Shown: positions 1-64,000 of the stretch, in pieces
Layout of the letters: the number at the start of each line of letters is the position of its first letter
How positions within the stretch are numbered: position 1 is the first letter of the stretch
NCBI RefSeq assembly: GCF_027257155.1
Contig: NZ_JAPWDU010000002.1
Location: 62,001 to 126,000 of the forward strand
DNA: 64,000 nucleotides
Source of the DNA: Cerasicoccus sp. TK19100
Lineage (GTDB): Bacteria; Verrucomicrobiota; Verrucomicrobiia; Opitutales; Cerasicoccaceae
Reading direction: 5' to 3'
The notes under the pieces: generated by a model
Told to the model about the DNA's origin: nothing
The model's input: the letters and a program-made list of their open reading frames with translations, nothing else
Databases searched by the model: none
Program-made: the position numbers and the translations under genes

Positions 1-107
1 GGCTCGGCGGGCTTGGTCGTCGTCGTGTCTGCGGTATCAGTTGATTCGCAGCCAACGTTTACGAGCAGGCCAGCGAGTAGGGTGATGATGAGTAGCGATT
101 TATTCAT
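1..107 (-). CDS. Partial lipoprotein-like secreted protein (N-terminus only)
   Basis: On the complement an ATG at 107 opens a frame that stays open to the window edge. It gives a short basic start (MNKS), a hydrophobic stretch rich in Leu and Ile, and then VNVGC followed by a Ser/Thr/Asp-rich segment ending in KPAE. That is the layout of a type II signal peptide with the lipidated Cys at residue 20, followed by a low-complexity tether. The residue at -3 of the Cys is Asn rather than the usual Leu, so lipidation is likely but not certain. The rest of the gene lies outside the window and its function cannot be told. It is divergent from nusA. Confidence 0.55.
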   Translation of the reverse strand, partial: MNKSLLIITLLAGLLVNVGCESTDTADTTTTKPAE

Positions 108-200
108 AGGTCTGTGTGTGTGGTTGTGTAGTGTGTCAATGTGCTACATTAAGCGCTTTTCGGCAAGCGTAATAATACAGCAGTCTTGGCGCCAGAGGTC

Positions 201-228
201 TTGACAAGGCGCGCGGTCTTTTCATTAT
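201..228 (+). promoter_or_regulatory. Candidate sigma-70 type promoter for nusA
   Basis: A perfect -35 hexamer TTGACA lies at 201-206. After a 16-base spacer comes CATTAT at 223-228, which matches four of six -10 bases. Transcription would start near 235, giving a leader of about 70 bases before the nusA ATG at 306. The assignment rests only on consensus match and position. Confidence 0.45.
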
Positions 229-262
229 CGACGGTTAAAACAACTATCCGGTCAAACGATAG

Positions 263-286
263 GTGGGTCTCGGCCCACTTTTTTTT
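263..286 (+). terminator. Intrinsic-terminator-like hairpin in the nusA leader
   Basis: GTGGGT (263-268) pairs with GCCCAC (273-278) around a CTCG loop, with one G-T pair, and is followed at once by eight T residues (279-286) and more T after one A. This is the form of a rho-independent terminator on the plus strand. It lies only 20 bases before the nusA ATG and points into nusA. The gene upstream is on the other strand, so this hairpin does not end an upstream plus-strand gene. A smaller pair, CTATC (244-248) with GATAG (258-262), abuts it. It fits an attenuator, or the end of a very short RNA. Confidence 0.6.
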
Positions 287-305
287 ATTTTAAAAACCCA
301 CACCA

Positions 306-1550
306 ATGAGCAACGAAATCCTGTCAGTCCTCGAATACATGGAAAAGGAAAAGGGAATCAGTCGTGATGACATGATTCAGACTATTTCCTCTGCGATTCG
401 CAATGCGGCGCAACGCGGCGTCAACGCAGGCCAGGAGCTGAAGGTAGAGATCAATCCCCGCAATGGTGCCCTCAAGGCCTGGGCGGAGCTTACGGTGGTC
501 GACTCGGTCAGTGATCCTACCAGCGAAATCCATATTGAAAAGGCCGGCGTCTATAAGAAAGACGCCCAGATCGGTGACCTCGTTTACCGCGAAGTCGATC
601 CAGCATTCCTCGGCCGCATTGCCGCTCAGACTGCCCGTCAGGCAATCATGCAGCGCATCCGCCAGTTTGAGAAGGAGCGTATTTTTGACGACTATAAGGA
701 CCAAGTGGGCGACGTCGTCACCGGTGTGGTTCGCCGCCGCGAGCGTGGCGACTTGATCGTCGACCTCGGTAAGGCCGAAGCCGTGCTGCCGCCGCGTGAG
801 CGCGTGCCCGGCGAAGATTACGCCCCGGGTGAGCGCATTCGCTGCCTGCTGCTGAAGATTGACACCACCCCGCGCGGGCCGGAGCTAATCCTCAGCCGCG
901 CCTCCCTGCATTTTGTCCGCCGCCTGTTTGAGCTGGAAGTCACGGAAATCGCTGATGGCACCGTTTCGATTGAAGGGATGGCACGTGAGCCAGGTTACCG
1001 TTCGAAGCTGGCCGTCCACAGCAACGACACCAAGGTCGACCCGGTCGGTGCTTGCGTCGGTGCGCGTGGTGCCCGCGTTAAGAGCATTGTTCGCGAGCTC
1101 GGCGGTGAAAAGATCGATATTATTAAGTTCGATCCGGACCCCATTGCCTTGCTCCACGAAGCGATCAAGCCGGCTATTCCGCGCAACATCCGCATGGACG
1201 AAGAGCACCGCCGCATCTACTTCGAAGTCAACGAGGAAGACCTTTCCATCGCCATTGGCCGTCGCGGTCAAAACGCGAAACTGACCTCAAAGCTCCTGGG
1301 CTGGCGCCTCGACATCGGCAAGCTCAAGGTGCAAGAGCAGGGATTCGACGAAAAGCGCCAGGAGGCGATTTTGTTGTTGGCGGAACGCACCGGCCTGCAA
1401 GTGCCGCGCGCGGCAATTCTCGTCGACAACGGCTTGAACAACATCGAGGCATTTGCCGGTGTTGAAGCCGACGACCTCATGGACATGGGCCTCAACGAAG
1501 AAGAAGCCAACATGGTCATCGCCAAGGTAGCCGAATCGATTTCTGGCTAA
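306..1550 (+). CDS. nusA: Transcription termination/antitermination factor NusA
   Basis: NusA binds RNA polymerase and nascent RNA and modulates pausing, intrinsic termination and antitermination. The 414-residue product has the family layout: an N-terminal polymerase-binding domain (about 1-130), an S1 domain (about 131-200, with [11 protein letters not shown]), KH1 with [10 protein letters not shown] near 246, KH2 with [10 protein letters not shown] near 316, and one helix-hairpin-helix-like region near 355-410. It is shorter than the E. coli protein (about 495), which has two C-terminal acidic repeats, and longer than the Bacillus form. No Shine-Dalgarno sequence precedes the ATG. rimP, which often precedes nusA, is not seen here. 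infB follows after 67 bases. Confidence 0.97.
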
Positions 1551-1617
1551 ATTGAGCAGCAAGAATACTGAACGAAGAACAAGAATTAACTGTAGAAGAA
1601 GACACCAATACTAATTT

Positions 1618-4134
1618 ATGAGCCGCAGAATATATGAGATCTCCAAGGAACTCGATATGGAGAACAAGGAGGTCATGGAAATCCTGCGCGAGCGGGGGTT
1701 TGAGGTGAAGAGTGCGTCCAGCACGATCGACAACATCTCAGCCGAAGCATTTATTGACGAATTTCGCAATCAGGCAAACTCCGAGGCTGAAAGCCCGGAG
1801 GAAACCGCGCCTGCGCCGGAAACTCCAACTCCAGCGCCCGCGCCCGCGCAACCCGTTAAGCCGAACATACCCGGTAACGCGATTGTAAAGTCCAAGGAAG
1901 ACCTGCAACGCGAGCGCGCGGAAAAAGAGGCCGCTGAAAAGAAGGCCCGCGAAGATGAAATCAACCGTCGCCGCGAAGAACGTGAAGCCGCTGCCCAGCC
2001 GCAGCAGCCTTCGCAACAACCGGCCGCTGACGCCGGTCCGAAGTCCCCGAAAATGCCCACCATGCCGACGATGCCAGCAGGCAAGTCGCCGGGCATGCCC
2101 TCGATGCCGCGTCCGGCTACCAAGTCGCCCGCCGCGCCAAGTATGCCGACTCCGGTGGCACCGCCGCAAATGTCCATGCCCGCACCGACCAAGCCCAAGG
2201 ATGAGGCTGGCCCGCAGGTAACTTTGCCGCCCAAGACTCCACCCGCACCGAGTATTCCTACTCGTGAGGAGACCAAGAAAAATGTCGTTATCGGTGCGAC
2301 TCAGCCATCCAGGCCCGCTTCGGTCGAAGAAGGCAAGATCGTTGAGCAGGACGGCCAGAAGATCATCCAGGTCAAGCCGCCCATCGTGGTACGTGACTTT
2401 GCCGGCTTGATCGGCATGAAGCCCTTTAAGCTCATTTCCGAGCTGATGGATGCCGGTATTTTTGCCGGCATGAACCAGACCATTGAGGAGGATATCGCAG
2501 CAAAGCTCGCTGAAAAGCATGGCTTCAAGCTGGAGGTCCGCCACCGTGGTGAGGAGCAGGCGCAGGCCAAGGCCAAGAAAAAGGATAAGATTTCGGACGA
2601 CGATCCGAGCCAGTTGGAGCCACGTCCACCGGTAGTCTGCGTGCTGGGTCACGTTGACCACGGTAAAACGACGCTGCTGGACTCGATCCGCAAGGCCAAC
2701 GTCGTCTCCGGCGAAGCTGGCGGCATTACGCAGCACATCGGCGCTTATCAGGTCGAACAAAACGGCCAGAAGCTCACCTTTATCGATACTCCCGGTCACG
2801 CGGCTTTCTCCAAGATGCGTGAGCGTGGCGCGAATGTCACCGACGTGGCGATCCTCGTGGTGGCAGCGGATGACGGCTTCATGCCGCAAACCGACGAAGC
2901 CCTGAAGTTTGCCCAAAAAGCCAATGTGCCGATCGTAGTCGCGATCAACAAGATGGACTCCAAGGGTGCCAACATCGATCGCGTGAAGCAGCAGATGCAG
3001 GAGCGCAACATTGCCTCGGAAGACTGGGGTGGTGAAACGCTTTGTGCACCGGTTTCCGCCATTAATGGCGAAGGCATCGAAGAGCTTCTTGAGCTCGTGC
3101 TCTTGCAGGCCGAAGTCCTCGAACTGCAGGCCAACCCGAAGTGCCCGCCGCAGGGTATTATCGTGGAGTCTCAGGTCGAGCAGGGCCGTGGTTCCACGGC
3201 GACAGTCATCGTCCAGAAGGGCACGCTCAAGCCCGGCTGCGCACTTGTTTGCGGCCCGAACTACTGTAAGGTTCGCGCGATGTTAGACGAGAACGGCAAG
3301 CAGGTTAAGTCTGCGCCGCCCTCGACTCCGGTGCGCCTGATGGGCTGGTCTGATGCGCCGAGTGCCGGCAGCGAATTCATTACGCTCAAGAACGACAAGG
3401 ACGCCCGCCGCGAAGCCGAAGAGAACGCGCAAAAAATCAAAAAGGAGCTACTCGACTTGCAGGCTAAGGCCAATGCGCCGATGGACCTCGATGAGTTCCT
3501 GGGCATGATCGATGAGACTCGCGCGAAGGTGCTGCGTGTCATCGTGAAGGCAGACGTGCATGGCTCGATGGAAGCCTTGGTTGGCATGCTTGAGTCGATC
3601 AAAAGCGACAAGGTCAATCTGGATGTCATCCAATCCGATGTGGGCCTCGTTTCCAAAAACGACGTGGTGCTCGCTACCTCGTCCCGCGCGACGATCGTTG
3701 CCTTCAACACGAAGATGGAGCCCGGCGTGCAGGCGCAGGCCAAGCACGGCGATGTGCACATCATCCAGCACAACATCATTTACGAGCTGATCGACCAGGT
3801 GAAGGAATCCATGGCCGAGCTGCTGGAGCCGGAGTTCCGCGAAAACAAGCTCGGTGCCGCCGAGGTTCGCGCGATCTTCCCCGTCGGCAAAGGCTTTGTG
3901 GCCGGCTGCATGGTTACCGAAGGTATCATCAAACGCGATGCTCACGCCCGCTTGTTGCGCAAGGACGAAGTGGTTCACGAAGGACGTATTGGCACGCTCA
4001 AGCGCTTCAAGGACGACGCCACCGAGGTGCGCGCCGGCTACGAGTGCGGTGCCAACATCACCGGTTGCAACGACTACGAGGAGAAGGACGTGATCGAAGT
4101 TTACGAGATCGTCGAATTCCGACCGAGTCTGTAA
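1618..4134 (+). CDS. infB: Translation initiation factor IF-2
   Basis: This GTPase brings initiator tRNA to the 30S subunit and promotes subunit joining. The 838-residue product begins with an IF2_N-type helical module ([13 protein letters not shown]). A long Pro/Ala/Met-rich linker follows (about 60-220), then a second IF2_N-like segment (about 255-310) and the G domain near residue 343. Visible motifs are [12 protein letters not shown] (G1), DTPGHAAF (G3) and NKMD (G4). The C-terminal half carries the usual beta-barrel and initiator-tRNA-binding domains. The linker contains repeated MPTMP/MPSMP-type tripeptides. It is the second gene of a nusA-infB-rbfA translation cluster. Confidence 0.98.
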
Positions 4135-4140
4135 GGGAGT

Positions 4141-4240
4141 TTAAAGGAAAAAGATTAAAGGAAAAAGTGCGTGAACCGAATATAGTTGGTCTCAAACCTT
4201 TTGCTGATTTCTTTTTCCTTTTTCCTTTAACACTTTAATC
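4141..4240. repeat. Palindromic insert between infB and rbfA
   Basis: The left arm holds two direct copies of TTAAAGGAAAAAG (4141-4153 and 4155-4167). The right arm holds the exact complement CTTTTTCCTTTAA (4218-4230), plus a partly overlapping second CTTTTTCC at 4211-4218. The left arm begins seven bases after the infB stop, and the right arm ends eight bases before the rbfA ATG with CACTTTAATC. A second element with the same end sequence and size lies at 50164-50262. The hairpin has no T-run of terminator type. Confidence 0.6.
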
Positions 4241-4247
4241 TTACTCA

Positions 4248-4619
4248 ATGTCTTCCCGCAGTGTCCGAGTTAACGAGCTGGTAAAGCGCGAAATCAGCAC
4301 GGTGCTTCATACGAATTACCGTGAGCGCGCGGTGGCGGTGACGATTACCGAAGTGGATGTGTCGCCGGATCTCCGCAATGCGCGCATTTACTATTCGGTG
4401 ATCGGCGATGCGGAAGCAGTCGAGAAGGCCGAGCAGTTCTTCAACAAAGAGCACAAAAACATCCGGCAGTTCCTGGCTAAGACGGTGGTGTTGAAATACC
4501 TGCCGAAGCTCAAGTTTAAGCACGATGATTCCATTGCCCGCGGCGTGCGGGTATTGGACTTGCTTAACGAAATCGATGAAGACGACATCGAGGACGACGA
4601 ACAGGAGCCGCGCCAGTAA
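4248..4619 (+). CDS. rbfA: Ribosome-binding factor A
   Basis: RbfA is a small KH-fold protein that helps mature the 5' end of 16S rRNA on the 30S subunit. The 123-residue product has the family N-terminus (SSRSVRVNELVKREIS), the segment DVSPDLRNARIYYSV, and a C-terminal half ending in an acidic tail (DEDDIEDDEQE). No ribosome-binding site is visible, because the ATG directly follows a palindromic insert. The gene may depend on read-through from infB. Its TAA overlaps the ATG of the next gene (TAATG). Confidence 0.95.
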   Translation: MSSRSVRVNELVKREISTVLHTNYRERAVAVTITEVDVSPDLRNARIYYSVIGDAEAVEKAEQFFNKEHKNIRQFLAKTVVLKYLPKLKFKHDDSIARGVRVLDLLNEIDEDDIEDDEQEPRQ

Positions 4620-5617
4620 TGTATTTTCCTGAGCAGAAAGAGGCCTTCGCCGAGCTATTGGCAGCGGTGAAGGGCCGGCGCGTTGCCGTGCTTGGGCACA
4701 TGCGGCCCGACGGCGACTGCATCGGCTCGCAGGTGGCGCTGACCCGCGTGCTGAACGCCATTGGCTCTGATGCGGTGGCCGTGAACCGCCACCAAGTTCC
4801 GCGCGATATCGAGCCGATTGTTAAAGACACCCCGTTTCTGCTGTGGAATGAGTTTGAGAACAACGACCACATCCCAATCAATGTCGATTGCGCCGATCCC
4901 ATCCGCGTATCTCAGAAGTTGATCGATATTTTTCCGCAGACCTACGCGAATATCGATCACCACATTTCGAATCCGGACTACGCCGAGTTGAACATCATCG
5001 ACGCGGATTGCGCAGCCACGGCCGAGCTGCTCGCGGGCATGTTCTTCGACTTCGATTTACCGATCGATGCCACCACGGCGCAGGCGCTTTACGTGGGCAT
5101 TGCGACGGACACCGGGCAGTTCCGCTCTCCATCGACTTCGGAGCGCGTATTCGGTGTCTGCTCCAAACTGATGGACTACGGTGCCTCGCCGAATGAGGCG
5201 GCTAAGCACCTTTTCGAAAACGAACGCTTTAACAAACTGGCGCTCTTGCAGCGTTTCCTGGCGTCGCTTCGCCTGGAGATCGGTGGCCGTGTTTGCATCG
5301 GTCGTCTGCCGCTCAAGGCCTACAAAGATACCGGTGCCTGGCGCGAGGAGGCTGAAGGTTTTGTCGACTACGCGCGCGACATCGCCGACGTGGAAATAGG
5401 CCTGCTGCTCGAAGAATACGAGGACGGCATGCTCAAGGGCAGCCTGCGATGCAAGAATCCGCTCTACCGTGTTGATCAGGTGGCGTCGTCCTTTGGTGGC
5501 GGAGGCCACACCTGCGCAGCCGGCTTTAATGTGGATTCCACCATCGAGCAATTCTACCTGGAGATCGTCGCCAAGCTGGAGGAACACCTCGCCGAAGTGG
5601 CACCCACCGCAAGCTAA
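4619..5617 (+). CDS. DHH-family phosphoesterase, NrnA/oligoribonuclease-like
   Basis: DHH/DHHA1 proteins of this size degrade nanoRNA and/or dephosphorylate pAp. In many bacteria one is encoded beside rbfA and truB. The 332-residue product has the Asp/His-rich metal motif GHMRPDGDCIGS near 25, the signature NIDHHISN near 111, and the C-terminal DHHA1 motif GGGGHTCAAGF near 295. It is much shorter than RecJ and lacks its extra domains. It overlaps rbfA by one base, so the two are likely translationally coupled. Family assignment is firm; choosing between nanoRNase and pAp phosphatase activity is inference. Confidence 0.9.
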   Translation: MYFPEQKEAFAELLAAVKGRRVAVLGHMRPDGDCIGSQVALTRVLNAIGSDAVAVNRHQVPRDIEPIVKDTPFLLWNEFENNDHIPINVDCADPIRVSQKLIDIFPQTYANIDHHISNPDYAELNIIDADCAATAELLAGMFFDFDLPIDATTAQALYVGIATDTGQFRSPSTSERVFGVCSKLMDYGASPNEAAKHLFENERFNKLALLQRFLASLRLEIGGRVCIGRLPLKAYKDTGAWREEAEGFVDYARDIADVEIGLLLEEYEDGMLKGSLRCKNPLYRVDQVASSFGGGGHTCAAGFNVDSTIEQFYLEIVAKLEEHLAEVAPTAS

Positions 5618-5681
5618 GCGTTCGCTTTCGCTGGACAATGTTCCATAGCTTGCCTCAATTACACCCTTTTCAGAAATCCTA

Positions 5682-6407
5682 ATGTCCCAAAGCACAAACG
5701 AATTTGAAGGCGTATTGCTGATTGATAAACCCGTCGGTTGCACCTCGCACGACGTGGTGGATCGCGTACGCCGTAAACTGAAAATGAAGAAGGTGGGCCA
5801 CGCCGGAACGCTCGATCCGAATGCGACTGGCTTGCTCATTATTTTGGTCGGTAAGGCGACGAAGGTTTCCCAATACCTGATGTCTCTCGACAAGGAATAC
5901 ACCGGCGTCATGAAGCTGGGCGAGATCACCAACACCTACGATTGCGAAGGCGAAGTGATGGAAACTCGCGACGTGCCCGAGCTCAGCTCGGAACAGGTCA
6001 ATGACGTGTTCGGGGAATTCCTGGGCGATCAATACCAGACCCCGCCGATGTTTTCCGCGAAAAAGATCGACGGTGTGCCGCTCTACAAGCTCGCGCGTAA
6101 GGGCAAGGAAGTGGAGCGCGAGCCGCGCTTTATCCGCATTTCCCACCTGGACGTGACGGAGATTGCATTGCCGGAAATCACGTTCGACGTGGCTTGTAGC
6201 AAGGGCACCTACATCCGCACGCTCGCGCATGACATCGGCGAGAAGCTAGGTTGTGGCGCGCACCTGAAGGAGCTCCGCCGCACACTGAGTGGCAGCTTCA
6301 CGATTGCTCAGTGCACCGCGCTGGAGAAGTTCGAAGAGCTGACCGCTGTCGAAATTCGCCGCCGATTGATCCCCGTTTACCAAGCCGTGCCAAGTCACGT
6401 GCTGTAA
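5682..6407 (+). CDS. truB: tRNA pseudouridine(55) synthase TruB
   Basis: TruB isomerises U55 in the T-loop of tRNAs. The 241-residue product has the N-terminal [15 protein letters not shown] motif, the catalytic motif [12 protein letters not shown] with nucleophile Asp45, and [14 protein letters not shown] in the C-terminal part of the catalytic domain. It is shorter than the E. coli enzyme (about 314), so the C-terminal PUA-like domain is reduced or absent. It lies 64 bases after the DHH gene and 20 bases before ribF, in the usual cluster order. Confidence 0.96.
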
Positions 6408-6427
6408 ACGCAACTTTCGCAAACGCT

Positions 6428-7366
6428 ATGGCCGTGGTCGTCGACTCCTTGCAGCAAGCAGAAAGCAGCGGGCCGCTGCACTTGGCGCTGGGCATGTTTG
6501 ACGGCGTTCACCTGGGCCACCAGGCGGTGATCGAATCGGCGGTACACTCGGCCCAACGCACGGGCGGGCAGGCCGGGGTGCTGACCTTTGACCCGCATCC
6601 GAGCACGCTGTTTCGCCCCGAAAGCCCGACGCGTCTCTTGCAGCCGCGTTCGGTCAAGGAGCGTTTGCTGCGTGAGCGCGGCGTCGATCTGATGATATTT
6701 CAACGCTTTGACAAGGCCTTCGCGGGTGTTTTGGCGGAGGACTTCCCCGCGATGTTGCGCGAGCATTTGCCGAGGCTGAAGTCATTGCATATCGGGGAGA
6801 ATTTCCGTTTTGGTCGTGGGCGTCTTGGCGGCGTGAAGGATTTAATCGAAGCCTGCAAGCCGCTGGAGATCGGTGTGTTTAGCGTCGAACGCATCAAGCA
6901 CAATGGCGACCCCATCAGCAGCACACGTATCCGCGAATCGTTGACCGCGGGTCGCATTGGCGAAGTGAATGAACTGCTGGGCTATACGTATTTTTCGTTG
7001 AGCGAGTGCATCCCCGGTCGACAGCTCGGGCGCACGATCGGCTTTCCGACGCTGAACCTCCGCTGGTCGCCCGAGCTCCAGCCGTGCTTTGGCGTCTATG
7101 CCGTGCGGGTGAAGCAAAGCGATTGCCCGGATGCCCGTTGGGAAAATGCGGTAGCCAACTACGGTCTGCGCCCAACGGTCGAGGCCGCGGCACCCGAACC
7201 CTTGCTGGAAGTGCACACACTTTGCGATACAAAGTTAACCACTGGCTCCAAGGTGATTGTCGAATGGGTGAAGTTCATTCGACCAGAGCAAAAGTTTGCC
7301 TCGCTGGATGCGCTCAAGGAGCAAATTGGCGAAGACAAACAGGCCGCGACTGCATACTTCGCTTAG
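6428..7366 (+). CDS. ribF: Bifunctional riboflavin kinase/FAD synthetase
   Basis: RibF converts riboflavin to FMN and then FAD. The start chosen is the ATG at 6428, giving 312 residues. The frame is open further upstream, but that part overlaps truB and does not look like the family. The FAD synthetase domain carries [12 protein letters not shown] (21-32) and [10 protein letters not shown]. The riboflavin kinase domain carries [11 protein letters not shown] near 200 and [10 protein letters not shown]. It is the last gene of the nusA-infB-rbfA-DHH-truB-ribF run and meets the convergent FUSC gene after only 13 bases. Confidence 0.95.
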
Positions 7367-7379
7367 GCCGATTAGAGTA

Positions 7380-9596
7380 TTAAAAAAATGCGCTGCGCTT
7401 GAGCACGCTGAAGTTCAATGCGGCAACTTCCTGCTCGCACGCGCGAGCAAAGGTGGCGACTTCGCGGTAGCGCCGCACCAGGCTCAGGAAATTACCGAGC
7501 TGCTCGTTGTTTAAGTTCCTCGTCGCGTGCTCGACGCGGAGGAGTTTGGTCAGGCGTTTTTCCAGATTGATCCGGGCCTCGCGAAGGTTGTCATCGGTGC
7601 TGCTATATGCCGTTTGCTGAAAAGCTTCGCCGCAGCGTTGGAAGATGTCGGCCACCGCATGATCCATGGCTTGTAGCTCGGGGCGGAGGTGATCCAGAGA
7701 ATTACGCTCCAGGTCACGCGCATTGGCCTGAGCCATGCCGCGCAGTGCAAAAGAGATGGCCTGCACTTGCAGGTAAACCTGAGTCAGCGCGTCTTTGTCT
7801 TTCTCCTCTCGATTGCGGAAACCAATTTGCCCGAGCCAATCGAACGTCTTCGCGGGCATACCTTCGATGTTGGCCAGATCGTGCTCCTGCGCGCGTTTGG
7901 CGGGCTCGGACTGCTGCACGGTGATGCGCTGATCCTGCTCACGCATGAACTGGCTGGCCTGCTGGAAGAAGGCGCTGAGCTGGCGGCAAAACTCCTGCTC
8001 CGGCAGCACGGGCCAGATGAGCCGGTGCACCAACGCGGCGACAAACACCCCCAGCAAGATGCCGAGAAAACGGTCCACACCGGCTTCGAGGTCCACGCTT
8101 TGCTGCGCGGAAATGGTGGTCATCAGCAGAAAAGCCAATTGCGCCTGAAAGCCCGCATAGGCGTATTTTACAGGTCCGTTGTTGATCCAGGAAAAGAAAG
8201 CAAAGATGAAAAACAGCGGCACGCAATAGCCGTAATAGGTGGCAAAGTTGGGCTCGATAAAGGCAAGCGTGAGCGCGCCAAATAACCCACCGAGCATGCA
8301 GCCTCCTAGGCGCAGCATGGACTTCTGGTTGCTGGCGACAGCGGAGACCTGCATCACGATCGCGCAGGTCAGGAACGAGGTGACGCCCGACGGCCACTGC
8401 AGCCAGAGGTAAAGATAGAGCGCGATCAAGCTCGCGATGCCGACCTTGAGGCAGTGGTGGACGCGTAGTTTGCTCAGTCCCCAGCCGGGTTTTTTCTCTT
8501 TGACGCGGGTGGGGAGCTGCTTGACCTCTTTGCCGCCGTAGATGGCGCGGTCGGCCTGCGCCAGGCGAATCAACGAGTCGTGCAGCGAATCGAGGTCGCC
8601 CATGTAGGCGTAAAAGTTCGTGGCGTCGTCGACAGGGTAAGTCATCGAGACGCCCTCACGGCGCAGCACGATGACTTTTTCGCGCAGCCGCTCCCGGGCG
8701 TCATGCACGCGCTGCAAGCGGCGTGCGGGTTCGTCCCGCTGCAAGTCTTCGACTATTTGCAGCAAGTCTGCCTGAAGCGCACTCACGTAATCCCGCAATT
8801 CGTCCTGCAGCTCCTTTTGAAATTCGCGTGGTGTTTCGCTAGCGGAGGCACGCATCACCGTCACGATCGCTACGTAGATTTGCCGAATCTCGCGGATAAA
8901 TTCCTCCATCGCGTGCTTGTGGTGATGGATGCGGCTGCTGTCCTTGATTGCCGATTGATAGAGGCTCACCAGCGCGGGAAATTGTGTGGCGATTTTTTTG
9001 ATGCGCTTTTCGAGGTCGGCGGGCAGCTGGGCACCCGCCTGGTAGTGCTCGACCGCGAGCGAGAGCAGGCCCTGGCAATCTTTCAACGTGTCGGAGGCCT
9101 TGAAGCGAAAGGCGTTGGACGCGCGCTGGGGGAAGATCAGGTTATTCACCGCTAGCGCGACAACGACGCCCAGGCAGACTTCCAGCGTGCGAAACAGCAC
9201 GAGATGCCAGAGCTCTCCGGGGTTCACAATCGTCGTGCCCACGATGATACAGAGCGTGATGCCGCCGAGGATGAAAAAATACGGGTAGGTTGTTCCCGTG
9301 GCTCCATAGCCAAACAACGACAGGATCACGAACAGCGCGATGCTCATCAACACCTGGTCTTGCTCGAAAAAGCCAGTCAGTAAATACGCCAGGATGCCGG
9401 CCGCGAGGGTGCCGAGTATGCGCAGGATGGATTTCTCAATCGCCGCGCCGACGTAGGGCAAAAACGTGATGAAGACCGTGATCCCGGTCCAGTAAGGGCG
9501 CTCCCAGTTGAGCTTCATCGCGATGCCGAGAGCGATCACCACCGCGAGCGCCGTTTTAAAGGCAGTCAGCAATCGCAGTTGGTTCGCAGTGAGCAT
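7380..9596 (-). CDS. FUSC-family efflux protein (AaeB/YccS-like)
   Basis: FUSC proteins are inner-membrane transporters, often part of aromatic-acid efflux systems. The 738-residue product has the duplicated layout of that family. A hydrophobic block at about 10-170 is followed by a long helical cytoplasmic stretch, then a second hydrophobic block at about 385-510 and a soluble C-terminal tail. It is divergent, across 62 bases, from a DUF1656 gene and a membrane fusion protein, which are the AaeX and AaeA partners in E. coli. Here the set is split into divergent units rather than one operon. The substrate is unknown. Confidence 0.8.
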   Translation of the reverse strand: MLTANQLRLLTAFKTALAVVIALGIAMKLNWERPYWTGITVFITFLPYVGAAIEKSILRILGTLAAGILAYLLTGFFEQDQVLMSIALFVILSLFGYGATGTTYPYFFILGGITLCIIVGTTIVNPGELWHLVLFRTLEVCLGVVVALAVNNLIFPQRASNAFRFKASDTLKDCQGLLSLAVEHYQAGAQLPADLEKRIKKIATQFPALVSLYQSAIKDSSRIHHHKHAMEEFIREIRQIYVAIVTVMRASASETPREFQKELQDELRDYVSALQADLLQIVEDLQRDEPARRLQRVHDARERLREKVIVLRREGVSMTYPVDDATNFYAYMGDLDSLHDSLIRLAQADRAIYGGKEVKQLPTRVKEKKPGWGLSKLRVHHCLKVGIASLIALYLYLWLQWPSGVTSFLTCAIVMQVSAVASNQKSMLRLGGCMLGGLFGALTLAFIEPNFATYYGYCVPLFFIFAFFSWINNGPVKYAYAGFQAQLAFLLMTTISAQQSVDLEAGVDRFLGILLGVFVAALVHRLIWPVLPEQEFCRQLSAFFQQASQFMREQDQRITVQQSEPAKRAQEHDLANIEGMPAKTFDWLGQIGFRNREEKDKDALTQVYLQVQAISFALRGMAQANARDLERNSLDHLRPELQAMDHAVADIFQRCGEAFQQTAYSSTDDNLREARINLEKRLTKLLRVEHATRNLNNEQLGNFLSLVRRYREVATFARACEQEVAALNFSVLKRSAFF

Positions 9597-9658
9597 GTTA
9601 GAAGGGAATTAAAGAGGATTGTCTTTAGTCGCGAAATCTTTGCAATCATATGGCGTAG

Positions 9659-9949
9659 ATGATTGGAGAGCTGCGAGCATTAAGTGATGTGACGGTCTGC
9701 CGCTGGCTGCCAGAAGGCATGTTTGCTCTGCTTGGCGATTGGTCGCTGAATCCGGAGATCGACGCGCTCGGCTTCTACCTGCCGTTTTCAATGATCGTGG
9801 TGGTGCTCGGGTTTTCCCTGGCCTGGGTGCTGGCCTGGGCGATGGACCTGGTCGGTTTAACGCGCTTCGTTTGGCACCCGCCGTTGTTTCTCTTTGCGAT
9901 GATGGTGGGCTGTAGTTCGGGGCTGGCCTTGCTCCTGTTTCCCCGATGA
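9659..9949 (+). CDS. DUF1656-family small membrane protein (AaeX-like)
   Basis: This 96-residue protein has two clear membrane segments (about 41-63 and 73-93) separated by a short loop containing TRFVWHPPLF, which suits the DUF1656 family found beside aae-type pumps. The usual AaeX is about 65-70 residues, so the first 30 residues here (before the EIDALGFYLP stretch) are an extension. An internal start is possible but no better one is visible. The stop overlaps the next ATG (ATGA), so it is translationally coupled to the membrane fusion protein. Confidence 0.7.
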   Translation: MIGELRALSDVTVCRWLPEGMFALLGDWSLNPEIDALGFYLPFSMIVVVLGFSLAWVLAWAMDLVGLTRFVWHPPLFLFAMMVGCSSGLALLLFPR

Positions 9950-11691
9950 TGAAGAAACTGCTGAAAATCTTGATCACGCTGATCGCAGTCGCGGTGGCTA
10001 CCTACGCCACGTGGCGCTTCTACCAGGAATACGAGAAGCATCCCTGGACACGTGATGGGCAGGTGCGGGCCTACGTTGTGGGAATTGCCGCGCGGGTGGA
10101 TGGCCCGATGGTCGCCGTGAACGTGAAGGACAACCAATGGGTCGAGGAGGGCGCGCCGCTGTTTCAAATCGACCCGACGGATTATGAGAAAGAAGTCCGC
10201 CGCGCCGAGGCTGCCTTGGAGCGCTCTAAAACGGTGGCCGCCAACTTGAAGATGGAGGTCGAGCGTCGGCGTGGACTGGTGTCGCAGGAGTTAATTTCGC
10301 AGGAGATTTTTCAGGACTACGAAGCGAAATACCTCGAGGCCGTGGCTGATATCGCCGTGGACGAGGCCGAGCTGGAGTTGGCGCGCCTCAACCTGAGCTA
10401 TACCAAGGTCAACGCCCCCGTCAGCGGCTACATCACGAATCTGGAGGTCACCGTGGGCTCTTACGTGACCACGGGACAGCCGCTCATGGCGCTGGTCGAC
10501 GCCGATTCGTTCTGGATCTCCGCCTATTTCCGCGAGACCGATCTGCACGGCATCAAGGAGGGCGACCGTGTGCGCATTGTGATGATGGGCGACTTTTTCG
10601 AGCCGTTCCCCGGCGTGGTGGAGAGCATCAGTTGGGGCATTTTCCGCGAGGATGGTGCAATCAACCAAAACACCCAGCTGCCCATGGTAAAGCCGACGGT
10701 GGACTGGGTGCGCTTGGCGCAGCGTTTTCCGGTGCGCATTAAGCCGCTCGAGTTACCCGACGATATCCAACTGCGCGTCGGGCAAACGGTGTCCGTTCTG
10801 ATTGAGCCTATCGATGAGAAATCAGCGCCGCCGCAAGCCGCCCAACCAACTGCCGGCTACCCGAAGACGCTCACCGATGGTCGCGGCGACCGCGTGACGG
10901 TTAAGGCGCAGCCGAAACGCGTCATCAGCCTGGCACCGAGCACCACGCAGTGGATGCGCCGCATGGGCCTGGAGTCGGCGTTGATCGGGGTTACCGAGCA
11001 TTGCGAGGTCAGCGATGAACAAGCGGGCATTCAGCGTTACCCCGTTTATCCGTCCCCGAATTTCGAGAGTGTGCTTGGTGCGAATGCGGACCTGATCATT
11101 ACGGCCGACATCGCCAAAGACAGCGATGTGCAGCGCCTGCGCGACCTCGGACAAACCGTGCTCGTGCTCAACAATGATGGCTACGATGGCATTTTGCGTG
11201 ATGGGCAAACGCTGGCCGCAGCAATGGGCAGTGAGGCCGACGCGCAAGAGGTGCTGGCGCAACTTCAGGCCGACCGTGAGGCCGTGCTAGCCTCGGTGCA
11301 GAACCGGAACCTCTCGCCTAAGGCCTTGATCGCGCTAAGCCCGAAATTGGACTACGTTGCTGGCCCGGGGAGCTACCCCGATAGCTTGCTTGGCTTGGCC
11401 GGTGCGCAAAATGTTGCCGCCGATGCCGGTGCGCCGTGGCCATTGCTCAACCGTGAATCCGTGGTCCAAGCCGATCCGGATGTGATCATCGTGTCGCAGG
11501 ATTTATCAGACGGCGAGGAGGCGGTTCGCATGCGCGTGCTCGACACCTTGAGCGAGGACCCGGTGTGGCAAAATTTGCGCGCCGTAAAAACGGGCAGGGT
11601 GGTCGTCGTAGACTCAAAATTGATGAATGTTCCCGGCCCGCGCATTGGCGAGGCGCTCAAGGCGGTGCATGCGGCCGTGGGCGAAAATTAG
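9946..11691 (+). CDS. HlyD/AaeA-type membrane fusion protein fused to a BtuF-like substrate-binding domain
   Basis: The 581-residue product joins two families in one frame. Residues 1-285 are an inner-membrane-anchored efflux adaptor: one N-terminal membrane helix, HPWTRDGQVRA, a lipoyl half-motif, an alpha-helical hairpin (about 85-150), NAPVSGYITNLEVTVGSYV, and a beta-barrel. After a Pro/Ala/Gln linker (about 290-305), residues 306-581 resemble class III periplasmic binding proteins of the BtuF/FhuD type: GDRVTVKAQPKRVISLAPS, YPSPNFESVLGANADLII, and a long central helix. No BtuCD-type permease/ATPase or TonB receptor is nearby. It overlaps the DUF1656 stop by 4 bases, and its own stop overlaps the convergent permease by 4. 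Both family calls are strong. The joint role is inference. Confidence 0.85.
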   Translation: MMKKLLKILITLIAVAVATYATWRFYQEYEKHPWTRDGQVRAYVVGIAARVDGPMVAVNVKDNQWVEEGAPLFQIDPTDYEKEVRRAEAALERSKTVAANLKMEVERRRGLVSQELISQEIFQDYEAKYLEAVADIAVDEAELELARLNLSYTKVNAPVSGYITNLEVTVGSYVTTGQPLMALVDADSFWISAYFRETDLHGIKEGDRVRIVMMGDFFEPFPGVVESISWGIFREDGAINQNTQLPMVKPTVDWVRLAQRFPVRIKPLELPDDIQLRVGQTVSVLIEPIDEKSAPPQAAQPTAGYPKTLTDGRGDRVTVKAQPKRVISLAPSTTQWMRRMGLESALIGVTEHCEVSDEQAGIQRYPVYPSPNFESVLGANADLIITADIAKDSDVQRLRDLGQTVLVLNNDGYDGILRDGQTLAAAMGSEADAQEVLAQLQADREAVLASVQNRNLSPKALIALSPKLDYVAGPGSYPDSLLGLAGAQNVAADAGAPWPLLNRESVVQADPDVIIVSQDLSDGEEAVRMRVLDTLSEDPVWQNLRAVKTGRVVVVDSKLMNVPGPRIGEALKAVHAAVGEN

Positions 11692-12743
11692 CCTTTGGGG
11701 TTGTCCACCTCTTTTGACGGGGGGACGGTATCGGACATAAGATAGGCGATGCCTTTGGTCTTTTCGCTGGATTCGAGCGCGACCTTGATCGCCATCGTGA
11801 GCGGCACCGATAAGAGCATGCCGACCGGCCCCAGAATCCATGCCCAGAGAAACAGCGTGACGATGATGATCATCGGCGAGAGGCCGAGCCCCTTGCCCAT
11901 GTAGCGCGGCTCCAGGACGTTGCTCACGCCGACATTGATCGCGACATAGCCCACGGTGACGATTGCCGCATCACCCACGCCATGCAGGACCAGCGCCAGC
12001 AGGATGCCGGGAATCGAGGCGATGATCGAGCCGATGCTGGGCACGAAGTTAAACAGAAATGCGAGCACACCGAGCAGGACCGGGTAGTCGACCTTCATAA
12101 TGAAGAGCAGGATCGAAACCAGGGTGCCGGTCAGCAGGCTCATCACGGCCTTCATGCCCATGTATTGCCGCACGTTGGTCACGATTTCGAGAAGATCGTC
12201 CCAGCGGTCATCGGTCATGCCGGGCAGGTGCCGGATTTTGTCTGGCAACCGCGCGGCCTCCATCAGGATAAAAATCGCAATCAGGATGATGATGAAGGCA
12301 TTGGACAGCAGCACGCTGACGGATTTTAGCAAATTTGCCGTCTGCGCAAAGAGGGCGCGGGTATCGAGCGTTTTGGCCACGAGGTCTTCTTCGACTTCGA
12401 CGCCGCGATCTTCCAGCCACGCGACGCCATTGTTTATCTGGCTGGATAGCTCGCGCTGATACTTATTCAGGTTGCCCGCAAAATCATTGACCGCGTTGGT
12501 AAAGAAGCTGGCGGCAAACATGCCCGTGCCCAGCATGCCCAGGATCAAGACGATCAATGCCGCCCATGAAGGTGCTCCCTTGCGTTGAAGCCAAAAATAG
12601 ATCGGTGCAATGAGAATCACCACAAACACCGCCAGCAAAAATAGCACCACGATTGAGGCAGCTGCGCGCATGCCAGCGATGATCACCACAATCGCGGCCA
12701 CTCCCAGGAGCGCATTCAAAGCAGTTGGGCGGATACTCGGCAT
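11688..12743 (-). CDS. AI-2E/PerM-family transporter
   Basis: This 351-residue multi-pass membrane protein has the family shape: two N-terminal helix pairs (about 10-45 and 60-85), a soluble helical region (about 90-150), and a C-terminal bundle with the typical segments FLFNFVPSIGSIIASIPGIL and LEPRYMGKGLGLSPMIIIV. Members export small molecules or act as antiporters, and substrate cannot be predicted from sequence. It lies 51 bases downstream of hisF on the same strand. Its stop overlaps the stop of the convergent fusion gene by 4 bases. Confidence 0.9.
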   Translation of the reverse strand: MPSIRPTALNALLGVAAIVVIIAGMRAAASIVVLFLLAVFVVILIAPIYFWLQRKGAPSWAALIVLILGMLGTGMFAASFFTNAVNDFAGNLNKYQRELSSQINNGVAWLEDRGVEVEEDLVAKTLDTRALFAQTANLLKSVSVLLSNAFIIILIAIFILMEAARLPDKIRHLPGMTDDRWDDLLEIVTNVRQYMGMKAVMSLLTGTLVSILLFIMKVDYPVLLGVLAFLFNFVPSIGSIIASIPGILLALVLHGVGDAAIVTVGYVAINVGVSNVLEPRYMGKGLGLSPMIIIVTLFLWAWILGPVGMLLSVPLTMAIKVALESSEKTKGIAYLMSDTVPPSKEVDNPKG

Positions 12744-12794
12744 GACGAGTTAAGCTAGGACCTGCCGCTCACAAATCAATGTGAATCGCTCTCG

Positions 12795-13553
12795 CTAAAG
12801 ACGAACGGGCAGCGCTGCCGACGCCAGTGCTTCCTTGGCCTCGCGGATCGTGTAGGTGCCAAAGTGAAAGATCGACGCCGCCAGCACCGCGCTGGCCTTG
12901 CCGTCTTGCAGGACATCGACCAAGTGCTCCAAGTTGCCCGCGCCGCCGCTGGCGATGACAGGAATCGTAACGGCCTCGCTGACGGCCCGGGTGAGCTCGC
13001 AATCGTAGCCGTCCTTGGTGCCGTCGGCATCCATGCTGGTGAGCAGGATTTCGCCTGCACCGAGCTCGGTGACCTTCTGCGCCCATTCGATGGCGTCAAG
13101 GCCGGTGGGGTTGCGGCCGCCGTGGGTAAAGACTTCCCACTTACCGGGGGCCACGCGCTTGGCGTCGATGGCGACGACGATGCACTGGTTACCAAATTTA
13201 TCCGAGGCTTCCTTGATCAGCTCCGGCGTTTTCACGGCCGAAGTGTTGAGCGAAATCTTGTCCGCGCCGGCATTGAGCATCGCGCGAATGTCGTCGATGG
13301 AGCGCAGGCCACCACCCACGGTCAGCGGCATGAAGCACTCGCTCGCCGTGCGCTCGACGACGTCGAGCATGATGTTGCGCTCGTCGCTGGAGGCCGTGAT
13401 GTCCAAGAAAACCAACTCATCCGCACCTTGCTTTTCGTACGCCTTAGCTTGCTCAACCGGGTCACCCGCATCGATGAGATTGACGAAATTAACGCCTTTA
13501 ACGACACGCCCGTTGTGGACGTCAAGGCAAGGGATGATGCGAACCGATAGCAT
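12795..13553 (-). CDS. hisF: Imidazole glycerol phosphate synthase cyclase subunit HisF
   Basis: HisF forms the imidazole ring in histidine synthesis, using ammonia from HisH. The 252-residue product is a full (beta/alpha)8 barrel with [18 protein letters not shown] at the start, the phosphate-binding segments [11 protein letters not shown] and [11 protein letters not shown], and [15 protein letters not shown]. No other his gene is in the window. The sequence just before the ATG is part of an inverted repeat that bounds the neighbouring four-helix-bundle gene, and no Shine-Dalgarno sequence is present. Confidence 0.97.
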
Positions 13554-13592
13554 TGCGAAAGTGCGGAGTGAGGAGTGCGGATTGCGGAATTA
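13554..13592 (+). repeat. Left inverted-repeat flank of the four-helix-bundle gene
   Basis: A run built from GTGCGGA and TTGCGGA units (GTGCGGAGTG, AGTGCGGATTGCGGAATT) lies directly upstream of the hisF start. The same motif in opposite orientation lies at 13963-13992 on the other side of the small gene. Confidence 0.55.
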
Positions 13593-13961
13593 AGTGTTGG
13601 ATTCAGTACGTTTACCGCCGCGTGCGGTATTGATGGAGGAGACGGTGATTGCGGTGAGCTCACCAGCTTCATCCATGAGTGACTGAAGACGATCAGAAGT
13701 CATGGTCTTCGAATCGCGGATCATTTCCAACCAGAAAAGCGTTTCGTCGGCTTCTTCTTCGACAATGCCCAGCTTGGCAATGAAATCTGCCTTTGACTTT
13801 GCACGACAAGCTGCCCGGTAGTTGGCCGCAACAGAACAAGCGCTGCGCCCAACTTGATTCGCGAAGATACGTCCAGCTCTGGTATCAGGCAAAGCTTCAA
13901 CCAAATTCACCACTCGTAGCGCGAACTGCTTTGTACGGTCCTGTAGATTCTGATGACTCAT
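13590..13961 (-). CDS. Four-helix-bundle protein (23S rRNA intervening-sequence protein family)
   Basis: The 123-residue product, starting at [18 protein letters not shown], shows the features of the four-helix-bundle family first described as proteins coded in 23S rRNA intervening sequences: an FxxRVVxLV first helix, [20 protein letters not shown], and [11 protein letters not shown]. Free-standing copies are common in Bacteroidota, Planctomycetota and Verrucomicrobiota, and their role is not settled. A start seven codons upstream is possible but lies inside the flanking repeat. The gene and its flanks fit neatly between hisF and the next gene, as an inserted unit would. Confidence 0.85.
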
Positions 13962-13962
13962 T

Positions 13963-13992
13963 CCACACTCCGCACTTCGCATTCCGCACTCG
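13963..13992 (-). repeat. Right inverted-repeat flank of the four-helix-bundle gene
   Basis: On the complement this reads GAGTGCGGAATGCGAAGTG followed by CGGAGTGTGG. It carries the same units as the left flank at 13554-13592 but in opposite orientation. It covers the space between the stop of the upstream minus-strand gene (13995) and the start of the small gene. Confidence 0.55.
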
Positions 13993-13994
13993 AC

Positions 13995-15749
13995 CTACTC
14001 GTCTGCCATGGCCAGGTCGGGCTCGAACTCTACCGTGAGGCGGTATTGCTGGCCGGGGCGCATGATGAGCGGATGGTCGCGCTTGAGCGATTGCAGGAAG
14101 TGGAGCTTGCCCCAGTAGGTCTTGTAGGCCGGGTCAGCGGTGACCGATTCGGTGTCCCACTCGGCATGGAAGTCGTCCTTAACGACTGCCGGGCGGAGGC
14201 CTTCAGCGCCGAGGGTAAACGTCATGCCGTGGCGGTATTGCGTGTGCGGCATGCCCAGGGCAATGACGTAGCGCATCGAATCCATGGTGACCTGCTGCTT
14301 CACGGTGAAGACGAACTCGCTGGTCATCTTGCCGCCGGTGAAGGTCCAGGTGACCTTGCAGGAACCGAGACCGCTGACGAATTTTTCGTCCTTGGTGATC
14401 AGGTCCGGCTGCTCGTAAGAGAAGGTGAGAGCACCGCGAAGGCCTTGGCGGATGGTGCAACGCTTGCCGTAGAAGGCGGGCAGCACAACCTTGTCGCCAA
14501 AGGTGAGCTCGGGCAGAAGAATCGGTGCATACTTGCAGACGGGCCAGTCGATGACGCCGGGTGCATGTGGGAAGGCGAGGGAGTCACTGAACTGCTCGCG
14601 GCCCTGGCTGATGAGCGGGATCTGCACGTGCAGACCGCTGTCCGGGTCGTGATACATGAACAGGCCTTGTTCCTTCTTGTGGGACTTGTCGAACACCACA
14701 AAGCGGCTGACGCGCTTAGGCTGGCTGGGCTTGGCATCCATGGCACCGCCGATGGAGCGGGCCAGGCGTGCCCATTGGCACAGGTAGCGCGCGGCATCGA
14801 AGTTGGCCATGCGCGTGGTGTGGTTGTCACCAGTGGTGCGCTCGTCGTCACGGATGACGAGGAAGCCGTGCTCGCGGTCGACGTATGTCAGGAAGAAGAA
14901 CTGGAAGAGACGGCGCAGCAGGTCGACGTACTTCGGCTTGTCAGTCTCGGTGATCCAGCCGTCGCGCAGGGCTTGGAGGATCAGGCTGATGCAGTGCATC
15001 TGACCATAGGCACCGATGCCGCGGCCATAGGACCAGCCAATGCCGTCCATACGGACGATGTCGGGCAGCATCTTCAAATACTTTTCGGCGTGGGTGCGCA
15101 GGCTGGGCAGCTTGCGGTCGCGCAGGTGCATGTTGGCATGCAGTTGCAGGGCCTGGCGGATGAACACGAAGCTCAGGATGCCGTAAATGTCGAAGCAGCC
15201 GCCGATGCCTTCGGGCTCGTCGTCCATGAAGCCTGCGGTGCTGTTTTCCTTAATACGCTCAATGAAGCGGTCAACGAGCTTGCCGGTCTCATCCTTCTTG
15301 GAGAGTCCCATGGAGAAGCGGGTGACAGCCTTAGCGATGTTGAAGGACTGCAGGTGGTTGTCGTAGTCGCTGCGTTGGAGCAGGCGCTTGTCGAGCGTTT
15401 CCTGAGTCTGCTCCAGCAGGCGTTCCCATACCGGGTTACGTTCCTTAGCCGGGCTGAAGGACAGCAGGCCGAGTGCGGCGTAAGCCAGACCATTTTCCGC
15501 CTCTTCGTCGGTAAAGGTCTGCGCGGTAATGGTGCGCGCAGTCAGGTCGACCAAATCAAAGTCGCCGAACTTGGTTTCATTGGTGAGTCGGTAATACTCG
15601 CCAATGGCAAGCGCGGCATGGCCGGGCTCATCGGTGCGGGAATGTTCGCCCTCAATCGGACGAATGGTTCCATCTTCGTTGATGGCATCGAGATTGTGGC
15701 TCAGGATGGCCTGGGCCATATCAAGGCACTGGTCAGCAAAGTTCTGCAT
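13995..15749 (-). CDS. Large cytoplasmic protein of unknown function, possibly alpha/alpha-barrel
   Basis: I do not recognise the family. Starting at the ATG at 15749 (MQNFADQCLDMAQ), the product has 584 residues. No signal peptide or membrane helix is visible. The first 360 residues are rich in helices with aromatic-glycine turns (GIGWSYGRGIGAYGQMHC, ENGLAYAALG), which recalls (alpha/alpha)6-barrel glycan-active proteins. The last 200 look beta-rich (CKVTWTFTGGKMTSEFVF), which recalls the beta-sandwich that follows such barrels in polysaccharide lyases. That comparison is by look only. The missing signal peptide argues against a secreted lyase. It is divergent from the DUF4412-like gene. Confidence 0.6.
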   Translation of the reverse strand: MQNFADQCLDMAQAILSHNLDAINEDGTIRPIEGEHSRTDEPGHAALAIGEYYRLTNETKFGDFDLVDLTARTITAQTFTDEEAENGLAYAALGLLSFSPAKERNPVWERLLEQTQETLDKRLLQRSDYDNHLQSFNIAKAVTRFSMGLSKKDETGKLVDRFIERIKENSTAGFMDDEPEGIGGCFDIYGILSFVFIRQALQLHANMHLRDRKLPSLRTHAEKYLKMLPDIVRMDGIGWSYGRGIGAYGQMHCISLILQALRDGWITETDKPKYVDLLRRLFQFFFLTYVDREHGFLVIRDDERTTGDNHTTRMANFDAARYLCQWARLARSIGGAMDAKPSQPKRVSRFVVFDKSHKKEQGLFMYHDPDSGLHVQIPLISQGREQFSDSLAFPHAPGVIDWPVCKYAPILLPELTFGDKVVLPAFYGKRCTIRQGLRGALTFSYEQPDLITKDEKFVSGLGSCKVTWTFTGGKMTSEFVFTVKQQVTMDSMRYVIALGMPHTQYRHGMTFTLGAEGLRPAVVKDDFHAEWDTESVTADPAYKTYWGKLHFLQSLKRDHPLIMRPGQQYRLTVEFEPDLAMADE

Positions 15750-15958
15750 GTAAGGTCGGTTGGGTCTCCGCGCAGGGTGCGCTTTCAGAAAAAAGGTAAT
15801 CAGTTGTGCGCTCCTCCGAACTGCTGTCAACCCCGTTTATGGAAGCGAATTTCATTTGCGGCGGTTTTTCTAATTTCTGACGCCATAATTGCCGCTTGCG
15901 CCAACAATCTCGGCCAAATAGCGTTTTCGTTACAGTGGAAATACACTTTTGGAAGATC

Positions 15959-16588
15959 ATGCGCACACTATCGGCTTTGTTACTCACACTTTTTACGACG
16001 GTCAGCCTTGCGGGGTTCGACGGCGAATTGCTCGTTTTCAGCTCTGATGGCGGGCAAATCGTGGAATCGACGATGATCGTCAAGGGCAACCAGATGAAGC
16101 AGATTTTGCCTGATAGCCGGGGAAAGTTCATCATCGATTATGATGCCGGCACGATGACAAACATCATGGACAAGGCTAAAATGTTTACCGTTCAGGCCTA
16201 TGATCCGGCCAAATCAGGTTTTAAAATCGATGGTCAGGTGCGGGATACCGGCAAGACCGATATCGTTCTCGGTTACAAGGTGAAAAAGCTCATCCTTGCC
16301 GAGAAGAATGGTAATGAAACCGTGTGCTGGGCCACCAACGAACTGGATAACCCTGCGTTGACCCGCCTGCCAGGCGTAAGCCCTCAAATGCGCCAGCAGC
16401 TGATTGAAATCTTTGGCGATGATCGCATTTTTGCGATGCAGATGGAGACCTTCGACCGAAATGGCTTACTGCTGCTCAAAATGGCGGTAAAGGAGATCAC
16501 CGAGCGTGAGGTGTCCGCTGAGGAAATGCAGCCGCCTGCAGACTACCAGGAGGTAGGGTTGCCAGTATTCTCACCAAGCGGGCAGTAG
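15959..16588 (+). CDS. Secreted DUF4412-like protein
   Basis: The start at 15959 gives 209 residues with a clean signal peptide (MRTLSALLLTLFTTVSLA, cleavage near residue 18). The mature part matches the pattern of DUF4412 proteins: VESTMIVKGNQMKQ early on, then IIDYDAGTMTNIMDKAKMF, and a conserved-looking GYKVKKLILAEKNGNE segment. Proteins of this kind are periplasmic or surface beta-rich proteins of unknown role. An in-frame open stretch exists upstream to 15896 but lacks signal-peptide character. The gene ends before the 23-base repeat array. Confidence 0.65.
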   Translation: MRTLSALLLTLFTTVSLAGFDGELLVFSSDGGQIVESTMIVKGNQMKQILPDSRGKFIIDYDAGTMTNIMDKAKMFTVQAYDPAKSGFKIDGQVRDTGKTDIVLGYKVKKLILAEKNGNETVCWATNELDNPALTRLPGVSPQMRQQLIEIFGDDRIFAMQMETFDRNGLLLLKMAVKEITEREVSAEEMQPPADYQEVGLPVFSPSGQ

Positions 16589-16608
16589 GTTTGGCTGGGG
16601 TGAGCTCT

Positions 16609-16769
16609 CAGTTTACCGGTAGGCATTGCGACAGTTTGGGCATAGGTTTTGTGCCGCGAAAGGAAGAGCTTTCGTGGCACAAAACACCTAGGTAAACTGA
16701 CAGTTTAGGCATAGGGTACGCGGCAGTTTGCCTACGTGCTTTGTGGCAGTTTGCCTATGCCTGATCAGG
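16609..16769. repeat. Array of 23-base units with a central 16-bp hairpin
   Basis: CAGTTT recurs at 16609, 16632, 16701, 16724 and 16747, that is, at spacings of 23, 69, 23 and 23 bases, so seven 23-base slots are occupied in register. The slot at 16678-16700 is an inverted copy (its complement begins TCAGTTTACCTAGGTG). The middle forms a hairpin: TTTTGTGCCGCGAAAG (16647-16662) pairs with CTTTCGTGGCACAAAA (16669-16684) with one mismatch and a 6-base loop. CAGTTTACC (16609-16617) also pairs with GGTAAACTG (16691-16699). The array ends in the palindrome GCCTGATCAGGC (16759-16770). It lies between two convergent genes. Confidence 0.75.
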
Positions 16770-16853
16770 CGCGAAAAGCATAGAGGAAGATTTGGCCCGG
16801 GCAGCCTGCAATCGGTGGACGTCTTCGATCCAATACTGCGTCAAAACTGCCGC

Positions 16854-18077
16854 CTATTCGTAGCGCAAGGCGTCGATGACGGGTAGGCGGGCGGCCTTGA
16901 TCGCCGGGAAGACCCCCGACAAAAAGCCAACGACGACGCTAAACATGAAGCCCCAGCCCATGGCGCGCATCGACAGGGCGACGTGCCCCTTGTCCGCGGG
17001 AATAAAGCCGCGCAACAGCTCCACGAGCCCCACGCTGGCAATGATCCCGATAAAACCGCCAATGATGCTGATGATCAACGCCTCGGCGACAAATTGGATG
17101 AAAATATCACTGCCTTTGGCACCGACTGCCTTGCGGATGCCGATCTCACGAATGCGCTGCGAAATGGATGCGAGCATGACGTTGGCAATGCCGATACCGC
17201 CAACGAGTAGTGTGATCGCCGCCACGCCGCCGAGTGAATAAACAAAGGATCGCTCTAGCTCCTGGAAGTCTTCCAGCTCCTTCTCGCGGGTCTCAACGGC
17301 AAAGTCTTGAATACCGCGGTGCGTGCTCAGCAGCGTCCGTTCGATTTGGTCGCTCAGTTCGGGGATGTCCTCCATGGTGGCGGCTTGGACGCCCAAGTCG
17401 TTAATCGTGTCGTCATCAGGGTCCGCGAAGTAATGGATGGCCGTCGAAATGGGAATGAACGTCACGCGGGAGCGACTCCACGAATCGGCCTCATCCGGCT
17501 CGATGACACCGATGATGGTAAACACGATGCCGCGTGTGGAAACATTTTGACCCACTGCGTCCGCAGGGTTTCCGAAGAGACGGCTGGCAGTGCGCTCGGA
17601 GAGCACCATGACGCGGTTTTTCTGAACGACGTCCCAGTCTGAAATGGCGCGGCCGCCTTCCTGAATGTAAAATCGCTCGATTTCAAAGGTCTCCGGTGTG
17701 GTGCCGCGAATGCGCGACCACTCGCGCTTGGTTTCGCTTTGCAGGGGGCTCCAGTTGATGTTTTTCTCGGCGGAGATGCGCCGCGCATTGGGCAAGGAGG
17801 CCTGCAGCGCGTAATAGTCCTTCATTGTGCGCTTGGGGGAGCGGTGGGCGAAGGGCCGCTGATTGATGGGGGGCTCCGCTTCCTCAATTTCCATTTTCTC
17901 GATGCCACCGGTGGCCTCAAAGGTCTTGCGAAAGCCGGACATCATGCCCTCGACGACGCCGACCATCGCCACCAGCGCGGCCACGCCGAGGATGATGCCG
18001 ATCATCGAGAGCAGGCTGCGGAATTTGTGCGAGCTGATCTCGCGCACCCCGTGGACAATGGCGCTGGCGAGTATCAT
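16854..18077 (-). CDS. ABC transporter permease, MacB/FtsX type
   Basis: The 407-residue product has the MacB-family permease layout: a first membrane helix with KFRSLLSMIGIILGVAALVAM, a large periplasmic domain (about 60-275), and three C-terminal membrane helices, with IGIRKAVGAKGSDIFIQFV in the loop after the second helix. It is the permease alone; the ATPase is a separate gene upstream, overlapping by ATGA. With the adaptor and TolC genes it forms a complete tripartite export operon (TolC, adaptor, ATPase, permease, in transcription order). The substrate cannot be told. Confidence 0.9.
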   Translation of the reverse strand: MILASAIVHGVREISSHKFRSLLSMIGIILGVAALVAMVGVVEGMMSGFRKTFEATGGIEKMEIEEAEPPINQRPFAHRSPKRTMKDYYALQASLPNARRISAEKNINWSPLQSETKREWSRIRGTTPETFEIERFYIQEGGRAISDWDVVQKNRVMVLSERTASRLFGNPADAVGQNVSTRGIVFTIIGVIEPDEADSWSRSRVTFIPISTAIHYFADPDDDTINDLGVQAATMEDIPELSDQIERTLLSTHRGIQDFAVETREKELEDFQELERSFVYSLGGVAAITLLVGGIGIANVMLASISQRIREIGIRKAVGAKGSDIFIQFVAEALIISIIGGFIGIIASVGLVELLRGFIPADKGHVALSMRAMGWGFMFSVVVGFLSGVFPAIKAARLPVIDALRYE

Positions 18078-18790
18078 GATTTCACGCTCCCGGTTTGGTC
18101 TTCGTCCTTGGTGGGGCCGTCTTCCGTGCCGACCAAGTGGCCGTCGCGCACGAGGATAATGGACCGCGCGTGCTGGGCGACCTCCAGGTCGTGGGTGACG
18201 AGGATCAGTGTTTGCCCTTCATCCACGAGTGAGTCGAAAAGCTTCATGACGCGCTCGACGTTTTTGGTGTCGAGGTTGCCCGTAGGTTCGTCGGCCAGGA
18301 TGAGCTTGGGCTCGTTGACCAGTGCGCGGGCGATGGCCACGCGCTGACGCTCACCGCCGGAGAGCTGGCCTGGGCGGTGGCCGACGCGGTGAGACATGCC
18401 CACGCGGTCGAGCGCATCCTTGGCGCGCGCGTCGCTCTTGCGGTCCTTGCGCGCGTAGTCCAGCGGGAGGCGGACGTTTTCCAGCACACTCAGCCGGGGC
18501 AGGAGGTTGAAAGTCTGGAAGACGAAGCCCAGGTGGTTCGCGCGATACCAGGCGCGCTTGGCAGCGCTCAGGCGGGATACGTCCGCGCCGTCGAAAAGCA
18601 TCTTCCCCGAGGTGGGGAAATCCATGAAGCCGAGCAAGTGCATCAGCGTGGACTTGCCGGAGCCGGAGGGGCCAAGCACCGCGGCGTACGAGCCGGCCTC
18701 GATGTCCAGCGTAACGCTGTCGAGCGCCTTCACGGTCTCGTCGCCCATCTTGTAGTGCTTGCTAATTTGCTGGAGTTCGATCAGCGCCAT
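18074..18790 (-). CDS. ABC transporter ATP-binding protein (MacB/LolD type)
   Basis: The 238-residue ATPase has Walker A GPSGSGKSTLM near 40, a Q-loop region with FVFQTFNLLPRLSVLENVRLP, the signature LSGGERQRVAIARAL, Walker B LILADEPTGNLD and the switch His in LVTHD. It is typical of the MacB/LolD branch that works as a mechanotransmitter with an FtsX-fold permease. It is separated by six bases from the adaptor gene and overlaps the permease gene by four bases. Confidence 0.93.
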   Translation of the reverse strand: MALIELQQISKHYKMGDETVKALDSVTLDIEAGSYAAVLGPSGSGKSTLMHLLGFMDFPTSGKMLFDGADVSRLSAAKRAWYRANHLGFVFQTFNLLPRLSVLENVRLPLDYARKDRKSDARAKDALDRVGMSHRVGHRPGQLSGGERQRVAIARALVNEPKLILADEPTGNLDTKNVERVMKLFDSLVDEGQTLILVTHDLEVAQHARSIILVRDGHLVGTEDGPTKDEDQTGSVKS

Positions 18791-18796
18791 GGTTTC

Positions 18797-19885
18797 TCAG
18801 GAATCCGCGGATGGGCCTTCGCCTTCGGGCATGGTCAAGCTGACGACGTCGCCCACCTTCAGGCCGCTTTTGACCTGCACATGGTGGACATCGCTCAGGC
18901 CGGTTTCGACGGGCGTTTTCTCCCACTGGTTCGCGCCCTTTTGCTTGTAGGCGACGAAGCCGTCCTTGGACTTGAAGAGCGCTGTGGGGATGACCACCGG
19001 CACGTCGTGGACTTCATCAATCGGCAAGGTGACGGTGGCGCTGATGCCGGGGCGGATGCGTTCGTCACCGGCTTCGAAGGTAACGAGCACGCGGAAAATG
19101 CGTTCGTTGCCCTCGGTTTCGGCGTAGCTGAAAATCTGCGAAACAACGCCCGAGAATTCTTCCTCCGGCAAGGCATCAAAGGTGACGCGCGCGGGCATGC
19201 CTTCAGATATCTGGTTGATGTCGAGCTCGTTGACTTTGGTGCGCACGTGCAGCTTGAGCAGGTCGTTGATCGTCATGAGCGTGGTGCCCTGGTTGACGGA
19301 TGTCGCCCCGGTGATGACTTGGCCGGGGTTCAAATCGAAGTTACCCACGACGCCCTCATGCGGTGCGCGGATGGTGGTCTTGGCCAGGTTGTCCTTAGCC
19401 TTTTCCAGACGTGCGCGGCGAACTTCCAGCTCGATCTGCATCAGGCCAAGCTCGGTCTTAGCATCGAGGAAGTCTTTTTCGTTGGTGAAGTTTTTGGCGC
19501 GCAAATCCTCAAGCCGGGCATAGTCGCGCTTGGCCTGCTCCAGGCGGAGGTCCTGGGCTTCGAAGAGGCGCTCGGCTTCTTCGAGCTCGGTTTGGCGCTC
19601 GGTTTTTTCAAGCTCCAGCAGGATCTGGCCAGCTTGCACCTTTTGGCCGTCCTTGATCAGAATATTCTCAATGCGGCCAGTGATCTCGGAGCGCACTTCG
19701 GTGGACACCACCGGCTCGACGTAGCCGCCAGCGGTGACGACGTTTTCAATCGAGCCCAGCTCGACCTCGGACGTTTGCGGCGGCTTGGGCTTGGAGTTTT
19801 CAGACTCCTGCTCCAGCCGGTCCCAGGTCCACCAACCACCGGCTGCGAGGAGGGCGAAAAAGATTAACGTGGGGATGTGTTTCAT
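18797..19885 (-). CDS. Periplasmic adaptor subunit (MacA/HlyD-like)
   Basis: The 362-residue product has an N-terminal membrane anchor (IPTLIFFALLAAGGWWTW), the lipoyl half-motifs VVSTEVRSEITGRIENILIK and TTIRAPHEGVVGNFDLNPGQ, a long coiled-coil hairpin between them, and a beta-barrel and membrane-proximal domain with TFEAGDERIRPGISATV. This is the MacA-type adaptor linking an ABC permease to TolC. Its ATG overlaps the stop of the TolC-family gene. Confidence 0.92.
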   Translation of the reverse strand: MKHIPTLIFFALLAAGGWWTWDRLEQESENSKPKPPQTSEVELGSIENVVTAGGYVEPVVSTEVRSEITGRIENILIKDGQKVQAGQILLELEKTERQTELEEAERLFEAQDLRLEQAKRDYARLEDLRAKNFTNEKDFLDAKTELGLMQIELEVRRARLEKAKDNLAKTTIRAPHEGVVGNFDLNPGQVITGATSVNQGTTLMTINDLLKLHVRTKVNELDINQISEGMPARVTFDALPEEEFSGVVSQIFSYAETEGNERIFRVLVTFEAGDERIRPGISATVTLPIDEVHDVPVVIPTALFKSKDGFVAYKQKGANQWEKTPVETGLSDVHHVQVKSGLKVGDVVSLTMPEGEGPSADS

Positions 19886-21792
19886 TGTTCGGTCAGGGCG
19901 CCTTCGTAAGTTTCGGAAAGTGCATTGGGTGATTGGCCGTAGCTCGCGGGCAGCGTCGCCGGCTCATGGTTAAAGGTGTTAAATTCGGGTGCCGGCCAGC
20001 GGTCCTGGCTGAGCGGTTTTACGGGATCGGGCGGCGTTTGCGTTTCGTTGTCGATCTCCTGCCAGTCAAACCCATGGCGCGAGAGCAGGCGCCCATCAAG
20101 GCGGGCGAGCAGCACCACGGCTTCGCGGAGGTCATACAGTGCGGCGAGGTGGCGGAGCTTGGCGTCGTCGTAGTCACGCTGCGCTTCCAACACATTGCGG
20201 AAGTTGGACAAGCCCGCATCGTAGCGTGCGCGCTCTTGCTCAAAGCTTTCCATGTTGAGCCGCAGTGAGGCGCGCGTGGTGGCCAGCCGTTCGCGCCCTG
20301 AGGCGATGGAGCGCCAGGCCAGGCGCAGACGGCGCATCAGCTCTTGTTGAATTTCTGCCAACCGGGTTTCGGCTCGATAGATGTTTCGCGTGGATGTACG
20401 CAAACGGGCTTCCTCGGCGCGCATGCCCCAGGGCATGGAGAACTCCAGGCCAACGTTCCAGTCGTAGCCGCGCGACTCGAAGGCGCTTTGATAGGAGTCT
20501 GTCGCACTTTGTTCGCGGCCCAGCACGCCACCACCGGCAAAGAGATCGAGATCGGGGAGGGTGCTGTTGTTCGCCACGCGGCGGTCGACCTCCAGTTGGT
20601 CAATCAGTTCCAACTGGATCTGGCTTTCCATGTCGCTGGCGAGGGCCCCCGTCACGCTGTCGCGAAACTCGGGCAGCATCGGGTCGTTATCGGGTAGGGG
20701 CTCGACGTCGATCGGGTTCAGTCTCTCGGAATATAAAATCCCCAGGACTGAGCGGAGCCGGTCTTCGGCATTGTCTGCGGCTTCCTGCGCGAGAATCACA
20801 TCTTCGCTGCGCGCGGCCAGTGATGCCTCGGCCTGAAGGACTTCCAAGCGGGTCGCCAGGCCCACGCGTTCACGCTCGGTATTCTCCTCTAATAAAGACT
20901 TGGCGAGACGCAGGTTGGACAAAAACAAAGCTTGGCGTTGGCGCGCCGCCGCCAGATTCCAATACGCGATCTCCACATCCGCAATCAGGTCCAGCACTTC
21001 GCGGCGGACTTCCAGGCGGCTGGCGCGCAGGCCAATTTGTGCCCGGGTAACGGAGGCCAGATTGACCGCCTCGCCAAAGCCCGCGAGCAGCGGCTGGCGC
21101 AAGGTGACGCCCAGGCGCGAAGAGAAATCCGGGTTCAACAGGGCGTTGCTGGAGTTGGTCGTGGCGCGGTTCAGGCGTGTGCCGACCGAGACCTCGGTGC
21201 CCAGCGAAAAGCGTTTGTCGACGCTGACATTGAACTGCTGGTCGGCGTTCACTGCGCGGCCGGAAATGACGCCAGCCAACGAAGTGGAGGGCGGAAACGC
21301 ATCCTCGCCCGCTGTGAGTGAGGCGTTGATCGTTGGGTCAAATGATGCCTCGGCAACCGTGATTGCATCAAGCGAAATGCCAGGGGAATAACGGGTAATG
21401 CTTAGGCCGAGATTTTTTTCAAGTGCCAGATCCACGGACTGCCGCAGCGTGAGATGCATGGGGGCGATGTCGGCGTCGATATCCATGACCAGCGGGCTTT
21501 GTCGTACGAGTTCAAGAATGTCGTAATCCGCCTCCAGGCCTTCGACGTAATCCGGATAAGATTGCGGCGATTCATTCCAGGCATCGAGCGCAGCGCGACC
21601 AAAGTCAGATGAAAAATCGGCACCAGTGGTCTCACTCTCCATCGGTGTCTCAGGAAGCGTCTCGGGCTTAAGCGGATCATCGGCAAACGCCGCATTACAC
21701 GCGCAAAAACTAACAAAAAGTGCAGGCGTGATTTTTATCCAATTTTGCCTTTTGGGGTTATGGTTGGATTGGGCGATGCGCATGGTCGCCAT
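19882..21792 (-). CDS. TolC-family outer-membrane efflux protein
   Basis: TolC-family proteins form the outer-membrane channel of tripartite pumps. From the ATG at 21792 the product has 636 residues with a signal-peptide-like start (WIKITPALFVSFCACNAAFA). Two OEP repeats follow, seen in LRQSVDLALEKNLGLSITRY, RQPLLAGFGEAVNLASVTRA and the later MPWGMRAEEARLRTSTRNIY. The frame stays open 43 codons further upstream, but those residues look unlike an export signal. An alternative ATG lies at 21783. It is the first gene of the MacAB-type operon. The C-terminal 60 residues are an extra Pro/Asn-rich tail. Confidence 0.88.
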   Translation of the reverse strand: MATMRIAQSNHNPKRQNWIKITPALFVSFCACNAAFADDPLKPETLPETPMESETTGADFSSDFGRAALDAWNESPQSYPDYVEGLEADYDILELVRQSPLVMDIDADIAPMHLTLRQSVDLALEKNLGLSITRYSPGISLDAITVAEASFDPTINASLTAGEDAFPPSTSLAGVISGRAVNADQQFNVSVDKRFSLGTEVSVGTRLNRATTNSSNALLNPDFSSRLGVTLRQPLLAGFGEAVNLASVTRAQIGLRASRLEVRREVLDLIADVEIAYWNLAAARQRQALFLSNLRLAKSLLEENTERERVGLATRLEVLQAEASLAARSEDVILAQEAADNAEDRLRSVLGILYSERLNPIDVEPLPDNDPMLPEFRDSVTGALASDMESQIQLELIDQLEVDRRVANNSTLPDLDLFAGGGVLGREQSATDSYQSAFESRGYDWNVGLEFSMPWGMRAEEARLRTSTRNIYRAETRLAEIQQELMRRLRLAWRSIASGRERLATTRASLRLNMESFEQERARYDAGLSNFRNVLEAQRDYDDAKLRHLAALYDLREAVVLLARLDGRLLSRHGFDWQEIDNETQTPPDPVKPLSQDRWPAPEFNTFNHEPATLPASYGQSPNALSETYEGALTEQ

Positions 21793-21979
21793 GCTCAAGC
21801 CGCTTTGTTGGACACGAATAATCCCCGCGGCCTGATTAACCAGGTAGGATGAAAAGCGCTCAAAGTAGGCAGAGAAAGCTGGCAGGAAAAAACGGGACAT
21901 CGAAAACAGTGAAACGGTCAAAACAATGCACGTATCACCAGAAAGCCAGCGATTTCACTGATTTTTCATCCCGAAGGAT

Positions 21980-22020
21980 AAAAAAATTGAGCAGTTGCCT
22001 CTCCGTTTAGCTCGGAGAGG
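21980..22020 (-). terminator. Candidate terminator overlapping the end of the RGG-protein gene
   Basis: On the complement CCTCTCCG (22013-22020) pairs with CGGAGAGG (21998-22005) around a loop that holds the TAA stop. Seven T residues follow after a gap of 11 bases (21980-21986). The gap makes it atypical for an intrinsic terminator. Confidence 0.4.
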
Positions 22021-23842
22021 CTGACTTTTCGCGTTCGATCTCGGACTCAGGCTCGTCGGAAGATCCAGACTCGGTCGATTCTTCGGCAACCTTGGCTTCG
22101 GGCTTGTCGGTTGACTCCTCCGTTGCTTCAGGCTTGGGCTCTTCAGCCTTGGTCGATTCCTCGGCAGGCTCAGCTTTAGCTTCAGGCTCAGCCGGTGTTT
22201 CCGGCTTGGGCTTTTTCTCGCCAGCAGGCTTGTCAGGCTTGGCGCTACTTTCCTCCATCGGGGGCGGCGCAAAGAGACGGCCGTCGCCGTATTCGGTAAC
22301 GTAGCCTTCGGTGACGAGCCAACGCAGGTCGAACATCATCTGACGCAGTTGCGGGTCTTCCAAGTGGTCAACCGCGGGCTTGGCCGGGGCGACTGGCTTG
22401 GCTTCCTTTGCTGGTTGTGCTTCGACCGGTTCTTCCGACTTTGCTTCAGCCTCGGCCTCCGCTTGCTTGGCGGCGCGCTTTTGTTCGTGGGCTTCCACGA
22501 TCTTGGCGGCTTCCTCCTCGGGTACCGACTCAATGTCCGGCGCTTTTTCCTGAGGCGGCTCAATCGTTTTGGCGGAAACATCAATGCCCAGATATTCTTC
22601 GGGCAGTTTGGTGACCTCGATATTCGGGTGCTTTTCGATGAAGTCCATCAGCTCCTGCAGCGACTCGGCAAGGCGGGTCGAGGAATTGCGGAACTTGCGC
22701 TTCACCGCGCAGACGAAGGAGGCACCCTTGGAGCCACGCTTATAGATGGTGAAGTGCATCCGGCGCAAGCGGCCGCGAAGGTTGTTCGCCGTCTCGAGCG
22801 GGAAGCGGGTCTGCTGTTCGCGCCAGCCGTCGATGGAGTCCTTCAGCGGGCCACGGGGCAGCAGCTCAGCCTGTTGGCCGGAGAAGCGTGCCTGATGCGT
22901 GGTGCGAACGATCTCCGCCTTGCGCTTGCTAAGCAGGTAAAATTTGAGCGACTCCAGATTGTCGAAGCTTTCGACAAGTTCGTCCGCGGTCTTGAGCTTG
23001 TAGCGCGTTTCCTTGCGCATCTTTTCCAGCCACTGGTTGACGACTTCTTCGTCGCGGACGGATTCAATGCGCGAGGTAAATTTCTCGAACGGCATGTTGG
23101 GCACGTTCATCGCGTGATGCTCGGTGAGCAGCGATTGGTAGCGATGGTAGTTGGGCGGTCCGATGAGCTCACCAGTCACGCCGCACTTGTTAACCACCGG
23201 GAAGTTACCGCTGGGCGGCTCGGCCTCGACTTCTTCGAGGTCAACGAACTTGTCGAGGTGGTTCTTTAAAACATGGGCGACGGCTTGGTCTTCACTGGAG
23301 AAGGGCAGGCCATCGGGCACGCTGACGTAAAATTCCTGAGGGCCTTCGTCCTTCTTCGGGTGCAGTACGACGACGAAACGGTCGGCCTTTTCCAGGATGA
23401 GGCGTGCGATCTCAAACAGCTCGTAGGTGCGGCAGTTGGAGCGCATCGCGTGGCAGAGGGCCTTAAAGGGAGCATCTTCCGGATAGAACGCCACGTCGAC
23501 AATCGGCTTGAAGGGCGCGCGGGTCTCCTGGCGTCGGTCACCACCACGGGGACCACCGCGACGTTCACCGCGCGGTCCGCCCTGGCGTGGGCCACCGCGG
23601 CTGTCGCGTCGCTCGCCACCGGGCTGATCGCCGCCGAAGTCACGCTTGCGGGGCGGACGGTCGGGCCGTCGATCACGGGACGGGCCTTTGCCGGAGCGTG
23701 CCGATGGCTGCTGCTTATTCTTGCGGGCCTCCGCCGAACGGGCAGCATCGCTCCAGTCAGGACCTATGGAGAGATCCTGTAGTTGACTTAAATCGAGAGA
23801 CAAGGAGTTCTCGGGTTTGGACTTATCAGATGTGTCGGACAT
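22007..23842 (-). CDS. RGG-rich protein of unknown function with acidic/Pro tail
   Basis: I do not recognise the family. The 611-residue product has three parts. Residues 40-110 are an Arg/Gly-rich disordered segment with many RGG, GGPRG and RRD units, as in RNA-binding proteins. Residues 110-425 look folded, with a core containing FYPEDAPFKALCHAMRSNC, PVVNKCGVTGELIGPPNYH and PYNYH-like zinc-finger-style Cys/His spacing that is not convincing. Residues 430-611 are Glu/Pro/Ala/Lys-rich low complexity, interrupted by a short folded-looking segment (LRQMMFDLRWLVTEGYVTEY). No signal peptide is present. A role with RNA or ribosomes is a guess from the RGG segment. Confidence 0.75.
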   Translation of the reverse strand: MSDTSDKSKPENSLSLDLSQLQDLSIGPDWSDAARSAEARKNKQQPSARSGKGPSRDRRPDRPPRKRDFGGDQPGGERRDSRGGPRQGGPRGERRGGPRGGDRRQETRAPFKPIVDVAFYPEDAPFKALCHAMRSNCRTYELFEIARLILEKADRFVVVLHPKKDEGPQEFYVSVPDGLPFSSEDQAVAHVLKNHLDKFVDLEEVEAEPPSGNFPVVNKCGVTGELIGPPNYHRYQSLLTEHHAMNVPNMPFEKFTSRIESVRDEEVVNQWLEKMRKETRYKLKTADELVESFDNLESLKFYLLSKRKAEIVRTTHQARFSGQQAELLPRGPLKDSIDGWREQQTRFPLETANNLRGRLRRMHFTIYKRGSKGASFVCAVKRKFRNSSTRLAESLQELMDFIEKHPNIEVTKLPEEYLGIDVSAKTIEPPQEKAPDIESVPEEEAAKIVEAHEQKRAAKQAEAEAEAKSEEPVEAQPAKEAKPVAPAKPAVDHLEDPQLRQMMFDLRWLVTEGYVTEYGDGRLFAPPPMEESSAKPDKPAGEKKPKPETPAEPEAKAEPAEESTKAEEPKPEATEESTDKPEAKVAEESTESGSSDEPESEIEREKSASPS

Positions 23843-24052
23843 GCGTAGCGCGGCAGCCGGAATTAGTTTTAGTTCAGGAAGAACGTTAGTAGAGGGGATT
23901 GGCGTTTGGCCAATAAAAAAGCGGGTTTCATGCCTGATTCATGCGATTTCATCGCTGAGGGCGAGCAAAAGATGACAACAATATCGAAATTAACTGAAAT
24001 TTTTTGTTGATCCTTTGTGAAAGTGAGCTTTTCTAGCTCTCTTTCCTAGATT

Positions 24053-24138
24053 GCTCAGGTGGTGGAATTGGTAGACACGCTATCTTGAGGGGGTAGTGTC
24101 CTATGGACGTGCGGGTTCGAGTCCCGCCCTGAGCACCA
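24053..24138 (+). tRNA. tRNA-Leu(GAG)
   Basis: A full class II tRNA of 86 bases. The acceptor stem GCTCAGG pairs with CCTGAGC. The D-arm is TGGAATTGGTAGACA. The anticodon stem CTATC/GGTAG holds the loop TTGAGGG, so the anticodon is GAG (leucine, CTC/CTT codons). A short variable arm is TGTCC/GGACG, the T-arm is CGGGTTCGAGTCCCG, and CCA is encoded. tsaE lies 14 bases downstream on the other strand. Confidence 0.96.
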
Positions 24139-24152
24139 TTAATTTTTTAAGT

Positions 24153-24605
24153 TTAATGGTTGGGAGATGGCCGAGAGTTTAAGGCTATGCAGCGATCTTC
24201 GCCGGAAATGCTCAAGTGCAACTGCCACGCGTGATCCAGCCAATAACTTGGCACCTTTTGCGGCCATTCGATGGCGAGTACCCACGGTTCACGCTGGAGG
24301 TCTTCGATCAGCAAGTCTTCGGCGGCATCTGGATTGTCCAGCCGGTAGGCGTCGAGGTGCAGTAGCTGGCGCTTACCTTGATAGACGTTAAGCAGGTTGT
24401 ACGTCGGGCTGGTAACTGGCTGGGTGATACCCCACGCGCGCGCCAGGCCACGAACGAAGGTGCTTTTGCCCGCCCCCAAGTCACCGGTGAGCGCGATGGT
24501 GCTATTGGCGGGGAGCAGCTCGGCCAGTTGGCGCGCGAGGGCCTCGGTGTCTTCCGGCGTGCGGGTGATGACGCCGTTTGATATTTGAGTGAGTAAATCG
24601 TCCAT
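24153..24605 (-). CDS. tsaE: tRNA threonylcarbamoyladenosine synthesis ATPase TsaE
   Basis: TsaE is the small P-loop ATPase that works with TsaB and TsaD to make t6A37 in ANN-decoding tRNAs. The 150-residue product has Walker A ALTGDLGAGKSTFVRGLA near 40, the switch region PVTSPTYNLLNVYQ, the conserved HLDAYRL, and EWPQKVP near residue 114. Size and motif order match the family fully. It ends 14 bases from the tRNA-Leu gene (convergent) and is divergent from the metalloprotease-like gene. Confidence 0.96.
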   Translation of the reverse strand: MDDLLTQISNGVITRTPEDTEALARQLAELLPANSTIALTGDLGAGKSTFVRGLARAWGITQPVTSPTYNLLNVYQGKRQLLHLDAYRLDNPDAAEDLLIEDLQREPWVLAIEWPQKVPSYWLDHAWQLHLSISGEDRCIALNSRPSPNH

Positions 24606-24646
24606 CGGTGTTGACTGAGTGCCTAGGAAAAAGATTCAATGCGCGC

Positions 24647-25789
24647 GTGACGAGACTTTGCTTAATGCTTTGCCTGGGAATGGCGACTGTGTTTGCCGGG
24701 GCGGATTCCCGGGTGTGGACGGATCGCAACGGGCGGCAAGTCGAGGCCGGTCTCCTTAGCCAAACAGAAGAAGCCATTACGATTCGCCGCGACAGCGACG
24801 GGCTTACTTTCACGCTGCCGATTGCTTCCTTGAGCGATGCGGATCAAGCCTATTTGCTTGAGCTGCAAGCGGCCGTGAAGCCCACCGAGCCCGAGAAACC
24901 GTTTGAAGGCCTGGAGTGGCCTCGCCGCGTGAAGCTGCCCGATGATTACGATGTGACCATTGTCAAAGAGGACAACGCGACCAATGAATACATCTATCGC
25001 ACGCCGAATTTTGAGTTTCACTCCGACGTCAAGCTGGCACGCAAGACGGTGCGCGAATTTGGGAAAATATTTGAGACGACCTACGTGGCCATGCAGGCGT
25101 TTCCCCTCGAATGGAAGCCACAACCGCGTGATTCGCATTTCGTGACGCGTCTGTTCGCGGAAAAGGAGGATTACTATGAGGCAGGTGGGATGATCAACTC
25201 GGGCGGTGTTTATATACCGAGCCGTGGGGAAATTCTTACGCCTTTATCGAGCCTGGGCGTGGAAAAGGCGTCTAGCTCCTACACGCTCAGCAAGGACGGC
25301 GATCACTTGACGTTGATTCACGAAATCACGCATCAGGTGCATCATGACTGGTTGAACAAGCTGCCACCGTGGATCGTGGAGGGCATGGCGGTTTACATGG
25401 AAAGCGTGCCGTACGATGACGGCCAGTTCCGCTTCGATCGCCGTGAACTGGAGGATTTCCACCGCCTGCAGCGTGGCGGCGACGTGCTGATGGTGGCCCC
25501 CGATGAGCTGATGACGATGACCTACAGCCAGTGGTCGGCAAACTTCAAGGACTCCCCGGATCGATTGGGCGACTATTACCTTTCAGCATTTTTGCTGTGG
25601 AATTACTTTTTGCACCTGGATGGCGAGGGTGAGGGGCGCCGTGTTTACCAATACTGCCGCGCGGTGGAAAAAGGCTCCAGTGACGAGGAGGCGCGGGCAA
25701 TCCTGCTGGGCGATCGCTCCTACGAAGAGCTGGATAAAGACATCATCGCTGCCTACAAGCGCGAGGGCGTTTCCATCGTCATGTTTTAG
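24647..25789 (+). CDS. Secreted metalloprotease-like protein with SHD1 domain
   Basis: From the GTG at 24647 the product has 380 residues with a signal peptide (CLMLCLGMATVFAGA). Residues 23-75 match the SHD1 pattern (RVWTDRNGRQVEAGLLS, then DGLTFTLPIASLSDAD), common in Planctomycetota and Verrucomicrobiota. A gluzincin-type zinc motif follows: HEITH at 225-229 and a likely third ligand Glu245 in WIVEGMAVYME. This is the arrangement of peptidase MA-like proteins. Substrate unknown. The start is uncertain, since the frame is also open from a GTG at 24608. Confidence 0.72.
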   Translation: MTRLCLMLCLGMATVFAGADSRVWTDRNGRQVEAGLLSQTEEAITIRRDSDGLTFTLPIASLSDADQAYLLELQAAVKPTEPEKPFEGLEWPRRVKLPDDYDVTIVKEDNATNEYIYRTPNFEFHSDVKLARKTVREFGKIFETTYVAMQAFPLEWKPQPRDSHFVTRLFAEKEDYYEAGGMINSGGVYIPSRGEILTPLSSLGVEKASSSYTLSKDGDHLTLIHEITHQVHHDWLNKLPPWIVEGMAVYMESVPYDDGQFRFDRRELEDFHRLQRGGDVLMVAPDELMTMTYSQWSANFKDSPDRLGDYYLSAFLLWNYFLHLDGEGEGRRVYQYCRAVEKGSSDEEARAILLGDRSYEELDKDIIAAYKREGVSIVMF

Positions 25790-25900
25790 CGCCGCCGCGA
25801 GAATCCCGGCACCATGGCAACGACGAAAACGGGGAAAACGCCGTTGACGGCGAACTAATGGTCGCCAAGGGTGTCCCATTCGACAAATCGCCGATTCCCA

Positions 25901-28900
25901 ATGATTGGATCTATTCTTAAGAAGTTTTCGGGCAGCCACTACCGCAAGTTTTACAAGCGGGCTCAACCCATTGTAGAAAAAATCAACCAGCTGGAGCAGG
26001 AATACCAGTCGCTCTCTGAAGAGCAGCTGAAAGCCAAGACTCCAGAGCTGATGGCCCGTTATCAGGACGCCTGGAAGGCGGGCGTGGAAAGACTCGGTGG
26101 CGAGAACGCGGAGCCAGACAAGTTGGTCGACCTCAACAAGGCGATCCTTGACGATATCCTGCCCGAGGCGTTTGCCGTGTGTAAAAACGCTGCCCGCCGC
26201 CTCTGCGGCACGCCAATTGAATACACTGGCACGCAGGACACCTGGAATATGGTCCACTACGATTGCCAGTTGATCGGCGGTATGGCACTCCACGATAATA
26301 AGATCGCGGAAATGGCTACCGGTGAAGGTAAGACACTCGTCTCGACCCTGCCGTTGTATTTGAATGCGCTGACCGGCCGCAATTGCCAGTTGGTGACCGT
26401 TAACGAATACCTGGCGCGACGTGACGCCGAGTGGATGGGCCACCTTTTCAAGTATCTCGGCCTGACCATCGGCGTGCTTTACAACCAGCAGCCCAACGAA
26501 GAAAAGCGCGCCGCTTACCAGTGTAATTTAACCTATGGCACCGCCTCGGAGTTTGGTTTCGATTACCTGCGCGACAACGGCATGGCTTCCACCAAGGAGC
26601 AGCAGGTCCAGAAGGAGCACTATTACTGCATCGTCGACGAAATTGACTCCATCCTGATCGACGAAGCGCGCACACCGCTGATCATTTCCGGCCCGATGGC
26701 CGAAGACCGCGAAGCACCGTTTCAGGAGCACAAGGCCGGCATCACCAAGCTCGTTTCCGCGCAGTTCAAGCTTTGCAACAAGCTTATCATCGAGGCCAAG
26801 AACGAACTGGAAAAAGAGGACGCCGACCGCAATGACGCCTTCCGCAAAATGCTCCAGGTCAAGCTCGGCATGCCGAAGAACCCGACCTTCATGCGCCTCA
26901 TGGAAAGGGGCGATGTCCGCATGGCATACGAGAAGTATGACCTCGAGATGCACTCGGACTTCAATAAGGTGCAGCTCCACGCGCTCAAGGAGGAGCTTTA
27001 CTACACGATTGACGAAAAGCAGCACCAGGCCGACCTCACTGAGGCAGGTCGTTCCACGTTGCGCCCCGGCGACCCCGACGCTTTCGTGATGCCGGACCTG
27101 CCGACCGAATTTACTGAAATTGACCGCGACGAGAGCCTCGACGATGAGGCCAAAATGAAGGCCAAGCAGGAAGCGGAGGCCAACTTCGCTCAACGCAGCG
27201 AAGACCTGCACTGCATTAGCCAGCTCCTGCGCGCTTATTCGCTCTACGAGCGCGATAAGCAATACGTCGTTACTGACGAGGGCAAGGTGGTCATTATTGA
27301 CGAAAATACCGGCCGCCCGATGCCTGGCCGCCGTTGGTCCGAAGGGCTCCACCAGGCAGTCGAAGCCAAGGAAAACGTCAAGATCGAGAAGGAAACCAAG
27401 ACCTACGCGACGATCACGATCCAGAACTATTTCCGCCTCTACGAAAAGCTTGCCGGTATGACGGGCACGGCGGAAACCGAGGTCCAGGAGTTTCATGATA
27501 TTTACAGCTTGGAGGTCATGATTATCCCGACCAACAAGCCTTGCATTCGTGAGGACGAGAACGATGTCATTTACAAAACCGAGCGCGAAAAGCATGCGGC
27601 GGTCGTGGAAGACGTCGCCGCCGCCCACGAGCGCGGCCAGCCGGTCCTGTTGGGCACGGCGTCGGTTATTTCCTCCGAAGACATCAGCAAGCTGCTGACG
27701 AAGAAGAAAATTCCGCACTCGGTGCTCAACGCGAAATACCACCAGCAGGAGGCAGAGATCGTCGCCAATGCCGGTCAGCGCGGGTCTGTTACCGTGGCCA
27801 CCAACATGGCTGGTCGCGGAACCGACATTAAGCTCGGCGAAGGTGTCCGCGAGTTGGGTGGCCTGATGGTCTTGGGCACAGAGCGCAATGAATCGCGCCG
27901 TATTGACCGCCAGTTGCGTGGTCGTTGCTCGCGTCAGGGCGACCCCGGCCGCACGAAGTTTTACGTATCGCTGGAAGACGATTTGATGCGCCTCTTTGCG
28001 AACGCGGGCCCGATTTCGAAGATTTTGCAAAGCACATTTAACGAAGGCGAAGTGCTCGAACACCCGTTGTTGAACCGTTCCATCGAGTCGGCTCAGAAGA
28101 AGGTGGAGCAGCAGCATTATTCGGTGCGCAAGCGCCTGCTGCAGTTCGACGAAGTGCTCAACCGTCAGCGTGAGGTGGTTTACGGCCTGCGGAATGACGC
28201 ACTGCACAGCGATACACCGCGTGACATCATTTTTGAAATGATCGAGGAAGAGCTCGAAGAGCGCTGGGATGCCATCGCGCCTCCGGGCAAGGAGCCGAGT
28301 GCCGATGACTTGGAGAATCTCCTGAGCTGGCTCAATAGCCACTTCCCGATCTCGCTCAAGGCCGAAGACCTCGACGGCAAGGGCCGCTCGGAGGTCGTTC
28401 AGTATCTCTCAGCAGCCGTGAACAAGGTCTATGCCGAGAAGGAAGCACTGGAAGACCCGGATCACATCGTAGGCCTGCAGCGTAAGCTGATCACCATTTC
28501 GATCGATAATAACTGGCAGGATCACCTGACCGAAATCGAGGACCTGCGTCGCGCGATCTACCTGCGTGGTCACGCGCAGAAGGATCCACTGGTCGAGTTC
28601 AAGAACGAAGCTTTCACTTACTTCCAGGAAATGATGGGCCGTGTGCGCAACGAGCTCTGCCGCCGTCTGTTCCGTAGCTCCACTTCGCTGGAGGCTCACG
28701 TGCGCTCGCAGCAGATGATGCAGCAAAAGGCGCAAATGAGCGGCCCGGACGAAGGTGCCGTGGCGCAAGGGCAGGGTGTCGGATCAGCCGGTCTCGCCGT
28801 TGCCTCCCAGCCTCAGGCCAAGCTGCCGAAGGTCAAGAAGCCGGAGCCGGTCGTCAACTTGCCCAAGATCGGTCGCAATGAAGTGGTGACCATCCGCCGT

Positions 28901-28990
28901 GGTACGCAAACCGAGACGATGAAGTTCAAGAAGGCCGAGCCGCTCTTGCGGCACGAAGGCTGGGTGCTCGTCGAGCAGGTAAAGCAGTAA
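25901..28990 (+). CDS. secA: Protein translocase ATPase subunit SecA
   Basis: SecA drives export through SecYEG. From the ATG at 25901 the product has 1029 residues, compared with about 900 in E. coli. Visible motifs are ATGEGKTLV near 140 (Walker A), [16 protein letters not shown] near 245, [17 protein letters not shown], and [16 protein letters not shown] long charged insertion of about 120 residues (roughly 295-440) interrupts the region after LIISGPM. The C-terminus ends in a Lys/Pro-rich tail and a short beta-like segment. The usual Cys-rich zinc motif (SecB binding) is absent. The frame is open to 25871, but family alignment favours MIGSILKKF. Confidence 0.97.
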
Positions 28991-29012
28991 ACGCGCCGCT
29001 AAACTTACCTAC

Positions 29013-29047
29013 AACAAAGCCTGATTCGTAGTGAATCAGGCTTTGTT
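29013..29047. terminator. Bidirectional terminator-like hairpin after secA
   Basis: AACAAAGCCTGATTC (29013-29027) and GAATCAGGCTTTGTT (29033-29047) form a perfect 15-bp stem with a GTAGT loop. It lies between the convergent stops of secA and the VWA gene, so it could end both. The T-run is short (TTTGTT). Confidence 0.75.
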
Positions 29048-29073
29048 GCTAAATGGGTGGTTGAAGCGGTGCT

Positions 29074-30102
29074 TTAGCCGTCGCCGCGTCCGTCCGGGCG
29101 TTCGATATCGTCCATCGTTTCAATCAGGCGGAATTTGCCGCCAGTTGCGCCCGCAATACGTCGCATACCGGATGCGGCTTTTGGCTCGCCAAGTGCGATC
29201 GTGTGAATGCGCAGGTCGCGATTTTCACGCTTCCACTCATTGACCAAAGACATGGTTTCGACGATGTCTTCATCGCTGGTAGCCCCGTCGGTCAGGAAGT
29301 AAATGACCTCTGGTGCCGGTTTCAATGTACGGGCCAGGCGCAGTGGATTACTCCAAACCGTGCCGCCGGACATGTCCTGTTTCTTCAAATAAGTTAGCAG
29401 TTCGGAGCGGTATTTTGGGGTCAACCGGTTCCACTCGGGCTTTTTGAGGGCATCGAAATCCTTGGGGCGGTGACTGTGCCAATCACCCTTCTTGCCAGTG
29501 TAGAGGTCACGCACTTTGCCTTCGCTTTCTCCCACAGTCCAAGCAGGTCCGGAGAAGAGAATGACCGTAACGATAATATTTTCGTCCATGGCCTCAATGC
29601 TCGTTACTAGCTGTTCCTTGAGCAGTTGAAAACGAGTGATGTCGCTGCCCTTAATCGGGTCTTTCATGGACTTGGAGTAGTCCACAATGAAGCACACGCT
29701 TTCGGCCCGGTCGCGAATACCGCCAAAGCCGAGGTTGAGCTTGGAGAGATCAATAGCACCACCGCCGAGGCCGGAGCCGCCAAAACCACGGCCCGCTATG
29801 TTCGAGCGCTGCTCGATCACGGGCATATCGAAATCCATCTCAACCAAGGGCATCTGCTGATCAATGGCGATCACTTTTGCGGCTGGCGCTGGTGGCTTGG
29901 TGTCCGTCAATTGAACGGGAATTTGCTTGGGCGGAGGAATGACTTCCGCCATGGGAGGAGCGACCATTTCCACCTCTTCTTCGGTGATTTGATTAAAGAT
30001 CGTGATACCTCCGAGGATCAGGAGCCCGACTATATGGATGACCAGGCTAACGATAATGACTTCAACGAGAGGAAGGTTAATTTTCTTCTTTTTCTTGGGC
30101 AT
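29074..30102 (-). CDS. VWA-domain protein with TonB-like membrane anchor
   Basis: The 342-residue product starts with a Lys-rich tip and one membrane helix (about 11-36). A Pro/Glu-rich segment (about 48-75) follows, as in TonB/energy-transducing anchors, then a Gly-rich patch (GRGFGGSGLGGG, about 104-115). Residues 133-330 are a von Willebrand A domain: the MIDAS motif DYSKS starts at Asp141, followed by SGGTVW and FLTDGATSDEDIV. The MIDAS is complete, so metal-dependent ligand binding in the periplasm is likely. The partner is unknown. It is the last gene of a minus-strand run that includes the squalene genes, 187 bases beyond the hpnD-hpnE fusion. Confidence 0.8.
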   Translation of the reverse strand: MPKKKKKINLPLVEVIIVSLVIHIVGLLILGGITIFNQITEEEVEMVAPPMAEVIPPPKQIPVQLTDTKPPAPAAKVIAIDQQMPLVEMDFDMPVIEQRSNIAGRGFGGSGLGGGAIDLSKLNLGFGGIRDRAESVCFIVDYSKSMKDPIKGSDITRFQLLKEQLVTSIEAMDENIIVTVILFSGPAWTVGESEGKVRDLYTGKKGDWHSHRPKDFDALKKPEWNRLTPKYRSELLTYLKKQDMSGGTVWSNPLRLARTLKPAPEVIYFLTDGATSDEDIVETMSLVNEWKRENRDLRIHTIALGEPKAASGMRRIAGATGGKFRLIETMDDIERPDGRGDG

Positions 30103-30224
30103 TTGGGTGGGGGGATACTGTATTCAACGGTTTGCCTTACTATGAGCTTAAGGTGATTTAAGGAAATCATAAGCGCGAGCAATAGGTTGCTTTATCAGTA
30201 AATTACCACAAATGCGCGCAGCGT

Positions 30225-30268
30225 TAACGCTCACCGGCGGTTAAGCTATTAACTGACCGGTTGCGTTA
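30225..30268. repeat. Interrupted palindrome downstream of the squalene gene
   Basis: TAACGC, CCGG and TTAA on the left are matched in mirror order by TTAA, CCGG and GCGTTA on the right, with short unequal spacers. This gives an imperfect 44-base palindrome 21 bases beyond the stop of the fusion gene. No T-run follows. It may be a transcript-end structure. Confidence 0.4.
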
Positions 30269-30289
30269 GATTGCGAGGATGGCGGGCGA

Positions 30290-32539
30290 TTAAATCGCGA
30301 GCGTGATCTTCGGCTGTACGTTTTCGTCGATGGCCTTTACCGCCATGTCTCCGCTCAAGGCTGCGCCTTCGATGGTGGCAGGTAGCCCGGTCTGTATCCA
30401 GTCACCGGCCAACCAAACATTGTCCCACGGTGCTTCATCCGTTCGCGGACGATTGCCGGCAGTAGTCGGGCGGGCGGAGAAGGTGGCATCCTTGCTTTTG
30501 TAAACCAATGAACGCTCGACCTTTACGTCGGTTGCGTCCGGGAAAAAACGGTTCAGCTCACCTTGAAGTTTATCCATGATCTCGTTGCTCTTGAGCTTCA
30601 TCCAACCGTCGGCCGCGCTGACAATAATGGCGTAGAGATGCTTGCCCTGATGCTCGGGCGTTAGGGTGTTGGTGCGGTCAAAAATCCAGTGAATGGAAGA
30701 ATCAAGCAGGCCGACGAAACCGGTGGGGTGCTTGAAAATTTCCTTATTAGTCAGGATGTGGATGCTGAGAATGGATGCAGACGGGATCGACGAAACGCGG
30801 TTTTTGATGGCCGTGCCCGAGGGCAACAGGCCGCGCAAAGCCGTCCAGGGAAGCGCGCAGATATGGATATCCGCCGAGATGCGATCGCCTTTGCTGGTTT
30901 CGATGGCGCAGGCCATATCGTCCACGGCGACGACGGACTTCACCTGCGACTTGCGGCGAATACCTCCGCCGATAGCCTGCAAGTAGAGCTCGGTTTCGGG
31001 CTCGAAAACTTCAGTGAGGCCAACCTTGGCCAAGTAGATCGCGGAGTCATCCACCGAGCCAAATAGCGAGCGGCGAATCGTTTCGTAAAGCAACTGGGCG
31101 CAAGCGGTGCTGAGCGGTTCGTTGAGCGCGGCCACGCAAAATGGCTCCCACAGGGCGCGCATGGAACCCTCTGTCTGGCCATTATCGCGAAGCCATTCGA
31201 GGGCAGTCTGCTGGTCGGCTGGCTGCGCGCCGAGGCGCATCTTGGCCCCCAGAGCAGTGATCGCCAGACGATCGTTCTTGGTGAGCGCGCTAAAATTCAT
31301 CAGCCCGGCCAGCAGATGCAGCGGGGCGGTCACGTCCTTCGCTGCCAGCTCGGACCACTTGCCGCCGTCGCCGACGTAAGGCACGCAAAGGCGGTTCTGG
31401 CGCTCGAATTTGTGGCTGATACCGAGCGTATCCAGCAAATCGAGAAAGGCTTTGTAGCAGCCCATCACGATGTGAGCTCCGTTATCCAGCGTGAGGCCGG
31501 TGGGCGCATCACTGAGGCTATGGGCGCGGCCGCCGAGGTAGGACTTCGATTCCAGCAGTGTCGGCGTAAAGCCTTCGTAGCCAAGGCGTACTGCGGATGT
31601 AATGCCCGCAATGCCGCCACCCCAGACCAGGGCGGTCCCCGGCGCGCGTCGAACCGGCATCGGCTTGTTGATCGACTTCAGCGTGCGCCAGATCAGGTGA
31701 ATTTTGCGACCTTTTGAAAGGCGTACCCGCTCCTTGGTTAGCCGGAAATCGCGGGCGGCGATCTTATCCAGAATGTCTTCGTATACGGCCCCCATGATGA
31801 GGGCGGCCTTGAGGTTGTGCCGCTCGGTAGCGGGTAGGAGGCGGCGCGCCTTGTTGAAGAAGTGCTTGCACCGGTAGTGGCACATGCGGAACAGGCGCTT
31901 GCAATTCTCGTTGTCGGCGGGGTGAGCGAGGTCAGCCTCCGTCACGCCAAAGGCCCGCAGCTCGGCTTGCGGCAGGTAAACGCGGCCAATGTCGTTGTAG
32001 TCTTCCACGACGTCGCGGAGGATGTTGGTAAACTGGAGCGCGTAGCCGAGTGTCTCGGCGTATTCGTCGATATTCGGGTGGTTGCAGCCAAAGATACGCA
32101 CCGAAACAAGACCCACGGCCGAGGCCACGCCAAAGCAATATTCGCGCAGCTCTTCAAAGGTTTCGTAGCGCCGGTTGCCGATGTCCATCGATACGCCGTC
32201 CACGATCGCCAACAGGTCCTGTTCACGGATATCGAACTCCTTGATGATCGGAGCCAATTCGGCGGCCAGGCGGATCTCACCACGACCGGAATAGCAGGCC
32301 TGAATTTCCTGTCGCCAGGCGTTGAGTCCGGCAGCTTTGTCGGCATCGGGCTTGTCCGGATCATCGGCGATATCGTCCACGATGCGGCAGAAGTCGTAGA
32401 AGACGTTCATCGCGTCACGGCGTCGGCGCTCCAGCCAAAAGAGCGTCGCGGCGAGGTTGGACGACTTGCGGGCCTGGATGGCTTCAGCGGAGTCTGATGC
32501 CGGCGCTGGCGGCAGGGGCGTAGCAGTCACTTCAGCCAT
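30290..32539 (-). CDS. Fused presqualene diphosphate synthase / squalene-associated FAD oxidoreductase (HpnD-HpnE)
   Basis: One 749-residue frame joins two enzymes of bacterial squalene synthesis. Residues 25-285 are a trans-isoprenyl diphosphate synthase of the HpnD type with both Asp-rich motifs, DDIAD at 55-59 and DVVED at 176-180 within ILRDVVEDYNDIGRVYLP. After a linker of about 15 residues comes an FAD-dependent amine-oxidase fold with dinucleotide motif GGGIAG at 307-312 and YLGGRAHSL, as in HpnE. In characterised systems HpnD makes presqualene diphosphate from farnesyl diphosphate, HpnC makes hydroxysqualene, and HpnE reduces it to squalene. HpnC is two genes upstream. The N-terminal part alone could be read as phytoene synthase, and the context favours squalene. 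Confidence 0.88.
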   Translation of the reverse strand: MAEVTATPLPPAPASDSAEAIQARKSSNLAATLFWLERRRRDAMNVFYDFCRIVDDIADDPDKPDADKAAGLNAWRQEIQACYSGRGEIRLAAELAPIIKEFDIREQDLLAIVDGVSMDIGNRRYETFEELREYCFGVASAVGLVSVRIFGCNHPNIDEYAETLGYALQFTNILRDVVEDYNDIGRVYLPQAELRAFGVTEADLAHPADNENCKRLFRMCHYRCKHFFNKARRLLPATERHNLKAALIMGAVYEDILDKIAARDFRLTKERVRLSKGRKIHLIWRTLKSINKPMPVRRAPGTALVWGGGIAGITSAVRLGYEGFTPTLLESKSYLGGRAHSLSDAPTGLTLDNGAHIVMGCYKAFLDLLDTLGISHKFERQNRLCVPYVGDGGKWSELAAKDVTAPLHLLAGLMNFSALTKNDRLAITALGAKMRLGAQPADQQTALEWLRDNGQTEGSMRALWEPFCVAALNEPLSTACAQLLYETIRRSLFGSVDDSAIYLAKVGLTEVFEPETELYLQAIGGGIRRKSQVKSVVAVDDMACAIETSKGDRISADIHICALPWTALRGLLPSGTAIKNRVSSIPSASILSIHILTNKEIFKHPTGFVGLLDSSIHWIFDRTNTLTPEHQGKHLYAIIVSAADGWMKLKSNEIMDKLQGELNRFFPDATDVKVERSLVYKSKDATFSARPTTAGNRPRTDEAPWDNVWLAGDWIQTGLPATIEGAALSGDMAVKAIDENVQPKITLAI

Positions 32540-32576
32540 TTATCTTGCAAACATACATTCGGGGCAAACGGCGCGG

Positions 32577-33512
32577 CTACTTGCCATGCTCGCGGCTCAG
32601 GGCGTCGACCATGGCGTCGCTAATGTCTTCCTGAGTCAGCTTGAGTTGCTCGGCAATTTCGTGAATGGTGACCGATTCGATGTGGCGAATCACCTGATCG
32701 GCGCGGGACACGTCAATCAAAACGCCAAGGGCGTCGATGCGTTCTTTTTGCGTAGTGACTTCGTAAAACTCGCGGGCCAGACGTAGCAGGTCTACGCCTT
32801 GCGCCTCCTCGGAGAAAGCGATCTGTGTCAGGAAGGCGGCTTCCTGCTTGGTCAATTTCCAGCGGGAGGCGACGGCCTGTTCGATGACGGCAATTTCTGA
32901 CGGGGCGACTTCTTCGTCCGCATTGGCCACGCGGGCCAGCAAAGCACCAAAGAGGATTAGACGCTGCTTTTCCTGCTGCGAAATATTCAGGTCGATTTCC
33001 TGTTCGGCAAAACGCTCTTCCAGGATCATGAGCAACTGTAAGCGGTCGCCTTGGCCGAGCTTCGTAATTTCGTCGGGGCGCAGCGATTTGCGGATGGCGT
33101 TATCGCGGCGTTTCAGGGATTCGTGAATGGCCTCCGAGAGGCCGTCGAGGTCGACTTTGTCCGACTCTTTGCGCAAGACGTAAGAAACTTCGCGAATGGC
33201 CTGCTGTTCTTCGGTGGTGATCACGCCGTCGGCCATAAACACACGGTTGGTCGCCTGGGTGATGAAGTCGCGGTCTTCATCGTTTTCCACGAGGTCGTGC
33301 AGCTCGGAAAGCAGTTCCTGGCGCTCGTTCTCATTGATCTGAGACTCCATGTACTGCGTGAGTTCCGTCCAGGCGGCATCGTCGACGCCGGGCAGGTGGA
33401 AAATGATGTCTTTCAGGCAATCAATCTCCTGTGGCTGAATCTTGCCATCCGCCCAAGCGGCAGCAAAGAGGGTTTTGCCTAAAATCAGGGAGAGTTGCTT
33501 ATTATGGCTCAT
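32577..33512 (-). CDS. Protein with two TerB-like helical domains
   Basis: The 311-residue product is all-helical and carries two TerB-like modules, seen in ILGKTLFAAAWADGKIQPQEID (residues 10-31) with MADGVITTEEQQAIRE near 93, and in LFGALLARVANADEEVAPSEI near 185. TerB domains bind metal through Asp/Glu pairs and occur in membrane-stress and tellurite systems. No other ter gene is here. It lies between hpnC and the hpnD-hpnE fusion, 37 bases from the latter, so it is probably cotranscribed. No link of TerB to squalene synthesis is known to me. Confidence 0.72.
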   Translation of the reverse strand: MSHNKQLSLILGKTLFAAAWADGKIQPQEIDCLKDIIFHLPGVDDAAWTELTQYMESQINENERQELLSELHDLVENDEDRDFITQATNRVFMADGVITTEEQQAIREVSYVLRKESDKVDLDGLSEAIHESLKRRDNAIRKSLRPDEITKLGQGDRLQLLMILEERFAEQEIDLNISQQEKQRLILFGALLARVANADEEVAPSEIAVIEQAVASRWKLTKQEAAFLTQIAFSEEAQGVDLLRLAREFYEVTTQKERIDALGVLIDVSRADQVIRHIESVTIHEIAEQLKLTQEDISDAMVDALSREHGK

Positions 33513-33638
33513 GGTTGGCGTTATATTTTTCTAGCCGTATTTGCTTAGAGATAAATAGGCAACACTAACAAGGCCTCTAGTTCTGGTGAAGCCATTTTTT
33601 ACCTAATTGAAGCATCTAACGCGATGATCCTGAACGGG

Positions 33639-34511
33639 CTACAGTGGAAAAAATGCACGAAACAGCAAGGCGAACTTGTCCGGCTTGCCAATCTTGGGGC
33701 GTTCTTCCAAGGTGTTGTAATCCAACTGTTTAATCTTCTTCAGGATGCGAGTTCCGCCCAGCCAGGTGAGCCGTATTTCCATGTTTAGCGGGAAAGGGAG
33801 CTCGGTTGGCAGCGGTTTGCCTTCATTGAAAAGCACCTGAGCTTTTTTGACCTGGTATTCAATGCAAGCGCGCAGTTCCGGTGAGGTTGAATCCTGCTGA
33901 AACATTTCCTCAGTGACGCCGTATTCTTCCCAGTCTTCCATCGGAATGTAGATACGGCCGTCCTTGCGGATGTCCACCCCGACGTCCTGCCAGAAGTTCG
34001 CCAACTGCAGGGCAGTGCAGATATTGTCCGACCACTCGAAGAGCTGCTCGTCGAAGTGATTATGCAAAATCAGTACGAGACGCCCAACGGGATTGGCGCT
34101 CCGGCGGCAATAGTCGAGCACGTCGATAAATGTTTCGTATCGCAGCGTCGTGCAGTCTTGCTTAAAGGCGCTGAGCAGGTCGGTAAAAAGGTCCACGGGT
34201 GCCCCTGTGCGCTCGATCGTATCAGCGACTGCGATAAATATCCACTGGGTCTCGGGCTTGAGCGGCTCGCCGTTGACGGCGGCAATTAGCTGCGCTTCGT
34301 AGGCATCGAGCTGCTCCACGCGCTCTTCGGGGGTGGGGGCACCGGGCTCGCCCCAGCCCTCGTCGGCCAAGTCGTCAGCGTAGCGCGCAAAGGCGTAAAC
34401 CGCGGCAACAAAGGGCCGAATGCGCTTGGGCACCAACCGAGCCACCGGAAAATTCTCATAGTGAGTCCGGGTCAGTTCGAGGCAGCGGCCGTAGGCTTCG
34501 TTAACAGTCAT
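33639..34511 (-). CDS. hpnC: Squalene synthase HpnC (hydroxysqualene-forming)
   Basis: The 290-residue product has the HpnC/HpnD fold with Asp-rich motifs DDLAD at 46-50 and DVGVD at 176-180 (FWQDVGVDIRKDGRIYIP), plus the conserved RSANPVGRLVL. In the three-enzyme route HpnC converts presqualene diphosphate to hydroxysqualene. The sequence DIRKDGR between motif 2 and the IYIP segment is the form seen in HpnC. It is the first gene of the minus-strand run hpnC, TerB-like, hpnD-hpnE, and is divergent from the DevBCA-type operon across 140 bases. No squalene-hopene cyclase is in the window. Confidence 0.88.
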   Translation of the reverse strand: MTVNEAYGRCLELTRTHYENFPVARLVPKRIRPFVAAVYAFARYADDLADEGWGEPGAPTPEERVEQLDAYEAQLIAAVNGEPLKPETQWIFIAVADTIERTGAPVDLFTDLLSAFKQDCTTLRYETFIDVLDYCRRSANPVGRLVLILHNHFDEQLFEWSDNICTALQLANFWQDVGVDIRKDGRIYIPMEDWEEYGVTEEMFQQDSTSPELRACIEYQVKKAQVLFNEGKPLPTELPFPLNMEIRLTWLGGTRILKKIKQLDYNTLEERPKIGKPDKFALLFRAFFPL

Positions 34512-34651
34512 TGATTCAGTAGATCGGGCACTTAAAGCGGCTATCTTGCAAAGCGCAAAGGCAAAAGTTGGCTGGTTGATTTGAAACTGAGGCCGACTGA
34601 TGCGTTTTTTACCTTTTCCTAGGCACGAACCTGCCTTACATCTTCCCGCTT

Positions 34652-35902
34652 ATGTTTTTGCTACCGTCGAGCTTCAAGCAGACCTTCTTCGGGCTGCTGG
34701 CCCTGTCCGCAACCTTGAGCTTTATTCCGCAGGCCAGCGCTGCGAAGGACGAACACGTCGCTGCACAAGGCCTGATCAAGCCGAAGGGCGACCTGATCCA
34801 CCTCGCCGCGCCCACTGGTCAAGCCGGCCAAGCCATCGTGCAAAGCCTGGAGGTCAAGCTCGGAGACTCCGTCAAGAAAGGGCAGGTCATCGCGACACTC
34901 GCCAATCGCGCCGTGGCCGAGGCCGAGCTAACTGTGGCTCAGCAAAACGCCGCGAGCACGGCTGCCGCACTGGACATTATTGAGGCCCGCTTGAAGGCGT
35001 TAGACAGTGAAATTTCCGCGGCGCAGTCCGAGGCCGACGCCATCAAGGCCCAGCTCACGGGCGTGGATGCTGCGGTCAAACAAGCGCAGGCTGGTGTCGA
35101 CCAAGCACAGAAGGCACGCCGTGAAGCGTTGGAAAAACTGGATGCCGCAATGTCCAAGATCACCGGCACACGCGCGGCTTATCAGAACACGTTGGACGAA
35201 CTCGATCCGCCGCGCCGCGAAACCGAGGAAATCAAATTTCAGCAAAAATTGCTCGATGAAGAATACCGCGAAGTGTCCGCTTCTCGTCAGGCCACCGTCG
35301 CGCGTTTGGATGCTGAGGTCGCAGCTGCCGAAGCTGCGGTTGCCGCTGCGCAATCGAAGACCGACGCGATCAATTCACAGGCCAAGAGCGCCGAAGCTGG
35401 TATTGCCACGATTGAGGCCAACAAGGCCGTGCTTGAAGCCGAGCTAAAGCAGGCGCAAGCCGCCACCGAGGCCGCCAATGCCGCCGTCGCACAGGCCAAG
35501 GCTTACCTGGCGTTGACTCAAGTGAAGTCACCCATCGACGGCACGGTGTTGCGCATTGGCGCACGGCCCGGCGAGGCGGTTGGCCCGGCGGGAGTCGTTG
35601 CGCTGGCCGACATGAGCGAGCTCCACGTGGAGGCCGAAATTTACATCGATGACGCGCGCAAGGTGAAGGCCGGGCAAAGTGTCATGGTCCGCTCCGACGC
35701 CTACGAGGGCGAGCTGCCGGGCACGGTGGTTGAAGTCGGCCAATTGGTAAACCCGCAGGGTGTCTTTAACTCCGATCCGCTGGCCTTCAGCGACAAGCGC
35801 GTCGTCCTTGCGCGCATCAAGCTGGAGCCGATTTCCGGCTGGGCACCGCCGGTGAACACCCAGGTGATTGCGCGCATCGCGGTGAAAGGCGCGGGAGAGT
35901 AG
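34652..35902 (+). CDS. ABC exporter membrane fusion protein, DevB family
   Basis: The 416-residue product begins with a hydrophobic signal/anchor (FFGLLALSATLSFI). It continues with a lipoyl half-motif (VQSLEVKLGDSVKKGQVIATL), a very long Ala/Glu/Gln-rich coiled coil (about 85-285), the return half-motif TQVKSPIDGTVLRIGARPGE, and a beta-barrel. This is the DevB type of adaptor, which in heterocystous cyanobacteria works with DevC and DevA to export glycolipids. It heads a compact three-gene operon (1 and 3 bases between genes). The cargo here is unknown. Confidence 0.85.
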   Translation: MFLLPSSFKQTFFGLLALSATLSFIPQASAAKDEHVAAQGLIKPKGDLIHLAAPTGQAGQAIVQSLEVKLGDSVKKGQVIATLANRAVAEAELTVAQQNAASTAAALDIIEARLKALDSEISAAQSEADAIKAQLTGVDAAVKQAQAGVDQAQKARREALEKLDAAMSKITGTRAAYQNTLDELDPPRRETEEIKFQQKLLDEEYREVSASRQATVARLDAEVAAAEAAVAAAQSKTDAINSQAKSAEAGIATIEANKAVLEAELKQAQAATEAANAAVAQAKAYLALTQVKSPIDGTVLRIGARPGEAVGPAGVVALADMSELHVEAEIYIDDARKVKAGQSVMVRSDAYEGELPGTVVEVGQLVNPQGVFNSDPLAFSDKRVVLARIKLEPISGWAPPVNTQVIARIAVKGAGE

Positions 35903-35903
35903 C

Positions 35904-37076
35904 ATGTCACTCATGAACAAACTGATTCCGCTGGGCATCCCGCTGGCCTGGCTGAATCTCATTAAGGAAAAAAAGCGCTTCTTCGCGGCCGTCGCCGGGA
36001 TCATCTTCGCGGTGACGATGATGCTCTACCAGATGGGCCTCAAAACCGCGATGTTCACGCAAGTCGTCTTCCCGCACCTGATGCTTAACTGCGACGTGGT
36101 CATGACGAGCCCGCAATATGAGTATTTTGGCATCAGCCGCGGCTTCACGGAGAAGCGCCTCAACCAGGCCTTTGCGTTGCCAGAGGTGGAGGATGTTGCG
36201 CCGCTTTTTTTGGTTAACTTGCCCATCAAAAACCCGAACACTCAGGTCAATCGCGACATCTTTATTATTGGGTTTGACCCGGCGGACAAGCCGTTTGACG
36301 ACCCGGCGATCGAGGAGCAGCAGGGCATGTTGAAAATCCCCGGCAATGCGCTGTTCGATGAGCGCTCGCACGCGAAGTTTGGCCCGATTGTCGAGATGCT
36401 GGAAGAGGGCAGTGTGACCACCGAAACTAATGGACGTGCCACGGAAATCGTTGGTTCATTTGAAATGGGGACCACCTTCGCGGCCGACGGTAATTTGTTG
36501 GTCAGCAAGCAGACGTTTTTCGAAATCTTTCCCGGGCAAAACCCGAATCTGCCTGCCGTAGGCCTGATCCAATTGAAGGATGGCGCTGACAGCCAACTTG
36601 TTGCAAAGCGTCTTCGCGAGATGGTACCTACCGATGTGAAGGTCATGACGCGCGAGGAATTCATCCAAAACGAAAAGGAATACTGGGGCGAACGCACGCC
36701 GATTGGCTTCGTGATTTCGGCCTCGATGACGGTCGCGATTATTGTTGGCGCGGTCATCGTTTACCAGATTCTCTACACCGACGTCACCGACCACCTGGAG
36801 GAATATGCCACGCTGAAATCGATTGGTTTCAAGGACAGCTATTTCATCAGCCTGATCCTGCAAGAGTCAGTGATCCTCAGCGTGCTGGGCTTCATTCCCG
36901 GGGCGGCATTCACGGCCGGCCTTTACTACGTAACGCGCAATGTGGCCTACATGCCGACGTACTTCCAGTGGGACAATGCCGGCATTGTGCTGGGCCTGAC
37001 GATTTTTATGTGCATGCTGGCTGGCGCGCTGGCCACCCGCAAGCTGCGCCACGCTAACCCGGCGGATATTTTTTAA
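35904..37076 (+). CDS. ABC exporter permease, DevC family
   Basis: The 390-residue permease has an FtsX-like layout: a first membrane helix (RFFAAVAGIIFAVTMMLYQ), an extracytoplasmic domain of about 200 residues, and three C-terminal membrane helices. The N-terminal segment IPLAWLNLIKEKKRFFAAVA and the sequence VFPHLMLNCDVVMTSPQYEY fit the DevC subgroup rather than MacB or LolC. YATLKSIGFKDSYFISLILQ is the coupling-helix region. It lies one base after the adaptor and three bases before the ATPase. Confidence 0.88.
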   Translation: MSLMNKLIPLGIPLAWLNLIKEKKRFFAAVAGIIFAVTMMLYQMGLKTAMFTQVVFPHLMLNCDVVMTSPQYEYFGISRGFTEKRLNQAFALPEVEDVAPLFLVNLPIKNPNTQVNRDIFIIGFDPADKPFDDPAIEEQQGMLKIPGNALFDERSHAKFGPIVEMLEEGSVTTETNGRATEIVGSFEMGTTFAADGNLLVSKQTFFEIFPGQNPNLPAVGLIQLKDGADSQLVAKRLREMVPTDVKVMTREEFIQNEKEYWGERTPIGFVISASMTVAIIVGAVIVYQILYTDVTDHLEEYATLKSIGFKDSYFISLILQESVILSVLGFIPGAAFTAGLYYVTRNVAYMPTYFQWDNAGIVLGLTIFMCMLAGALATRKLRHANPADIF

Positions 37077-37079
37077 GTC

Positions 37080-37778
37080 ATGGCGGTTATTGAGATCAAA
37101 GACTTGCGCTATTCGTTTGGCCAGGGCGAGACCCGCCAAGAGGTTTTGCATGGTATCACGGCGGACTTCTCCCGTGGGGAAATTACCATCATTGCCGGGC
37201 CCTCGGGTTCGGGCAAAACCACCTTGCTCAAGCTGATCGCCGGTCTGCGCACAATCCAAACCGGCAGCATCGTGATCGACGGGCAGGCGCTGGAGTCATC
37301 CACGCAAAAGCAGCTCGTGGCCGTGCGCCGCAAGATCGGCTTCATCTTCCAGAGCCATCACCTGATCGGCTCCCTGGATGTGACGCAAAACGTGATGATG
37401 CCGCTGACCTTCGACCCGAAAATGACGGCGTCGAAGGCCAAAGAGCGCGCTCTGGAGATTTTGCACGAAGTCGACCTTAGCGAGCACGTGAACAAGAAGC
37501 CTGAGCAGCTTTCCGGAGGGCAAAAGCAACGCGTGGCCATCGCGCGGGCGCTCGTTCACCGGCCGACCATTATTCTGGCCGACGAGCCCACGGCTTCACT
37601 GGATGGCCCAACGGGGCGCGAAGTGGTCAACCACCTGCAGCGCCTCTCCAAAGAGTTCGGCAATACCATCGTGATGGTGACGCATGACAACCGCATCCTT
37701 GATGTGGCGGACCACCTCGTGACGCTGGTCGACGGCAAGCTTAGCGAGAATGCGCCAGAAGTGGGCTCGGACTTTTAA
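37080..37778 (+). CDS. ABC exporter ATP-binding protein, DevA family
   Basis: The 232-residue ATPase has Walker A AGPSGSGKTTLLKLIAGL near 40, FIFQSHHLIGSLDVTQNVMM, the signature LSGGQKQRVAIARAL, Walker B IILADEPTASLD, and the switch motif MVTHDNRILDVADHL, which is characteristic of the DevA branch. Its last 38 bases overlap, tail to tail, the 3' end of the PEP-CTERM gene on the other strand. Confidence 0.93.
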   Translation: MAVIEIKDLRYSFGQGETRQEVLHGITADFSRGEITIIAGPSGSGKTTLLKLIAGLRTIQTGSIVIDGQALESSTQKQLVAVRRKIGFIFQSHHLIGSLDVTQNVMMPLTFDPKMTASKAKERALEILHEVDLSEHVNKKPEQLSGGQKQRVAIARALVHRPTIILADEPTASLDGPTGREVVNHLQRLSKEFGNTIVMVTHDNRILDVADHLVTLVDGKLSENAPEVGSDF

Positions 37779-39039
37779 GCCTGCGGCGACGCCTTAGCTC
37801 GAAGTAACCCAGCGCGATCATGAGCGCGCCGCCCATCAGATAGGTCGAGGGCTCGGGCACGGGTGCTGGCACGCAGTTTAGCGGATCCGGCGCGGTCGCG
37901 TAGAGGAAGCTGCCGGGTGTCAGCGTGTTTCCATTGAGCGTGGCTTGGTAAAAGCCAAGGCCAGAACCATAGTCGCCATAAAAGCGGATTTGCTGCGCCT
38001 TGGAGTTACCGATGTTCAGGACCTCAAAGGTGTCCATGCCTTGCTGCCAGTTCATCACGGTCAGCATTGTGCCACTGGTAAATGTGCCCGCGCCATTGAA
38101 GTGCAGGCGGTTGGCACCGCTTGTCGAGCCAAAGTCAAAGGTCGAGTTTTTGCTAAGCGTCAGGCTTTGCAGGTTGGACTCCGAGAAGCCCTGCATATTG
38201 AAGATACCGCCCATCGCGTTGATGGTGTTGTCCGTCACATTGGAGCGGCTGAGCAGCAGGGTGCCACACTTGATGTCAATGCCCTGGTTCACGCTAGTAT
38301 TGCCGTTATTCAGGTAGATTTTCGCGCCGCTGGTCACCTCCAACTTCTGCGTGTTCACCGTGGAATTGAAGATCGCGGTGCTGCCGTTGGACACCGAGGT
38401 AAGGCCGTTGCTCACGCTCACGCTGCCATTGAAGGTTGAGACGCTGCCGCCATCGATCAAGAGCTCGACAGCCGAGTTGAGGTTCACGTTGACGGTGTTG
38501 GTGCCGCTGTTGGAGAACTGGTAACGCACGCTGTTGACGTTGATCGTGGAATTGAACTCCGTGCTGCCCTGACCCACGAAATGCATGCGCTGGGCTTGAG
38601 AGAATTCCGAGGTGGCGTTAAAAACAAGTTTGCCCGTGCCAGTGTGGAAATTGAGGTCGGTGCCGTAGAACTTAACGGTTGAGCCGGACAGGGTCTGCGT
38701 GTTGGCGGTGTTGTTGTAGATGGCGTAAGTTTCGCCGCCCACATTGAAGCCAAATACTTCATACACCTGATTGCTGTTGATCGTGTAGCTGCCGCTGCCC
38801 GGGCGAAAATGAAAACCCGCCAAGTCCACATTGGGTTGGTTTACGTTCACGTTGTTGGTAACGGGCAGGGCGAAGTTCCAGACCTCAGATGACGACGAAA
38901 AAGTTGGCTTATTGCCGCCTACCCAGTTGTTCTGGTTGCTGATTTGGCTGTTTTGGCTGCCGTCCCAGTAGTAATTCTGGGCATGCAGTAGCCCCGTGCT
39001 CATGCACATAAAAATGACCCATACGCCTATGTGACGCAT
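37741..39039 (-). CDS. PEP-CTERM exported beta-helix-like protein
   Basis: From the ATG at 39039 (AGGAG 13 bases upstream) the product has 432 residues with a signal peptide (HIGVWVIFMCMSTGLLHAQ). It is a long Asn/Thr/Ser-rich body that starts YYWDGSQNSQIS and is full of short beta-type repeats (FNSTVNTQKLEVTSGAKIY), like autotransporter-associated beta strands. The C-terminus is a sorting signal: VPEPS, a membrane helix, then RRRRRLK. PEP-CTERM proteins are processed by exosortase, often for surface or extracellular-matrix display. No exosortase gene is in the window. An in-frame TTG at 39063 is an alternative start. Confidence 0.85.
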   Translation of the reverse strand: MRHIGVWVIFMCMSTGLLHAQNYYWDGSQNSQISNQNNWVGGNKPTFSSSSEVWNFALPVTNNVNVNQPNVDLAGFHFRPGSGSYTINSNQVYEVFGFNVGGETYAIYNNTANTQTLSGSTVKFYGTDLNFHTGTGKLVFNATSEFSQAQRMHFVGQGSTEFNSTINVNSVRYQFSNSGTNTVNVNLNSAVELLIDGGSVSTFNGSVSVSNGLTSVSNGSTAIFNSTVNTQKLEVTSGAKIYLNNGNTSVNQGIDIKCGTLLLSRSNVTDNTINAMGGIFNMQGFSESNLQSLTLSKNSTFDFGSTSGANRLHFNGAGTFTSGTMLTVMNWQQGMDTFEVLNIGNSKAQQIRFYGDYGSGLGFYQATLNGNTLTPGSFLYATAPDPLNCVPAPVPEPSTYLMGGALMIALGYFELRRRRRLKSPSPLLAHSR

Positions 39040-39106
39040 AACTTGCTGATAGCTCCTCTTCAATTAATCTAGTTTATCGACGCAATTTTTATAAATTAAG
39101 GCCTAA

Positions 39107-39249
39107 TGCCCTAAAAAATACATTGTGCATCAAAGTTCTTGTAGGGCCGTAGGGCACTATTTCAATCAAATAGATTCCGTATTCCCCGCATTTTATTTGG
39201 GAATGGGGGCGCGCCGAAATATTCCCTGCATTCTGTACTTTATGCCCTA
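39107..39249. promoter_or_regulatory. Cluster of TAGGGC(A) motifs upstream of the PEP-CTERM gene
   Basis: The heptamer TAGGGCA or its complement TGCCCTA occurs at 39107-39113, 39150-39156 and 39243-39249, with a shortened TAGGGC at 39142-39147, eight bases from the next copy. The 270-base gap between the two divergent genes holds no other gene. Spacing and repetition suggest a protein-binding site, but no regulator is identified. Confidence 0.3.
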
Positions 39250-39309
39250 ATCGTCAGGTAAGTCATCGTTGGACTTGTAACACGGTTGGGCAAATGTCAT
39301 GGTTGCATC

Positions 39310-39576
39310 ATGATTTCAAAATTCGGTGCGGCGTTAAGTTCAGGATTGGTCATTTGTCTGCTGGCAGGTTGCTCAAACAGCATTCCGGTGGCTGATAAAT
39401 TCGAGCTTGCTGGCGAGCAGACACAGCGCGCAGTCGTTGGCTATGAAGTCACCGACTACGAATACCCAATCCAGGTGCCGAACACCAATCGTTACGTGAC
39501 CATGAAGACCAAGGAGCCGCTCGACGAGCCGCCCACGTACGACGACTACCTGGCCTGGAAAAATTCTCAAAATTAG
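39310..39576 (+). CDS. Small lipoprotein of unknown function
   Basis: From the ATG at 39310 the product has 88 residues with a type II signal peptide ending in the lipobox LLAGC (Cys near residue 20). The mature part is short and acidic with a Tyr/Thr-rich middle (VGYEVTDYEYPIQVPNTNRY) and no known domain. A start eight codons earlier is possible but weakens the signal. It lies three bases before a multi-pass glycosyltransferase gene, so the two are probably cotranscribed. Confidence 0.65.
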   Translation: MISKFGAALSSGLVICLLAGCSNSIPVADKFELAGEQTQRAVVGYEVTDYEYPIQVPNTNRYVTMKTKEPLDEPPTYDDYLAWKNSQN

Positions 39577-39579
39577 CGC

Positions 39580-41541
39580 ATGGACGGCCAAGCGCCTAAA
39601 CCAGCCGCTGGGCGAGGGCCGCGGCTGTTGCTGTTATTGATCCTTGTGGGCTTTGCCTATGCCGTGGCGCATTGTCTGTGGTATGCTGGTCAGCCAATGG
39701 GCGCTCATCCGGTACTGGATGGAAAAGAAAACCTCCAACTGGCTTGGGATATCGCCGACGGCGCATTGCCCAAGGAGCCGTTTTACCGCGCGCCACTTTA
39801 TCCGCTTGTCATCTCGCTCGGGATGGGGCTGGGCTTACCGGAATCGCTGTGGCCGGACTTCGCGCGGCTGATCAATCTCCTGTCCTGGCTGGCCAGCCTG
39901 TGGCTGGTGGCACGCCTGGCGAGAGGCTTGTGGGACGACGATCGCGCCGCGCTTGGGGCCACTGCAATTTGGGCCTTTTATCCAGTGGGGCTCTTCTTCT
40001 TGGGCGATCCGCTGGACATCACGTTGAGCATCGCCCTGTTGCTCGGTGGCTTGGATCGCGCCGTCGCGTTTACCAAAACCGCGAGTGCGCAGGCGGCGTT
40101 GGCCAGCGGATTCCTCTTAGCGCTGGCGGCACTAACGCGCCCGCAGATGTGGGCTATCGCGCTGTCGATACCAGTATTGTTAATCTTTATCGCCTGCTAT
40201 TTTGGCGGACGCGCACCGGAGATCGTCGACGAAAAGAATCCGCAAAAGTCGAAACGTCCGCCGCGTTGGACGGTGTTTTTCATTCTGGTTGGCTTGGCAA
40301 TTCCCGCGCTAATGATGGGTGCCTTTAATCAGAAAATTTCGGGCAAATTTGCGATCATGCCGACGCAGGGGGCATTCAATCTTTGGGCTGCGAATAAGCC
40401 CGGGGCCCATGGTAAATACTATGCGCAGGGCATCGAAATCTATCAGCATGATCAGCACATGAACCCGGCGCGCGTGGAGTCGATTCACCAGTACCGCGAG
40501 GCGATGGGGCCCGACGCGCCGCTGGGCTGGGAGGAGGTCAACGACTACTGGCGGGCGCAGACTCGGGAGATGATTTCGGATGACCCGATTGGCTGGTTTG
40601 GCCGCTTGGCGCGCAAGGGCTATTACCTGCTCAACCACTACGAACAATACAATAACAAGACCTATTCCGTGCACCGGGAGTTGTCGCCGTGGCTGCGTTT
40701 CAATTTCCTGGGGTGGGGTATCTTGCTGGTGGCGGCCGCGCCGTTGATTTTCTTTGGGCGGAAAAATCCTTTTGCGCTCGCGGTTATTTTGTTCGCCTTT
40801 GCTGCGCTGTCCGCCGGGCTGATTTTAACCTACGTGAGCGCACGTTTCCGCCTGCCGTTGGCACCCCTGCTGGCGATCATCGCGGGCGGTTGGTTTACGC
40901 TGCCTTGGCGCGGCTCGAATGGACGCGGGTTAGCGCTGGGCGGTGTGGCATGTTTGCTCGCTGCCGGGCTGGCGTTTACGTCACTCTTTGCCGTGCGCGA
41001 GCCGGACACCCGCGTGCAGGATTATCTGCTGCTGGGTTACGCGGCACTCGATGCCGGGCAAGATGAAGTGGCGCTGGATTGGGCCAACACCGCCCTTGAA
41101 AACAATCCCTCGCGCCTTGCCGCGAAGGAGCTGCTCGTCGTCGCCCGATTTAATTTGGACCTCGCGCGCCTCATCGAATCTGGCGAGAAGCCCGATAATC
41201 TCGCGCTGGCGAGGCGTATCGAAGACGCCATGCCGATCAGCCAAATATCGCCGCGCGTGCGCTACGTTTACGGTGTGTATTTAAACTGGAGCACCATGCC
41301 TGATCTAGCGCGGCCGATCTGGGAGGGCCTGCTCGGATATGATGATTCTGTGACGCAAAGCGCGCTGACTGCCTTGATCATGGTCAGCGAGCCGACATCG
41401 CGTATGAAGATCGCGCTCGCGCAGTTGCCGCCGGAGGAATGGTCGCCGCCACTGCGCGTCGCGATCATGCATCGCAATGGACAGGCACTTTCCTCCGAGG
41501 ACGAGGCGCTACTCGATCAACTTCAGTTGATCTACGACTAA
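39580..41541 (+). CDS. GT39-like multi-pass membrane glycosyltransferase
   Basis: The 653-residue product has about nine to eleven membrane helices over the first 480 residues and a helical soluble tail with TPR-like character ([20 protein letters not shown]). The first periplasmic loop has [20 protein letters not shown] and [12 protein letters not shown], the pattern of polyprenyl-phosphate-dependent (dolichyl-phosphate-mannose-protein mannosyltransferase-like) enzymes, where an Asp in this loop is catalytic. Acceptor and sugar are unknown. Its stop overlaps the stop of the convergent ppk1 gene by 4 bases. Confidence 0.72.
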
Positions 41542-43667
41542 TCATCGGTTGGAGGCGGCTCGGGAATAGCCAACGCGGTGTCACGATTGGGCCCCAGTGG
41601 ATTCACCAGAAAATACTCCTGAGATGAGAAATTCTCATCGGCTTTGGTGCGTCGAATCGGGCTATAGGCACCGTTGGCTTTGAGAACTTTTGCCGTGGTA
41701 TCCTTGAGGTAGGCGGGCAGAATTCCCTTCACCACACGATCCTTCAACTCGGGGTCATAGATCGGAAAAACGCACTCGATGCGACGGAAGAAATTGCGCG
41801 ACATCCAGTCAGCGCTGCCAACAAACAGCTCGGATTCACCATCTCCGTTTTCAAAGTAATAAATGCGGCTGTGCTCCAGGAAACGACCCACGACGCTGCG
41901 CACGCGAATGTTTTCGCTCATCCCGGCCACGCCTGGCACGAGGCTGCAAATGCCGCGAATAATCAAGTCGATCTGCACGCCGGCATTTGAGGCCTCGTAA
42001 AGGTTGTTGATCGTTTCTTTTTCAATCAGGCTGTTGCACTTGGCGATGATGCGCGCGGGCTTGCCTGCCTTGGCGTTTCGCGTTTCGCGCTTGATACGTT
42101 TTTGGATTTCCGAGTGAAGTGTAAAGGGTGCGACCAGCAGGTTTTTGAACTGCGGAGAGAGCGAGAAACCAGTCAACGTATTGAACAAATCCGCGACCTC
42201 GCTGGTGAGCTTTTCGTTGGCCGTAAAGAGGCTCAGGTCAGTATAAATCTTGGCTGTCTTCGGGTTGTAATTCCCGGTGCCCAGATGCGCGTAGCGACGC
42301 AGGCCATTGCCTTCTCGGCGGACTACGAGACAGCATTTGCAGTGCGTCTTGAGGTGCACCAAACCATAGACCACATGCACGCCGACTTCTTCCAGTTCAC
42401 GCGCCCACTGGATGTTGTTAGCCTCGTCGAAGCGGGCCTTTAACTCGACGAGCGCAGTGACTTGTTTTCCATTTTCACAAGCGCGCTTGAGAGCGTCGAT
42501 GATGGGTGAGTCGCCGCTGGTGCGGTAGAGTGTCTGCTTGATGGCAAAGACCTTGGGGTCTACTACCGCCTGGTTCAGGAAGTCCACCACCGGGGAAAAA
42601 GAATCGTATGGATGATGGAGCAGGTGGTCGCGGCTACGGATGTTGGCGAAGAGGTTCGACGTCGCTTTGAGCTCCTCGGGTACGTAGGCTTGGTGCGGTT
42701 TGTCCTTGAGGTCGGGGCGCTCAATCATCGAGTAAACGCTCATCAAGCGCAGCAGGTTGATCGGGCCATTGATGCGGAAAACGTAGTCCGACGGAATGTC
42801 ATTGGCCTTGAGCAGGCTGTCCAACATTTCCTCGTCAACATCGTCCTCAATCTCCAGGCGCACGGGATCGCCCTTGCGCTTTTTGTTGAGCTCTTCCTCG
42901 ATCTTGGTGAGCAGGTTTTCGACTTCCTCTTCGTCGATGTAGAGATCGCTGTTGCGCGTGATGCGGAAGGCCCAGGCACCCTTCATGCGGTAGCCGGGGA
43001 ACAGCTCGTCATCAAACATTTTGATGAGGTCACTGAGGAAGATATACGTCTGCTGCTTGGCCCCCTCGACGTCCAGATAGACAACACGTGGCAGGATGCG
43101 TGGCACCGGGATGACGGCCATGCGCGGCTCTTTACGACCACGCCCGGGCTCAGTCAGCTTGACGAGGATGTTCAGCGATTTGTTGACCAGTTGCGGGAAA
43201 GGGTGGGAGGGGTCGATCGCCATAGGGGTGAGCACAGGGTAAACCTGCTCGGCGAAGTATTGCTTGGCCCAATTCAGCTCTTTGCGGGTCAGTTCCTTGC
43301 GCCCCTTGAAAACGATGCCTTCGTTTTTCATCTGTGGCACCAGTTGTGTGTGCCAGCACTTATATTGGTCTTTAACGAGTGAGGAGGTGATCGCGTGAAT
43401 GCGGCGCAATTGCTCCTTCGGGCCAAGGCCATCGATGCCGACTTCGACTACGCCAGACTCTACTTGCTGCGCCAGACCAGCCACGCGGATTTCAAAAAAC
43501 TCGTCCAGATTGGACGACACAATCGACAGGAATTTCAGCCGTTCGAGCAGCGGTTGCTGTTCGCTTTGAGCTTGTTCGAGGACTCGACGATTGAATGCGA
43601 GCCAACTCAGTTCACGGTTGAAGTAGGCGAGTTTTCGTTTGTTTTTTGCTTTTTTCTGCGTGGCCAT
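41538..43667 (-). CDS. ppk1: Polyphosphate kinase 1
   Basis: PPK1 makes and uses long-chain polyphosphate with ATP. The 709-residue product has the full four-domain layout: an N-terminal [19 protein letters not shown], a head domain, [13 protein letters not shown], the two phospholipase-D-like catalytic domains with [15 protein letters not shown] and [16 protein letters not shown], and the phospho-His region [15 protein letters not shown]. Length is normal for the family. No exopolyphosphatase or phosphate-uptake gene is adjacent. Confidence 0.97.
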
Positions 43668-43796
43668 TTCCTGTGTGTAAAATCCTCATCAGCAAGCAGT
43701 TTCAGGCAAGGCTAAAAGACAACGCCAAGCTGGGTTAATTTTATATTTTCCTGAATTCGACTCGCCTTGGGTCGGAGCCTAAATAGTTTGGTCGCA

Positions 43797-44837
43797 GTGA
43801 AGAGCCTTCTCATTAGCGGGCGTTGCCCGTATAACAACCATCAGGAAAATAGCCTTCAGGAAGCCGGTGTGGACGCCCGTATCTACGAAAACTGGGGCAT
43901 CCATCTGCCCGAGCATTTGGATGCGATCCTCGACGAGCAACCCGACATCGTACACTTGCAATGGCCGGAGTCTGTTTGCCGCCACCAGGAGATCGCGCCA
44001 GAGGAAATCCTGAATGCATTTCCGGATGTTTTGGGTCGACTGCGAACCGCGGGGATCAAGCTCTTTTGGACAATGCATAATCTGCTACCTCATGATCGCG
44101 CGAAGGCCGATTTCTGGCGACGATTTTACCAGCTTTTCGCGGACCATTGCGACGTCTGTTGCCACCATTCGGAGTGGGGGAAGTCGGTTGCGCTTGATGC
44201 CTATGTCTATCCCCGAGCGCAGCACGTGGTGTTGCGGCATGGTTATTTCCATCAGGATGTTTTCCCTGCAGTGGAGAAAAGCAAGGCGCGGCAGGAGCTT
44301 GGCTTGCCGAGCGATGCACGGATTTTCCTGAACGTCGGATCGCTGCGTCCGGATAAGCAGGTCGCCGAAATCATTGACGTTTTCGAGGGGCGGCAAGACG
44401 TGTTGCTTCTGGCCGGTAGCGCCAACTCCGACTATGCGAAACAGCAAATTGCGCGCGCCGAATCGTTGAGCAATGTGGTCATCCATCCGGGCTTTATCGA
44501 CGACCAGCAAGTTTCCCTGATGGCCAACGCGGCGGATTGCTTTCTCTTCATGCAGGGTGATCATCACCTGACATCCGGTGCTCCGCATTTATCGCAGGCT
44601 TATCTGTTGCCACAGATCACGCTGGATTTCCCCTACGCGCGGGAGGTGCTGGGCGAAGGCGCGGTTTACATCGAGTCCAGCGAACGCCGCTTCGAGCGCC
44701 TCGCAAGCACTCTGGATGCCCTCGATACCTCGCAGTTGAACCACGTAGTGCAATCCGTAAAAAGCAGTCGACGCCTATGGCATTGGAGCGTGATTGCCGA
44801 GGAAACCAGGGCCGCATACCTACAAGCATTGCGCTAA
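43797..44837 (+). CDS. GT4-like glycosyltransferase
   Basis: From the GTG at 43797 the product has 346 residues: an N-terminal Rossmann-like domain (KSLLISGRCPYNNHQ) and a C-terminal GT-B domain with FLNVGSLRPDKQVAEIIDVF, VVIHPGFIDDQQVSLMANAA, and LDFPYAREVLGEGAVYIES near the nucleotide-sugar site. No signal peptide or membrane helix is visible. A TTG at 43788 lies at a good distance from GGAG (43774-43777) and may be the true start. It is divergent from ppk1. The sugar donor and acceptor are unknown. Confidence 0.72.
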   Translation: MKSLLISGRCPYNNHQENSLQEAGVDARIYENWGIHLPEHLDAILDEQPDIVHLQWPESVCRHQEIAPEEILNAFPDVLGRLRTAGIKLFWTMHNLLPHDRAKADFWRRFYQLFADHCDVCCHHSEWGKSVALDAYVYPRAQHVVLRHGYFHQDVFPAVEKSKARQELGLPSDARIFLNVGSLRPDKQVAEIIDVFEGRQDVLLLAGSANSDYAKQQIARAESLSNVVIHPGFIDDQQVSLMANAADCFLFMQGDHHLTSGAPHLSQAYLLPQITLDFPYAREVLGEGAVYIESSERRFERLASTLDALDTSQLNHVVQSVKSSRRLWHWSVIAEETRAAYLQALR

Positions 44838-44965
44838 ATGTTTGGCCGTTTACTATGACTGGATTCATTGGTAACATCTTCGTGACGCCATGAGTCTGCG
44901 CTTGTGCTCAGCGGATCCTTTCCCCAAGAACGGCTCATCAACAAGGGCTTATAAACCTTGCAGCC

Positions 44966-45424
44966 ATGTTTGAATTCATTGCACTCATTTTCTTTCTATT
45001 CGTGGTGGCGCTGGCCTTTGCCTGGATTGAGATCAACACCGAGGGCACCCAAGGTGCCGGCTGGGCCGAGGATTTGCCAACGTGGAAAATCGACCACCCG
45101 CTCGTGGTCATGCTTTGGAGTGGGCGGCCGTTGACGGGATACCATTCCTCCATTCTGATCTTCATGCTCATCATGGTGCATTTTCCGTTCTTTGTAGGGC
45201 TGGAGTGGACCGCTGCTGCCGAGCGCAAGGTGATCGGGTTCTACATGCTGTTCTGGGTACTGGAGGACTTCCTGTGGTTCGTGATCAACCCGGCCTACGG
45301 AGTAAAGCGCTTCCGTAAAGAGTTGATTTGGTGGCATGCGCCGCGATGGTGGAAAGGCGCGCCGCTGGATTATTGGGTTTTCACGCCGCTCGGAATTATA
45401 CTACTAGTTAGTGGATACTTTTAA
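44966..45424 (+). CDS. Small four-helix membrane protein of unknown function
   Basis: The 152-residue product has likely membrane helices at about 4-20, 60-82, 88-108 and 137-152. Between them are Trp-rich loops (GWAEDLPTWKIDHPLVVM, IWWHAPRWW). No family is recognised. It lies 33 bases before a glycosyltransferase-like gene on the same strand. Gene reality is supported by the coherent hydrophobic pattern and by codon use like its neighbours. Confidence 0.65.
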   Translation: MFEFIALIFFLFVVALAFAWIEINTEGTQGAGWAEDLPTWKIDHPLVVMLWSGRPLTGYHSSILIFMLIMVHFPFFVGLEWTAAAERKVIGFYMLFWVLEDFLWFVINPAYGVKRFRKELIWWHAPRWWKGAPLDYWVFTPLGIILLVSGYF

Positions 45425-45457
45425 ACGCAACCCATCTCCACTCCATCTTTACCCATC

Positions 45458-46612
45458 TTGGCTAAGCAAAAATTAAAGTTCATGTTCATTGTCCAGGGCG
45501 AGGGCCGTGGGCATTTCACGCAGGCGATGGCCCTGCGCAAGCTGCTCGCCAGTCATGGACATGAGGTCGTGCAGGTGCTCGTCGGCAAAAATGACCGCCG
45601 CGATATCCCGCAGTTTTTCAAGGACGGTATCTTTGCACCGGTGCGGATGTTTCGTAGCCCGACTTTTGTCGTGGACGCCAACCGCCGCGGCATCCTGATC
45701 GGGCCGACTATCTTTAAAAACCTGCTGCGACTGCCGCTCTACATTAAGAGCTTTTTCGTGATCCGTCGCCGCATCCGCCGCGACAAGCCCGACGTGGTGG
45801 TCAATTTCTACGAACTGCTGGCCGGGCTGTCCTTCATGGCCTTCCGCCCACGCAAGACGAAGATCATGTGCGTGGGGCACCAGTATTTGCTGCATCATCC
45901 GGATTTCGAGTTTCCGCCTGGCAAGGTGGTCGATCGCTACTTGCTGCTGTTTAACAACTGGCTGACGGCTTTTGGCGCGGATAAATTGCTGGCGCTGTCG
46001 TTCCGCGAGATGGACGACTTGCCCGACCGAAAAATCTTCGTAATGCCGCCGCTGCTCCGCGATGAAGTTCTCGCGCTCAAACCAAGCAGCGGTGACTTCA
46101 TTTTGCTCTACATCCTCAATGACGGTTACGCGGAGGAAATTGCCAAGTGGCAGAAGCAAAATCCGCATGTCGTGATCCACGGTTTCTGGGATCGGCCCGG
46201 TGCCGAGGAAGTCGAGGAGTTTCAGCCCAACTTGTTTTTCCACAAGCTGTCGGGGACAAAGTTTCTGGAGCGCATGTCGCAGTGTAAGGCCTTTGTGTCG
46301 ACGGCTGGTTTTGAGTCCATTTGCGAGGCGATGTATCTCGACAAGCCGGTGATGATGCGGCCTACGGGCGGCCACTTCGAGCAGCAGTGCAACGCGATTG
46401 ACGCCGTCAAGGCAGGTGCCGGTATGGCCGCCGAGGCCTTCCACCTGGACGAGTTCATGACCTTCATTGAGCGCGATCGGCCACCGAATGCCGCGTTTCG
46501 CAACTGGGCGCGCCGCGCTGACCAGCGTTTCCTCCAAATGCTGACGGGTGAAGCCTCCATTCAGCAGCCGGGCGAAGAAACTGCTGAAGAGCTAAGACCA
46601 GCCTCGCAATAG
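45458..46612 (+). CDS. GT28/MurG-like glycosyltransferase-family protein
   Basis: The 384-residue product resembles the uncharacterised MurG-like group: MFIVQGEGRGHFTQAMALR at the start (the Gly-rich loop of GT-B enzymes), DVVVNFYELLAGL, and C-terminal FVSTAGFESICEAMYLDKPV with RPTGGHFEQQCNA, the nucleotide-sugar site of this group. The TTG at 45458 gives the first beta strand its full length. An ATG at 45482 would cut into it. The C-terminal 30 residues are a Glu-rich extension. Substrate unknown. Confidence 0.75.
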   Translation: MAKQKLKFMFIVQGEGRGHFTQAMALRKLLASHGHEVVQVLVGKNDRRDIPQFFKDGIFAPVRMFRSPTFVVDANRRGILIGPTIFKNLLRLPLYIKSFFVIRRRIRRDKPDVVVNFYELLAGLSFMAFRPRKTKIMCVGHQYLLHHPDFEFPPGKVVDRYLLLFNNWLTAFGADKLLALSFREMDDLPDRKIFVMPPLLRDEVLALKPSSGDFILLYILNDGYAEEIAKWQKQNPHVVIHGFWDRPGAEEVEEFQPNLFFHKLSGTKFLERMSQCKAFVSTAGFESICEAMYLDKPVMMRPTGGHFEQQCNAIDAVKAGAGMAAEAFHLDEFMTFIERDRPPNAAFRNWARRADQRFLQMLTGEASIQQPGEETAEELRPASQ

Positions 46613-46643
46613 GGCGGGCCCGTTTGGTAATCTTGGTTTTGCA

Positions 46644-47237
46644 GTGAGTGACTTTCCTAAAATCATCCTCGCCCGCCATGGCGAAACCGACTGGACCATT
46701 AGCCGTCAGCACACCGGGCGCACCGACTTGCCGCTGACCGAAGGTGGCCGCAAGGAGGCCGAACACGTGCGCCAGCGTTTGGCCGACCAATGCGATGGCC
46801 ACGAGTATTGCCCGATGCCGAAGCATGTCTTCAGCAGTCCGCTCAAACGCGCCAAAGAAACCTGCGAAATTGTCACCGGGAGCCATGGTTTCGGGCTGTG
46901 GGACGACCTCATGGAGTGGAACTACGGCGACTACGAAGGGCTGACGACGAAGGAAATCCAAGTCAACAACCCGGGCTGGAACATCTTTAAGGACGGCGCA
47001 CCGGGCGGCGAAAGCGTGGCCGAAATCAGTGCTCGCGCCGATCGCGTGGTCGCCCGGTTAAGGGAGATCGACTCGCCCGAGCTTTTCGTCTTTTCGCACG
47101 GGCATTTCCTGCGCGTGCTCATGGCACGTTGGCTGAACCAACCGGCGGCAGCAGGTGCCTATTTTGTGCTGTCGACGGCGGCCGTTGTCGTTGTCGGCTA
47201 CGAGCACAATCTCGACGAGCCGTGTATTCGGTTTTAG
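46644..47237 (+). CDS. Histidine phosphatase (phosphoglycerate-mutase-like)
   Basis: The 197-residue product has the catalytic ARHGETDW motif (phospho-His near residue 12), RTDLPLTEGGRKEAE, FSSPLKRAKETCEI, EWNYGDYEG and the second His in FVFSHGHFLRVL. Members act on small phosphorylated metabolites, including sugar phosphates and cofactors, and the substrate cannot be told from sequence. The start is GTG at 46644. It follows the MurG-like gene by 31 bases. Confidence 0.9.
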   Translation: MSDFPKIILARHGETDWTISRQHTGRTDLPLTEGGRKEAEHVRQRLADQCDGHEYCPMPKHVFSSPLKRAKETCEIVTGSHGFGLWDDLMEWNYGDYEGLTTKEIQVNNPGWNIFKDGAPGGESVAEISARADRVVARLREIDSPELFVFSHGHFLRVLMARWLNQPAAAGAYFVLSTAAVVVVGYEHNLDEPCIRF

Positions 47238-47244
47238 AGCAATT

Positions 47245-47271
47245 GTAGAAGCGGCAACATGCCGCATCTAC
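47245..47271. terminator. Hairpin between convergent genes
   Basis: GTAGA-A-GCGGCA (47245-47256) pairs with TGCCGC-A-TCTAC (47260-47271) with one A-A mismatch and an ACA loop. It lies between the histidine phosphatase and phosphotransferase stops. No T-run is present, so termination is only suggested. Confidence 0.4.
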
Positions 47272-48347
47272 TAGCCCGGCATCGCCACGCCTGCCTGCAA
47301 ATCAATCGCCGAGGCAAAACCGCGTGAGAAAATAACTTTGGTCAACTCGGCTGAGCGACCGGAATTGCCGATGAACGCGGTGTGAAATTTCACCGGAAAA
47401 CAGATGAACTGCAGCAGCGCCAGGCGGAGGTCGTAGAGCGCCTCTTGCCAATAATAATCGGTCACGCCTTCTGCGACGAGCGCCGCATACCAGGCGCGCA
47501 GGATTTCGATTTCGTGGCCGCGACGTTTTTCGGGCAGTGCGCTGGCAGCCATCAGGCGAGCCACGTCAAACACGCCCATGCTCCGCGTGGCCAACTGCCA
47601 ATCAAGGATGATTACCTCCGTCTCCGCGCCCGATTCGTCGAAGAGCAGATTGTCCTCGCGCAGGTCATTGTGGACAATGGTCTTGGGCCGGTGCGCGATC
47701 TCGTTAAACAACCATGGAATGTGCGCCTTCATCCGGCGGCCCAGCGCCTTGCCTTCCTCGGGAATCAGGTGGCCGAAATGCTGTTCGCAGGAGTCCCAGT
47801 TCGCGTCGAAATTAAACTCGATGTCATTCGTTTCGGGCATCCAGTCCAGCGAGGCGAGGGCGTCGTTGTTCCAGTATTTTGCCTGTAGGCGGCCGATGAT
47901 TGCCGCCGTTGCCAGGACGAGGTCGAGATCCATACCTTGCACTTGGTCGCCGGCCCGGCAGTAGGACAGGTCTTCCATGACGATGGCCATGTTGGGAGGT
48001 TCATCACAGGCAAAGTAAATCTTCGGCAGCCGCACGTCGACAGCGGGTGCCACATCTTTATAGAAACGAATCTCGCGCTGAAAGGCCTGCACCTCCTGGC
48101 CGATCTCGCGGAGCTTTTCGTGCTGGGTTTCAATCTTGATGACGACGGCCTCCGGTGCGTTGGGCTCTTTGGCGTCGTAGGTGAGCCCCAGGCGCGCCAC
48201 CACGCTCAAAAAACCGATATCCTGGCCGAGTATGCGGCTCTCGATTTGCGTAATCGATGCCTGCTGGATGGCACCGCCAGAGCGGAGGATTTCAGTAACC
48301 CAGGCAGGGGAGATTTCGTCAATACTTCCGGGGACGGGAATATTCAT
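47271..48347 (-). CDS. Phosphotransferase of the APH/EcKL (DUF1679-like) group
   Basis: The 358-residue product has the aminoglycoside-phosphotransferase fold. It carries an N-lobe Lys in AVVIKIETQHEKLREIGQ, a hinge region NMAIVMEDLSYCRAGDQ, the catalytic loop VHNDLREDNLLFD (Asp near 225) and the metal-binding Asp in VIILDWQLATRSMGVFDVARL. The EMEDLS-type hinge and long spacing suit the ecdysteroid-kinase-like subgroup. The substrate is probably a small hydroxylated metabolite. Resistance is not implied. It lies 60 bases downstream of the cNMP-FHA gene on the same strand. Confidence 0.85.
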   Translation of the reverse strand: MNIPVPGSIDEISPAWVTEILRSGGAIQQASITQIESRILGQDIGFLSVVARLGLTYDAKEPNAPEAVVIKIETQHEKLREIGQEVQAFQREIRFYKDVAPAVDVRLPKIYFACDEPPNMAIVMEDLSYCRAGDQVQGMDLDLVLATAAIIGRLQAKYWNNDALASLDWMPETNDIEFNFDANWDSCEQHFGHLIPEEGKALGRRMKAHIPWLFNEIAHRPKTIVHNDLREDNLLFDESGAETEVIILDWQLATRSMGVFDVARLMAASALPEKRRGHEIEILRAWYAALVAEGVTDYYWQEALYDLRLALLQFICFPVKFHTAFIGNSGRSAELTKVIFSRGFASAIDLQAGVAMPG

Positions 48348-48407
48348 AACGGTAGAGATGTGGCTATCGCTACAGAATCGACCCCAGCGCCGGGCCGCAA
48401 ACTTTTT

Positions 48408-49226
48408 CTAAGCCTGGAGCGTTCGTAGTTCGTAAACCGCCGGACTGCGCTCGTCACCAAGGATGATCTCATTGACCGATTTAGTCAGGCGGCACACAAG
48501 CGCGCCGTCGTCCTGATGCAGGCGTCGCCCGTTGACCATTGTGCCGCGGCGCGTCTTGCGATCGCGCACCCAGATCGCGCCGTCCTCCTGCTCAATGGAG
48601 ATGTGGTTTTTCGCGACTTGGCTCGGGTCGACGTTCACGAGCGAAAGGTCGTTTCTCTGGAGTAGGTCCGTGCCATTACCACCGGAGCGACCGATGCGAA
48701 AGGGGAATTTGGAGATAGGCACGCGCGGGCTGGCCAGCGTTTTTTGTGCCGAGGCCGACTTGGGGATGAGCACCAGTCCATTGCTAAAGAGTGGCCGTGT
48801 GCCGCGCTTGATCAGGGGGCTACGCGATGAGCCGTTTGCTTTCTCTGAAAGCTGTTTCGACAGGTCGAATACTTTCTCGTTCGCCGTGCGCAGGCGGTCG
48901 ATCAGGCAGGCGAGGTAGGGGGCCAGCACGACAGGATTCGTGAAAAACGTCTCGGTGAAATCGCCCGGTTCCATGACCTCTACATCGCAGTCATCGACCA
49001 CCGTCACCGTCGCCGAGCGCGGGCTTTCGTCGATCATCGCCATCTCGCCGAACACGTCTTCTTCGCCGAGCGTAGCCAGGACGACGTTGCTGCCGTTGCC
49101 CTGATCAATGCCCACTTCAACACGTCCGGAAACAATTCGGTAAACCTCCTGGGAGGTCTCACCTTGTTGGAATATCACCGATCCAGCAGAGTAGCGCCTT
49201 CTTTGCATTGAGGCAGGTTCTATCAT
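48408..49226 (-). CDS. Cyclic-nucleotide-binding domain fused to FHA domain
   Basis: The 272-residue product joins two signal-reading domains. Residues 8-115 are a cNMP-binding fold: AGSVIFQQGETSQEVYRIVSGRVEV, EEDVFGEMAMIDESPRSATV. The FGEMA and PRSATV segments that touch the cyclic nucleotide are kept. A Ser/Lys linker follows. Residues 172-250 are an FHA domain with RIGRSGGNG, NHISIEQEDGAIWVRDRKTR and GTMVNGRRL, which read phosphothreonine. No DNA-binding helix-turn-helix is present, so it is not a CRP-type regulator. It is divergent from the HATPase and STAS genes. Confidence 0.85.
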   Translation of the reverse strand: MIEPASMQRRRYSAGSVIFQQGETSQEVYRIVSGRVEVGIDQGNGSNVVLATLGEEDVFGEMAMIDESPRSATVTVVDDCDVEVMEPGDFTETFFTNPVVLAPYLACLIDRLRTANEKVFDLSKQLSEKANGSSRSPLIKRGTRPLFSNGLVLIPKSASAQKTLASPRVPISKFPFRIGRSGGNGTDLLQRNDLSLVNVDPSQVAKNHISIEQEDGAIWVRDRKTRRGTMVNGRRLHQDDGALVCRLTKSVNEIILGDERSPAVYELRTLQA

Positions 49227-49372
49227 AAATGAATTGTCGGATTCAATCCCCTGGATAACCCGATTGACCCTAGGGCGCGTCCGTAAAAATGCTTATTGGG
49301 AGGGCGATCCATTGGTCATGTTTCCGTGTCACGGCTTGCCTTTGCCGTCATATTAGTATTTATATTTTGGTA

Positions 49373-49810
49373 ATGCCTGAATCGTCTCTCTGGAGTTTTT
49401 CGCTCTGCGAAATGCGTGAGCTGGATGAATGCAAATCCCAGTTGGCAGCCTATCTGCACCAATCTGGTGCGCCGGACGAGACGATTGAGGATGCCAAGCT
49501 CGTCGCCGAAGAGCTCATCAACAATGTGCTTCAGTATGGTGAATGCCCACAGGCACCGCAGGTAGAGGTATTGTGCGAATTAACACCCGCGATACGCCTG
49601 ACGATCACGGATAACTGCACCGCCTTCAACCCGCTGGAGGAGATTCCGCCAGCGAATTTATCGGCCGATGACGAGGAGCGCGCCGACGGCGGTTTCGGTT
49701 TTCTTATCGTTCAGAAAATTGCGGCCAACTTGAAATATAATCGACGCAACCATCGCAACGTCCTACAAATAACTCTGCCATCCATACCTACTGAAACGTC
49801 ATGCCATTAG
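49373..49810 (+). CDS. RsbW-like HATPase (anti-sigma/Ser-Thr kinase family)
   Basis: From the ATG at 49373 the product has 145 residues and a GHKL ATPase fold: the N-box AEELINNVLQYGE near 45, the G1-like LTITDNCTAFNP, and GGFGFLIVQKIAANLKY. This is the compact form found in partner-switching systems, where it phosphorylates a STAS antagonist and holds a sigma factor or other target. The longer open frame upstream has no such features. It overlaps the STAS gene by 10 bases. No PP2C phosphatase is in the window to complete the switch. Confidence 0.85.
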   Translation: MPESSLWSFSLCEMRELDECKSQLAAYLHQSGAPDETIEDAKLVAEELINNVLQYGECPQAPQVEVLCELTPAIRLTITDNCTAFNPLEEIPPANLSADDEERADGGFGFLIVQKIAANLKYNRRNHRNVLQITLPSIPTETSCH

Positions 49811-50163
49811 AAATTGACTCTCTTGAATTGTCGAATGGTCGCATTACTTGCTTCCTCAACGGCTCGCTCGATTCAAACACGGCACAGGATTTCGACCAGC
49901 GGATTCTGGAGCTCATCGGTCCGAACACGAAAACCGTGGTGCTCGATCTAAAAGACTTGAAATATATTTCCAGCGCGGGCCTCCGTTCGTTCGCCAAGTT
50001 GCGCCGCCAATTGACCGGCCGCGGTGGCCAAGCAGTATTTGTCAACTTGTCTCCGCAAGTGGAGAAAGTCTTCGATATCGTGAAAGCGATCCCCCTGCGC
50101 GAAGTGTTCAGCAGCACAGCCGAAATGGACAACTATTTGAAAAACGTTCAGGAGAACGTTTAG
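49801..50163 (+). CDS. STAS-domain anti-anti-sigma factor-like protein
   Basis: The 120-residue product is a single STAS domain with NGRITCFLNGSLDSNTAQ, VVLDLKDLKYISSAGLRSF and VNLSPQVEKVFDIV. The serine pair at 57-58 sits at the phosphorylation site of SpoIIAA/RsbV-type antagonists. It overlaps the kinase-like HATPase gene by 10 bases, which supports a direct partner-switch pair. Its stop is followed by a palindromic repeat. Confidence 0.9.
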   Translation: MPLEIDSLELSNGRITCFLNGSLDSNTAQDFDQRILELIGPNTKTVVLDLKDLKYISSAGLRSFAKLRRQLTGRGGQAVFVNLSPQVEKVFDIVKAIPLREVFSSTAEMDNYLKNVQENV

Positions 50164-50262
50164 GAGAGTATTAAAGTGAACAAATTAAAGTGTAGGGTCA
50201 TCGTACCTTTAGTGACACAAAACGCCTACCTCTTTAATTTTTAATTTGCTCACTTTAATCTC
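50164..50262. repeat. Palindromic repeat between STAS gene and cysS
   Basis: TTAAAGTGA (50171-50179) pairs with TCACTTTAA (50250-50258), and CAAATTAAA (50181-50189) with TTTAATTTG (50240-50248), with one mismatch between the blocks. GTAGG (50192-50196) and CCTAC (50225-50229) extend the match inward. Size (about 100 bases) and the CACTTTAATC right end are shared with the element at 4141-4240. Confidence 0.55.
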
Positions 50263-50287
50263 TCGAACCTGCCTAAGCAGGTTCGAG
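50262..50287 (-). terminator. Strong hairpin across the cysS stop codon
   Basis: CTCGAACCTGC (50262-50272) and GCAGGTTCGAG (50277-50287) form a perfect 11-bp stem with a CTAA loop that contains the TAG stop (50273-50275). No T-run follows, so it may end or stabilise the mRNA rather than act as a classical terminator. Confidence 0.5.
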
Positions 50288-51766
50288 CTCAAATCCATCT
50301 TTGCTGTCGAGGACAATCCAACCGGCATTTTGGATTTCAGCGCGGAGGGCGTCGGCTGTGGGCCAGTCCTTGGCTTGCTTGGCTTCCCAGCGTTGCTGGG
50401 CGAGCTGCTGCACGTGCTCCGGAGCGTCGGCTTTTTCGGCTTCGGGCTTGGTGAAGAGCTCAATGCCCAGGCAGTAGAGCAGGCCGGCTAGCGACAGAAG
50501 CTGCCCGGTGATTGCGCTCTTTTCGTAGCTTGGGTCGTTGAGGTCACCAATGGTACTGAAGATTTCTCCCAGCGCGCCGGGCACATTTAAGTCGTCGCAG
50601 AGGCATTCCCATGCGCGCACAAACATACCCGTCGTGGTCAGGGCGCTGGGCTCGCCGCAAAGCGCACGAAACTCCTCGGTGCTCATGCCGACGATTTCCA
50701 GGATCGGCTTCACGGCTTTTTCGAGCTTGGCCATTGCGCTGGCGGCGGCCTGCAAGCCGTTAAAGGTAAAGTTGAGCTGCGAGCGGTAGTGCCCGTTGAT
50801 CAGCACGTAACGAACCTCCATCGGCGTGTGGCCCTTGTCGGCGAGGTCTTGCAGCGTGTAGAGATTGCCCAGGCTCTTGGACATCTTTTTACCCTCGACC
50901 ATCAGGTGCGCGTTGTGAAACCAGTGGTGGCAGAACGGGCGGTTGCCGTTGGCGGACTCGCTTTGCGCGATCTCGTTTTCGTGGTGCGGGAAGCACAGGT
51001 CGACCCCGCCGCCATGCAAGTCAAACGACTCGCCGAGGTAGGCCGTGCTCATCGCCGAGCACTCCAAGTGCCAGCCCGGGCGACCGCTAATCGGCTCGCC
51101 AGTCTCGGGATGCTTTGGCCCTGGCCACTGGTTGTCGCCGTCCTCGGGTTTGTGCGCCTTCCACAGGGCAAAATCGCTGACCGACTCGCGGTCGTATTCA
51201 TCGGCGTCGTTAACCTCGCCCGCGCTGTTTTCGTTCTGCGTTTGCAGCTGATCGCGGTCGAGGTGAGACAACTGTCCGTAGTGTTCGCAGCTTGAGACCT
51301 TGAAATAAACCGAGCCATCGCCGCCCACATAGGCATGCCCACCGGCAAGCAGTTTTTCCACGAGCTCGACTTGCTGCGCGATGTGTGCCGTGGCGCGGGG
51401 CTCCACATCGGGTGCCAGGCAGTTCAGCGCGGCGCAATCGACGTGAAATTTCTCCGTCCACTTTTCGGTAAAGGCCTTGAGTGTCTCGCCAAGCTCCTGG
51501 CTGGTGCGGATTGTCTTGTCGTCGACGTCCGTAATATTGCGGACGTGCTTGAGCTGAGTCGGGGCTTGGTTGGGCTCGGCCGAGGCCAGAAAATCCGTTT
51601 CGATCACGCGGCGCAACACGTCCTGCACGACAAACGCGCGGAAGTTGCCGATGTGCGCCGGGCCATAAACCGTGGGCCCACAGCAATAGAACCGATACGT
51701 TTCACCGTCCGAGGAGACGAGCGTTTTCCGGCTGCGGGTGAGGGTGTCGTGGAGTTCTATGGCCAT
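50273..51766 (-). CDS. cysS: Cysteinyl-tRNA synthetase
   Basis: The 497-residue class I synthetase has the zinc Cys and HIGH-type site in [18 protein letters not shown] (residues 25-42), the second zinc-site region [18 protein letters not shown], and the KMSKS loop [12 protein letters not shown]. It charges tRNA-Cys in the cytoplasm. Length is slightly above the usual 460, with an Asp/Glu-rich insertion near 175-200. The C-terminal anticodon-binding region ends with a helical [19 protein letters not shown] segment. It is divergent from hemB. No T-box leader is seen. Confidence 0.97.
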
Positions 51767-51886
51767 TTGAACGGTCTAAGACATGCAATTACCGCCGCGA
51801 TTCAATCATAAAGCTGTCTGAGCACACTTCGATGGTGCTATTGAAAATACTTGGATGCCATGGCGGCATTAGTAACATACCCACCA

Positions 51887-52897
51887 ATGAGCGATATCGA
51901 GCCCAGTTTGAACTTAACCTACCGCCCGCGACGCCTGCGCCGCACCGACGCTATTCGCCGCCTCGTGCGCGAGACGGACGTGCGCGTCGATGACTTGATC
52001 CATCCGCTGTTTGTTATCGATGGCGACGGCGAGTGCGAGCCGATTGATTCCATGCCGGGGCAGTCGCGCCTGACTATTCAAGCGCTGGTTGACGAGTGCC
52101 TGCAACTGCGCGATCTCGGCATTCCCGGGGTTGCCATTTTTCCGAAGCTCGACAGTTCGCTGAAAACGCCTGAGGGCAAGGAAGCGCTCAATCCGGAAAC
52201 GCTGGTGCTGCGCGCAGTGCGGGCGGTCAAGGCGGCAGCGCCGGAGCTGGCGATCATTACTGACGTCGCGCTCGACCCCTACACGAGCCACGGGCACGAC
52301 GGCGTGCTGACCGCCGATGGGCAGGATGTCGCCAACGATGCCACGGTGGAAATCCTTTGTGAGATGGCCAAGCTCAACGCCGAAGCAGGCGCGGACTTCG
52401 TCGCACCTTCGGACATGATGGACGGCCGGGTCGGAGCTATTCGCACCGCGCTGGACGATGCCGGGTTGAGCAACACCGCGATTATGGCTTACTCGGCCAA
52501 ATTTAACTCTGCCTACTATGGGCCGTTCCGCGACGCTGTGGGCAGCGCGAAGGCCGCTGGCACGAACCTGCTCGGCAAGCACACGTATCAATGCGATCCC
52601 GCCAACCGCCGCGCCGCAGTCATCGAAACCGAGCTCGACGAAATGGAGGGTGCCGACGTGCTGATGGTCAAGCCGGGCGGCCCGTATTTGGACATCATTC
52701 GCGAACTGCGCAACCGCACATCGTTGCCTGTCGCGGCGTATCAGGTGTCGGGCGAGTACTCGCAAATCCACGCCGCCGCCAAGCTTGGCTGGCTGGACTA
52801 CACCCGCACCCGCGACGAAAGCCTACTGGGCATCAAGCGCGCCGGTGCCGACATGATTTTAACCTACTTCGCCAAGGAAGTAGCAGTTGGTAAGTAG
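51887..52897 (+). CDS. hemB: Delta-aminolevulinic acid dehydratase (porphobilinogen synthase)
   Basis: HemB joins two 5-aminolevulinate molecules to form porphobilinogen in haem synthesis. From the ATG at 51887 the product has 336 residues, with the active-site Lys regions MAYSAKFNSAYYGPFRDA and VLMVKPGGPYLDI, plus LVRETDVRVDDLIHPLFV and DVALDPYTSHGHDG. The DVALDPYTSHGHDG segment has Asp/Thr/Ser/His in place of the Cys-rich zinc site, as in magnesium-dependent HemB. The frame is open upstream to a TTG at 51851, but the family start fits MSDIEP. Confidence 0.95.
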   Translation: MSDIEPSLNLTYRPRRLRRTDAIRRLVRETDVRVDDLIHPLFVIDGDGECEPIDSMPGQSRLTIQALVDECLQLRDLGIPGVAIFPKLDSSLKTPEGKEALNPETLVLRAVRAVKAAAPELAIITDVALDPYTSHGHDGVLTADGQDVANDATVEILCEMAKLNAEAGADFVAPSDMMDGRVGAIRTALDDAGLSNTAIMAYSAKFNSAYYGPFRDAVGSAKAAGTNLLGKHTYQCDPANRRAAVIETELDEMEGADVLMVKPGGPYLDIIRELRNRTSLPVAAYQVSGEYSQIHAAAKLGWLDYTRTRDESLLGIKRAGADMILTYFAKEVAVGK

Positions 52898-52924
52898 CTT
52901 TTCGATCAAGCCTGACAACCTGTA

Positions 52925-53060
52925 TGGAGTGCGGCAGCCCTCTGCCGCTTTAGCATTTTCAGTGCGCGTAAATACTGATGTGTGCAGTGTTGAATACTGT
53001 TAACGCGCGTCATTTAAACAGGCGCAAAATTCCAAAGCGGCAGAGGGCTGCCGCACTCCA
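52925..53060. repeat. MITE-like element with 27-bp perfect terminal inverted repeats
   Basis: The arms 52925-52951 and 53034-53060 are exact inverted copies, beginning TGGAGTGCGGCAG and ending ACTCCA. Each arm also holds its own hairpin, GCGGCAG-CCCT-CTGCCGC (52931-52948 on the left). The 82-base centre has no open frame of note but repeats AATACTG twice. No target duplication is obvious. It lies between the convergent hemB and recD2 stops and could also end both transcripts. Confidence 0.75.
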
Positions 53061-53094
53061 AAACTTGGCATCCGTATTGCCGGTATGGATAATG

Positions 53095-55299
53095 TTATGC
53101 GGATAGGATTTCTTTCAACCGCTCCTTGAGGCCGGTCAGGCGACGCAGAGAATCTACATTGCGCACGGCCATGGCGTAGGCCGCCGGGTCGCCGACCAGA
53201 AACACTTTGCGTCTGCCGCGGGTGATCGCGGTGTAGAGCAAGTTGCGCTGGAGCATGACAAAGTGCTGCTTGAGCAGTGGCACAATGACAATGGGGAATT
53301 CGCTGCCTTGGCTCTTGTGGATCGTAATCGCGTATGCCAGGGAGAGATCAAGCAGTTCGGGGCGCTCGTAGTCGACCACGTCGCCGTCGAAGTTTACCGC
53401 CACGGTGCCCGCCTCAACATTGACGGCATTTACGCGGCCGAGGTCGCCGTTAAAGACGCCTTTCTCGTAGTTGTTGCGCGTCTGGATAACCTTGTCGCCG
53501 ATGCGGTATTTATTGGCCCCGTAGGTGATACCGCGGCTCTGGGCATTGAGGGCGTTGGGCAGCTCTTCGTTCATGCGGCCTACACCGCCTGCGCCCTTGT
53601 GCATGGGCGCGAGCACCTGCACGTCCATAAATTTATCGGCCCAATTGAACCAGCGCGGCACGTGGTCGCGGATGAGCGACGTGACGAGCTTCAGTGTTTC
53701 CTCGGGGTCGTCGACGGACAGGAAATGCAAGTCCTGCTTGGGGTCGACGTCGTTGACATTTGTCAGCACAAACGGCGCTTGCGCGCGGCCCTGTAGTATC
53801 GCATGCGCGGTGGAAACGATCGCCGAGCGCTTACCCTGACGGAAGATTTTCTCCAGCCGAGTGACGGACATTTGTGCGCGCTGGCGCTCCTCGATAAAGG
53901 CGATGATGTCACTGAGCACGCTGCCAGCACCGACCGAGGGCAGCTGGTGAATGTCGCCCACGAGCAGCAAGTGCGCGGAGTCGGGCAGGGCGCGCAAGAG
54001 AGACGACGCCAGCCGCGAATCCAGCATCGAGCTTTCGTCGACGATCATGAAGTCGGTCTTCAGCTTGTTGTCGTCGGTGTGCAGGAAGCCGCCCGCCTCG
54101 TGGTCAAACTTCAGCAGGCGGTGAATTGTTTGCGCATAGGCACCCGCACTTTCAGACATGCGCTGGGCGGCGCGGCCAGTTGGCGCAGCGAGGGTCAGGC
54201 GAACTTTCTTGGCCTTTAGGATGTCGACCAGCGCGCGGAGAATCGTGGTTTTACCCGTGCCCGGACCACCAGTGAGGATGCTCACCTTGCAACGCAAGCC
54301 TGCGGCAACGGCGGCCGACTGTTCGGGGGCAAATTGAAAGCCCGCGCGCTCCTGCGCCCACTCGATGGCCTTGTCGATTTTGATCGGGGGCAGGGTAGAT
54401 GTCGCCTCCGTCAATTCGGCAATAGCCTGCGCAATGGCGACCTCCGCCCGGCGCATCGCGGGCAACTGAATAAAGTCTTCGCCGTCGGCGGCTGTGGTTT
54501 TGACCAGGTGAGAATTCTCGATGAGTGCGCCGACGCGGGGGCCGATCAGGTCCTCGTGGACTTCGAGCATTTCCGAAGCCTTTTTGGTGAGCTCTGAGAC
54601 GGGGTAGCCAGTGTGCCCGTCGACCTCCAGCTCTTGCAGTGCATAGAGTAAGCCGGCGTCGATGCGCTGGGAACTCTCGTTGGAATACCCAAGGTTTACC
54701 GCGATGCGGTCGGCGGTCTTGAAGCCGATTCCAGGCACCTCTCGCGCGACGCGATAGGGCTCGTTTTGCAAGATCGTTTTGGCGGCGTTGCCATACTGGC
54801 GGATCAGGCGCAGACAAAGATTCGTGCCGACGCCGTAGGTCTGCAGAAAGGTCATCACGTCACGCAGTGAGGCCTGCTCATCCCAGGCTTTTTTAATCTC
54901 CTTCGCTCGCTTGGGGCCGACGCCCGGGATCTCGCGCAGGCGCCCGGACTCTTCCGAGATGACGCGCAGGGTGTCCGCGCCGAACTTGGCGACGATCTTT
55001 TTGGCAAACTTCGGGCCGACTTTGGGTATCTGCCCGCTGCCCAGATACTTCTCGATGCCGTAGACCGAGGCGGGCAGCTCCGAGGAAAATTCCTTGATTT
55101 TAAACTGCTTGCCGTGGGTGGCGTGGTTGGTCCAGTCACCGGTCAGTTTAAGCGTTTCGCCGCATTGCACGCCGGGCAAATTGCCCAGCACGGTGATCGC
55201 GCCACGATGGTCCTTAGCCTTCACTTCGCCGATGATGAAGTGGTTTTCCTCGTTGTGAAAAACGATGCGATCAAGAACGCCTGTCAGGGTATCTGCCAT
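53095..55299 (-). CDS. recD2: RecD2-type ATP-dependent DNA helicase
   Basis: RecD2 is a 5'-3' superfamily 1B helicase that works outside RecBCD. The 734-residue product has an N-terminal OB-like region, helix-hairpin-helix repeats (YGIEKYLGSGQIPKVGPKFA, LREIPGVGPKRAKEI, VPGIGFKTADRIAVNLGY), Walker A LTGGPGTGKTTILRAL near 345, motif II MIVDESSMLDSRL, and C-terminal AITIHKSQGSEFPIVIVPLL and YTAITRGRRKVFLVG. Length and order match the family. It is 22 bases downstream of the GNAT gene. Confidence 0.96.
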   Translation of the reverse strand: MADTLTGVLDRIVFHNEENHFIIGEVKAKDHRGAITVLGNLPGVQCGETLKLTGDWTNHATHGKQFKIKEFSSELPASVYGIEKYLGSGQIPKVGPKFAKKIVAKFGADTLRVISEESGRLREIPGVGPKRAKEIKKAWDEQASLRDVMTFLQTYGVGTNLCLRLIRQYGNAAKTILQNEPYRVAREVPGIGFKTADRIAVNLGYSNESSQRIDAGLLYALQELEVDGHTGYPVSELTKKASEMLEVHEDLIGPRVGALIENSHLVKTTAADGEDFIQLPAMRRAEVAIAQAIAELTEATSTLPPIKIDKAIEWAQERAGFQFAPEQSAAVAAGLRCKVSILTGGPGTGKTTILRALVDILKAKKVRLTLAAPTGRAAQRMSESAGAYAQTIHRLLKFDHEAGGFLHTDDNKLKTDFMIVDESSMLDSRLASSLLRALPDSAHLLLVGDIHQLPSVGAGSVLSDIIAFIEERQRAQMSVTRLEKIFRQGKRSAIVSTAHAILQGRAQAPFVLTNVNDVDPKQDLHFLSVDDPEETLKLVTSLIRDHVPRWFNWADKFMDVQVLAPMHKGAGGVGRMNEELPNALNAQSRGITYGANKYRIGDKVIQTRNNYEKGVFNGDLGRVNAVNVEAGTVAVNFDGDVVDYERPELLDLSLAYAITIHKSQGSEFPIVIVPLLKQHFVMLQRNLLYTAITRGRRKVFLVGDPAAYAMAVRNVDSLRRLTGLKERLKEILSA

Positions 55300-55321
55300 T
55301 GGGTTAAGCAGTTACTGAAAA

Positions 55322-55882
55322 CTATTTTTGCCGATTCGCCAACCAGCTTTCCCGTGTAATGCCCAGTTCGTTTTCTTCGACCCATTGGCCGCGTTTCTGG
55401 TATCCCTGCGGAATGTATCGGCGGAACTGCATACCGTTCTTTTTCATCACAGCTTCGCTGGCTTTGTTCCAAATGGCATGGCAGGCAATAATATCTTCTG
55501 CGCCGAGCTTCTCAAAACCGAGCGCCATGACGCACGGGATAGCCTCGCTCATGTAGCCCATATTTTGTTTTTCCGGGTGCGTGTAGAAGCCAAAGTTCCA
55601 AGTGGCTCCTTGCTCATGGCGGATGGAGATACGGCCAATGAACTCAGCGGTTCGTTTGTCTTCAATGGTGAAACAATACGCGGTCCCTGCATCCCAGGCG
55701 GCGAGCATATCATTAAAGTGCGGGATGAACTCATCTGGCGAATCCGGTGGCTCCCACAGCATACCATCGGTGAAGCCGGGGTAGCGCGACGCCGAAAATG
55801 AATACTGAATATCCGCTAAGGTGGGTTGCCGGTAGCGACAGCGTTCGGATGTGAGTTGGAATGATGATGGCAGTGTTAACAT
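55322..55882 (-). CDS. GNAT N-acetyltransferase (RimJ/RimL-like)
   Basis: The 186-residue product shows the GNAT pattern of ribosomal-protein/Ala acetyltransferase-like enzymes: SERCRYRQPTLADI near the start, ELGAEDIIACHAIWNKASEAVMKKNGMQFRRY (read here as two shorter motifs, LGAEDIIACHAIWN and ASEAVMKKNGM) at the acetyl-CoA end, and GFYTHPEKQNMGYMSEAI for the pyrophosphate loop. Substrate not predictable. It is followed 22 bases later by recD2 and preceded by the dxs terminator. Confidence 0.85.
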   Translation of the reverse strand: MLTLPSSFQLTSERCRYRQPTLADIQYSFSASRYPGFTDGMLWEPPDSPDEFIPHFNDMLAAWDAGTAYCFTIEDKRTAEFIGRISIRHEQGATWNFGFYTHPEKQNMGYMSEAIPCVMALGFEKLGAEDIIACHAIWNKASEAVMKKNGMQFRRYIPQGYQKRGQWVEENELGITRESWLANRQK

Positions 55883-55883
55883 G

Positions 55884-55922
55884 GCAATAAAAAGGCCGCC
55901 CGTTGTTTAACGAGCGGCCTTT
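55884..55922 (-). terminator. Terminator downstream of dxs
   Basis: On the complement AAAGGCCGC (55914-55922) pairs with GCGGCCTTT (55891-55899), with an inner CGTT/AACG pair, and the stem is followed by TTTTTATTG. It lies 25 bases past the dxs stop. The near-symmetric form could also work for transcription in the other direction. Confidence 0.85.
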
Positions 55923-55946
55923 AAAGGTGAAAGACTTAGCAAATGA

Positions 55947-57890
55947 CTATTTGCCGCTCGGGAATTGGATTGCGCCGTGATTGGTGGATGTAGCTTCTTC
56001 GCTGAGGCTGTTGAAGCGCTCAAGGATGTCGGCTTCCATCTGCTGAGGCGACATGCCGTTTTCGGCACGAAGCTCTTCCAGCGTGCTGCCATGGCCGACG
56101 AACTTGTCCGGCCAGCCAATGCGGACCACCGGTGTTTCGAGGCCAGCTTCCTGCAGCTCTTCCAGGACGCCGCTGCCGAAGCCGCCCATAAGGACGTTTT
56201 CTTCGATCGTGGCGATCATGCGGCACTTGTTGGCGTGGGCCAAGAGCAGCTCGGTATCGATCGGCTTTGCGAAGCGAGCATTGACCACACCGACTTGGAG
56301 ACCTTGCTCGGCGGAAATCTTGCTGGCGAGCTTGAGCGCGTCGTGGACCATCGGTCCGAGGGCCCAGATCATGATGTCGTCACCGTCGCGGAGAAGCTCG
56401 GCCTTGCCGATTTCCACGGCTTCCGGCTCTTCCTTCATCTTGACGCCGACACCGTTACCGCGCGGATAGCGGATGAAGGTCGCGCCCTTGTGGTCGATAC
56501 CGGTCTTCATCATGTCGACCAGTTCGTCTTCGTCCTTCGGGGCCATGATGATGGCGCGCGGAACGCAGCGCAGGTAAGACACGTCAAAGAGGCCGTGGTG
56601 CGTTGGGCCGTCGTTTGGTGAGAGGCCGGCGCGGTCCATGCAAAACATCACATCGAGGTCCTGCAGGGCGACGTCGTGGATGATGCAGTCGTAAGCGCGC
56701 TGGAGGAAGGTCGAGTAAATTGCGACAACCGGCTTCACATCGCTTGTGGCGAGGCCAGCGGCAAAGAGCACGGCGTGCTCCTCGGCAATGCCGACATCAA
56801 AGTATTGGCCGGGCAGCTCGTCGCGGAGGAACTTCATGCCCGTGCCGGAGGGCATGGCTCCGGTGATTCCGACGACGCGCTTGTCCTTCTTGGCAAAGTC
56901 CACGAGGGCGCGGCCAAAGACGTCTTGATAGACGGGTGGTTTGCCGGGCTTGCTGGGCTTGGACTGGCCGGTGGACGGGCAGAACGGGCTCGTGCCGTGG
57001 AACTTCTCAGGGTTGTTGAGCGCTGCTTCAAAGCCCTTACCCTTGGTGGTGAGGACGTGGAGCATGACCGGCTCTTCGCACTCCTTGGCGAATTCCATGT
57101 ATTGATTGAGCAGCTCTTGGTCGTGGCCATCGATTGGGCCGATGTAACGCAGGCCGTACTTCTCAAAAAGCGATGACTCCTGGTCACTGAAGAAGTCCTT
57201 GGTCTCAGCCTTGACCTTCTTGCCGATTTTGCGGAGGCGATTACCTCCGGGAACGGACTCCAGGAAGCTCTCCAGGTCGTTGTGGAGGCGGTTGTAAACC
57301 GGATTCGTGATCAGCTCGTTCAAGTAGCTGGGGATCGCGCCGACGTTGGGAGCGATGGACCACTTGTTGTCATTGAGGATGACGATCAGCTTCTTGGTGG
57401 AGGTCTTGATGTTGTTCAGGGCCTCCATGGTGATGCCGCAGGTGAGGGCGGCGTCGCCGATCAGGGCAATGACGTGCTCGTCTGAACCGCGCAGGTCGCG
57501 GGCGGTCGCCATACCCAGGGCAGCGGAAAGCGCGGTGCCCGCGTGGCCGGCACCGTAGCAGTCGTGCTCGCTCTCTTCGCGGGTCAGGAAGCCGGACAGG
57601 CCGCCCGAGGAGCGGATTTTCTTAAATTTATCGCCGTAGCGGCCGGTGAGCAGCTTGTGCACATAGCCCTGGTGCGCGACGTCGAACACGAAGCGGTCCT
57701 TGGGCGTCGAAAAGTGCCGGTGCAGGGCGATGGTCAGTTCAACTACGCCGAGGTTGGGCCCGATGTGGCCACCGTTATCGGAAGTGACTTGAATGATTTC
57801 CTGACGGATTTCTTCAGCCAATACTGACAGTTGATCCGGAGTGAGCGCTTTGACGTCATCCGGGCCTTTGATACGCGGGAGTAATTCCAT
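55947..57890 (-). CDS. dxs: 1-deoxy-D-xylulose-5-phosphate synthase
   Basis: DXS condenses pyruvate and glyceraldehyde 3-phosphate, the first step of the MEP isoprenoid pathway. From the ATG at 57890 (preceded by AGGTGA at a good distance) the product has 647 residues: the TPP motif GDAALTCGITMEALNN, FDVAHQGYVHKLLTGR, the transketolase-type pyrimidine domain with YFDVGIAEEHAVLFAAGLA and DRAGLSPNDGPTHHGLFD, and a C-terminal domain. It supplies precursors for the squalene enzymes elsewhere in the window. The longer open frame upstream overlaps xseB and is rejected. It lies 22 bases after xseB. Confidence 0.96.
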   Translation of the reverse strand: MELLPRIKGPDDVKALTPDQLSVLAEEIRQEIIQVTSDNGGHIGPNLGVVELTIALHRHFSTPKDRFVFDVAHQGYVHKLLTGRYGDKFKKIRSSGGLSGFLTREESEHDCYGAGHAGTALSAALGMATARDLRGSDEHVIALIGDAALTCGITMEALNNIKTSTKKLIVILNDNKWSIAPNVGAIPSYLNELITNPVYNRLHNDLESFLESVPGGNRLRKIGKKVKAETKDFFSDQESSLFEKYGLRYIGPIDGHDQELLNQYMEFAKECEEPVMLHVLTTKGKGFEAALNNPEKFHGTSPFCPSTGQSKPSKPGKPPVYQDVFGRALVDFAKKDKRVVGITGAMPSGTGMKFLRDELPGQYFDVGIAEEHAVLFAAGLATSDVKPVVAIYSTFLQRAYDCIIHDVALQDLDVMFCMDRAGLSPNDGPTHHGLFDVSYLRCVPRAIIMAPKDEDELVDMMKTGIDHKGATFIRYPRGNGVGVKMKEEPEAVEIGKAELLRDGDDIMIWALGPMVHDALKLASKISAEQGLQVGVVNARFAKPIDTELLLAHANKCRMIATIEENVLMGGFGSGVLEELQEAGLETPVVRIGWPDKFVGHGSTLEELRAENGMSPQQMEADILERFNSLSEEATSTNHGAIQFPSGK

Positions 57891-57912
57891 GTTTGCAGTC
57901 ACCTTTACGGGA

Positions 57913-58164
57913 TTATGATTCGGGCGCTTGCTTCGAAAGGTTGGACGAAGCGGCCTCATTTTCTACCCGTAATTGTTCTATTTTCAGTTCAGCGTTAGTT
58001 AGTTTGCGATTACAATTTTGAAAAAGTTTACTACCTTCTTCGTATTTTTCGACGAGTTCGGCAAGGGGAATATCGCCTTCTTCCAGGGAGCCGACGAGCA
58101 CCTCAAGACGCTCCATGGCATTCTCGAATGAAATGTCTTCATCGTTTTCTGCGCTCTTACCCAT
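57913..58164 (-). CDS. xseB: Exodeoxyribonuclease VII small subunit
   Basis: XseB is the small partner of XseA in the nuclease that degrades single-stranded DNA. The 83-residue product has ISFENAMERLEVLVGSLEEG and LVEKYEEGSKLFQNCNRKL, the standard helical core. A strong Shine-Dalgarno sequence (GAGGAGTGACTAA before the ATG) is present. It precedes dxs in the same operon, an arrangement common in bacteria. xseA is not in the window. Confidence 0.95.
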   Translation of the reverse strand: MGKSAENDEDISFENAMERLEVLVGSLEEGDIPLAELVEKYEEGSKLFQNCNRKLTNAELKIEQLRVENEAASSNLSKQAPES

Positions 58165-58258
58165 TTAGTCACTCCTCAGCGATTAGCAAAACACGTGCCC
58201 AATGAAAGCCGTTCTTACAAGCTAAAATTGTCAGACGATCGTTTCAATCCTGGTAGTT

Positions 58259-59791
58259 TTAGCCCTGATTTCGGCCGTAAAGATGGGCCAGTTCGTTCAA
58301 ATATCCCGCCACGTCGCGGCGCAGGAAGTCGATATTTTCCTGGCTGTAGCGCCACTGCCAGTTGCCTTGGGCGGCTCCGGGCGTGTTCAGCCGCGCATCG
58401 CTGCCCAGGTTGAGCATATCCTGCACGGTGACAATGGCCAGACGCGCCGGTGATCGGTAGCAGGCGCGGATAAAGTCCCACTGTGGGGCCTCATCGCCGA
58501 TACCAAAATAACGGTGCACGTGTTCGCGCACGTGATCTCCCTCACTCCAGAACCAGCCGAGTGTCGTATCGTTGTCGTGGGTGCCAGCGTAGCAGACGCT
58601 GTTTTTCTCGTGATTGTGCGGTAGGTAGTCGTTGGCCGCATCGCCGCCAAAGGCAAACTGCAGCACGACCATGCCGGGCAGGCCGGTCTCTTCGCGCAGC
58701 ACGTGGACGCCGTCGCTCAGGTCACCCAAGTCTTCTGCGATGAGCAGTGCCTCGGGCAGGGCTTCCTTGACCTTATTAAAGAAGTCCAGGCCCGGGCCGG
58801 CTTTCCATTCGCCGGTGCGGGCGTCCTCGGCCTTGGCCGGGATCGACCAATAGTCGTGGAAGCCGCGGAAGTGGTCAATGCGCACCACGTCGTAAAGTGT
58901 AAAGGTGGCCTTGAGACGCGCGATCCACCAATCGTAGTCCCGTTTTTTAAGGGCGTCCCAATCGAAGAGCGGATTGCCCCAGAGCTGGCCGAGTTCGGAG
59001 AAATAGTCTGGCGGCACGCCCGCTACGGCCTTCGGTTTACCGTCCTTGGTCATCTGGAAAATCTCCAGTGACGACCAGGTGTCCGCGCTGTCCATGGCGA
59101 CGAAAATCGGCACGTCGCCAATGATTTTTACGCCTTTGCTGTTGGCATATTCGCGCAGCAACTTCCACTGGCCAAAGAACAGGTATTGGTAAAATTTCTC
59201 CGCCGAAATCGCGGCTTCGAGCTTCTGGGGGAGCTCGGACTCCTGCCAGAGTTCGTAAGTGCGGTATTTTTTGGCCCACTCGAACCAAGGCTTGCCCTTG
59301 AAGTGGTCTTTGGTGGCGCGATAAGCAGCATACGGGTCCAGCCAGTCGCTGTTTTCCTTGATGAAGGTCTTGTAGTTGCCGTAGCCGTCGAGGCTCGGTT
59401 CGCCGTCTTTGACGAAGCGCTTGGCAGCTTTGGCAAGCAGTGGCCAGAATGCCTCGTAGAGTGCGCCGTAGTCCACCTGATCATGCGGTAGTTCGCGCAG
59501 CGGAGCGAGGTCATCCTCTTTGAGCAGCCCGAAAGAAACAACCGGGTCAAGGTCGATCAAGTAAGGGTTGCCGGCGAAGGCCGAGAAGCATTGGTAAGGC
59601 GAGTCACCAAAACCGGTTGGCCCCAGTGGGCAAATTTGCCAGTAGCCGAAGCCGCATTCACAGAGAAAATCAACAAATTGGTATGCGCTGGGGCCAAAAT
59701 TGCCAATGCCATGCGCGGAAGGGAGGGATGTCGGGTGCAGCAGAACCCCAGCGGAACGGGACTTTAACCAATTAAAAAGTGAGTCAGACAT
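58259..59791 (-). CDS. malQ: 4-alpha-glucanotransferase (amylomaltase)
   Basis: MalQ moves glucan segments between maltodextrins in glycogen/maltose metabolism. From the ATG at 59791 the product has 510 residues with RSAGVLLHPTSLPSAHGIGN at the start, the GH77 catalytic-site regions VVRIDHFRGFHDYWSIPA (nucleophile Asp in RIDHFRG) and ALLIAEDLGDLSDGVHVLRE (acid/base Glu in AEDLG), and VCYAGTHDNDTTLGWF. The open frame upstream extends to 59896 but lacks family resemblance and lies in the promoter gap of the divergent gene. Confidence 0.95.
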   Translation of the reverse strand: MSDSLFNWLKSRSAGVLLHPTSLPSAHGIGNFGPSAYQFVDFLCECGFGYWQICPLGPTGFGDSPYQCFSAFAGNPYLIDLDPVVSFGLLKEDDLAPLRELPHDQVDYGALYEAFWPLLAKAAKRFVKDGEPSLDGYGNYKTFIKENSDWLDPYAAYRATKDHFKGKPWFEWAKKYRTYELWQESELPQKLEAAISAEKFYQYLFFGQWKLLREYANSKGVKIIGDVPIFVAMDSADTWSSLEIFQMTKDGKPKAVAGVPPDYFSELGQLWGNPLFDWDALKKRDYDWWIARLKATFTLYDVVRIDHFRGFHDYWSIPAKAEDARTGEWKAGPGLDFFNKVKEALPEALLIAEDLGDLSDGVHVLREETGLPGMVVLQFAFGGDAANDYLPHNHEKNSVCYAGTHDNDTTLGWFWSEGDHVREHVHRYFGIGDEAPQWDFIRACYRSPARLAIVTVQDMLNLGSDARLNTPGAAQGNWQWRYSQENIDFLRRDVAGYLNELAHLYGRNQG

Positions 59792-59913
59792 GATAGTGGT
59801 ATCGAAGCCAAGCATATCAACCAAGACCCCCTGCGGCAGCAAGCCGTAAATCGGAACACAGATTAATACTTTACGTGGGGAACTTTTTGGGGACAATAGC
59901 GGTTTCTAAGTTT

Positions 59914-60480
59914 ATGACGCGCATCAAGCACAGCTTTTGGTTGTTTTGTTTACTCCCGGCCGCGACGGCTTTTGCCCAAGCATCGCTGGAGGAAGCACGC
60001 GAGAGCATGTTGCAGAATTCTCCATTTCAAAAATGGGAAGCGCCGAAGCCGGTGGTTCAGCCGCCACCGCCACCCGTAGCGCCCGCTGGTGCATTAAGTC
60101 GGGAAATCGTTTTCAAAGGCGCGATGCGGATTGGCGAAGAGCAGTATTTTAACGTCTTCGACAAAGTTGAAAACCGCAGCATGCTGCTCGGGCTGAATGA
60201 TAATTCCCGCGGCGCACGTTTTTCGGTAGTCGATTTTAGTGATTCCGGGGATCCCTCCATCACGCTGCAAGCGGGTAACGGAAACCGCGAAAAAATCTAT
60301 CTGGCCAAGACCGACGGCAAGTCGATTCCCACGGCTTCGGCGGCTCCAATCAATCGCCCGCTTCCTCCGGAGCTGCGCCCGAATCCCGCGCCCACTACAA
60401 GTCGAGCGGCATCCACGGTAAACACCGAACGTCGCCGCCGCGTGATTCCTCGCCGCATTAACACCAATAACGGCCAATAA
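59914..60480 (+). CDS. Small secreted protein of unknown function with Pro-rich segments
   Basis: From the ATG at 59914 the product has 188 residues with a signal peptide (WLFCLLPAATAFAQA). A Pro-rich stretch (VVQPPPPPVAPA), a short beta-type middle domain (EIVFKGAMRIGEEQYFNVFD, then SRGARFSVVDFSDSGDPSIT) and a Pro/Thr/Arg-rich C-terminal tail follow. No family is recognised. The middle domain has the length and pattern of small exported Verrucomicrobial beta proteins, but that is only a resemblance. It is divergent from malQ. Confidence 0.65.
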   Translation: MTRIKHSFWLFCLLPAATAFAQASLEEARESMLQNSPFQKWEAPKPVVQPPPPPVAPAGALSREIVFKGAMRIGEEQYFNVFDKVENRSMLLGLNDNSRGARFSVVDFSDSGDPSITLQAGNGNREKIYLAKTDGKSIPTASAAPINRPLPPELRPNPAPTTSRAASTVNTERRRRVIPRRINTNNGQ

Positions 60481-60489
60481 TTTACTGGA

Positions 60490-60518
60490 ATTCGGCCAAT
60501 CGGTGGCCTAAATTTTTT
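60490..60518 (+). terminator. Terminator downstream of the small secreted protein gene
   Basis: GGCCA (60494-60498) pairs with TGGCC (60504-60508) around ATCGG. Two further A-T pairs extend it past a mismatch, and six T residues follow (60513-60518). It lies just past the stop at 60480 and 16 bases before tRNA-Val. Confidence 0.55.
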
Positions 60519-60533
60519 CGTTTCCCACTTTGC

Positions 60534-60610
60534 GGGGGAGTAGCTCAGTTGGTTAGAGCGCTTGCTTCACACGCAAGAGGTCCCGGGTTCGAGTCCCGGC
60601 TCTCCCACCA
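60534..60610 (+). tRNA. tRNA-Val(CAC)
   Basis: A class I tRNA of 77 bases with CCA encoded. The acceptor GGGGGAG pairs with CTCTCCC (one G-T). The D-arm is AGCTCAGTTGGTTAGAGC. The anticodon arm CTTGC-TTCACAC-GCAAG gives anticodon CAC (valine GTG codons). The T-arm is CCGGGTTCGAGTCCCGG. Confidence 0.97.
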
Positions 60611-60619
60611 TTAATCCGC

Positions 60620-61042
60620 CTAACTCTCTGAATCGGACGGTGGGGCGGTATAGAGCGTTTCGACGACGCTGCCGTCACTGTCGACGGTTTCAACGCGGGT
60701 TATCAATCGCAACAAGGGCGATTCGACAAAGCCGGTAATGGTTTTCCGGTCATGGTGCGTTTCGGTGTGGCCACCACCTTCGGCGCTGAAGGTGACCTGG
60801 TAGCCAGTCTCGCCCGGATCCAGTGTCCTAATGCGGACTCCGCTGGCGCGGGCGGCTTTCTTTTTCGCTTTTGATGGTTTTTTCCCTGGTGTCGCGACAT
60901 CGACATCCGGGGGTGGCAAGGGATACTCCTCGCCAAAGATTTCATGTATCTTCGCCTCGGTCCGGGCAATGCGCGCATAGAGAGCCTCCCGCTGGAGCAG
61001 GAGTTCCTGTAGCTGAATGCGCTGCTGCGTGGTCAATGCCAT
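60620..61042 (-). CDS. Small coiled-coil protein of unknown function (paralogue-like, copy 1)
   Basis: The 140-residue product has an N-terminal coiled coil (QRIQLQELLLQREALYARIA), then IHEIFGEEYPLPPP, a Lys/Ala-rich patch (KKPSKAKKKAARA), and a C-terminal beta-type half (GYQVTFSAEGGGHTETHHD). No family is recognised. It shares the order helix, E/GEE-Pro motif, Lys-rich patch with the neighbouring gene (61078-61455), from which it may have arisen by duplication. Both lie in the same run as the alpha-solenoid gene and ftsK, all on the minus strand. Confidence 0.6.
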   Translation of the reverse strand: MALTTQQRIQLQELLLQREALYARIARTEAKIHEIFGEEYPLPPPDVDVATPGKKPSKAKKKAARASGVRIRTLDPGETGYQVTFSAEGGGHTETHHDRKTITGFVESPLLRLITRVETVDSDGSVVETLYTAPPSDSES

Positions 61043-61077
61043 GCAATTAAATCAAGGGACCGGGCGACGGTTGGCCG

Positions 61078-61455
61078 CTACTCGGCTTTCGGAGCGTCGG
61101 GCTTAGGGGCGTCGGTGGCCGGAGTTTCGTCCGTGGCGGGCGCTTCCTTGGGCTCGGGCTTGGTGGGCGCAGGGGCCGGCTTAGGCGCAGGCTTTTTCTT
61201 CGCGGTCTTTTTGGTGACCGGGAATTCCGCAACGGGCTCTTCGGGCGCGGGGAACGGGAATTCCTCGTCTTCGCCAAGCAGCTCGTCGACTTGGGATTCC
61301 AGCTCGGCGATCTTGCGGTAGGCTTCGAGGCGCTCGGCCAGCAGCACGTCGATCTGCTCGCGGGCTTCCAGCGCGGCTCGAATGATGTCCGCATCAGCAC
61401 CGAGGATGATGTCGTTGCGGCTCAGTTCTACGATTTTGGTGTTCTTCTTTGCCAT
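61078..61455 (-). CDS. Small coiled-coil protein of unknown function (paralogue-like, copy 2)
   Basis: The 125-residue product has a helical first half (AALEAREQIDVLLAERLEAY, then ELESQVDELLGEDEEFPFPA) and a long Lys/Pro/Ala-rich tail. The end of the coiled coil, LLGEDEEFPFPAPEE, parallels IFGEEYPLPPPDV in the neighbouring gene. It may bind nucleic acid or another protein through the basic tail, but this is a guess. It is separated from the neighbour by 35 bases and from the alpha-solenoid gene by 25. Confidence 0.6.
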   Translation of the reverse strand: MAKKNTKIVELSRNDIILGADADIIRAALEAREQIDVLLAERLEAYRKIAELESQVDELLGEDEEFPFPAPEEPVAEFPVTKKTAKKKPAPKPAPAPTKPEPKEAPATDETPATDAPKPDAPKAE

Positions 61456-61480
61456 GGGTTACCAGGGGTTCGTTGTTAAA

Positions 61481-62881
61481 TCAGGCGGTTAGTTCGTCCG
61501 GCTCTTTACCGGCTAAAAGTTCGTTCAGGCGCTCAAGACAGGCGGCAATGGCGGCATCCTGTGCTTCGTTAACTTCGTCGGGCGCTTCACGGGTCGGCGT
61601 GGTTTCGTAGGCGGCGATTTTCACGCGTGGCGACGGATCGTCTTTGAGCAAGTTACGCTTCTCCAGCGAGAGCGCTTCAGCACCGGCGGCCAGGCGGCGC
61701 AGCGACGGCGAATGCAGCCCCGCCAAGGCGTCCGCGAGATCGCCGCGCATCCACGGCGTATCCGCATCGCAGGCGGCAAGGTGGAAAACCGCCTCAGCCG
61801 ACACTCGGTCGTTGACCAGATATTGCATGACCTCGACCGGCGTCTGCTCGTTGCTCGCAAGGGCGGCGATGATGTTGGGTTTATTTTGCCAAGCCAGCTC
61901 CACGTAGAGCGCTTCGGGCATGGAGGGATTGTTGATGAGCGCCAGGCAGGCGGCCTCGTCTTCCCCGGTGACGAAGAACTCCGCCACTTCCGGCCAGAGC
62001 GAGGTATTGCGCGCCAAAGCCTCACGGACTTCAACCGCGTCATCCACCGCCAAATGGTGCTGCAACGCGGCGGGTAGCTCGGGGTGGGCGGCCATGGCCA
62101 CGCGCTCTTCCACGTTTTTCACCTGGCACAGACGGAGCATTTCCACATGGCCCAGCTTCATGCGCTCCGCCGCGGCTTGGCGAACGGCCGCATGCGGCGA
62201 AAGTAACAACGACTTGACCAGCTTGTCCTTGAGCGAAGAGCGGCTCAGCAGCGCGAGTTGAATCTCCTCACGGTCGCTGTCGGCCCAGAATGGCAACAGG
62301 TCATCCGGTGCATGGCTGGCGGCAGCCAGCGCGTAGCGAACCATGGGGCTTGGGTCCGAGGACAAGGCGACCCACAAATCCGGGTGCAGCGACTTGTTCT
62401 GCGTCAGCGCGAGGCGGGAAGCCGGTTTGCCGTGCGCGGCGATGCGCGCTTGCGCGTTTAGCTTGAGCGCTGGATTGCCGGCCAAGGCTTGGACCACCTG
62501 TGTATCGCCGTCTTCAAGCAGCGTCTGCATGTCTCGCGCGGGCAAATTGGGATTGCAGGCCACGGCGGCTAGCACCTCGGCATCTGGATGCTTCAGCAAG
62601 GCACCCAGCTCAGTTGGCGGGGTGCGTGGGTTTTGCGCAAGTTCGACCAGGACCGGTGTGGTAAATTCCGTGTAACGCCGCACCATGCCTTCGAGCACGC
62701 TGCTGGGGGTGAGGTGATAGCGGGCCAGGAACACGCACATCGCCTCATCCGGCTGCGACTCGCTGGCGGTCCGGAGAATGGTGCTCGGGATCGGCGGTTT
62801 GCGAAAACGCTTGGCCACAGCCTCGGCCCCGTGCTTTTCCACCAGCGCAACCAAATCATCGACGTCTTCGGGCAATTTCAT
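61481..62881 (-). CDS. Alpha-solenoid protein (HEAT/LRV-like repeats)
   Basis: The 466-residue product is built of repeated helix pairs of about 25-30 residues, most with the core pattern LAxNPxxPxxxLxxLLxxxD, for example ELAQNPRTPPTELGALLKHP, AVACNPNLPARDMQTLLEDG and ALAGNPALKLNAQARIAAHG. Leucine-rich-repeat-variant and HEAT solenoids look like this and serve as protein-binding scaffolds. No enzyme motif, signal peptide or membrane segment is visible. It lies 18 bases downstream of ftsK, so it is probably cotranscribed with it. Confidence 0.7.
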   Translation of the reverse strand: MKLPEDVDDLVALVEKHGAEAVAKRFRKPPIPSTILRTASESQPDEAMCVFLARYHLTPSSVLEGMVRRYTEFTTPVLVELAQNPRTPPTELGALLKHPDAEVLAAVACNPNLPARDMQTLLEDGDTQVVQALAGNPALKLNAQARIAAHGKPASRLALTQNKSLHPDLWVALSSDPSPMVRYALAAASHAPDDLLPFWADSDREEIQLALLSRSSLKDKLVKSLLLSPHAAVRQAAAERMKLGHVEMLRLCQVKNVEERVAMAAHPELPAALQHHLAVDDAVEVREALARNTSLWPEVAEFFVTGEDEAACLALINNPSMPEALYVELAWQNKPNIIAALASNEQTPVEVMQYLVNDRVSAEAVFHLAACDADTPWMRGDLADALAGLHSPSLRRLAAGAEALSLEKRNLLKDDPSPRVKIAAYETTPTREAPDEVNEAQDAAIAACLERLNELLAGKEPDELTA

Positions 62882-62899
62882 GTCAGCAGGCGTTCGGGG

Positions 62900-64000
62900 T
62901 TAGCGCGGCAGCTCTGCCGGGGTGATGAAAACTTCGCGCGGTGCCGTGCCGACCTGCGGGCCGATGTGGCCGCGCACTTCCAGCTCTTCGACGAGGGTGG
63001 CAGCGCGATTGTAGCCGATCTTGAGCTTACGCTGTAGGAAGCTCGTGCTGGCCTTGCCGGTGGTGGCGACGACCGTCAATGCATCGATCAGCAGGTTGTC
63101 CGCACCTTCTTCGAATAGCTCACCTTGCTCGCCTTCGGGCAGATCGTCGTCGTGGAGTTCGACGCGGTAGCGCGGCGGGGCCTGCTCGCGCAGGTAGTCG
63201 GTGATGCGGTTAATTTCGTCGTCGTCGACGAACGGGCTCTGCAGGCGCATCAGGCGGGACTGCCCAGGGGGTGTGAAGAGCATATCGCCCTTGCCTTGAA
63301 GCGTCTCAGCACCCTTGCCGTCAAGGATCGTCCGGCTGTCTATTTGCGACGACACCTTGAACGCAATGCGTGTCGGGAAGTTGGCTTTGATGACGCCGGT
63401 AATGACGTTTACGCTCGGGCGCTGGGTCGCCAAAATCGTGTGGATGCCGACCGCGCGGGACATCTGTGCGAGGCGCGCAACTGGCGTTTCGACGTCGTCC
63501 TTGGCCGTCATCATGAGGTCCGCCATCTCGTCGATCACCAGCACGATGTAAGGCAGCGGGTCAAAGCCTTCGTTCTTGGCCTTCTCGTTGTAGCCCATGA
63601 TGTTGCGAACGCGCTTGGTCGCCATGCGCTCGTAGCGGGATTCCATTTCGCGGACGAGCCATTTAAGCGCCTGGCAGGCCTGCTTTGCGTCGTCCACCAC
63701 TGGGTGGATCAGGTGCGGCAGGTCCTTGTACATCGCGAACTCGACACGCTTTGGGTCGACGAGGACCATCTCCAGCTCGCCGGGTTTGAAGCGGTAGAGC
63801 AGGGACAGAATTAAATTGTTGATACAGACGGATTTACCCGCGCCAGTGGAACCCGCAATGAGCAGGTGCGGGGCCTTGGCCAAGTCGAACACCTGGATGC
63901 GGCCATTGATGTCCATGCCGAGCACAACGGGCAGTTGATGCTGATTTTCGGTCCAGGCGTTGGCGTGCAGCGCCTCCTTGAGCATGACGGTGCGGGCGCG
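62900..64000 (-). CDS. ftsK: DNA translocase FtsK, C-terminal part (5' end outside window)
   Basis: FtsK pumps chromosome DNA toward the division septum and activates XerCD at dif. The visible 366 residues cover the motor and gamma domains: Walker A LIAGSTGAGKSVCINNLILS, Walker B YIVLVIDEMADLMM, HTILATQRPSVNVITGVIKA, and a C-terminal winged-helix gamma domain (STSFLQRKLKIGYNRAATLVEELE). The frame is open to the window edge, so the N-terminal membrane part lies beyond it. The motor closely matches the SpoIIIE/FtsK group. Confidence 0.97.
   Translation of the reverse strand, partial: RARTVMLKEALHANAWTENQHQLPVVLGMDINGRIQVFDLAKAPHLLIAGSTGAGKSVCINNLILSLLYRFKPGELEMVLVDPKRVEFAMYKDLPHLIHPVVDDAKQACQALKWLVREMESRYERMATKRVRNIMGYNEKAKNEGFDPLPYIVLVIDEMADLMMTAKDDVETPVARLAQMSRAVGIHTILATQRPSVNVITGVIKANFPTRIAFKVSSQIDSRTILDGKGAETLQGKGDMLFTPPGQSRLMRLQSPFVDDDEINRITDYLREQAPPRYRVELHDDDLPEGEQGELFEEGADNLLIDALTVVATTGKASTSFLQRKLKIGYNRAATLVEELEVRGHIGPQVGTAPREVFITPAELPR

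Follow-up and report, generated by a model that had tools for sequence, protein, structure and literature searches.

Gene content and domain architecture of the locus

In the 64-kb window (the whole stretch of Cerasicoccus sp. TK19100 DNA analysed here), one frame with zero internal stops encodes a periplasmic efflux adaptor that is followed, after a variable linker, by a class III substrate-binding domain (Table 1). As originally predicted, this gene is joined by an ATGA overlap to an upstream gene for a DUF1656 protein, whose stop codon ends at 9949, and points away from a divergent FUSC transporter gene. The DUF1656 protein, whose true start may be the ATG at 9719, scores 47.4 bits against PF07869 (cut-off 26.5), and the transporter matches PF04632 in two stretches (208 bits, cut-off 30.9); the AaeX equivalog cut-off is not reached by the former, nor are the NCBIfam AaeB and MdtO cut-offs reached at the locus. 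An outer-membrane efflux protein gene also lies within the window, at 19882-21921.

Table 1. Features of the fusion locus, in window positions
Feature	Position	Strand	Basis
FUSC transporter, 738 aa, divergent partner	7380..9596	-	PF04632
DUF1656 (AaeX-like) small membrane protein	9659..9949	+	PF07869, E 1.8e-12 at residues 33-85
Fusion gene, 581 aa: adaptor, linker and class III substrate-binding domain	9946..11691	+	Pfam, NCBIfam, AlphaFold2 model
Periplasmic adaptor part, residues 1-288, AaeA/MdtN/EmrA-like	9946..10809	+	Pfam HlyD families, NCBIfam, PDB matches
N-terminal membrane anchor, residues 2-31	9949..10038	+	Helix in model, hydrophobic sequence
RLS-spaced motif (R107, L111, S118), alpha-hairpin tip	10264..10299	+	Invariant in 10/10 fusions; hairpin modelled
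Variable linker, residues 289-304	10810..10857	+	Identity drop, length variation, low pLDDT
Class III substrate-binding domain, residues 305-581	10858..11688	+	PF01497; model against solved structures
Cys353, adjoins position of BtuF Tyr50	11002..11004	+	Cys in 10/10 fusions, 25/29 standalone relatives
Glu374, aligned to E. coli BtuF Glu72 (permease-docking)	11065..11067	+	Glu in 10/10 fusions
Trp498, aligned to cobalamin-contacting BtuF Trp196	11437..11439	+	Trp in 10/10 fusions, 28/29 standalone relatives
Glu504, aligned to BtuF permease-docking Glu202	11455..11457	+	Glu in 10/10 fusions

Pfam matches to the 581-residue protein comprise HlyD_D23 (residues 45-228), HlyD_3 (154-238), Biotin_lipoyl_2 and Peripla_BP_2 (PF01497, 326-558, E 6.6e-26, 91.6 bits against a cut-off of 27.5), and the adaptor-part families PF13437, PF16576 and PF13533, which represent the barrel-sandwich (lipoyl) and HlyD domains, all score above cut-off. 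No CusF-like family appears among these matches up to E 1; the C-terminal domain is PF01497. In NCBIfam the adaptor part matches MdtN (2.8e-65), AaeA (1.9e-56) and the EmrA type (2.5e-46), and the C-terminal part matches TIGR04281 (1.8e-43), IsdE (3.8e-20) and BtuF (4.3e-16), all below their curated cut-offs: the fusion reaches 220 of 376 bits for the MdtN equivalog and 191 of 400 for AaeA, and the fused domain alone 61.5 of 234 for the BtuF model NF002894. Among the matches listed, cut-offs are reached by the broad subfamily models for the RND_mfp adaptor (131 against 94.9 bits) and the TroA_like helical-backbone metal receptor (40.4 against 30 bits). The AaeA label first given to the N-terminal half thus holds for the adaptor family, and AaeA/MdtN/EmrA-like is the better description.

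The adaptor part also matches EmrA, AcrA and MexA in the PDB. An AlphaFold2 model predicts its alpha-hairpin (residues 78-151) as two helices, 78-113 and 119-151, and the spacing of R107, L111 and S118 is the same in all ten fusions aligned and equals that of R119, L123 and S130 in MexA. By sequence, the adaptor is intact and retains this RLS pattern, the motif for docking to an outer-membrane channel; gene neighbourhood suggests that the adaptor would assemble with an inner-membrane transporter and an outer-membrane channel. The aligned structure model, used only for the binding domain and the hairpin given its pTM of 0.47 and weak adaptor barrel regions, assigns low pLDDT to residues 290-301. 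Mean pairwise identity among the ten fusions falls to 18% in the linker, against 67% in the adaptor and 45% in the faster-diverging binding domain, and the stretch from P288 to D311 varies between 16 and 61 residues.

Distribution and origin of the fusion

The fusion is full length in all ten Cerasicoccaceae genomes examined, spanning four genera. All ten read through the junction, which makes a local frameshift, a lost stop or a misassembly a very unlikely source of the fusion, and these explanations were rejected; frame, Pfam matches, modelled fold and conservation together bear out the two-part architecture that had been proposed. The surrounding arrangement recurs as well: DUF1656 is upstream of the fusion in all ten genomes, and each has a full-length FUSC homologue, divergently adjacent to the fusion in nine and located elsewhere in the tenth (G006; 37% identity over residues 1-738).

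Outside the family no full-length fusion was detected in 382 genomes of the phylum (E 1e-30, three candidates scored per genome; 387 were searched, five of them family members). Of the 273 genomes searched in the order, 263 are from outside the family, and 58 of these have a match to the binding domain (E 1e-12), none with a listed frame longer than 414 aa. At the 81 nearest non-family adaptor loci (74 plus 7 further loci) adaptor frames measure 263-365 aa from match start and no binding protein is present; the 74 derive from the best 80 of 252, by adaptor patterns only, so that a binding domain joined to a markedly dissimilar adaptor would have escaped detection. Conversely, no adaptor, FUSC or DUF1656 match occurs at the loci of 29 standalone relatives of the binding domain. 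None of the phylum, order and adaptor-locus searches gave a sign of horizontal spread. The divergent FUSC/DUF1656/adaptor layout without the extra domain does occur outside the family, in Verrucomicrobiota (L253, L254). With E. coli BtuF left out of the count, 98% of 200 bootstrap trees unite the fused domains in a single group, consistent with a single origin.

Fold and cleft of the binding domain

The AlphaFold2 model of residues 302-581 matches E. coli BtuF (1n2z) at Z 24.0 with 243/245 residues aligned, in agreement with the fold proposed for the C-terminal part. A fold search with the same model listed 50 matches at Z 22-26, including BtuF, ShuT, CeuE and heme and siderophore proteins; BtuF differs from the heme and siderophore proteins by no more than a few Z units, so the fold search points to no particular ligand class. 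The predicted fold is that of class III proteins in general: of the BtuF/FhuD-type assignment the class stands, and BtuF is not singled out.

The aromatic positions through which BtuF contacts cobalamin are Y50, W66, F162, F168 and W196 (PMC5662663). Across the ten fusions position 50 is His (5), Phe (3) or Tyr (2); position 66 is Tyr (5), Phe (4) or His (1); position 162 is Leu (5), Tyr (4) or Thr (1); position 168 is Tyr (8) or Phe (2); and position 196 is Trp throughout. Counting His, four of the five positions are aromatic in every fusion, and the F162 position in only four fusions. The W66 position (residue 368) is aromatic in 10/10 fusions versus 2/29 standalone relatives, His again counted, and Trp at the Trp498 position is found in none of ten heme-type proteins from the fusion-bearing genomes. 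Residues P331, S332, C353, A472-G473, W498 and P563-G564-P565 are invariant in the ten fusions, and by analogy with BtuF we infer that they line the cleft. The docking role of the two glutamates is described in sections of PMC3741162, where the residue that is Glu72 in the E. coli sequence is printed as Glu74. Because both (E374 and E504 equivalents) are kept in all 50 sequences compared, they do not discriminate between import and efflux.

Standalone relatives and the corrinoid and heme context

Closest to the fused domain outside the family are standalone binding proteins of the same order (best 28-34% identity). By eye, several of these (e.g. L043, L044) begin with a membrane-spanning segment; others have a lipobox-like Cys. 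B12-type uptake genes adjoin 16 of the 29 examined, and L043, L044, L204, L208 and others adjoin TonB receptors and DUF4465. Of the 29 loci, 18 were scanned for a cobalamin riboswitch and one (L042) has it. At gathering score no such riboswitch was found in the window or at L033, L036, L037 and L038, nor does one occur at the loci with DUF4465 in G004 (L231) and G006 (L232); whole-genome searches, which provide the coverage of fusion loci L034, L035 and L039-L041, gave no match over cut-off in any family member and three weak matches in one genus. All ten family genomes encode the MetH activation domain and none encodes CbiC, a gene content suggesting that they require B12 but do not make the ring themselves. 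A search for B12-type outer-membrane genes found none in eight of the ten, all of which keep the fusion. Support for the corrinoid link suggested in the original prediction is indirect and mixed: uptake genes adjoin 16 of 29 relatives but one of 18 scanned loci has the riboswitch, and four of the five contact positions fit while the F162 position does not.

Each family genome has one strong FecCD permease, and none of the ten has a FecCD match (E 0.001) closer to the fusion than about 70 kb, so importer genes are indeed absent nearby, as the prediction had it. Family models were applied to two genomes, and in both the strong permease is encoded together with HemS/ChuX and a binding protein of heme type; in the window's genome the ATPase of this system exceeds a heme-ATPase cut-off. 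The only strong FecCD importer of each genome thus appears, from its gene content, to serve heme and to come with a binding protein of its own, an assignment that would leave the fused domain without an evident dedicated importer. Many weaker FecCD matches exceed the family cut-off (up to 52.6 bits); they were rejected as further FecCD permeases where checked, the three loci concerned (G000, G007, G004) being ABC-3 permeases.

The only other class III match per family genome is a standalone protein, heme-type where checked. These ten proteins form a separate group (100/100), which rules out that the fused domain was duplicated from the importer receptor of the same genome. Against solved structures the G004 protein matches ShuT (2e-36) and HmuT (4e-33), its best B12 protein reaching 6e-14, and the G000 protein matches RhuT (6e-37; best B12 protein 1.5e-11); both adjoin HemS/ChuX genes. 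Although NCBIfam scores for the family's standalone proteins, all below cut-off, place BtuF slightly above IsdE, a BtuF assignment for those of G004 and G000 was dropped in view of the heme ATPase model above cut-off and the structure-search matches.

A candidate capture pump and its alternatives

Class III binding proteins have been described chiefly in the role of import receptors, and periplasmic substrate entry into FUSC pumps is poorly understood. The locus combines the fusion itself and its conservation with an intact adaptor bearing a docking motif, co-retained FUSC and DUF1656 genes and conserved cleft positions, and retention of the fused protein in all ten family genomes examined suggests that the pump has a ligand-catching domain of its own in the periplasm. 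The explanation we favour, at somewhat less than an even chance, is that the protein is the adaptor of an export pump of the FUSC/DUF1656 type and that its tethered class III domain captures a ligand to be expelled or recycled. An ABC-importer-type ligand-binding domain would have been joined to the pump adaptor, probably once, in the family ancestor. With about six adaptor copies ringed around the transporter, the tethered domains would form a crown on the periplasmic side of the inner membrane, where they could catch a large ligand of the corrinoid, heme or metal-chelate class and concentrate it at the pump, which would then send it outward; this would be a covalent counterpart of the hand-over from binding protein to pump. 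The full form of this proposal, in which a FUSC tripartite pump has captured the receptor and some six tethered copies feed a corrinoid-, heme- or metal-chelate-like ligand outward, is possible but doubtful. The tethered capture at an Aae-type pump originally envisaged gains from the conserved arrangement, which supports a working adaptor with a tethered binding domain of putative ligand and transport direction. Counting against a capture pump are the docking glutamates, kept in all ten fusions as in an importer receptor (not a discriminating feature), the fact that corrinoid, the relatives' likely ligand, is a nutrient whose export would be unexpected in a B12-requiring cell, and the faster divergence of the binding domain.

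The same domain might instead feed an ABC importer, either the sole strong FecCD permease, shared in that case with the heme binding protein, or an undetected one, with the adaptor serving mainly to anchor or cluster it. The conserved docking glutamates would suit such a tethered import receptor, as would the membrane-anchored binding proteins of the order, the apparent B12 dependence without ring synthesis and the heme-type character, where checked, of the only other class III protein per genome. Yet a plain membrane anchor would have no use for a full alpha-hairpin whose RLS motif does not vary, FUSC and DUF1656 are co-retained in all ten genomes, the strong permease is grouped with heme genes where checked, FecCD matches are absent from the fusion's surroundings, and B12-type outer-membrane genes are unfound in eight genomes; we consider import unlikely. 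A sensor, whose occupancy would reshape the adaptor ring and gate assembly or activity of a pump for a different substrate (e.g. an aromatic acid), would accord with the conserved cleft positions and with passages of PMC4446572 in which adaptors may act in cargo binding and pump activation, but direct mechanical coupling is less likely across so poorly conserved and length-variable a linker, and this reading seems to us distinctly improbable. Least credence goes to a near-neutral fusion, in which one loss of a stop codon joined adjacent genes whose products work independently or whose second half is dispensable: the tree consistent with a single origin and the faster evolution of the binding domain fit it, but no split or loss is seen in ten genomes of four genera, cleft positions are invariant, the genes were not seen side by side outside the family (0/81 adaptor loci, 0/29 relatives' loci), and binding-domain dN/dS is below 0.1 (0.084-0.096) in the three of six Cerasicoccus pairs for which dS, itself near saturation, could be estimated.

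If the capture pump is real, the usual direction of the class III receptor fold would be reversed, giving a candidate export or recycling route for such ligands. A family-wide covalent link of receptor and adaptor would show that the coupling of periplasmic capture to efflux is not confined to metals, and would offer a testable point of periplasmic substrate entry into FUSC pumps. It also raises the question of corrinoid handling in apparently B12-requiring Verrucomicrobiota in most of which standard B12 uptake genes were not found.

Comparison with known systems

We know of no FUSC pump with a built-in periplasmic receptor; the capture model would make this the first. Among the papers listed from the PMC open literature, no title or abstract opening describes a fusion between binding protein and adaptor with FUSC, and by title none treats Cerasicoccus and vitamin B12. 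The AaeA-AaeB-AaeX and MdtNOP systems likewise encode adaptor, FUSC transporter and DUF1656 protein together; the fusion adaptor differs in its extra domain of ~280 residues, and the AaeA, MdtN, AaeB, MdtO and AaeX cut-offs are not reached. With BtuF, HmuT and FhuD (PF01497) the fused domain shares fold, docking glutamates and a partly aromatic cleft, but it belongs to an efflux adaptor, lacks an evident importer dedicated to it and falls below the BtuF and IsdE cut-offs. Its nearest relatives outside the family, the order's standalone binding proteins (L043, L044, L204, L208 and others), mostly have the same cleft Cys and Trp, whereas they are unfused, lie in B12-type uptake clusters and differ at the W66 position.

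Two precedents involve ligand binders at pumps. SilB has a C-terminal CusF-like metal-binding domain on its adaptor, and SilB/CusB with such a domain resembles the fusion in joining an adaptor to a C-terminal ligand-binding domain that also exists free, with a funnel-like role (portions of PMC4446572); there, however, the pump is an RND heavy-metal pump and the domain a small metal-binding beta-barrel, as against a FUSC pump and a class III fold. FpvF interacts with PvdT of PvdRT-OpmQ and, in excerpts of PMC6954188, is proposed to deliver apo-pyoverdine to the pump for recycling, likewise a periplasmic binding protein touching an export pump with proposed ligand delivery; those are separate proteins at another pump type, unlike the fusion, which is covalent and on the adaptor of a FUSC pump.

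Gene organization and family assignment

Translation of the window gives one continuous frame for the fusion, whose start codon lies within the stop of the DUF1656 gene (an ATGA overlap) and from which the FUSC transporter gene diverges, all as the original prediction had it. That prediction also likened the two halves to AaeA and BtuF; the resemblance to adaptor and binding-protein kinds stands, but because none of the NCBIfam equivalog cut-offs for AaeA, MdtN, AaeB, AaeX, BtuF or IsdE is attained at the fusion locus, these names are resemblances and not assignments. The fusion passes the broad subfamily cut-offs RND_mfp and TroA_like. An AI-2E family transporter gene on the opposite strand overlaps the fusion end by 4 bases, and this neighbour is also present at the other three Cerasicoccus loci examined. 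Elsewhere in the window lie consecutive genes for a MacB/FtsX-like permease, an HlyD adaptor and an OEP outer-membrane efflux protein, the last of which could be an outer-membrane partner for the fusion pump as well.

Features of the window and of related loci (L, locus handle)
Feature	Sequence	Position (strand)	Remark
FUSC transporter	window	7380-9596	738 residues; divergent from fusion
Fusion	window	9946-11691 (+)	581 residues
Adaptor part, AaeA/MdtN/EmrA kind	fusion	residues 1-288	
Variable linker	fusion	residues 289-304	
Peripla_BP_2 domain	fusion	residues 305-581	
AI-2E family transporter	window	11688-12743 (-)	
Permease, HlyD adaptor, OEP genes	window	16854-21921 (-)	
ABC-3 metal permease with PF02742	L177	1261-2667	family genome
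ABC-3 metal permease with PF02742	L173	1282-2667	family genome
ABC-3 metal permease with PF02742	L181	922-2256	family genome
Cobalamin riboswitches	L042	7485-7682; 8833-9014	relative's locus
Binding protein with membrane segment	L043	6972-9962	relative's locus
Binding protein with membrane segment	L044	2624-5664	relative's locus

Conservation within the family

The predicted neighbourhood is largely kept across the ten family genomes surveyed, which represent four genera and include the window's genome and its congeners Cerasicoccus frondis, C. arenae and C. maritimus. All ten encode the fusion (581 to 681 aa; the G002 length is that of the aligned frame, its open reading frame extending further upstream), and the stop or frameshift at the junction that the original prediction had considered occurs in none, each frame being uninterrupted. 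DUF1656 lies immediately upstream in every genome and a divergent FUSC gene adjoins in nine; the tenth, G006, has a full-length FUSC homologue at another site (37% identity over residues 1-738). In genus g3, three of the four fusions (L038, L039, L040) extend 74 to 111 residues past the column of residue 575 as a C-terminal tail rich in Pro, Ala and Glu, compared with 6 to 13 residues in the other seven fusions.

None of 382 other genomes of the phylum gave a full-length match at E 1e-30 (3 candidates scored per genome). Within the order, 58 of 263 genomes outside the family hold a binding-domain match, with no frame longer than 414 aa among the matches listed. The adaptor is fused at none of the 81 nearest loci outside the family (74 non-family loci among the best 80 of 252 adaptor matches, plus 7 further loci); two of these, L253 and L254, arrange FUSC, DUF1656 and adaptor alike without the binding domain, a layout that is probably the ancestral state before domain gain.

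Both halves look functional from their patterns of conservation. Across the ten fusions the adaptor alignment has 119 invariant columns, and R107, L111 and S118 at the hairpin tip share the exact spacing of MexA R119/L123/S130, a type of motif for which outer-membrane channel docking is reported (PMC4446572). The binding domain has 44 invariant columns, including P331, S332, C353, A472-G473, W498 and P563-G564-P565, which by analogy with BtuF would lie around the cleft. Its dN/dS is 0.084-0.096 among the four Cerasicoccus species (3 of 6 pairs with estimable dS), a rough ratio because dS is near saturation. Mean pairwise identity in the linker is 18%, and the P288-D311 stretch ranges from 16 to 61 residues.

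Predicted fold and ligand cleft

An AlphaFold2 model built from seven fusion sequences (mean pLDDT 71, pTM 0.47) is good for the hairpin and the greater part of the binding domain, where ten-residue blocks mostly score 70-92, and poor for the adaptor barrel. The modelled binding domain matches solved class III proteins with Z 22-26, among them BtuF 1n2z (Z 24.0, 243 residues, 2.5 A), ShuT 2r7a (24.3), HutB 5khl (24.4) and CeuE 4ino (25.0). On these scores the class III fold is secure for the predicted structure, in agreement with the class III domain first proposed, though BtuF is not singled out; the modelled match gives no readout of ligand class. Four of the five positions described as binding cobalamin in E. 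coli BtuF (PMC5662663) fit in the fusions, that of F162 in four sequences only. Aromatic counts by position differ from those of unfused relatives outside the family, so the fusions are not simple copies of the relatives' cleft.

Residues at BtuF cobalamin-binding positions in ten fusions, ten standalone binding proteins of the same genomes and 29 relatives
Position	Fusions	Standalone	Relatives, aromatic or His
Y50	H5/F3/Y2	S10	27/29
W66	Y5/F4/H1	I10	2/29
F162	L5/Y4/T1	L5/M4/I1	21/29
F168	Y8/F2	none aromatic	19/29
W196	W10	F6/Y4	28/29

Ancestry of the binding domain

With E. coli BtuF left out of the count, the fused domains group together in 98% of the 200 bootstrap trees, and their branching order matches the genera; in the best tree their branch has support 58/94 and includes E. 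coli BtuF, a long row. Relatives' loci were examined for 29 of the 58 matching genomes, for the most part the best ones. A TonB receptor and/or a DUF4465 gene occurs in 16 of these: the receptor in 15 (by similarity to three references drawn from three of the 29 loci, self-matches counted) and DUF4465 in 8 (references from L042, itself one of the eight). The top model for two reference receptors is the B12 receptor TIGR01779 (233 and 232 bits, below the cut-off of 599.7), and for the third a siderophore receptor. DUF4465 proteins, including one from Coraliomargarita akajimensis, are described as binding vitamin B12 (PMC13398666). FecCD/BtuC-like genes occur in 6 loci, and 9, some on short contigs, have none of these markers. 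At L042, the top outside-family match by E-value, a cobalamin riboswitch precedes each of two DUF4465 genes; none reached the gathering score at the other 17 loci scanned (18 of 29 scanned, L042 included).

Several relatives have an N-terminal membrane-spanning segment, judged by eye, so a membrane-tethered binding protein may be older than the fusion. Two such proteins, at L043 and L044, are divergent from TonB receptors that score as B12-receptor-like, with no BtuCD match within either locus.

Transport context and proposed function

The arrangement is most simply read as a FUSC export pump: receptors tethered to its ring of adaptors would gather ligand at the membrane face. That the ring has about six copies, and where the receptors would sit, is inferred from solved adaptors (EmrA structures 8zal and 8zar, six chains each) and general knowledge. 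The main rival is that the fused receptor still serves import. BtuF glutamates have a described docking role (PMC3741162, where Glu72 of the E. coli sequence is printed as Glu74), and their counterparts E374 and E504 are retained in all ten fusions; being kept in all 50 sequences compared, they do not decide between the readings. Cobamide export would also be odd for a family that appears dependent on cobamides, since the B12-dependent MetH activation domain is found in all ten genomes and CbiC in none. No cobalamin riboswitch scored above cut-off in these genomes.

The original prediction had seen no importer genes nearby, and the wider search agrees, with no FecCD match within about 70 kb of the fusion in any of the ten genomes. 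A single strong FecCD permease (E below 1e-80) is encoded in each, adjoining the standalone binding protein in nine (on separate contigs in G007). Where checked, this system is of heme type: in G004 and G000 the standalone proteins best match ShuT, RhuT and HmuT and lie next to HemS/ChuX genes, and in the window's genome the ATPase exceeds the heme ATPase model cut-off, while the permease scores name no substrate. Weaker FecCD matches were ABC-3 permeases in the 3 loci checked. In three family genomes an ABC-3 metal permease and an iron-dependent-repressor C-terminal domain (PF02742) form one protein, coupling a transporter to a metal-sensing domain. DUF4465 and a BtuB-like receptor were detected in only two family genomes against ten with the fusion, so the job of the fusion does not depend on this uptake pathway, and the ligand of the fused domain may have changed.

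The observation of a fused adaptor and binding domain is thus confirmed in stronger form than first put, and its interpretation, a binding domain that would serve the pump, is a plausible hypothesis. Among the papers listed by the literature searches, none was seen to describe an adaptor paired with a class III binding domain. Adaptors carrying a C-terminal ligand-binding module are a known kind, to which this pairing belongs.
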